Below are positions 1 through 23,527 of a stretch of 23,527 nt of DNA, in pieces. The position numbers and the translations under genes were made by a program. The DNA is from a virus. The notes beneath the pieces were generated by a model that was not told the DNA's origin, did no database searches, and saw only the letters and a list, made by a program, of their open reading frames with translations. The stretch spans positions 8,614-32,140 of IMG/VR virus record IMGVR_UViG_3300037961_002524; one strand, 5' to 3'. The stretch's first letter is position 1; the number at the start of each line of letters is the position of its first letter.

Positions 1-2
1 TA

Positions 3-731
3 AAACCTGAGCATATAAAATTCTTTGATGAATGTATAGATGGTGGTAATGTTGCCACATCATGGGATCCTAATATCAGATTTGCAAACGAAAAACAAAG
101 AGAATTATGGGAATTTAATGTACGAACATTAGTAGAATATGGTATAAGACTTAAATGCTTTATATCAGTCACAGCTGATATGGTACAAATGGATCCATTA
201 GAAATAGCTGACTATATGCATTCACTTGGTATATCTGAGATCTCATACGAACGTCTTACTCATAACGGTAATGCTGAACTCAACCCAGACATATTTCCAC
301 ACAATAGAGACCTTGATAAGTGGTGGATGCGTATGCATGAAACAACTAAGGATCATCCTGTAGAGAATGGATTCCTTGATTCTGTCTATGCAAAGTTTGA
401 TGCAGGTCAGTTTTTTAACGGTACATTTTGTAGAGATTGTGAACAAAAGATTCATACTATCAATGCCGATGGTACAGTCGCGGGCTGCCCCAATGCCGCA
501 CCAACAGAATGGTATGGACACATAAATACACCTGCAAAAGAAGTAAGATCTTCACCAAAACGTATGGAAATTATTTCTTGTGAATTACATGAAAGAGATC
601 AGAGATGTTATGATTGTCCGGTCTTTATATATTGTCATTCTGATTGCCATCAATTAAGATGGATGGACGATGTATGTCCAGCACCTAAAACACTTATGAT
701 GACCCTAGCGAAGGAAAAGGGATGGATTTAA
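3..731 (+). CDS. Radical SAM/SPASM enzyme, C-terminal part (5' end outside window)
   Basis: The reading frame is open from the window edge to the TAA at 729, giving 242 visible residues; the ATG at 180 lies inside it and is not the true start. The radical SAM CX3CX2C motif must lie upstream of the window. What remains is the end of the barrel (including a SWDPNIRF stretch near residue 20) and a complete SPASM region: C146-x10-G-x4-C162, then C202-x2-C-x5-C-x3-C215 and C225. In known SPASM proteins these cysteines hold two auxiliary 4Fe-4S clusters used in peptide modification. The stop overlaps the next gene by 10 bases, so it is the first visible member of a plus-strand operon. The reaction and substrate are not readable. 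The family call is firm, the function is not. Confidence 0.85.
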   Translation, partial: KPEHIKFFDECIDGGNVATSWDPNIRFANEKQRELWEFNVRTLVEYGIRLKCFISVTADMVQMDPLEIADYMHSLGISEISYERLTHNGNAELNPDIFPHNRDLDKWWMRMHETTKDHPVENGFLDSVYAKFDAGQFFNGTFCRDCEQKIHTINADGTVAGCPNAAPTEWYGHINTPAKEVRSSPKRMEIISCELHERDQRCYDCPVFIYCHSDCHQLRWMDDVCPAPKTLMMTLAKEKGWI

Positions 732-1783
732 TTATTAAGCCTACTGAGGCATGTAACTTTAAATGTTCTTTCTGTTCTTCAACAGCGATCGACCCTAACA
801 ATGCAGGGTTGTTAGACTTGGATTATGTATTCCGTTTCCTCAAGCGTTATCCTGATACTAACTCATTGATTATTAATGGTGGAGATCCGTTGATGGTTGA
901 TCCGAGTTACTATTGGAAAATCATTGAACACCTTGACGAACATAATTATCCTGCACATATTTCGTTTACAACAAACCTATGGCCATTTTACGTAAAGCCT
1001 GAGAAATGGGTAGATCTATTCAATCATCCTCGGATGGGTATCTGTACATCATTTCAGTATGGCGGAGGTAGACTCAAAGGTGATTTTACAGAATTTACAG
1101 AAGAAGACTTTTGGGCTGTATCAGATGCAATGTTAAAATATTGTGGTGAGCGGCCTGACTTTATTGCAGTTCTTACAGATATGAATGATTATCGTGCACT
1201 TGATAATGTCAAGCTTGCCAAAGAAATGAATGTAGAATGTAAACTCAATTACGCAATGGCATCAGGCGTACAAGGTTCTACATATAGACTTAGCAAGATC
1301 TATCAGTTATATCTAGATGTGTATGACGCGGGCCTACACCCGTGGGAGTTTAACACAAAACAAATGATGAGACGATTAAAACGTGGATTTACAACCTGTC
1401 CACAAAACCGCAACTGTGATGAAGGCATTCGCGCATTCAATCCGGGTGGTGATTATTATTCATGTGGCTCATTGGCTGATGACCTTGACTATCCTATAGA
1501 CTTTGATGAAGAAATGAATGGGCCGATGCAAACACCATTGCAACATGATCCTAACATACAAACAATGAAGATGGCATGTTACACATGTCCTATGTTTGAA
1601 ATTTGTAATGGTTGTAAAAAGACAGTACGAGATATGAAACGAGAAGGTACCGTAGAAGCTCATTGTAAACAAATGAAAGGTATGGCACCTCGTATTTTAG
1701 AATTAAATGGAATGGACCCAAGTGGAGTGACGCCGTATGTCGATGAATCTATCGATCAACCCGACTTACTATTGCAACTTTAG
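722..1783 (+). CDS. Radical SAM/SPASM enzyme
   Basis: A 353-residue protein with the radical SAM 4Fe-4S motif C11-NFK-C15-SF-C18 at the very N-terminus and a GGDP motif at 53-56 in the position of the SAM-binding GGE. The C-terminal SPASM-like region has C232-x10-G-x4-C248, then C286-x2-C-x5-C-x2-C298 and C315. The last spacing is x2 where the usual SPASM spacing is x3. Such enzymes generate a 5'-deoxyadenosyl radical and often form thioether, C-C or epimerised products in peptides. The start is supported by AAGGAAAAGGG directly upstream, inside the preceding gene. It overlaps the next gene by 47 bases. The substrate is unknown; context suggests a phage-encoded peptide or virion protein, which is inference. 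Confidence 0.88.
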   Translation: MDLIIKPTEACNFKCSFCSSTAIDPNNAGLLDLDYVFRFLKRYPDTNSLIINGGDPLMVDPSYYWKIIEHLDEHNYPAHISFTTNLWPFYVKPEKWVDLFNHPRMGICTSFQYGGGRLKGDFTEFTEEDFWAVSDAMLKYCGERPDFIAVLTDMNDYRALDNVKLAKEMNVECKLNYAMASGVQGSTYRLSKIYQLYLDVYDAGLHPWEFNTKQMMRRLKRGFTTCPQNRNCDEGIRAFNPGGDYYSCGSLADDLDYPIDFDEEMNGPMQTPLQHDPNIQTMKMACYTCPMFEICNGCKKTVRDMKREGTVEAHCKQMKGMAPRILELNGMDPSGVTPYVDESIDQPDLLLQL

Positions 1784-2651
1784 ATGTGACTTTTGTTATC
1801 TGACACCTGAACAATTAGGTGATAGGCAGCAAATCAATCTCGCTGTCTTAGATCAAAGACTATCTGAAATACCAAAGATAAATCATATCGATTTGTATGG
1901 TGGTGAAATAGGTTTATTGAAGCCAGATTATTTCTATGCCATGAAAGATATTATTCGTAAATATTACGACGATGAAATAAATATAAACACAAATCTTTCT
2001 GCCTTTCCAGATTTTTTTCGTGATGATGATATTTCATTATCTGTTTCATATGACTTTGACGCAAGAGAGAAACAACAACATGTATTAAATAATATGATGG
2101 ATGCAAATAAAGAGCTCGCAGTTCTCGTTCTTGCATCTAAAAAGGTTATTGAGATGGACGTAGACTTTATGGTCCACACATTTAATATGATTAGAAATGT
2201 ACAGAGTGTAGAAATAAAACCATACTCAACTAATCAGGCTAATCAACAGAATGTTAGCCATAAAGACTTTGAGGATTTTGTAAAGAAATGGATTGACTAT
2301 CCTGGTCAGTTTGAATTTCATTTCGAAAACTCTGCACGTATTACTGATTGCTTACTTGGTCTATATAATGCATTTAGTGATGACCATGTTTATATTACAC
2401 CTAACGGTAGATTTGCCGTGTTAGAATTTGATAAGAACGACAATGAATATTTTTTAGAATTAGATTCATACGACGATTATATTAAATGGACTGAGAAAGA
2501 AAAAGAAGAAAACGTATCAGACATTTGTAGATCATGTGATTGGTTTGGTAAATGTTTGACTGAACACTATAGATATGTTACTGATTTGACAAATAGTTGT
2601 AACGGTTATAAAGGATTATTAGATTATGCAAGAATGGAAAGCCCGGTCTAA
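1737..2651 (+). CDS. Radical SAM enzyme with reduced SPASM region
   Basis: A 304-residue protein with C13-NFR-C17-DF-C20-Y and GGE at 55-57, both classical radical SAM features. At the C-terminus there is C264-x2-C-x5-C273-x14-C288, enough for one auxiliary cluster. The first half of a SPASM region survives only as C205 and a YITPNGRFAVLEF stretch in which the expected second cysteine is Leu, so this looks like a one-cluster (twitch-like) variant. The ATG at 1737 has a GGAG about nine bases upstream; a second ATG at 1743 is possible. The 47-base overlap with the previous gene and 26-base overlap with the next indicate tight co-translation. Substrate unknown. Confidence 0.85.
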   Translation: MSMNLSINPTYYCNFRCDFCYLTPEQLGDRQQINLAVLDQRLSEIPKINHIDLYGGEIGLLKPDYFYAMKDIIRKYYDDEININTNLSAFPDFFRDDDISLSVSYDFDAREKQQHVLNNMMDANKELAVLVLASKKVIEMDVDFMVHTFNMIRNVQSVEIKPYSTNQANQQNVSHKDFEDFVKKWIDYPGQFEFHFENSARITDCLLGLYNAFSDDHVYITPNGRFAVLEFDKNDNEYFLELDSYDDYIKWTEKEKEENVSDICRSCDWFGKCLTEHYRYVTDLTNSCNGYKGLLDYARMESPV

Positions 2652-3027
2652 AGCATATCATTTGATGGCAACAGAACACAAAGACGATTTAAATAAAGTA
2701 GATATCGTATGGCGACCTGATTCTATAGTTAATGATGCTGTAAGACATTTTGACGAGAAGGTAGATGAGTGGATCTACCCAGCTAAATCATACTTTGTGG
2801 CAATATGCTATGCAAACTGGATAGCCTTAGATTTCAATGAAGATTTTCACGAGGTTTTGAACGATAGAGATTTACTGCCACACGATCCGTATTTTAAACC
2901 ATATACTGAGGATCAAAATACATATGACGACATTCTTTGGTACGCTAATTGGAATAACAACGAACAAGGCATGGTGCCTGACGTAAGAGAGTATTACGAA
3001 GAAGAGATGCTAATTGGAAAACTTTGA
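2626..3027 (+). CDS. Small acidic protein of unknown function in the radical SAM operon
   Basis: A 133-residue protein I do not recognise. It is rich in Asp, Glu, Trp and Tyr, with one cysteine near residue 61, no signal peptide and no membrane segment. It starts inside the end of one radical SAM gene (26-base overlap; AGGA about ten bases before the ATG) and its end overlaps the start of the next by 14 bases, so it is embedded in the enzyme operon and probably made with it. Possible roles are a peptide-binding partner (as RRE-type proteins are for RiPP enzymes), a substrate, or an unrelated phage protein. No motif decides between these. It carries no CHTS-like repeat. Confidence 0.75.
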   Translation: MQEWKARSKAYHLMATEHKDDLNKVDIVWRPDSIVNDAVRHFDEKVDEWIYPAKSYFVAICYANWIALDFNEDFHEVLNDRDLLPHDPYFKPYTEDQNTYDDILWYANWNNNEQGMVPDVREYYEEEMLIGKL

Positions 3028-4090
3028 TTTTACAAAAGCAATACTAGAACCCAAGAGGCCAAACATAGGTGAGATTGAACTGACCTTGTTTGAGAACTGT
3101 CACTTGAATTGTATCTTTTGTCATCATGATAAAAAGTCAACAGTTGGTTTATCTCGAGAAGGTATATTTTCTAAGATACCATTAGTAGAAGACCATGTAA
3201 AGAAAATGGTTGGAATGGTTAAAGTCTGCCAAATCAATATGGTTGGCGGTGAGCTATTTCAAGACAGGATATCTCATTGGGCATACGACGTATATTATGA
3301 TATGCTCATAGAGATTAAAAAGATATACGACAAATACGATATGGAAATAAAAGTCGTATGGGTTACGTCCTTTCAATTCAATAAACAAGAAAGAGTACAA
3401 AAACTATTAGATGATTTAAATAAAGCAGGCATCCCATCTTATATTATTTGTTCATACGACTTTGACGGTCGACCAGTGAAAGGACCTTATGGAAGAAACA
3501 TTGAGTACTTTGCAGACTATATTACATCAATTAATATGGTTGCAACAGTCCCATCTATAGAGAGGTTTATGGCAGATGATGATGAGTATTTCCACTATTT
3601 GTATAGTAAGTTTGATAATTTCTATTTTGATGACTACATTCCTGATAAAGGGTTTGACCATCTCATTCCTTCTGATTCTCAATATCTTGATTTCCTCAAG
3701 TTTGTTTACCATAATTACCCTGACATTAATCCTATGGCAGACCTTATAGAGAATGAATCAAATCATATGCATTGTATGGCATTAAATAAAGTTACTATCT
3801 TTCCAGACAATAGCATATCAAACTGTAGATGGAATCGTTATACTAAATCAGACTTTAATACACCACTGAATAGAGGTGACAATGCATCGATGATGCAAGC
3901 ATACATGGATGAGCATGGTTGTTTGTCTTGTAAGTGGTGGGATAAATGTGGATTTAGATGTTATACACAATGGGATTGGAAAAACCGTGAGAGAGATCTA
4001 CCTGATTGTGTAATGAGAATGTGGTTTAATTATCAGCTACAATACCAGGAAACACACAGGCGGTTAGAGAGTGATGTTGCATATAACTAA
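3014..4090 (+). CDS. Radical SAM/SPASM enzyme with TTG start
   Basis: A 358-residue protein with C29-HLN-C33-IF-C36, VGGE at 77-80, and a full SPASM-type region: C254 and C271 flanking a TIFPDNSISN stretch, then C303-x2-C-x5-C-x3-C316 and C332. Start: the codon at 3014 is TTG, immediately preceded by an in-frame TAA, and the first internal Met (65) lies beyond the catalytic cysteines, so TTG is the best start. A purine-rich GAAGAAGAG lies about eight bases upstream. It is the last gene of the plus-strand operon and its 3' end overlaps the converging minus-strand enzyme gene by 65 bases. Probably a peptide- or protein-modifying enzyme; substrate unknown. Confidence 0.87.
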   Translation: MENFDFTKAILEPKRPNIGEIELTLFENCHLNCIFCHHDKKSTVGLSREGIFSKIPLVEDHVKKMVGMVKVCQINMVGGELFQDRISHWAYDVYYDMLIEIKKIYDKYDMEIKVVWVTSFQFNKQERVQKLLDDLNKAGIPSYIICSYDFDGRPVKGPYGRNIEYFADYITSINMVATVPSIERFMADDDEYFHYLYSKFDNFYFDDYIPDKGFDHLIPSDSQYLDFLKFVYHNYPDINPMADLIENESNHMHCMALNKVTIFPDNSISNCRWNRYTKSDFNTPLNRGDNASMMQAYMDEHGCLSCKWWDKCGFRCYTQWDWKNRERDLPDCVMRMWFNYQLQYQETHRRLESDVAYN

Positions 4091-5042
4091 GCACACCTTT
4101 GTCTATGCAAGTCATCTGATTAGGGCAACCGGTACAATTCTCTGTTTCATACATTAACTGTTGTGTAAACATATTTGTTTTAGGTTCTTCCCAACTATTT
4201 AAATCAGTTGGATCTTTGACCTCAAACTCTTCTGTACCTATCAATGCTATGTCATATATAAACGGTGTCCAGAAAAATCTATCATTACAATACGTATAGT
4301 TTAGTTCAAGGCTACCTCCTTGAGCTTGGTCAACAATTGTTTTAGGATATAGATCATCACTAAAATCATACTTCTTCCATTTCTCAATTAGATGCTTATG
4401 TACTTTAGATTTTTCTGCTCTAAAGAATGATGGGTTCAGTGTCAGAATAGAATCAAATACTTTATCTACAACTCTTGACATATCTAAAACTTGTTCGTTG
4501 TACTCATCATCATTACCCATATTATAAACAAAGTAATAATTAAGATCATCCCAGAATAAATCGAGTGCACTCATCTTCTCTTTAATGTCAGCCCAATTTA
4601 CAGGTGGTTGTAATTGAATATTACAGTCATACATAAACCCATCTCGTTTCGGTATTGAATTAAGTCTATCAATAACCTGTAAATCTATATGTTCGAGTGT
4701 AGTAACAAACTGTATAGTAGTTACTTTTGATAAGCATTCTCTAAAGACTTTATCGTTTAGCAGAGATATAATATTATTATTGCCAAACAGGTCAGTAGGG
4801 CCAATATTGATAGTAGAGACGTGATAACCATTGTTCTTAAATAAATCTATTGCGTTGTTTAGTTTATCAAATGATCCTACATTGGATCCTAGTTTATTTA
4901 CAAAGCAGCCTTTGCATTTAAACTCACAACCGGATAGTACTTCACAATTAAACTGTACTTTTACTTTATGCCCTTCGCTAAATGATAAATCAAAATCATC
5001 ACTAGCTTGAGCATGCTGCTTATTGTTAGTAACTATTCCCAT
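4026..5042 (-). CDS. Radical SAM enzyme, IGPTD family, paralogue 1
   Basis: 338 residues from the chosen start. An upstream in-frame ATG at 5060 is possible, but the ATG at 5042 has GAGGT just before it. Motifs: C39-EFK-C43-KG-C46-FV, then IGPTD at 80-84 where radical SAM enzymes normally have GGE, a NPSFFRA stretch near 210, a TPFIYD stretch near 260, and C303-x2-C-x5-C312-x16-C329 near the C-terminus, likely binding an auxiliary Fe-S cluster. Four further genes in this window share this exact plan. It is the last gene of the minus-strand run, overlapping the gene before it by 17 bases and the opposing plus-strand gene by 65. Reaction unknown; peptide modification is inferred. Confidence 0.83.
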   Translation of the reverse strand: MGIVTNNKQHAQASDDFDLSFSEGHKVKVQFNCEVLSGCEFKCKGCFVNKLGSNVGSFDKLNNAIDLFKNNGYHVSTINIGPTDLFGNNNIISLLNDKVFRECLSKVTTIQFVTTLEHIDLQVIDRLNSIPKRDGFMYDCNIQLQPPVNWADIKEKMSALDLFWDDLNYYFVYNMGNDDEYNEQVLDMSRVVDKVFDSILTLNPSFFRAEKSKVHKHLIEKWKKYDFSDDLYPKTIVDQAQGGSLELNYTYCNDRFFWTPFIYDIALIGTEEFEVKDPTDLNSWEEPKTNMFTQQLMYETENCTGCPNQMTCIDKGVLSYMQHHSLTACVFPGIVADN

Positions 5043-6171
5043 GATATACCTCATCATCAAATAATTCTATTGCACCTTTATTCAAGATGCATTCTTTTCT
5101 ATTCTGAAAAACTGTTTCCATTACACGTGGAACTAATCTATGAGAACAGATATTTAGATATTTACATTTATAACAATCCGATAATTGACTATTTTGAATT
5201 TGATGGTTTACAACCCAATCTTTATATGTTAATATATGGTCAACTATATCACCACCTTTTTCTATATCAATTAAGAAAGCATCATTATAGATCTGTGCAT
5301 TTTCATATATGAACGGTGCCATGAATATTCTGCCATCATGAATATTAATAACTGAATAATGAAATGCTTTGTGCGATAAGTCACCTTGTAAAAAATGAAA
5401 GCGCTGTTTAAACTTAGATGGATTCTCTGATAGTTTAGTGAGCATATCATTCCATTCAAATAACTTCTCACCATGCTTCGGACTATAGTCAAATGATCTT
5501 ACAACCGACGGTAGAATCTCAATAACGGTTTGATATTGTTCTCGGACAAGAGATATGGCATCATAGATAATATCTTCTATGCCTTCTACTATATTTGTAG
5601 CCATTGATATTTCATAGTTAAGAGAAGAGTTTTTGAATGTTTCTATTCTATCATTTAATGCTTGCTTGTACGTTTCGTCATATATCAAACGTTTGACATC
5701 TATCGCCACCTGTACATCCCAAGACTTGACCACGCTACCCAGGAGAGACCTTTCTATCTTACGTATCTTTCCCTCAATGTCCTTTTCTGACAAGGATCCA
5801 AGTATCGAACAATTGTGTTGAATGTTACGATTATCTTCAGGCATCATTACAATACCTTCGGCAAGTTTAACATCTTCAATGATTGTATCTAGATTCTCTG
5901 CACCATAAAAATCTGTAGGACCAATGACTAAGTCATCTAATACAACATCTTCTCTGCCCATTAATTCATTTGCTAATCGCCAAAACAAATGTACTGAGTA
6001 TGGATTCCAATTGCCTTTACGTTTTACAAAACATCCCGGGCACATGTACGCACATCCCTCAAGCAATTCTAACTGAGGTTGAATCTTGTATTGTGTCATG
6101 GCAGAAACAGCTGTAAATTCTTCTAGTCTGTTTCCGTCAACTACAATCTTTTTCCATTCATCATTTAACAT
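5026..6171 (-). CDS. Radical SAM enzyme, IGPTD family, paralogue 2
   Basis: A 381-residue protein with C40-AYM-C44-PG-C47-FVKRKG, VIGPTDFYGAEN at 82-93, LPSVVRSF near 220, MAPFIYEN near 285, and C333-x2-C-x5-C342-x18-C361. The last spacing is two residues longer than in its four paralogues. The start codon overlaps the end of the preceding gene (11 bases shared); the upstream AAGAG is a weak ribosome site, consistent with translational coupling. The family resemblance to its neighbours is clear from motif order, although overall sequence has diverged strongly, which suggests old duplication and different targets or steps. Substrate unknown. Confidence 0.84.
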   Translation of the reverse strand: MLNDEWKKIVVDGNRLEEFTAVSAMTQYKIQPQLELLEGCAYMCPGCFVKRKGNWNPYSVHLFWRLANELMGREDVVLDDLVIGPTDFYGAENLDTIIEDVKLAEGIVMMPEDNRNIQHNCSILGSLSEKDIEGKIRKIERSLLGSVVKSWDVQVAIDVKRLIYDETYKQALNDRIETFKNSSLNYEISMATNIVEGIEDIIYDAISLVREQYQTVIEILPSVVRSFDYSPKHGEKLFEWNDMLTKLSENPSKFKQRFHFLQGDLSHKAFHYSVINIHDGRIFMAPFIYENAQIYNDAFLIDIEKGGDIVDHILTYKDWVVNHQIQNSQLSDCYKCKYLNICSHRLVPRVMETVFQNRKECILNKGAIELFDDEVYHGNSY

Positions 6172-7318
6172 ATGATATGCTCTTGATTCTTTCTAATTCA
6201 GGATCATTATCTTTTGTAACAAGAAACTTCTTGCGATAACCTTTCTTATCATTCTCAACACTATAGCCATCCCATTGATACATTGTTTGTGCTGCATGAT
6301 TAAAGTTATCTATATTTCTCATCATGTTTTCTTTAGGTGCAATACATCTATCTTCACCCAAATAATCTCTGAGTAGAATAATCTTACGATTATAACAAGA
6401 AAAATATAATTCGCAGTTCTCGCATTCTGTACCTTTTGCAAGGTAATTTTGTGATTCTATTATAGGTAGTATGTCATCAAACTTTTCTATCTTAAATGTA
6501 TCATCATAGATTGCCATATTCTCATACATAAAAGGACTGATAAACCATTCACCTTTCTTGTAATTCAGAACCTGATAATTCATACCGCCATGAGAATGGT
6601 CGACCATAATATTATTCAATTTTGTATCTTTACTCAATACATTAAAATACTCATTGAACTTATCAAGAGTAGCAAGAATAATATTTGATTTATGTGAACG
6701 TGATACGGAAGGAATAAAGTCTAAGATAGTATTAAACTCTTTGACTGCCTGATCGTGTAAGGCCGAATAGTCTAATCCATAGTCTTTAATATTTACAACA
6801 AATGTGTAAGTCACCTCATGTTCGAGGTTTTCATCTATATACTTTAGCACATCCTTGATGTGTTGTACATAGTTTTTTTCATAAAATTTATGTGGGTTTG
6901 TAGCAATACCGATTTCTATTTCGGTATCTGTGTTTATCCGACGAGTGATCCAATCACAAAAGCGAACAATGTCACCATCAATAAGGGTGCTAACAAAAGC
7001 AAGAATAGGTGAATTTTCATTTATAATATACTCCAGTTGTGGCATAACCTCATAGAAGTTTTCACTGGCCAGAAAGTCAGTAGGTCCGATAAGAATCTCG
7101 TCTACTAAAATACCATGATCAGTAATACTTTCAATAAAGGCTTCTGCTTTTCTAATTTGATTCTCATCACTAGCATTACCTCGTCTATGGACAAAGCAGC
7201 CCGGACACTTGTGATGACAACCGTCTAATACATCTAATTGAATCTTAACTGCTGATACCGGTTTTGTTTGAGTTTCAGTAGTCAGTTCATAGTATAAATT
7301 ATTTTTAATGAGAGGCAT
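6161..7318 (-). CDS. Radical SAM enzyme, IGPTD family, paralogue 3
   Basis: A 385-residue protein with C34-HHK-C38-PG-C41-FVHRRG, LIGPTDFLASEN at 76-87, IPSVSRSH near 215, ISPFMYEN near 265, and C299-x2-C-x5-C308-x16-C325. Unlike its paralogues it carries a 60-residue extension after the last cysteine, basic in its middle (KKGYRKKF). It might contact a partner or substrate, which is inference. The start overlaps the preceding gene by 14 bases, with AAAGAG seven bases upstream of the ATG. Part of the minus-strand enzyme run. Confidence 0.84.
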   Translation of the reverse strand: MPLIKNNLYYELTTETQTKPVSAVKIQLDVLDGCHHKCPGCFVHRRGNASDENQIRKAEAFIESITDHGILVDEILIGPTDFLASENFYEVMPQLEYIINENSPILAFVSTLIDGDIVRFCDWITRRINTDTEIEIGIATNPHKFYEKNYVQHIKDVLKYIDENLEHEVTYTFVVNIKDYGLDYSALHDQAVKEFNTILDFIPSVSRSHKSNIILATLDKFNEYFNVLSKDTKLNNIMVDHSHGGMNYQVLNYKKGEWFISPFMYENMAIYDDTFKIEKFDDILPIIESQNYLAKGTECENCELYFSCYNRKIILLRDYLGEDRCIAPKENMMRNIDNFNHAAQTMYQWDGYSVENDKKGYRKKFLVTKDNDPELERIKSISYVK

Positions 7319-8327
7319 GCATGTACTCTTTAATTGCTACGCAACTATTTAAATCTCTTGATTCCATGTACATGTGGACATTACGTTCTGCACAACTCAT
7401 CATAAATTCACAACCATTACAGTCATCAACTTGTTGCGCATATTCTATATTGTCATATAGTTTATTCTCATCCATCGTAGTCTCAAAGAACGGAGTACGT
7501 TGAATAATTGCATCATATAGAAACGGATTAATGTATAGCTTACCATTATAATAACTATAGTTTTGGCAACCTAGTCCATTAAACTTTGCATCAAAGAATG
7601 TATAATAGTTTCGCCACTTCTCGTCTATATTCTGATTCAGTAAGTCTTCTCTAAAGTTAGCAAGATGTTGACTTACTTTGCCTCTTGCATTTCTATCTGT
7701 TAGGAAAGAAGGCGTGATTACAACCGGTGCATTAAAATCTTCAAATGTCTTTTCACATAGATCATTATAGCTAATACGATCAAACACACCTTTATAATAA
7801 TTAACTCTAAATTGTACAGAGCCATGTTCGAATAGTTTTAGTTTCTTATACCAATCATCAAGTTCTCCGTCTAGATACTTATTGACATCTAAAACAATTT
7901 TAAAATCTATATCAGGTATTCTTTTTGTATGTCTATAGAGTGCCCATATCTTATCTAGTTTTTCTTTAACTACCCAATATGGTTGTAAAAGTGTAGACGT
8001 GAATCCAATAGCCGAAATCTCAAAAAGCTTGAGCATATACTCATGATTAATAATCTCCTCAAAGTTTTGTGCGTCAAATATATCAGTAGGTCCAATGACT
8101 ATCTCGTCTGGGTAATAATGGCCATTCGATAATAGTTCATATAGATCTTTTAACTGATCTGCATTTGTTAAATTTTTACGTGGAATAAAACAACCTGGAC
8201 ACATCTGATCACAACCGTGAAGTATGTCAAGGTTTACTTCTGTTCTTAAGAAGTCTTGATTAATAGGTGAATGTTCAGGATCGTAGTTATAATAACCTGC
8301 ATATGTATTATTCAGCTTTAATATCAT
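7305..8327 (-). CDS. Radical SAM enzyme, IGPTD family, paralogue 4
   Basis: A 340-residue protein with C39-DQM-C43-PG-C46-FIPRKN, VIGPTDIFDAQN at 77-88, a TPSFLTDR stretch in the place of the family's PSxxR motif, INPFLYDA near 270, and C303-x2-C-x5-C312-x16-C329. A good AAGGA lies seven bases before the ATG, inside the 3' end of the preceding gene (20-base overlap). The cluster-binding cysteines all match the family plan, so it is probably active, but the substrate is not readable from sequence. Confidence 0.84.
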   Translation of the reverse strand: MILKLNNTYAGYYNYDPEHSPINQDFLRTEVNLDILHGCDQMCPGCFIPRKNLTNADQLKDLYELLSNGHYYPDEIVIGPTDIFDAQNFEEIINHEYMLKLFEISAIGFTSTLLQPYWVVKEKLDKIWALYRHTKRIPDIDFKIVLDVNKYLDGELDDWYKKLKLFEHGSVQFRVNYYKGVFDRISYNDLCEKTFEDFNAPVVITPSFLTDRNARGKVSQHLANFREDLLNQNIDEKWRNYYTFFDAKFNGLGCQNYSYYNGKLYINPFLYDAIIQRTPFFETTMDENKLYDNIEYAQQVDDCNGCEFMMSCAERNVHMYMESRDLNSCVAIKEYMHASH

Positions 8328-9045
8328 GCCAGAATCCTTCTGGTAACATCTTTACTATTTCGTTAGTAACTCCAGTTTGGGTAAAAATAAACATTAGATC
8401 TTTACCATAATATTTTGGATTGTCATTAAATATTTGTTTATTGAAAGATTGGGTTATACCTCTTGTATGAAATACTAAATACATTGCATCTATAGCTTCT
8501 GTTACTAATCGTGCTATGTTCGGACCTACATTACTTGCTGTATCTGTAATCTCTATGTCTTTTATAAGTTTTTCTAATTCAGGCTCTTTACCTTCTTCGT
8601 TAACTTCGTTTATCTTATATAGAACAAACGGAAATATACTTTGTATAGCTGATATTAAGTCTTCTAATAAATTTTTATTTAATTCGATAAACTCTTCCAT
8701 GTCTTTATCTGGAAAAATCAAATGAGCTAAATGAGCTTCGGGAGCTGTCAACTCATAATCCAAATACTTACGTAAAATAATTGTTAGCACTCTACCTAAA
8801 ATAGGAGCGTTAACTAAAAAGTTAGACTTAATAAACTCTTGTATTAAGCCTGGAGTAATTTTATCGAAGGTTGTTTTGAAATTAGTATTAGCAAGATAAA
8901 TCAGAATATGTTGATCAGTTAACTTTTCAGTTGTCTTATCATAATCTACGTGTAATACAAATTCTTCCTCGCTCTCATCTTTTTCTTTGTAGATAGCTAC
9001 AAGGTCTTGCGGAGCAAGAGGTAAAGTGTAATACTTTTTTTCCAT
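8308..9045 (-). CDS. Cysteine-free protein of unknown function between radical SAM genes
   Basis: A 245-residue protein I do not recognise. It has no cysteine, no signal peptide and no convincing membrane helix. The middle (about residues 75-180) looks helical with Leu/Ile-rich stretches and acidic segments. AGGA stands seven bases before the ATG, and its 3' end overlaps the next radical SAM gene by 20 bases, so it is co-translated with the enzymes. Candidate roles are an accessory protein that delivers a substrate, a chaperone or assembly factor for a fibre, or an unrelated structural protein. Nothing seen distinguishes these. Confidence 0.75.
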   Translation of the reverse strand: MEKKYYTLPLAPQDLVAIYKEKDESEEEFVLHVDYDKTTEKLTDQHILIYLANTNFKTTFDKITPGLIQEFIKSNFLVNAPILGRVLTIILRKYLDYELTAPEAHLAHLIFPDKDMEEFIELNKNLLEDLISAIQSIFPFVLYKINEVNEEGKEPELEKLIKDIEITDTASNVGPNIARLVTEAIDAMYLVFHTRGITQSFNKQIFNDNPKYYGKDLMFIFTQTGVTNEIVKMLPEGFWHDIKAE

Positions 9046-9053
9046 AATATATC

Positions 9054-10142
9054 CTATAGTGGGTATTTGTGAATCAAATACGGTATTCTATTTTGTCTCT
9101 TTGAAAAGAATTGTACATCTGTATTTATTAACTTAATATCAGCACTTAAATTTTCCATATCATAGTCTTGCTGAATAACCTTACGAACGATAGGAAATGC
9201 ATTTTTAAATTCTGTATATAGATCCATATATTCCCAACCATCCGGAGTTGAATCTGCTTTTGATTGGTGTGCAGCAATAAAGTTCGCATCGTCTTTTACA
9301 CGATTCCATTGTTCTTCCATCTTATAGAATGCTTGTGTATACTGACCTTTGTTTGCAAGATTTAAATATGTTTCTTTCACCCATGCATCCTTATCTACTG
9401 GATAACCATTTGCATTCATCCAGTCGATTACTGATAAGAAGTATGCCATGTAATGTCGACGTGAAGTAAAGTGTTCCATCACATCTTTAGCCATTGTATT
9501 AGAATGTATAGTAAACTTCTCTTTAATTAAACCTTGTACAGATGCATTCGTATGATAATCATTTAGATAAAACAATAGATCATAACTAAAGTTTGCACCA
9601 TTCTGATATGTATTAGCATATAATCCATGCGTATTAATCATATTTTTTACATAAGCTGCTACATCTGTTAAATCTTCATTAACAGTCATATAGTTAAACA
9701 TCCAATCAGCTTCTACGATCTTAGCAACAAAATCTGCTGCTTTATCTCTATGTTCTTCATTAGAAAGAGTTGGCCAGAATCTAGATGCTTTGAGTAGTCC
9801 TGCAACATATCTACCTAAAATATTAAGATGATCAAAGTCATCTGTAAACATAAGAATCACTTTATCACTATTTTCAAGATACGTGATATCATCAACTTCA
9901 TCAAAGTTTTTCCATTCCATTACAATACGAGAATCGGCTGTTTTACTTCTTACCGTATTTTCAACACCATCACGAGCAGCCGTAGCTGCGTTCTCTCTTC
10001 GTTGATCCATTTCTACAAATACTAACTTACGTGGGTTGCCAGTATGATAGAATGAATTTAATTCAAATAACACTGTATCAAGGTTTGAGAACGTTGTACA
10101 ATACTTTTTGTTATTTAAATAATATAAATTTTGACCTATCAT
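9054..10142 (-). CDS. Protein of unknown function following the first radical SAM gene
   Basis: A 362-residue protein I do not recognise. It has one cysteine (residue 15), many aromatic residues, and a probably helical C-terminal two thirds; no membrane segment or classical catalytic motif is visible. Its ATG overlaps the TGA of the preceding radical SAM gene (ATGA junction) with AAAGGG upstream, which points to translational coupling. Eight bases separate it from the next gene. Its position between two members of the same radical SAM family makes a role as their partner plausible, but this rests on context only. Confidence 0.77.
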   Translation of the reverse strand: MIGQNLYYLNNKKYCTTFSNLDTVLFELNSFYHTGNPRKLVFVEMDQRRENAATAARDGVENTVRSKTADSRIVMEWKNFDEVDDITYLENSDKVILMFTDDFDHLNILGRYVAGLLKASRFWPTLSNEEHRDKAADFVAKIVEADWMFNYMTVNEDLTDVAAYVKNMINTHGLYANTYQNGANFSYDLLFYLNDYHTNASVQGLIKEKFTIHSNTMAKDVMEHFTSRRHYMAYFLSVIDWMNANGYPVDKDAWVKETYLNLANKGQYTQAFYKMEEQWNRVKDDANFIAAHQSKADSTPDGWEYMDLYTEFKNAFPIVRKVIQQDYDMENLSADIKLINTDVQFFSKRQNRIPYLIHKYPL

Positions 10143-11305
10143 GCCATTGCCCTTTCTGCGTCATCGTTCCATGTAAAATCATATGGGTTATATAGCTCTA
10201 GTACATCTTTATTCATTACACATCCATTAACATTAAGTGAAGTTTGAGCTTCAAATACTAATCTATTTGCACAAGCAATTGCAAACTGACAGTCCGCACA
10301 ATCTTTTACCTGTGATGATCTATTTATACCCTTAGCCACAAGTGCATTCTTATGTTGTAATATTTCTTCAAAAGATAATCCAGTCACATCAAGGTTTACA
10401 TTTTCTAAGAAGAATGCCTGCTCATGTAGCATTACATTCAAGTGAGTTGTAGGACCATGCTTACCTGGTACTATTGTCAAACCAACAAAGTTAATTGAGT
10501 TACAATATAGATTTGCCATAGACATTACAGTCTCACTAGCATTGTCTTCATCTATAACTTTGCCAAGAAAATCGTTCCACGAAAATAGATTATTTCGTTT
10601 TATGATTTGATTTCGTGCACGTGAGAATGCTGGATTCATTTCAACAATCGTTTCGTATTCGTTTACTGATTTGTCAATTATACGATTGTATGTTTCTTTG
10701 TCGATCTTCTTACCAACTACATTTGAAGCTTGTAGAGTCCATGACCAATCCATTTGCTTTGGTGTTTCATTCTTAAAAAATTCTACTTTCTTCATAACTT
10801 CATTATAGTAGTCATCATCATCTAACATCTCAGCCACACGACCGATAGGCATAATAAACTCAATGATCATCTCACGTCTGTACTTGTCTTCATCATCTAG
10901 TACAGCAAAGATCTCTTTGAGTTTCTCCATAGAAACTTTATCGAACTTGGCCGGAGCTGCAATACGTGCACCTGTATGTTCACGCATGATATCTTGTACA
11001 ACAGAATTATTCAAGACAGTCTTTGTGTTTTCGGCCGTAAAGAAATCTGTTGGACCAATAACAAACTCACGCAAGTTAAGTCCTGTCCTCTTTACTCCGT
11101 CTGCCAATTCTTTGGCCCTATCGATAATAGCCTGATTCATATCAGGGTCAATGTTCTTATCTACGAAACATCCAAGACAGCCATGATCACATCCTGCCAG
11201 GACTTCCATTTGAATCAAAACATCAAATTTGTATGCATCAGATGGAGCAAGACTTTCAGGTCCAGAATACCTCATCTGTTTGCAATATGATTTTTGCATA
11301 GTCAT
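10139..11305 (-). CDS. Radical SAM enzyme, IGPTD family, paralogue 5, adjacent to CHTS-tailed proteins
   Basis: 388 residues from the chosen start. The ATG at 11305 overlaps the stop of the preceding gene as TAATG and has AGAGGA upstream; an in-frame ATG at 11344 would run deep into that gene. Motifs: C39-DHG-C43-LG-C46-FVDK, VIGPTDFFTAEN at 82-93, NPAFSRAR in the PSxxR position, and C336-x2-C-x5-C345-x16-C362. The PF-Y-E motif of its paralogues is altered to VMLHEQ. It is the member of the family lying directly downstream of, and translationally coupled to, the two CHTS-tailed genes, so it is the best single candidate to act on their Cys-rich tails. That link is inferred. Confidence 0.85.
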   Translation of the reverse strand: MTMQKSYCKQMRYSGPESLAPSDAYKFDVLIQMEVLAGCDHGCLGCFVDKNIDPDMNQAIIDRAKELADGVKRTGLNLREFVIGPTDFFTAENTKTVLNNSVVQDIMREHTGARIAAPAKFDKVSMEKLKEIFAVLDDEDKYRREMIIEFIMPIGRVAEMLDDDDYYNEVMKKVEFFKNETPKQMDWSWTLQASNVVGKKIDKETYNRIIDKSVNEYETIVEMNPAFSRARNQIIKRNNLFSWNDFLGKVIDEDNASETVMSMANLYCNSINFVGLTIVPGKHGPTTHLNVMLHEQAFFLENVNLDVTGLSFEEILQHKNALVAKGINRSSQVKDCADCQFAIACANRLVFEAQTSLNVNGCVMNKDVLELYNPYDFTWNDDAERAMA

Positions 11306-11688
11306 TAGCGTCTTCCTCTCGATGTATGACAACTTGTATGGCAACTAGTATGACATACGTAATGTGATTGTGATCTATTCGTATATCTTCCTTCGATCAC
11401 ATCAACTGTTCTACGTACAATATCTTCCATTGTATCTACGATGTCTTGTGCATATATTCTACCACCTGAATATATTCCACCATCATAGTAACCACTATAT
11501 ACGTTATTATTTGCACCTGTATATTCAAACCTATGGTTTGTTGATGCCGAACTTGTACCGGATGTATTCCCTCCAGTAGCATTAGTATAAACACTTGTAT
11601 TTACGTTAATAGTTTTATCGAATGTACGTAGCTGTGGTCCACCATAAGACTGTACCCAGCTATTAATATCACTTGGATCCATAGTCAT
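11305..11688 (-). CDS. Small CHTS-tailed protein 2, candidate modified peptide or virion protein
   Basis: A 127-residue protein made of a roughly 110-residue N-terminal part and a C-terminal tail CHTSCHTSCHTSRGRR (residues 112-127). The N-terminal part has GGPQLRTF at 16-23, a Gly/Ser/Thr/Asn-rich middle, and a probably helical stretch at about 78-98. The only cysteines are the three in the tail. Its start overlaps the stop of its paralogue as TAATG; its own stop overlaps the downstream radical SAM start in the same way. A conserved N-terminal part followed by a short repetitive Cys-rich C-terminus is the layout of RiPP precursors. An alternative is a small tail-tip protein whose Cys/His pairs bind metal. 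I recognise no named family. Confidence 0.8.
   Translation of the reverse strand: MTMDPSDINSWVQSYGGPQLRTFDKTINVNTSVYTNATGGNTSGTSSASTNHRFEYTGANNNVYSGYYDGGIYSGGRIYAQDIVDTMEDIVRRTVDVIEGRYTNRSQSHYVCHTSCHTSCHTSRGRR
11308..11355 (-). repeat. Three CHTS tetrapeptide repeats plus RGRR, copy in protein 2
   Basis: This encodes the last 16 residues of the 127-residue protein: three perfect Cys-His-Thr-Ser units followed by Arg-Gly-Arg-Arg and the stop. The same 16 residues end the neighbouring paralogue. The codons differ between the two copies only at silent positions. The regular Cys spacing and small hydroxyl residues make it a plausible target for radical SAM thioether or related chemistry, or a metal-binding strip; neither is proven. 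Confidence 0.85.
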
Positions 11689-12068
11689 TAGCGTCTACCT
11701 CTTGATGTATGGCAACTTGTATGACAGCTAGTATGGCACACTAAAGCACCATATGAATGGTTACCTGTTACAGCTTCGATTCTATCGACAGTACCACGTA
11801 CACAATTAGCAAATGAGTTTTGTACATCCTCATCATATATTCTAGAACCTGTATAAATCCTAGATGCTAAGTCATTGTTATATGTACTATAAGGACCACT
11901 ACCGTCTGAATGTGTTAATGTTGTATTATGAGTAGTTGTACCAGAGCTGGGTCCGCCAGATGCATATGTGTAAACAGCTGTGGCCATATTATAGCTAACA
12001 GAGAATGTCCTCAACTGCGGTCCACACTGGTTTTGTACATTTGTATTTAATTGTGACCAGGTTGCCAT
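11688..12068 (-). CDS. Small CHTS-tailed protein 1, candidate modified peptide or virion protein
   Basis: A 126-residue paralogue of the next gene downstream. The two share GPQLRTF near residue 17, a VYT-A-GG stretch in the middle, RIY-x5-V around residues 76-85, a VD-IE stretch near residue 96, and the identical tail CHTSCHTSCHTSRGRR (111-126). Elsewhere they have diverged. It has two extra cysteines (15 and 89) absent from its partner. A good AAGGTG ribosome site precedes the ATG, which lies one base after the stop of the collagen-like fibre gene, so it is expressed with the fibre genes and could be a virion component. Likely either a RiPP-like precursor with a large leader or a small structural protein with a maturable tail. 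Confidence 0.8.
   Translation of the reverse strand: MATWSQLNTNVQNQCGPQLRTFSVSYNMATAVYTYASGGPSSGTTTHNTTLTHSDGSGPYSTYNNDLASRIYTGSRIYDEDVQNSFANCVRGTVDRIEAVTGNHSYGALVCHTSCHTSCHTSRGRR
11691..11738 (-). repeat. Three CHTS tetrapeptide repeats plus RGRR, copy in protein 1
   Basis: This encodes the C-terminal 16 residues of the 126-residue protein, identical in amino acids to the copy at 11308-11355 but with six silent codon differences: Cys codons at repeat positions 1, 5 and 9, Ser codons at 4 and 12, and the Gly codon at 14. The repeat units use different codons (TGC/TGT, ACT/ACA, AGC/AGT/TCA), so this is not simple microsatellite slippage. Confidence 0.85.
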
Positions 12069-12069
12069 A

Positions 12070-13233
12070 TTACACCTTCACTTCTATTTCACCCTCGCCA
12101 TCCTCTAAGGCGATACCTACTAAATTACGCACGTCTGTGTGATGCATACTATCAACAGCCCTTGCTTTGCCTATGTCATCTGTAATAACATAATCACCCT
12201 TTTTAGCAATACCATTTATTTTTACTGGCACTCTACCTTTCAAAGCAATTACAGGCCAATACTCGTCATCTGGTCTCTCATACTCCATATTCATTACTAA
12301 GCCAGGTTTTGTAGAAACCACACCGGCAAAAGGCATACCAACTCTGTATAATGTAACTTCTTTCTCACCGCCTATAGCGAGTAATGTACCTGGTTCATAT
12401 TCAGCATCAGCTTCATAATGTTCTGCAAGGTCAGACCAGTTTGCAGAATAGGCAGTACCGTTAAAACCACCGTCCGCTCTCATAACGCCTGGAGTATATA
12501 TTCCGTTACTAAATTCACTAGCGTTGTTTAGACGTAAATATTCATCGTTATAATCTGCTGATAATGCAATCTGACCGTTGAAAGAAATACCTCTATTATC
12601 GTCAGTAGAGTTAGCACTAAAATTTAAACAATCTCTTGATGAACTAGATAAAGTTATAATACCACTTGCTGTATCATCTGCATCTGATCTTAAAAAACTA
12701 GATGCATGCAAGTTATCAACTGTATCAGCATTGTCTGCGTTTTGTCCGGGAGGACCTGTAGGACCCGGGGGCCCGTCCGGTCCGTCTGGCCCTGCTGGAC
12801 CTGTTGCTCCGGCCGGAATATCAAAATCTAATACCGCAGCGGTAGATGTACCTGTATTTGTTACAGCAGCTGAAGAACCGGCCGGCACACCAGTAACAGT
12901 ACCTATTGATATTGTACCAGCTGGACCTGGACTACCGTTACTACCGGGTGGTCCACCAGGACCAGGAGGTCCTGCACCGCCGGCAGCACCGGCTGGTATT
13001 GTAAAATCTAAAGTTGCTGCTGTAGGAGTTCCACTATTTGTAACAGACGCACTACCGCCAGCTGGTCCAGTTGTTACAGTACCGACAGCAATAGTACCGG
13101 CAGGACCAGTTGGAGCATCACCAAATGTGGTTGCTCTCCATACTCCTGGATCTCCGATATACGTATACGTATTACCGTTAATGGTGTGAGTATCACCATT
13201 ACTTGGACTCGCTGGAAAATTTAGTTTACCCAT
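12070..13233 (-). CDS. Collagen-like phage fibre protein
   Basis: A 387-residue protein. Residues 1-35 (FPASPSNGDTHTINGNTYTY, then W) match a short N-terminal motif common in phage fibre and neck-appendage proteins. Residues 43-163 hold two copies of a GTI-x2-GTVT...TAA-LDF-IPAGA module (43-82 and 104-142), each followed by Gly-Pro-rich collagen-like GXY repeats, which form trimeric rods in phage fibres. Then comes NADTVDNLHASSFLRSDA, usual in tail fibres, and a C-terminal domain (about 258-387) with WSDLAEHYEAD, PGTLL and GVVSTKPG stretches resembling autocleaving Peptidase_G2-type fibre ends; that assignment is tentative. Acts on the virion exterior, probably in the distal tail or host contact. 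The ribosome site is weak. Confidence 0.83.
   Translation of the reverse strand: MGKLNFPASPSNGDTHTINGNTYTYIGDPGVWRATTFGDAPTGPAGTIAVGTVTTGPAGGSASVTNSGTPTAATLDFTIPAGAAGGAGPPGPGGPPGSNGSPGPAGTISIGTVTGVPAGSSAAVTNTGTSTAAVLDFDIPAGATGPAGPDGPDGPPGPTGPPGQNADNADTVDNLHASSFLRSDADDTASGIITLSSSSRDCLNFSANSTDDNRGISFNGQIALSADYNDEYLRLNNASEFSNGIYTPGVMRADGGFNGTAYSANWSDLAEHYEADAEYEPGTLLAIGGEKEVTLYRVGMPFAGVVSTKPGLVMNMEYERPDDEYWPVIALKGRVPVKINGIAKKGDYVITDDIGKARAVDSMHHTDVRNLVGIALEDGEGEIEVKV
12748..13107 (-). repeat. Two-copy GTI...IPAGA module with collagen-like GXY stretches
   Basis: This encodes residues 43-162 of the collagen-like fibre: two tandem copies of an approximately 40-residue module, each followed by Gly-X-Y triplets rich in Pro. 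It is locally more GC-rich than its surroundings because of the Gly/Pro codons. That also opens a long antisense frame on the plus strand, which I do not consider a gene. Confidence 0.75.
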
Positions 13234-13238
13234 TTAAT

Positions 13239-13505
13239 CTACTCTGTTCCTGTATTTTCTGCATTCCTTGCGGCCGCAGTTTGGACAACTCCTAAGTCAA
13301 AAGCTTGTGTTACTTGTGCATCTTCACCGACAGCAATTGCAACGCTATTTTTATTACAATGTTCTGTATTAAGAGCAATAATTTCTTCTTTAGCAATCCT
13401 TGCTCTATTTTTCAATGCATTATCTGCCCAGTCTTGAACAGATGCGGCTGCATACTCTAAACATTTATTTTCTGTATCTGTTAAACTGACCGTAATATCC
13501 GGCAT
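13239..13505 (-). CDS. Small conserved-looking phage protein in the fibre operon
   Basis: An 88-residue protein with a DITVSLTDTENKCLEYAAAS opening, then a probably amphipathic helix (WADNALKNRARIAKEEIIAL) and a short Ala/Thr-rich tail. GGAG stands upstream of the ATG at good spacing. This type of small protein recurs between fibre genes in marine T4-like phages as far as I recall, but I know of no assigned function. It has two cysteines (about residues 15 and 50) and no CHTS-like tail. It lies between the C1q-tipped fibre (9-base gap) and the collagen-like fibre (5-base gap), suggesting a virion or assembly role. Confidence 0.75.
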   Translation of the reverse strand: MPDITVSLTDTENKCLEYAAASVQDWADNALKNRARIAKEEIIALNTEHCNKNSVAIAVGEDAQVTQAFDLGVVQTAAARNAENTGTE

Positions 13506-13514
13506 AATTTTCTC

Positions 13515-15512
13515 CTAACCTAATAGATATCCGTACATAACAAATTGGCCACTATAAGCTGTGACTGAACCGGATCCTCTATAAAATTTAAATTCTAATG
13601 TATCATTTGCTGAACAAGGTATGATAGCACCATTGGAAAAATTTGTATGATTAGAATAATATTCACCATTCTGCATATCTTCCCATATAGTACCGTTTTT
13701 ATACCAACCAGTATTAAACACAACCCCAGATCCACCTGTACCAGAAGGATAAGCTAATCCATTTGCCATAACAAAATAATTACCTTCTACTGGACATGTA
13801 AAAACACCTGTTGAAGTGTTGTAATGGCTACCTGTATTTAAAGGTGTATTAGCTGGTATGACAGTTGTCCAATTATTTGCTTGGGTATAATTAGTTCCTC
13901 TAGTTGAAAAAGCTGGTTGGTTAGGTTTTGTTACTGCACCCGCAGCTGTTGTCTGCCATGCTACATTATTATTATTCGCATGAAAATAAACAACGTCTGA
14001 GTTCATATACCAATAAGAATAATGCCCAGATGTTGAGTTACCATCTCGCATTCTAATTCTTACGCCTGAGAAATCTGTAGAAGTGTTTTCTACTGTAAGA
14101 GCATCATAAGAATTTGGTCCTGAGATTGTAGTCATACCGCCAATATCAGCGCCGTAAGTATAGTATGTACCATATCCAAATCCGGTATCTACATCAGTAC
14201 CTTGAATATGCAATCTTTCACTAAACGTACCTATACCACTATCATTCATTGAAAAATGACCTTGGTTATCGCCTCTGCCTATTTCAAAGGTGCTAGTACT
14301 CTCATCAAATCTAAGTTCAGCTTTTACTGTATTGGCAGAACCAGTTGTAAATTGCAATACAGCATCATCATTAGTCCCATTATCATCCTTATCAGTTTGA
14401 ATTTTTATATTATTATAAGAATTTGAACTAAAGGTTGTACCTGTACTGCTATTAGTAATAAAAGTATTCGGTACAAAGTCTTCAGCCGCAAGTTGTGGTA
14501 CAGCTTCAACCCATTGTGTGTCACCGTCACTATCTACATAGTAAACGTATAAGTTACCAGCTGAATCATCCCACCATAGTTGACCATTAGAAGGATTACT
14601 AGGAGCTGTAACACCTAGAGACGCAAGAGCAACCGAACCTGCAGGAGTGTTTGTAAAGTTATTATAGTTTAGAAAATAATCACTATCTCTACCACCAAGT
14701 GTTTCTGCATCTACATTTAATGCATCAACAAATGATTTTGTAACTAATTCTGTTACATCACTATCAGCACCTAGATAATGACCAGATAATGTACCGGCTG
14801 TAAATGCACCTGTAATTGTCGAAGCACCGTTACTATCAAATTGCATTACCGTACCAGAAGTTGGTAAAGTGATATTTGTACTATCAGTTAGGTTCATTAG
14901 TAAGTGATAATCACCTGCTGTACGCAGATCTTTATCGATAGTTAAATCACCGCCAAGCTTAACTGTTCTGTTTACATTTTCTACATCTACTGTTAGTGTA
15001 CGATTATCTGTTAAGTTTGTACTACTATTAGATTGTACTCTTAAGTCATATTGATTTGTTGTCTGATCTCTCAAACCTAATGTTGTTATCTTACTAAAAG
15101 AACCTGGTCCTACAATCTGGGGGGTGTTAATAGTAGGAGAGGTTAAAGTTTTACTAGTAAGAGTTTCAGGCCCGTCAGTTGATACAAATGTTGCACCATT
15201 TAATGCAGCATTAAATTGACCAAGTGTACCTGTCAATGTATTGTTTGTAAGGTTAAATGTTTTATTTGTAACAGTTAGAGTGTTATTATTAGTTGCAACG
15301 GTTGCTGAATCAACACGCACAGTTGCATTTGCTTCATGAGCAGCGCCGTTTAAAACAGTTATACCATCTCCAGCTGTTATCTGAGCAATATAATTACCTG
15401 TTGTACCCGAGTCTAGTGCAACATCGGTATTCTGAATAATACCTGTAACAAGTGCTGAGTCTAATCCTTCAGCAAGTGATGTACTTAAAAATGAACTAAG
15501 TTTAACGACCAT
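13515..15512 (-). CDS. Tail fibre protein with C1q-like C-terminal domain
   Basis: A 665-residue, Asn/Ser/Thr/Gly-rich protein. In order: a beta-rich N-terminus with the tail-fibre motif KTLTSPTINTPQI at 121-133; a LGGRDSDYFLNYNNFTNTP module at 272-290 that also occurs in the 1189-residue fibre upstream; a SNPSNGQLWWDDSAGNLYVY motif near 305-325, frequent in marine phage fibres; and a C-terminal domain (about 530-665) with the C1q/TNF-like pattern YNTSTGVFTCPVEGNYFVMA. C1q-like domains form trimeric globular heads and may bind host surface glycans or proteins. AAGGT precedes the ATG. The exact place on the virion is inferred. Confidence 0.83.
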   Translation of the reverse strand: MVVKLSSFLSTSLAEGLDSALVTGIIQNTDVALDSGTTGNYIAQITAGDGITVLNGAAHEANATVRVDSATVATNNNTLTVTNKTFNLTNNTLTGTLGQFNAALNGATFVSTDGPETLTSKTLTSPTINTPQIVGPGSFSKITTLGLRDQTTNQYDLRVQSNSSTNLTDNRTLTVDVENVNRTVKLGGDLTIDKDLRTAGDYHLLMNLTDSTNITLPTSGTVMQFDSNGASTITGAFTAGTLSGHYLGADSDVTELVTKSFVDALNVDAETLGGRDSDYFLNYNNFTNTPAGSVALASLGVTAPSNPSNGQLWWDDSAGNLYVYYVDSDGDTQWVEAVPQLAAEDFVPNTFITNSSTGTTFSSNSYNNIKIQTDKDDNGTNDDAVLQFTTGSANTVKAELRFDESTSTFEIGRGDNQGHFSMNDSGIGTFSERLHIQGTDVDTGFGYGTYYTYGADIGGMTTISGPNSYDALTVENTSTDFSGVRIRMRDGNSTSGHYSYWYMNSDVVYFHANNNNVAWQTTAAGAVTKPNQPAFSTRGTNYTQANNWTTVIPANTPLNTGSHYNTSTGVFTCPVEGNYFVMANGLAYPSGTGGSGVVFNTGWYKNGTIWEDMQNGEYYSNHTNFSNGAIIPCSANDTLEFKFYRGSGSVTAYSGQFVMYGYLLG

Positions 15513-15522
15513 TTATTTTACC

Positions 15523-18462
15523 TTAAGCCTGAGCTTCACCCCACCGGAGCTGAATTGTTCCTCTAACGTCACCAGACAAACAGAATGCATTAATTGCAAG
15601 AACGTCAGGACCATCTGGATATTTAAAGTCACCACCGAGTGGAGCACCAGATAATTCTTTCAAGTCAGATAAATCTAACACTGTTGTTAATGAGTCAGCA
15701 CGAGATGCTTCACAAACAAAAGCAAATACTCTTTCACCTGGTATTGCATACGTACCTGATGACCATGTAATATCATCTTTATCTGCAACCTGAGCAAATG
15801 ATGGCTGACCGCCATCGTCAGATCTATTTAAACTCTTCCAGTTTGCATCCGAAAAGTTTTTAGGATTAATAATACCTTGTATAACAACCTCACCAGAAGA
15901 TGATGAACCACGACCAAGAGATGCCGCGCATTCTTTCATCAAAAGCTGAGATCTATTTAATAAGTCCTTTGCACCTAATCGACCGACAGATGAGTTAGAT
16001 ACTGATGGAGCAAGTCGTACACAAAAAGATGTAATAGGTGTTGTACCAATTTTATCACCACTAGTGTTATGTGAATTTTTATAGTTGAAGATGTAACCTC
16101 GGTCTAAATCAAAGTAACCATCCATAATTAATGATGAACCCCAGTGAGATAGAGTTGGCGAACATGTGTTTGAAATCTCAATAATACCAGTATTTGTACT
16201 ATGAGGAACTTTAGGACCAGCTGTTAAGCTGTTAACGTTACCCTGTAGATATTGAGTAAGAGAAGCTTCGCGAGTACAACCTGTAAAGTTACCTGCACCG
16301 TCAGTCACACTTCGACCTGTATATGAAATAATTTCATTATCGATCATTAATGTACCTGTATCATCAAATTCTTGTAAGTTATCTGCCGGAATTGTTGTAG
16401 CATTACTATCAATAGCATTTGTCAAGAATGTAATAGGTGAATCGTTTTCAATTGAATAACGAACCGGTAAGTTACCAGATCTCATGTAAGCTTCATTGTT
16501 AACGTTGTTATTTTTAATTCTATGTAGATAAATCCATCGACCATCATCACCACGAACCATATAATGAATAAAACCAGCACCATACCATGAGTATTCGATA
16601 CCGATCATTTGCATTTTGTTAAAGTCCCAATGATAACCGGATGAACCATTACCGTCAGCTTTATCCATATTCCATTTTTCTTGAGGTATTCTTAATTCAG
16701 TAACCTTTTGAATACGAACACCGGCTTGAGTAATACCACGATAGTCAGGCGTGATATAAGCGGTTGTATTACTTACAACCTGTGTTATAAAGTGAGTCAT
16801 ACCACGTATAACAATTCTATCACCAGCTCTAATTTGTTCTGATAATCGTGTATTATTACCAGTAATTGTACTACTGTTTTGAGTTGCCGTAATTGTACCA
16901 GTAATGTTTTCCGTTGAAGATCGTCGGCAACAGAACATTTGGTTACCGTCATATTCAAAGAATACTCCGTTTTGATCATCAAATAATCCAGCACGTACAG
17001 CAGAACCAATCCAATTTTTCACAAATACCTTTGATACTTCTTTTAAAATTGCTGTTGTATCACCTAATGTAGATTTTGCAGCAACAGTAAATGTATAGTC
17101 ATCAACAATTGATGCAACTGTATAATCGTCTTCATATCCAGATGTTTTTACACCTTCAATCGATACAACTGCTCCGACTTGTAAACCATGATCAATATCA
17201 TCAGTCTTAATTGTAATTGATGAACCAATAGTTGTACCAGCTGCTGAAATACTTTGTAAGTCATAGTTAGGCGCAAACAATGTACCAGATGAAAATAAGA
17301 AACCTTTACCTGACTGATATCTAAAGAATCGTTTTGACATACGAACAACCGATGCAGCATATGTCGGAGTCTTTGTAGACAAGATAACACCACCGTCTGA
17401 TGGTCTATGTAAGATAGTTGAGTTAGAAACAGCATATAAAGTTACATTCGATGGACTTCCAACAGCTCCACCAGGTCGTGCTGTATATTGTAGTGATGTT
17501 AACGTTGGAGTTTTCTTAATAAAGAATGGTCCCGATGCTTCTTCTTTGTTTGTGCCAGATGCAACTTCTGCGTGAATAGGACAACCAGGTACAAGACCAT
17601 GTGGTGCAGCAAAGTTTAATGTAATTGTACTTGGATCAGATCCATCAGATGTTGCTGATTGAACAGGAATAGATGCGTTAGCATATAAACCACCTCGTCG
17701 ACCAAGTGTTTCTTCAGTTTTTAAACTTTGACCGCTTGCTGTACCGACTATACCACGAGCGTAATATGTTAATGTATTTGCATTTGGTATTGATTCAATA
17801 ATAAAACTACCGTCTGCCCGTGAGAAACCAGCCGTACCTGCGTTTAATCCAGATACGTTTACAACATCACCGACTGATAAGTCATGATTAGAATCTGTAA
17901 AGTTGAGAGTAATTAAACTATTAGTTGTACTTGTAGTATTATAATCTGTAGTAATTGTATTAACAGTAAGGTCAACACCAGGTTCATCAAATGTAGATGG
18001 ATATCCTTTAATAGTACCATAACCTGCCCATTTTGTAGGCTGTAAACCATATTCAAAGTCAGCATCGATAAGCGACTGAGGTTGAGAAACTCTCATACGT
18101 TCAATAGCGTCTGTACCAAATTGAAACGGTCTGATAATCTGACCTTGCTCTGTCATTTCTTCTGAATATATTTGTAATAAATCAGTACTACTCATACTAG
18201 ATGTATCAACAGCTAGTGTAATAGTTGAAAAACCACTATATGCTTGATCAGCGGTTGGAAAATGCGTTGTATTTGGACCTTTTGTAAATACTACCGTAGT
18301 TCCAGCAGATGCTGTGTCACTAAAGTTATAGATAATAACATTATCGGTAACGTTTGTGATAAGTAATAATTTATCTAAAGAGAATCTACCTGGAACAATG
18401 ATAGTTCCATTACCAGCTGTTCCTGGGGTAAATACATAATCTCTTATTAACTTTTTAGCCAT
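15523..18462 (-). CDS. Large virion structural protein
   Basis: A 979-residue protein. The N-terminal 100 residues look like a beta domain. Residues 113-148 (FQFGTDAIERMRVSQPQSL, DFEYGLQPTKWAGY) and 352-395 (HRPSDGGVILS, KRFFRYQSGKG) are stretches I associate with a large structural protein common in marine T4-like phages. Three small beta modules with an ITLNF...HGL-VG pattern sit at about 182-236, 278-328 and 414-463. The rest holds ladder-like beta segments and a WYGAGFIHY motif. AGGATAGGA precedes the ATG, 9 bases after the upstream stop. Likely a baseplate-proximal or fibre-base component; location not readable. Confidence 0.8.
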   Translation of the reverse strand: MAKKLIRDYVFTPGTAGNGTIIVPGRFSLDKLLLITNVTDNVIIYNFSDTASAGTTVVFTKGPNTTHFPTADQAYSGFSTITLAVDTSSMSSTDLLQIYSEEMTEQGQIIRPFQFGTDAIERMRVSQPQSLIDADFEYGLQPTKWAGYGTIKGYPSTFDEPGVDLTVNTITTDYNTTSTTNSLITLNFTDSNHDLSVGDVVNVSGLNAGTAGFSRADGSFIIESIPNANTLTYYARGIVGTASGQSLKTEETLGRRGGLYANASIPVQSATSDGSDPSTITLNFAAPHGLVPGCPIHAEVASGTNKEEASGPFFIKKTPTLTSLQYTARPGGAVGSPSNVTLYAVSNSTILHRPSDGGVILSTKTPTYAASVVRMSKRFFRYQSGKGFLFSSGTLFAPNYDLQSISAAGTTIGSSITIKTDDIDHGLQVGAVVSIEGVKTSGYEDDYTVASIVDDYTFTVAAKSTLGDTTAILKEVSKVFVKNWIGSAVRAGLFDDQNGVFFEYDGNQMFCCRRSSTENITGTITATQNSSTITGNNTRLSEQIRAGDRIVIRGMTHFITQVVSNTTAYITPDYRGITQAGVRIQKVTELRIPQEKWNMDKADGNGSSGYHWDFNKMQMIGIEYSWYGAGFIHYMVRGDDGRWIYLHRIKNNNVNNEAYMRSGNLPVRYSIENDSPITFLTNAIDSNATTIPADNLQEFDDTGTLMIDNEIISYTGRSVTDGAGNFTGCTREASLTQYLQGNVNSLTAGPKVPHSTNTGIIEISNTCSPTLSHWGSSLIMDGYFDLDRGYIFNYKNSHNTSGDKIGTTPITSFCVRLAPSVSNSSVGRLGAKDLLNRSQLLMKECAASLGRGSSSSGEVVIQGIINPKNFSDANWKSLNRSDDGGQPSFAQVADKDDITWSSGTYAIPGERVFAFVCEASRADSLTTVLDLSDLKELSGAPLGGDFKYPDGPDVLAINAFCLSGDVRGTIQLRWGEAQA

Positions 18463-18471
18463 TCTTTATTC

Positions 18472-21400
18472 CTATCCTAATCCTATGGCAAACGCAATCG
18501 CTTCTGATTTTGTTGCAAAATTTGCTACATCAGCCGAATCACCTTTTTCACCTTCTGGACCTCTTTGTCCTATGGAACTGTAAACATTCCATGTGTTATT
18601 TATATAGATTAATTCAATAATACTCTGACCTAGATCTAGTTCAAAGTTATCGGTGTATCCTTCGATTGTAGAGCCGTTACGACTCAATATAACTGTATTT
18701 GTTCCGCTCCAATTTGATATATCTATAAGCTTTACATAATCTCCTGTTGATGGACTTGCAGGTAATGTACATACAACTTGTCCGTCGGTCGTATCAACAG
18801 CATATCGATTAGCTGTTACAGCACTAAAGTCAGATTCTTTTACTTGATAGTTAGTTGAGAATTGAGTAAAGTCTGAGTCAAAGCCTAAGTATTGACCTCG
18901 TAATGCACCAAAGTTCCATGTTGGTAGATTGACTGTAGAGTCAGTTAAATTTATTGTTTGTGATCTTGGACTACTATCAATGCTACTTTGTACTAGATTA
19001 TCAAAAACATACCATTCACCATTAGATGCATCTCTTACAAAACCCGTATGACGTTTAGTTGTACCACCATCGTCTGAATATTGACCAACAATACCGATAT
19101 CAATATTGTCTGCCATGTTCGAATCAGCAACTGTAATATAAGCATTTGATACAGATAAGTCAGCTTGTGCTTGAGATGTCTGTGTACCTGTAATTGTTAA
19201 GTCACCTTGAATAACAACGTCACCGGTAAAGAGGCCGCCTCCAAATTCTACTGAGTCTGTAACACTTACGGCCTGGCCAATTGCAACTTGACCACTATTA
19301 ATTGTAACACCAGTGCCAGCAGAAAAATGTGATCGTACTTCAGTAGCACTAGGACCTGTATATGTGAATATACCAGTAGCAGGAGCATAACTAAGTGAAC
19401 CATCACCGCCAGCGTCATTTACGCTAATAGCATTCTTAGCGGCCGAGTCAGCTCTTGCAGTCGTATAATATTGTCTAGTACCTTCAACAACATCAGATGT
19501 TGACTTAGTACCTAAATCAGAATCAAACCTTGCGGTCGTATAATATAAATTTGTACCTTCAGTTAAATTTGTAGTAGTATGATTAGATATATCATCTACT
19601 GTACCGTCAACATTACCAATAAATTTACCGGTTCCATTTGTACCAGCTTGTACGTTATTCACAACAACTATATCATTAGATCGAATAGTTTTATCAACAC
19701 CTAATCCACCCACAAGTACAAGAGAAGCAGATGTCTTAGTAGTTGCATCTGTACCAGAATAAAATTTACTATTACCACTTGGTAGTATCTCAAATAATGT
19801 ATTAGGACTTGTAAAGTCAATTGGATTAACACCTGTACTCTTTACAAACTTATATGTTACATCAGCATTTTGTGTACCAAATATAAATTCATTATTCAGC
19901 GTCAAACCAATATTTGCATTATACTGGTTATCAATAGCTAAGTTGAAAACTGCATTTCTACTTGAGTCATCAGATGTATAACCAAGGACAGAAGCTGTAC
20001 TATCACCAAGAGTATTATTTTTGTTTATATTGACAGCACCATAGTTACCGCCAAATATACCTCTACCATTAATTGCTAACTGGCCAAATTCTACATTTGC
20101 TGAACTATCCGTAGTAATTTCACCAGAGCTAATTGATATACCATTACCACCAGTAAAATGTGCACGTGTTTCTGCCGCACTTGGACCCGTATACGTAAAT
20201 ACACCAGTTGTATTATTATATGCAAACGATCCATCACCGCCAGCATCTGTAGCTGATACAGCTCGTTTAGCATCTGAGTCTGCTCTTGCAGTTGTAAAAT
20301 ATAAATTAGTTGAACCTTCTGATAGATCATCAGTAGTTGATAATGCTAAGTCAGAATCGAAAGATGCTTTTCTATATAATGCATTTGGAATTGTACTAAT
20401 AGCACCAGTCGATGCATTATAAGATAAAACGCCACCGGCAACACTAAAGATATTTTTGACATTAGTAGAGTCTAAAACATTGGGGGTGTTTGTGAAGTTA
20501 GTATAATCTAAATAATGTCCAGGTAGTTGACTACCTAAGTGTGTTGCATTAATACCTAAATTGTCAACAAAAGTTTTAGTTACCTTTGCTCCAATATCTG
20601 AATCAGCTCTTGCTGTAGTGTAATATAAGTTATCACCTTCAGTGAGATTTGTCGTAGTCATATCACCAAAGTCAGAATCAAATCTACCTGTTGTATAGTA
20701 TAATCTTGAACCTTCTGTTAAGTTTGTAGTTGTTGACGACGTCTCATCTAATAACTTAACCCAATTACCATTGTGTGCAAAGTAACCCTTACCTGTTCCA
20801 TGTACATGAGCAAACATACCATGATACGTATTTGCATTCGGTAAGTTAGCTTCAGCTGAATACATATTTGCAAATAATACTTTACCGGTAGTAACAATGT
20901 TATTACTACCCATATCAAGGCCAGCACTTTCTATGGCATCAATTGCTCTTTGATCTGTAAAATATAGATTAGTCGAACCTTCAGAAACACTATCTGTACT
21001 TCCTTGTACAAATCCAAATCGACCAGTGAGTGAATTATAAGTTAAAGCGCCATCTACACTAAAGACATTCTTAACCATACTAGAGTCAAGAACAAATGGT
21101 GTACTTGTAAAGTTATTATAGTCTAAGTAATAATCACTATCTCGTCCACCTAATAATGTAGCATCATCAGCTGTAATTGATAACTGATCTACAAATGAAC
21201 CTGTTACTCTTGCATCGATATCAGAATCGACACGTGCTTTGAGATAATATTGATTAGTACCTTCGCTTAATTGTGTAGTACTTTTTGCGTTAAAGTCAGA
21301 ATCGAATCTTGTTTTACTATAAAGATAATCACCTGTTTGTGTGCCAAATTGGCCTGTACTTGAGTCGTATGTTAATACACCACCTGTTACACTAGGTATT

Positions 21401-22041
21401 TGTTTCATTAATGCAGAGTCAAGGTAGAATGAACTGTCGATCAATGCAAATACAGCAGAATCAATAAATGCATCAATTCGAGTATTTAGCTGACCAGAGT
21501 CTAAGTATTTTAAACTTTGTAGTAATGGATCTACGTAACCAGAATCGATTATATCTAATATAGCTGTAGAGTCAATTAAATGCTGGTTAATGTTGCTGGC
21601 CGCAAGTTTGACTTCAGCGCCTGTCGTATGATTAGTAAATCGCACACGGCCTGTATGCTCAGACATAACAAGACTGCCAAAGCTAACAGAGTTACCTGAA
21701 ATGTATAAGTCTCTAAATCTATTAAGTGAGTCACCTAAGTCATATAGTTCATTTCCATTAGGTACGATATGCTGATCAATATTACCAAACACTGAGTCTA
21801 GCATACCATGCACTTCTGTAGAATCTAAATAATTTAAGTTAACACGATCATCAATGTAAGCACTATCGATCATGCTCACAACTTGACCTGAGTCTAAGAA
21901 TTGTGCTATGGCATTGGAAGAATTTTTATAATAGAGTTTACCATCAGCGTAGTTAATCGCCAATTCACCGTATTCTAAATCACTCGGTGACGGATTATCT
22001 CCGGATACACCTTTCTTTTTTAACTTAATTATAGTTGTCAT
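18472..22041 (-). CDS. Long repeat-rich tail fibre protein
   Basis: An 1189-residue protein. Its N-terminus (PSPSDLEYGELAINYADGKL, residues 17-36) is the typical attachment-end motif of marine phage fibres. Residues 41-210 are rich in DS-x5-DS spacing. Seven copies of an EGxNLYYTTARxDSD-type unit lie between 258 and 869; two copies of a DAGGDGS...TYTGPSA module at 599-642 and 876-919; two FVD...NFTxTP...VLDS modules at 282-343 and 489-552. A GDLTITGTQTSQAQ...ITVADSN module (945-975) precedes a beta C-terminus ending with a short GQRGPEGEKG collagen-like stretch. AAGGAAG lies six bases before the ATG. A long shaft that probably contacts the host. Confidence 0.83.
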   Translation of the reverse strand: MTTIIKLKKKGVSGDNPSPSDLEYGELAINYADGKLYYKNSSNAIAQFLDSGQVVSMIDSAYIDDRVNLNYLDSTEVHGMLDSVFGNIDQHIVPNGNELYDLGDSLNRFRDLYISGNSVSFGSLVMSEHTGRVRFTNHTTGAEVKLAASNINQHLIDSTAILDIIDSGYVDPLLQSLKYLDSGQLNTRIDAFIDSAVFALIDSSFYLDSALMKQIPSVTGGVLTYDSSTGQFGTQTGDYLYSKTRFDSDFNAKSTTQLSEGTNQYYLKARVDSDIDARVTGSFVDQLSITADDATLLGGRDSDYYLDYNNFTSTPFVLDSSMVKNVFSVDGALTYNSLTGRFGFVQGSTDSVSEGSTNLYFTDQRAIDAIESAGLDMGSNNIVTTGKVLFANMYSAEANLPNANTYHGMFAHVHGTGKGYFAHNGNWVKLLDETSSTTTNLTEGSRLYYTTGRFDSDFGDMTTTNLTEGDNLYYTTARADSDIGAKVTKTFVDNLGINATHLGSQLPGHYLDYTNFTNTPNVLDSTNVKNIFSVAGGVLSYNASTGAISTIPNALYRKASFDSDLALSTTDDLSEGSTNLYFTTARADSDAKRAVSATDAGGDGSFAYNNTTGVFTYTGPSAAETRAHFTGGNGISISSGEITTDSSANVEFGQLAINGRGIFGGNYGAVNINKNNTLGDSTASVLGYTSDDSSRNAVFNLAIDNQYNANIGLTLNNEFIFGTQNADVTYKFVKSTGVNPIDFTSPNTLFEILPSGNSKFYSGTDATTKTSASLVLVGGLGVDKTIRSNDIVVVNNVQAGTNGTGKFIGNVDGTVDDISNHTTTNLTEGTNLYYTTARFDSDLGTKSTSDVVEGTRQYYTTARADSAAKNAISVNDAGGDGSLSYAPATGIFTYTGPSATEVRSHFSAGTGVTINSGQVAIGQAVSVTDSVEFGGGLFTGDVVIQGDLTITGTQTSQAQADLSVSNAYITVADSNMADNIDIGIVGQYSDDGGTTKRHTGFVRDASNGEWYVFDNLVQSSIDSSPRSQTINLTDSTVNLPTWNFGALRGQYLGFDSDFTQFSTNYQVKESDFSAVTANRYAVDTTDGQVVCTLPASPSTGDYVKLIDISNWSGTNTVILSRNGSTIEGYTDNFELDLGQSIIELIYINNTWNVYSSIGQRGPEGEKGDSADVANFATKSEAIAFAIGLG
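19435..21270 (-). repeat. Seven-copy EGxNLYYTTARxDSD repeat region of the long fibre
   Basis: The repeat copies begin at residues 258, 352, 441, 466, 573, 826 and 851 of the fibre. Each has LTEG/LSEG/VSEG, then N/R-LYYTT or LYFTT, then AR/GR and a DSD-type end. Two pairs (441/466 and 826/851) are spaced by exactly 25 residues. The unequal divergence suggests repeated recombination and duplication, common in phage shaft regions. Confidence 0.78.
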
Positions 22042-22060
22042 AATTCTTCCTTAAAAACAC

Positions 22061-22068
22061 TATTTATC
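22061..22068 (-). promoter_or_regulatory. Possible T4-type late promoter element, weak candidate
   Basis: The minus strand reads GATAAATA here, one base off the T4 late consensus TATAAATA, overlapping the end of the partial fibre gene and 19 bases upstream of the long-fibre ATG. This is one of the longest gaps in the minus-strand run (25 bases), but the resulting leader would be very short, and in AT-rich sequence such octamers arise by chance. Low confidence. Confidence 0.2.
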
Positions 22069-23527
22069 ACCACGTACCACCGTCTAAAACTGTCACAGCT
22101 ACGTGGCCGGCGGTTATGGTAAAGCTAGAAGAGTCGAAAGATGATACACCTTTCTGAGTAGTAGATGCATCTGTACCCTTCCATGTCATTGTATTTGCTA
22201 CATCGTCGTATGTTATTGTTACAGCATTATTCGAATCTACACCAAAGAAGTTATCTAAGTGATCTTCCATGACTTCTCGTAGAGCAACACCATTTAAGAA
22301 TACTGCGCTATCAAGAGATACGAATGGTATATCGATAGGTAAGTTCGGATCCCATCTATATGTAGCAGCATCGAATACAAATTGTGGCTTAGTAGCGGTA
22401 CTATCAAATTGATCACCACCAACTGTAAGACCTGCACCATCTGCTGTTGCAGAAGTTGTTGCTGAATCTGCTAATACAAGGTTCTTATCATTTAAAGATA
22501 CTACTGTACTGTTTACAGTTGTTTGAGTACCTTGTACAATAAGGTTACCGCGGATAACTAAGTCACCTGAATCACCTACAGGAAATGGATCAATGAATAG
22601 TTGATTCGAACTATCTGTTGATGATATAGTATTACCATCTAATTTTATATTGTCTACTTGTAAAGATGCTAATCCACTAATATCCGAGTCTAGTCTAAAT
22701 AAGAATCTTGTATTTGATGGCGTTGATGTACTACCATTTGTAATCTTTGTTACAATACCTTGTTCACCTTGAAGCGTTAGAGCTTGTAAAGGATTTGTAA
22801 TAAAAGGTTGAGCAGCAAAATAATCTGTATCTAAGTAGGCACTTTGAGGTAAGTTTTGTACAGTTGTAATATCTGTAATTCTACCAACTTTATCGATTGC
22901 TAAACGTGGTATGAATGTACTACTACCAACATAACTTTTTGAACCACCTGGTACGTGACCAGTAGAATTTACTACAGGCATTGCAATAGTAAATTCGTTA
23001 CTATCTAATTTTATATCCAGCGTTGGATCATATGTGAGACCGAAGGCTGGAAATTCAGGAGATGTTATTTTCAGATTGTGACTAGCAAAATCTATAACTG
23101 CTGTACTATCACTATCTTCTACCGTTATTTGACTAGCAACTGCAACTGTACCAATAGAATCAATTAAACCTGCTTGATTAACAGTAAATACTGGAATTGC
23201 ATTAGCACCACCATATGTACCAGAGTCTATATATTTTCCTCGGTCTACACTATCTACATAAACTGTACCAAATCTAGCATCAACATTAAAAAGAACTTCA
23301 CTATCAGCTGTATTGAACCGCATCATGTCAGCGCCGACATTACCGAAGTTGTCTTTAGCAGTAACTGTTAATGCACTATCTTGGCCATCTAGGATATACA
23401 TATGGCTTGAGCCATTTCTAAATCCGATCTCGTAGTAAGTGTTAAATCCTGCAAAAGGTATATCCCAGCTACCAAAATATGTAGTACCAACTGTTTCACC
23501 TTTAATTAGACCAGGTGTTAGGCCAAC
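22067..23527 (-). CDS. Tail fibre/virion structural protein, 5' end outside window
   Basis: The frame is open to the window edge: upstream of the ATG at 23401 there are 42 more in-frame codons without a stop (TYFGSWDIPFAGFNTYYEIG and others), so the true start is outside and 486 residues are visible. It is a Ser/Thr/Asp/Val-rich beta protein. Near visible residues 327-372 it has GNLIVQGTQTTVNSTVVSL followed by DKNLVLADSA and ADGAGLTVGG, a module common in marine T4-like phage fibre proteins. The long fibre downstream has a related version. The stop (TGA) is followed after 25 bases by the next gene. Probably part of the same distal-tail module. Confidence 0.8.
   Translation of the reverse strand, partial: VGLTPGLIKGETVGTTYFGSWDIPFAGFNTYYEIGFRNGSSHMYILDGQDSALTVTAKDNFGNVGADMMRFNTADSEVLFNVDARFGTVYVDSVDRGKYIDSGTYGGANAIPVFTVNQAGLIDSIGTVAVASQITVEDSDSTAVIDFASHNLKITSPEFPAFGLTYDPTLDIKLDSNEFTIAMPVVNSTGHVPGGSKSYVGSSTFIPRLAIDKVGRITDITTVQNLPQSAYLDTDYFAAQPFITNPLQALTLQGEQGIVTKITNGSTSTPSNTRFLFRLDSDISGLASLQVDNIKLDGNTISSTDSSNQLFIDPFPVGDSGDLVIRGNLIVQGTQTTVNSTVVSLNDKNLVLADSATTSATADGAGLTVGGDQFDSTATKPQFVFDAATYRWDPNLPIDIPFVSLDSAVFLNGVALREVMEDHLDNFFGVDSNNAVTITYDDVANTMTWKGTDASTTQKGVSSFDSSSFTITAGHVAVTVLDGGTW

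Follow-up and report, generated by a model that had tools for sequence, protein, structure and literature searches.

A nearly invariant Cys-His-Xaa-Ser tag on phage proteins of fibre-gene neighbourhoods is linked to a radical SAM cassette and is its probable substrate

Phage proteins encoded near tail-fibre genes end in a short repetitive tag that occurs together with a cassette of radical SAM enzymes, whether the tag or the enzymes are searched for first. This 16-residue tag is accompanied by four core radical SAM families in diverse phages as well as in the chromosomes of a bacterial clade that has predators among its members. We consider it likely that these fibre-associated proteins carry the tag as the substrate of the cassette and that the modified tag is kept on the attachment fibre. 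We know of no described virion protein that is modified by radical SAM enzymes, a literature search for such a protein found none, and the tag sequences that we tried in the literature search appeared in no paper found. Papers on the phages concerned list their radical SAM arrays as unconnected accessory genes (PMC11898562, PMC8066314, PMC5468394), and Ralstonia phage RSF1 is said to share these enzyme genes (PMC8066314). If our reading is true, it supplies a function for phage radical SAM arrays, and modification of the tag would mean new protein chemistry at the point of contact between a phage or predator and its target cell. Cultured phages carry both tag and cassette, so the proposal is testable now.

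The tag proteins and the conservation of the tag

The window, by which we mean the whole 23,527-nucleotide stretch of DNA analysed here, is part of a 32,140-base IMG/VR virus record. An earlier note on this DNA had described two adjacent paralogous proteins of 126 and 127 residues with diverged bodies and an identical 16-residue end, and this description holds throughout. The two open reading frames (ORFs) lie in tandem on the minus strand with a one-base overlap (Table 1), their products are 47% identical (E 2e-28), and both end in CHTSCHTSCHTSRGRR, that is, in three CHxS units followed by RGRR. The 48-base tails of the two genes differ at six positions, all of them third codon positions, which indicates that the identity is held at the protein level and is not that of a fresh copy. 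None of 100 shuffles contained the tag pattern, of which the window has two occurrences. Chance and fresh gene conversion as sources of the common tail were ruled out by the synonymous-only differences together with the recurrence of the tail elsewhere.

The AF2 model of tag protein 1 (pLDDT 76.5) predicts a helix, a beta hairpin, a long helix and a disordered tail. A Foldseek search of the PDB with this model gave no match at an E value of ≤0.001, so the predicted structure lends no support to a location at the fibre tip; a profile of single-type tag proteins likewise had no convincing match among PDB sequences. When either window tag protein was compared with isolate phages by tblastn, no match was obtained because the bodies are too diverged, and two further tag bodies searched in the same way gave none either.

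Table 1. Features of the window (positions in the window; minus and plus denote strands)
Feature	Position	Strand	Evidence or remark
rC radical SAM/SPASM enzyme, C-terminal part	1..731	+	N-terminal part left of the window
rD radical SAM enzyme	722..1783	+	35.0 bits to PF04055 (cut-off, 29.5)
rA radical SAM enzyme	1737..2651	+	
rA companion, 133 aa	2626..3027	+	phrog_20737, E 4.5e-36
rE radical SAM enzyme	3014..4090	+	
rB radical SAM enzyme	4026..5060	-	
rB radical SAM enzyme	5026..6171	-	
rB radical SAM enzyme	6161..7318	-	
rB radical SAM enzyme	7305..8327	-	
u20, cassette protein aligned with the u6 family	8308..9045	-	
u19, cassette protein	9054..10142	-	
rB radical SAM enzyme, CxxxCxGC	10139..11302	-	Likely ATG start inside a TTG ORF ending at 11344
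Tag protein 2, 127 aa, paralogue of protein 1	11305..11688	-	ORF; sequence comparison
C-terminal tag CHTSCHTSCHTSRGRR of protein 2	11308..11355	-	
RGRR codons with Shine-Dalgarno-like core	11308..11319		
Tag protein 1, 126 aa	11688..12068	-	ORF; AF2 model
C-terminal tag CHTSCHTSCHTSRGRR of protein 1	11691..11738	-	
RGRR codons with Shine-Dalgarno-like core	11691..11702		
Adjacent tail-fibre protein	12070..13233	-	Collagen-like repeats, weak Peptidase_G2 (intramolecular chaperone) match

A DNA-level search of IMG/VR for CHxSCHxSRGRR-stop, a pattern that requires two CHxS units, returned at least 119 stretches, and the tails read from the matches have three CHx[S/N/Q] units though only two were required. 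Among the matches listed, 144 distinct tag proteins form 79 clusters at 70% body identity, and the bodies fall into seven blastp families with lengths of 124 to 309 aa. Across these 79 clusters (again among the matches listed), neither R-x-R-R nor the Cys and His residues of any of the three units vary, the Ser positions are kept in 77 to 78 clusters, the x position of the units is free and the tag codons are synonymously mixed; most members were found by the pattern itself, and the unbiased evidence is that of the first unit and of the members found by homology. An alignment of the single-type tag proteins has a mean column identity of 25%, with the tag nearly invariant. The strict pattern behind most members under-samples relaxed tags, and variants do occur in the predator genomes described below. 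Tags found by homology end in RSRR in Atu_ph07 and Phosso and in SARGRR in pPa_SNUABM_DT01. The common denominator of all tags is an initial Cys-His, a further His (usually with Cys) and an end of the form x-[S/A]-R-[G/S]-R-R.

Among the matches listed, 113 of 119 tails have a Shine-Dalgarno-like core within the RGRR codons, as do both window genes, so RGRR may be conserved in part because it helps the following gene to be translated. A mere ribosome-binding site is insufficient as an explanation, as the six tails without the core still keep RGRR. The pattern is rare in cellular DNA: 257 Gb of cellular contigs gave only 14 matches, of which 10 are in-frame protein ends, all with CxxxCxxC ORFs within the 5.7 to 8 kb fetched. 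The other four matches, which have no in-frame tag ORF, were set aside.

The cassette and its linkage to the tag

In the window, the tag genes are followed on the minus strand by rB, u19, u20 and four more copies of rB, and this run converges on a plus-strand set composed of rC, rD, rA, the rA companion and rE. The record has nine radical SAM genes; its part to the left of the window also contains a gene of the cupin family and a gene of the 2OG-Fe oxygenase family. At the left window edge, a run of N that is probably a scaffold gap breaks up rC, and the CxxxCxxC motif of rC lies beyond that edge. More generally, the cassette consists of the radical SAM families rA, rC, rD and rE (plus copies of rB), a cupin, 2OG-Fe oxygenases and function-unassigned proteins. 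Among 60 loci, rA is present in 52, rC in 58, rD in 54, rE in 51, the cupin in 49, the rA companion in 43, u6 in 48 or u20 in 9, and u9 in 36 or u19 in 9, several of the absences being those of loci cut by contig ends. The rB family, the B12-type family rF and the 2OG-Fe oxygenases are present in part of these loci.

All six radical SAM families have the CxxxCxxC motif, and Pfam matches agree with the assignment of the cupin, the B12-binding radical SAM family and the 2OG-Fe oxygenases; the window rB proteins scanned were below the Pfam radical SAM cut-off. An rC protein from another locus (L132) scored 35.9 bits against the SPASM model TIGR04085 (cut-off, 27), and rC is nearest to the PapB, anSME, CXXX-repeat and HxsB maturases while being a member of none of these families. 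The rD profile gives a near full-length match to the anaerobic sulfatase maturase structures 4k36/4k37. In two loci, ORFs of 464 aa (L160:2429-3820) and 448 aa (L161:17394-18737) suggest a candidate fusion of rA to its 133-aa companion. We also modelled the core cassette protein u6 (L146:9088-9801; AF2 pLDDT, 88.9). This model had no Foldseek match in the PDB at an E value of ≤0.001, its best Z score by Foldseek plus VIA-align against the PDB was 3.9 and concerned the N-terminal part only, and profiles of u6 and u9 had no convincing match among PDB sequences. A role as a defence system was considered and rejected, as rA, rC and rD gave only weak, generic viperin matches.

The earlier note had tied the tail to radical SAM genes, and it had named the same tail in many phages lacking such genes as the finding that would count against the link. 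The link is strongly supported, and a search for (C-H-x-S)n-RGRR and its co-occurrence with radical SAM genes brought up no such case. Starting from the tag, PF04055 matches were present in 50 of 50 tested IMG/VR records, mostly four or five in each, and exceeded the Pfam cut-off in 45 of them. Among 123 fetched tag loci, 119 had a match to one of the six family HMMs, the nearest lying within 2.1 kb; for the other four, less than 1.7 kb had been fetched downstream, and three of these sit in records with radical SAM genes. The tag was not found apart from the conserved cassette among the tag loci examined.

The opposite direction gave the same association. Searches of isolates with rE and rD matched jumbo phages only (Atu_ph07, Phosso, FLC6, FLC8, SURPRISE13 and pPa_SNUABM_DT01), and a tag protein lies next to rC in all five that were opened (Atu_ph07, Phosso, FLC6, SURPRISE13 and pPa_SNUABM_DT01). 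The tag was present in 24 of the 39 IMG/VR contigs longer than 22 kb that were found by rD, and the 15 untagged ones end before the place where it is expected; two untagged contigs that seemed long enough were checked, and both begin inside the cassette. As a control, we took 41 records by capsid-protein similarity: four have rD and are all tagged, 36 have neither, and the remaining one is a tagged fragment whose contig ends ∼4.4 kb away from the tag. Radical SAM matches are absent from most untagged control records; a single record has eight, which are of a different kind. Kinship among the records means that a P value for these counts would overstate their independence.

Radical SAM arrays also occur at other places in such genomes. 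A 399,796-base phage contig without a tag (G052, the record of L275) has one at ∼177 to 190 kb, and another record (G057, that of L288) has a second array at ∼20 to 34 kb, far from its tag cassette. Upstream of the cassette in L138 there are seven related ORFs (cluster 22; ∼285 to 309 aa), six of which are consecutive; by eye only, they look pantothenate-synthetase-like.

Both window tag genes lie downstream of the collagen-like tail-fibre gene, and in many loci the tag protein is within a fibre-gene neighbourhood. In Atu_ph07, the tag protein is gp170. According to the text of PMC6102473, electrospray tandem mass spectrometry (ESI-MS/MS) identified 131 virion proteins of this phage, most of them in CDS 31-76, 170-215 and 284-329. 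The major head protein is gp215 in the record, as it is in that text, so the numbering agrees and the cluster of CDS 170-215 begins exactly with the tag protein. This start suggests, short of proof, that gp170 was detected, and judging from the cluster boundary in the text of PMC6102473, it is probably a virion component. Infection by phage S13 (SURPRISE13) requires flagella (PMC11898562).

Cassettes on bacterial chromosomes

Four of the 10 in-frame cellular tag loci are in Bdellovibrio-like genomes, one each of the Halobacteriovoraceae, Bacteriovoracaceae and Bdellovibrionaceae and one more, which belongs to the same class as the first two. In these bacteria, the cassette is chromosomal. The genes mutL, miaA and rpsT are near it on the Halobacteriovoraceae contig, metG is near it in the fourth genome, and no Gp23 capsid match was found in any of the four. 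An rD query had matches in 13 of 126 genomes of the class of the Halobacteriovoraceae and Bacteriovoracaceae genomes and in 3 of 144 genomes of the class of the Bdellovibrionaceae genome; in one rD-bearing genome of these classes, the match is on a 4,153,408-base contig. The chromosomal tags are variants (CHSACHDNCHSSRGRR, CHGNFPPPCHGSRGRR, CHTNVPTPPPCHASRGRR, CHSNHCSHSNHGSRGRR, CHTNCHGSCHGARGRR, CHASCHSSCHGARGRR and CHSSHSSHSSHSSRGRR), the last of which is a His-Xaa-Ser repeat. The tag was not found in L374, an 8.5-kb contig, or in L381, where rD is 85 bases from the contig end.

Beside the cassette there are prepilins fused to the S74 chaperone of phage fibres, with both domains above their Pfam cut-offs. 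Two of these proteins (L380:13076-14200 and L354:9628-10914) combine a prepilin N-methylation domain with the tail-fibre S74 chaperone. The fusion looks like a pilus-borne fibre adhesin. Two tag proteins of the predator clade had no Pfam match, S74 being present only in the adjacent prepilin fusion. Bdellovibrio recognises its prey with S74 fibres (PMC10769870), and we infer from their relatives that the cassette-bearing bacteria are predators.

Proposed function and comparison with known systems

We propose that the tag proteins are fibre-associated phage proteins, probably the fibre tip or a tip cap, and that the surrounding radical SAM cassette would act on their flexible C-terminal tag as its substrate. 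The nearly invariant RGRR (R-x-R-R) would most likely be the docking end, and rA (with its 133-aa companion), rC, rD and rE would act on the Cys, His and Ser residues of the CHxS units. The rB copies would act too in the lineage of the window, as would the B12-type rF, the cupin and the 2OG-Fe oxygenases in its relatives. Enzymes of these classes are known to form thioether or carbon-carbon crosslinks, to oxidise and to hydroxylate; the product could be a strip of Cys and His residues that is oxidised or crosslinked and possibly metal-bearing. The modified tag would most likely stay on the fibre, since the cassette genes scanned include no recognisable protease or exporter and fibre genes are regular neighbours, and it would serve in binding to or piercing the bacterial surface. 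Modification of the tag by the cassette appears highly probable, and a role of the tag in attachment appears somewhat favoured. We give about even chances to the broader proposal that phages and predatory bacteria share a machine of at least four radical SAM families that builds a new Cys/His/Ser structure, crosslinked or metal-bearing, on a permanent tag of the attachment fibre, which would be both a new modification and a new mode of gripping or piercing.

The earlier note had seen the layout of a RiPP precursor in the tag proteins. The layout itself stands, as a large N-terminal part precedes a short repetitive C-terminal segment, and the tag protein lies beside its presumed maturases in the manner of RiPP precursors, with several SPASM enzymes and oxygenases adjoining the tag gene and His-Xaa-Ser-like repeats present in L383. 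A classical RiPP would further require that the tag be a core that is modified, cut off and released as a bioactive peptide against phages, hosts or prey. However, Pfam recognised no gene for leader removal or export in the cassette genes scanned (in which u6, u9 and u24 are function-unassigned), the bodies are large (124 to 309 aa) and adjacent to fibre genes, and the Atu_ph07 homologue is probably in virions by the text cited above. These points make a retained tag likelier than a released peptide, and we regard release as quite unlikely.

The invariant Cys and His residues would also suit a tip that works without enzymatic modification, in which the three Cys-His pairs per chain, nine per trimer, coordinate metal or crosslink the chains while the cassette modifies something else, e.g., the fibre shaft or the protein body. 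Such a strip of free Cys and His residues could hold metal without modification, and the tip of the T4 long tail fibre, where iron is held by His-x-His, is a precedent for a metal-binding tip. Yet the bodies have diverged so much that only the tag is common to the substrates of all loci, and one set of enzymes recurs with it whichever of the two is searched for first; these enzymes are also kept where the tag lacks the three-Cys pattern, as in CHSSHSSHSSHSS. An unmodified tip is therefore unlikely, and a metal strip or crosslink may instead be the end state of tag modification. We consider it very unlikely that the cassette serves to produce a diffusible small molecule or to alter molecules of the host, with the tag protein as its scaffold or regulator. 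Radical SAM, cupin and 2OG-Fe enzymes do occur in small-molecule pathways too, and u6, u9 and u24 leave room for such a pathway, but the constant position beside fibre genes, the SPASM kinship to peptide maturases and the probable virion location of the tag protein (on the cluster boundary in PMC6102473) argue against this reading.

Several known systems resemble this arrangement in part. Anaerobic sulfatase maturases (anSMEs), to which the rD profile matches, are SPASM enzymes that modify Cys or Ser of a protein, whereas the tag lacks the CxPxR sulfatase motif and several enzyme families recur together with it. The last positions of phrog_35144 match the tag, and this PHROG has no assigned function or stated radical SAM link. 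The MAT fibres of Bdellovibrio bacteriovorus recognise prey, and many end in a phage-like S74 domain; S74 proteins also adjoin the cassette in relatives. In contrast, an S74 domain is absent from the tag proteins scanned, and PMC10769870 does not mention radical SAM genes. Maturases of PapB ranthipeptides and of CXXX repeats act on Cys-containing repeats and are among the curated families closest to rC, which nevertheless falls far below their cut-offs (49.3 versus 340 bits for PapB and 36 versus 350 bits for the CXXX-repeat maturase).

In the HXS system, HxsA is served by the radical SAM maturases HxsB and HxsC (Haft and Basu, as presented in PMC9062424). The likeness lies in a C-terminal His-x-Ser repeat served by SPASM radical SAM enzymes: the CHxS units of the window contain HxS, and the tag of L383, CHSSHSSHSSHSS, is a literal His-Xaa-Ser repeat that matches the HxsA model over the repeat. 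The differences are that the window repeat is Cys-His-x-Ser and ends in RGRR, that at least four radical SAM families take part and that the context is that of fibres. The HxsA model TIGR03979 did not match the window proteins and gave 16.2 bits for the L383 protein (cut-off, 121.65), and the HxsB/HxsC equivalog cut-offs were missed by both rC (33.1 versus 370 bits) and rD (23.7 versus 267.9 bits). As the HXS and ranthipeptide cut-offs are missed, we regard the cassette as a new variant of radical-SAM peptide maturation, one that works like the HXS and ranthipeptide-type systems in a new setting and that may place the so far unexplained His-Xaa-Ser system in a biological context as well.
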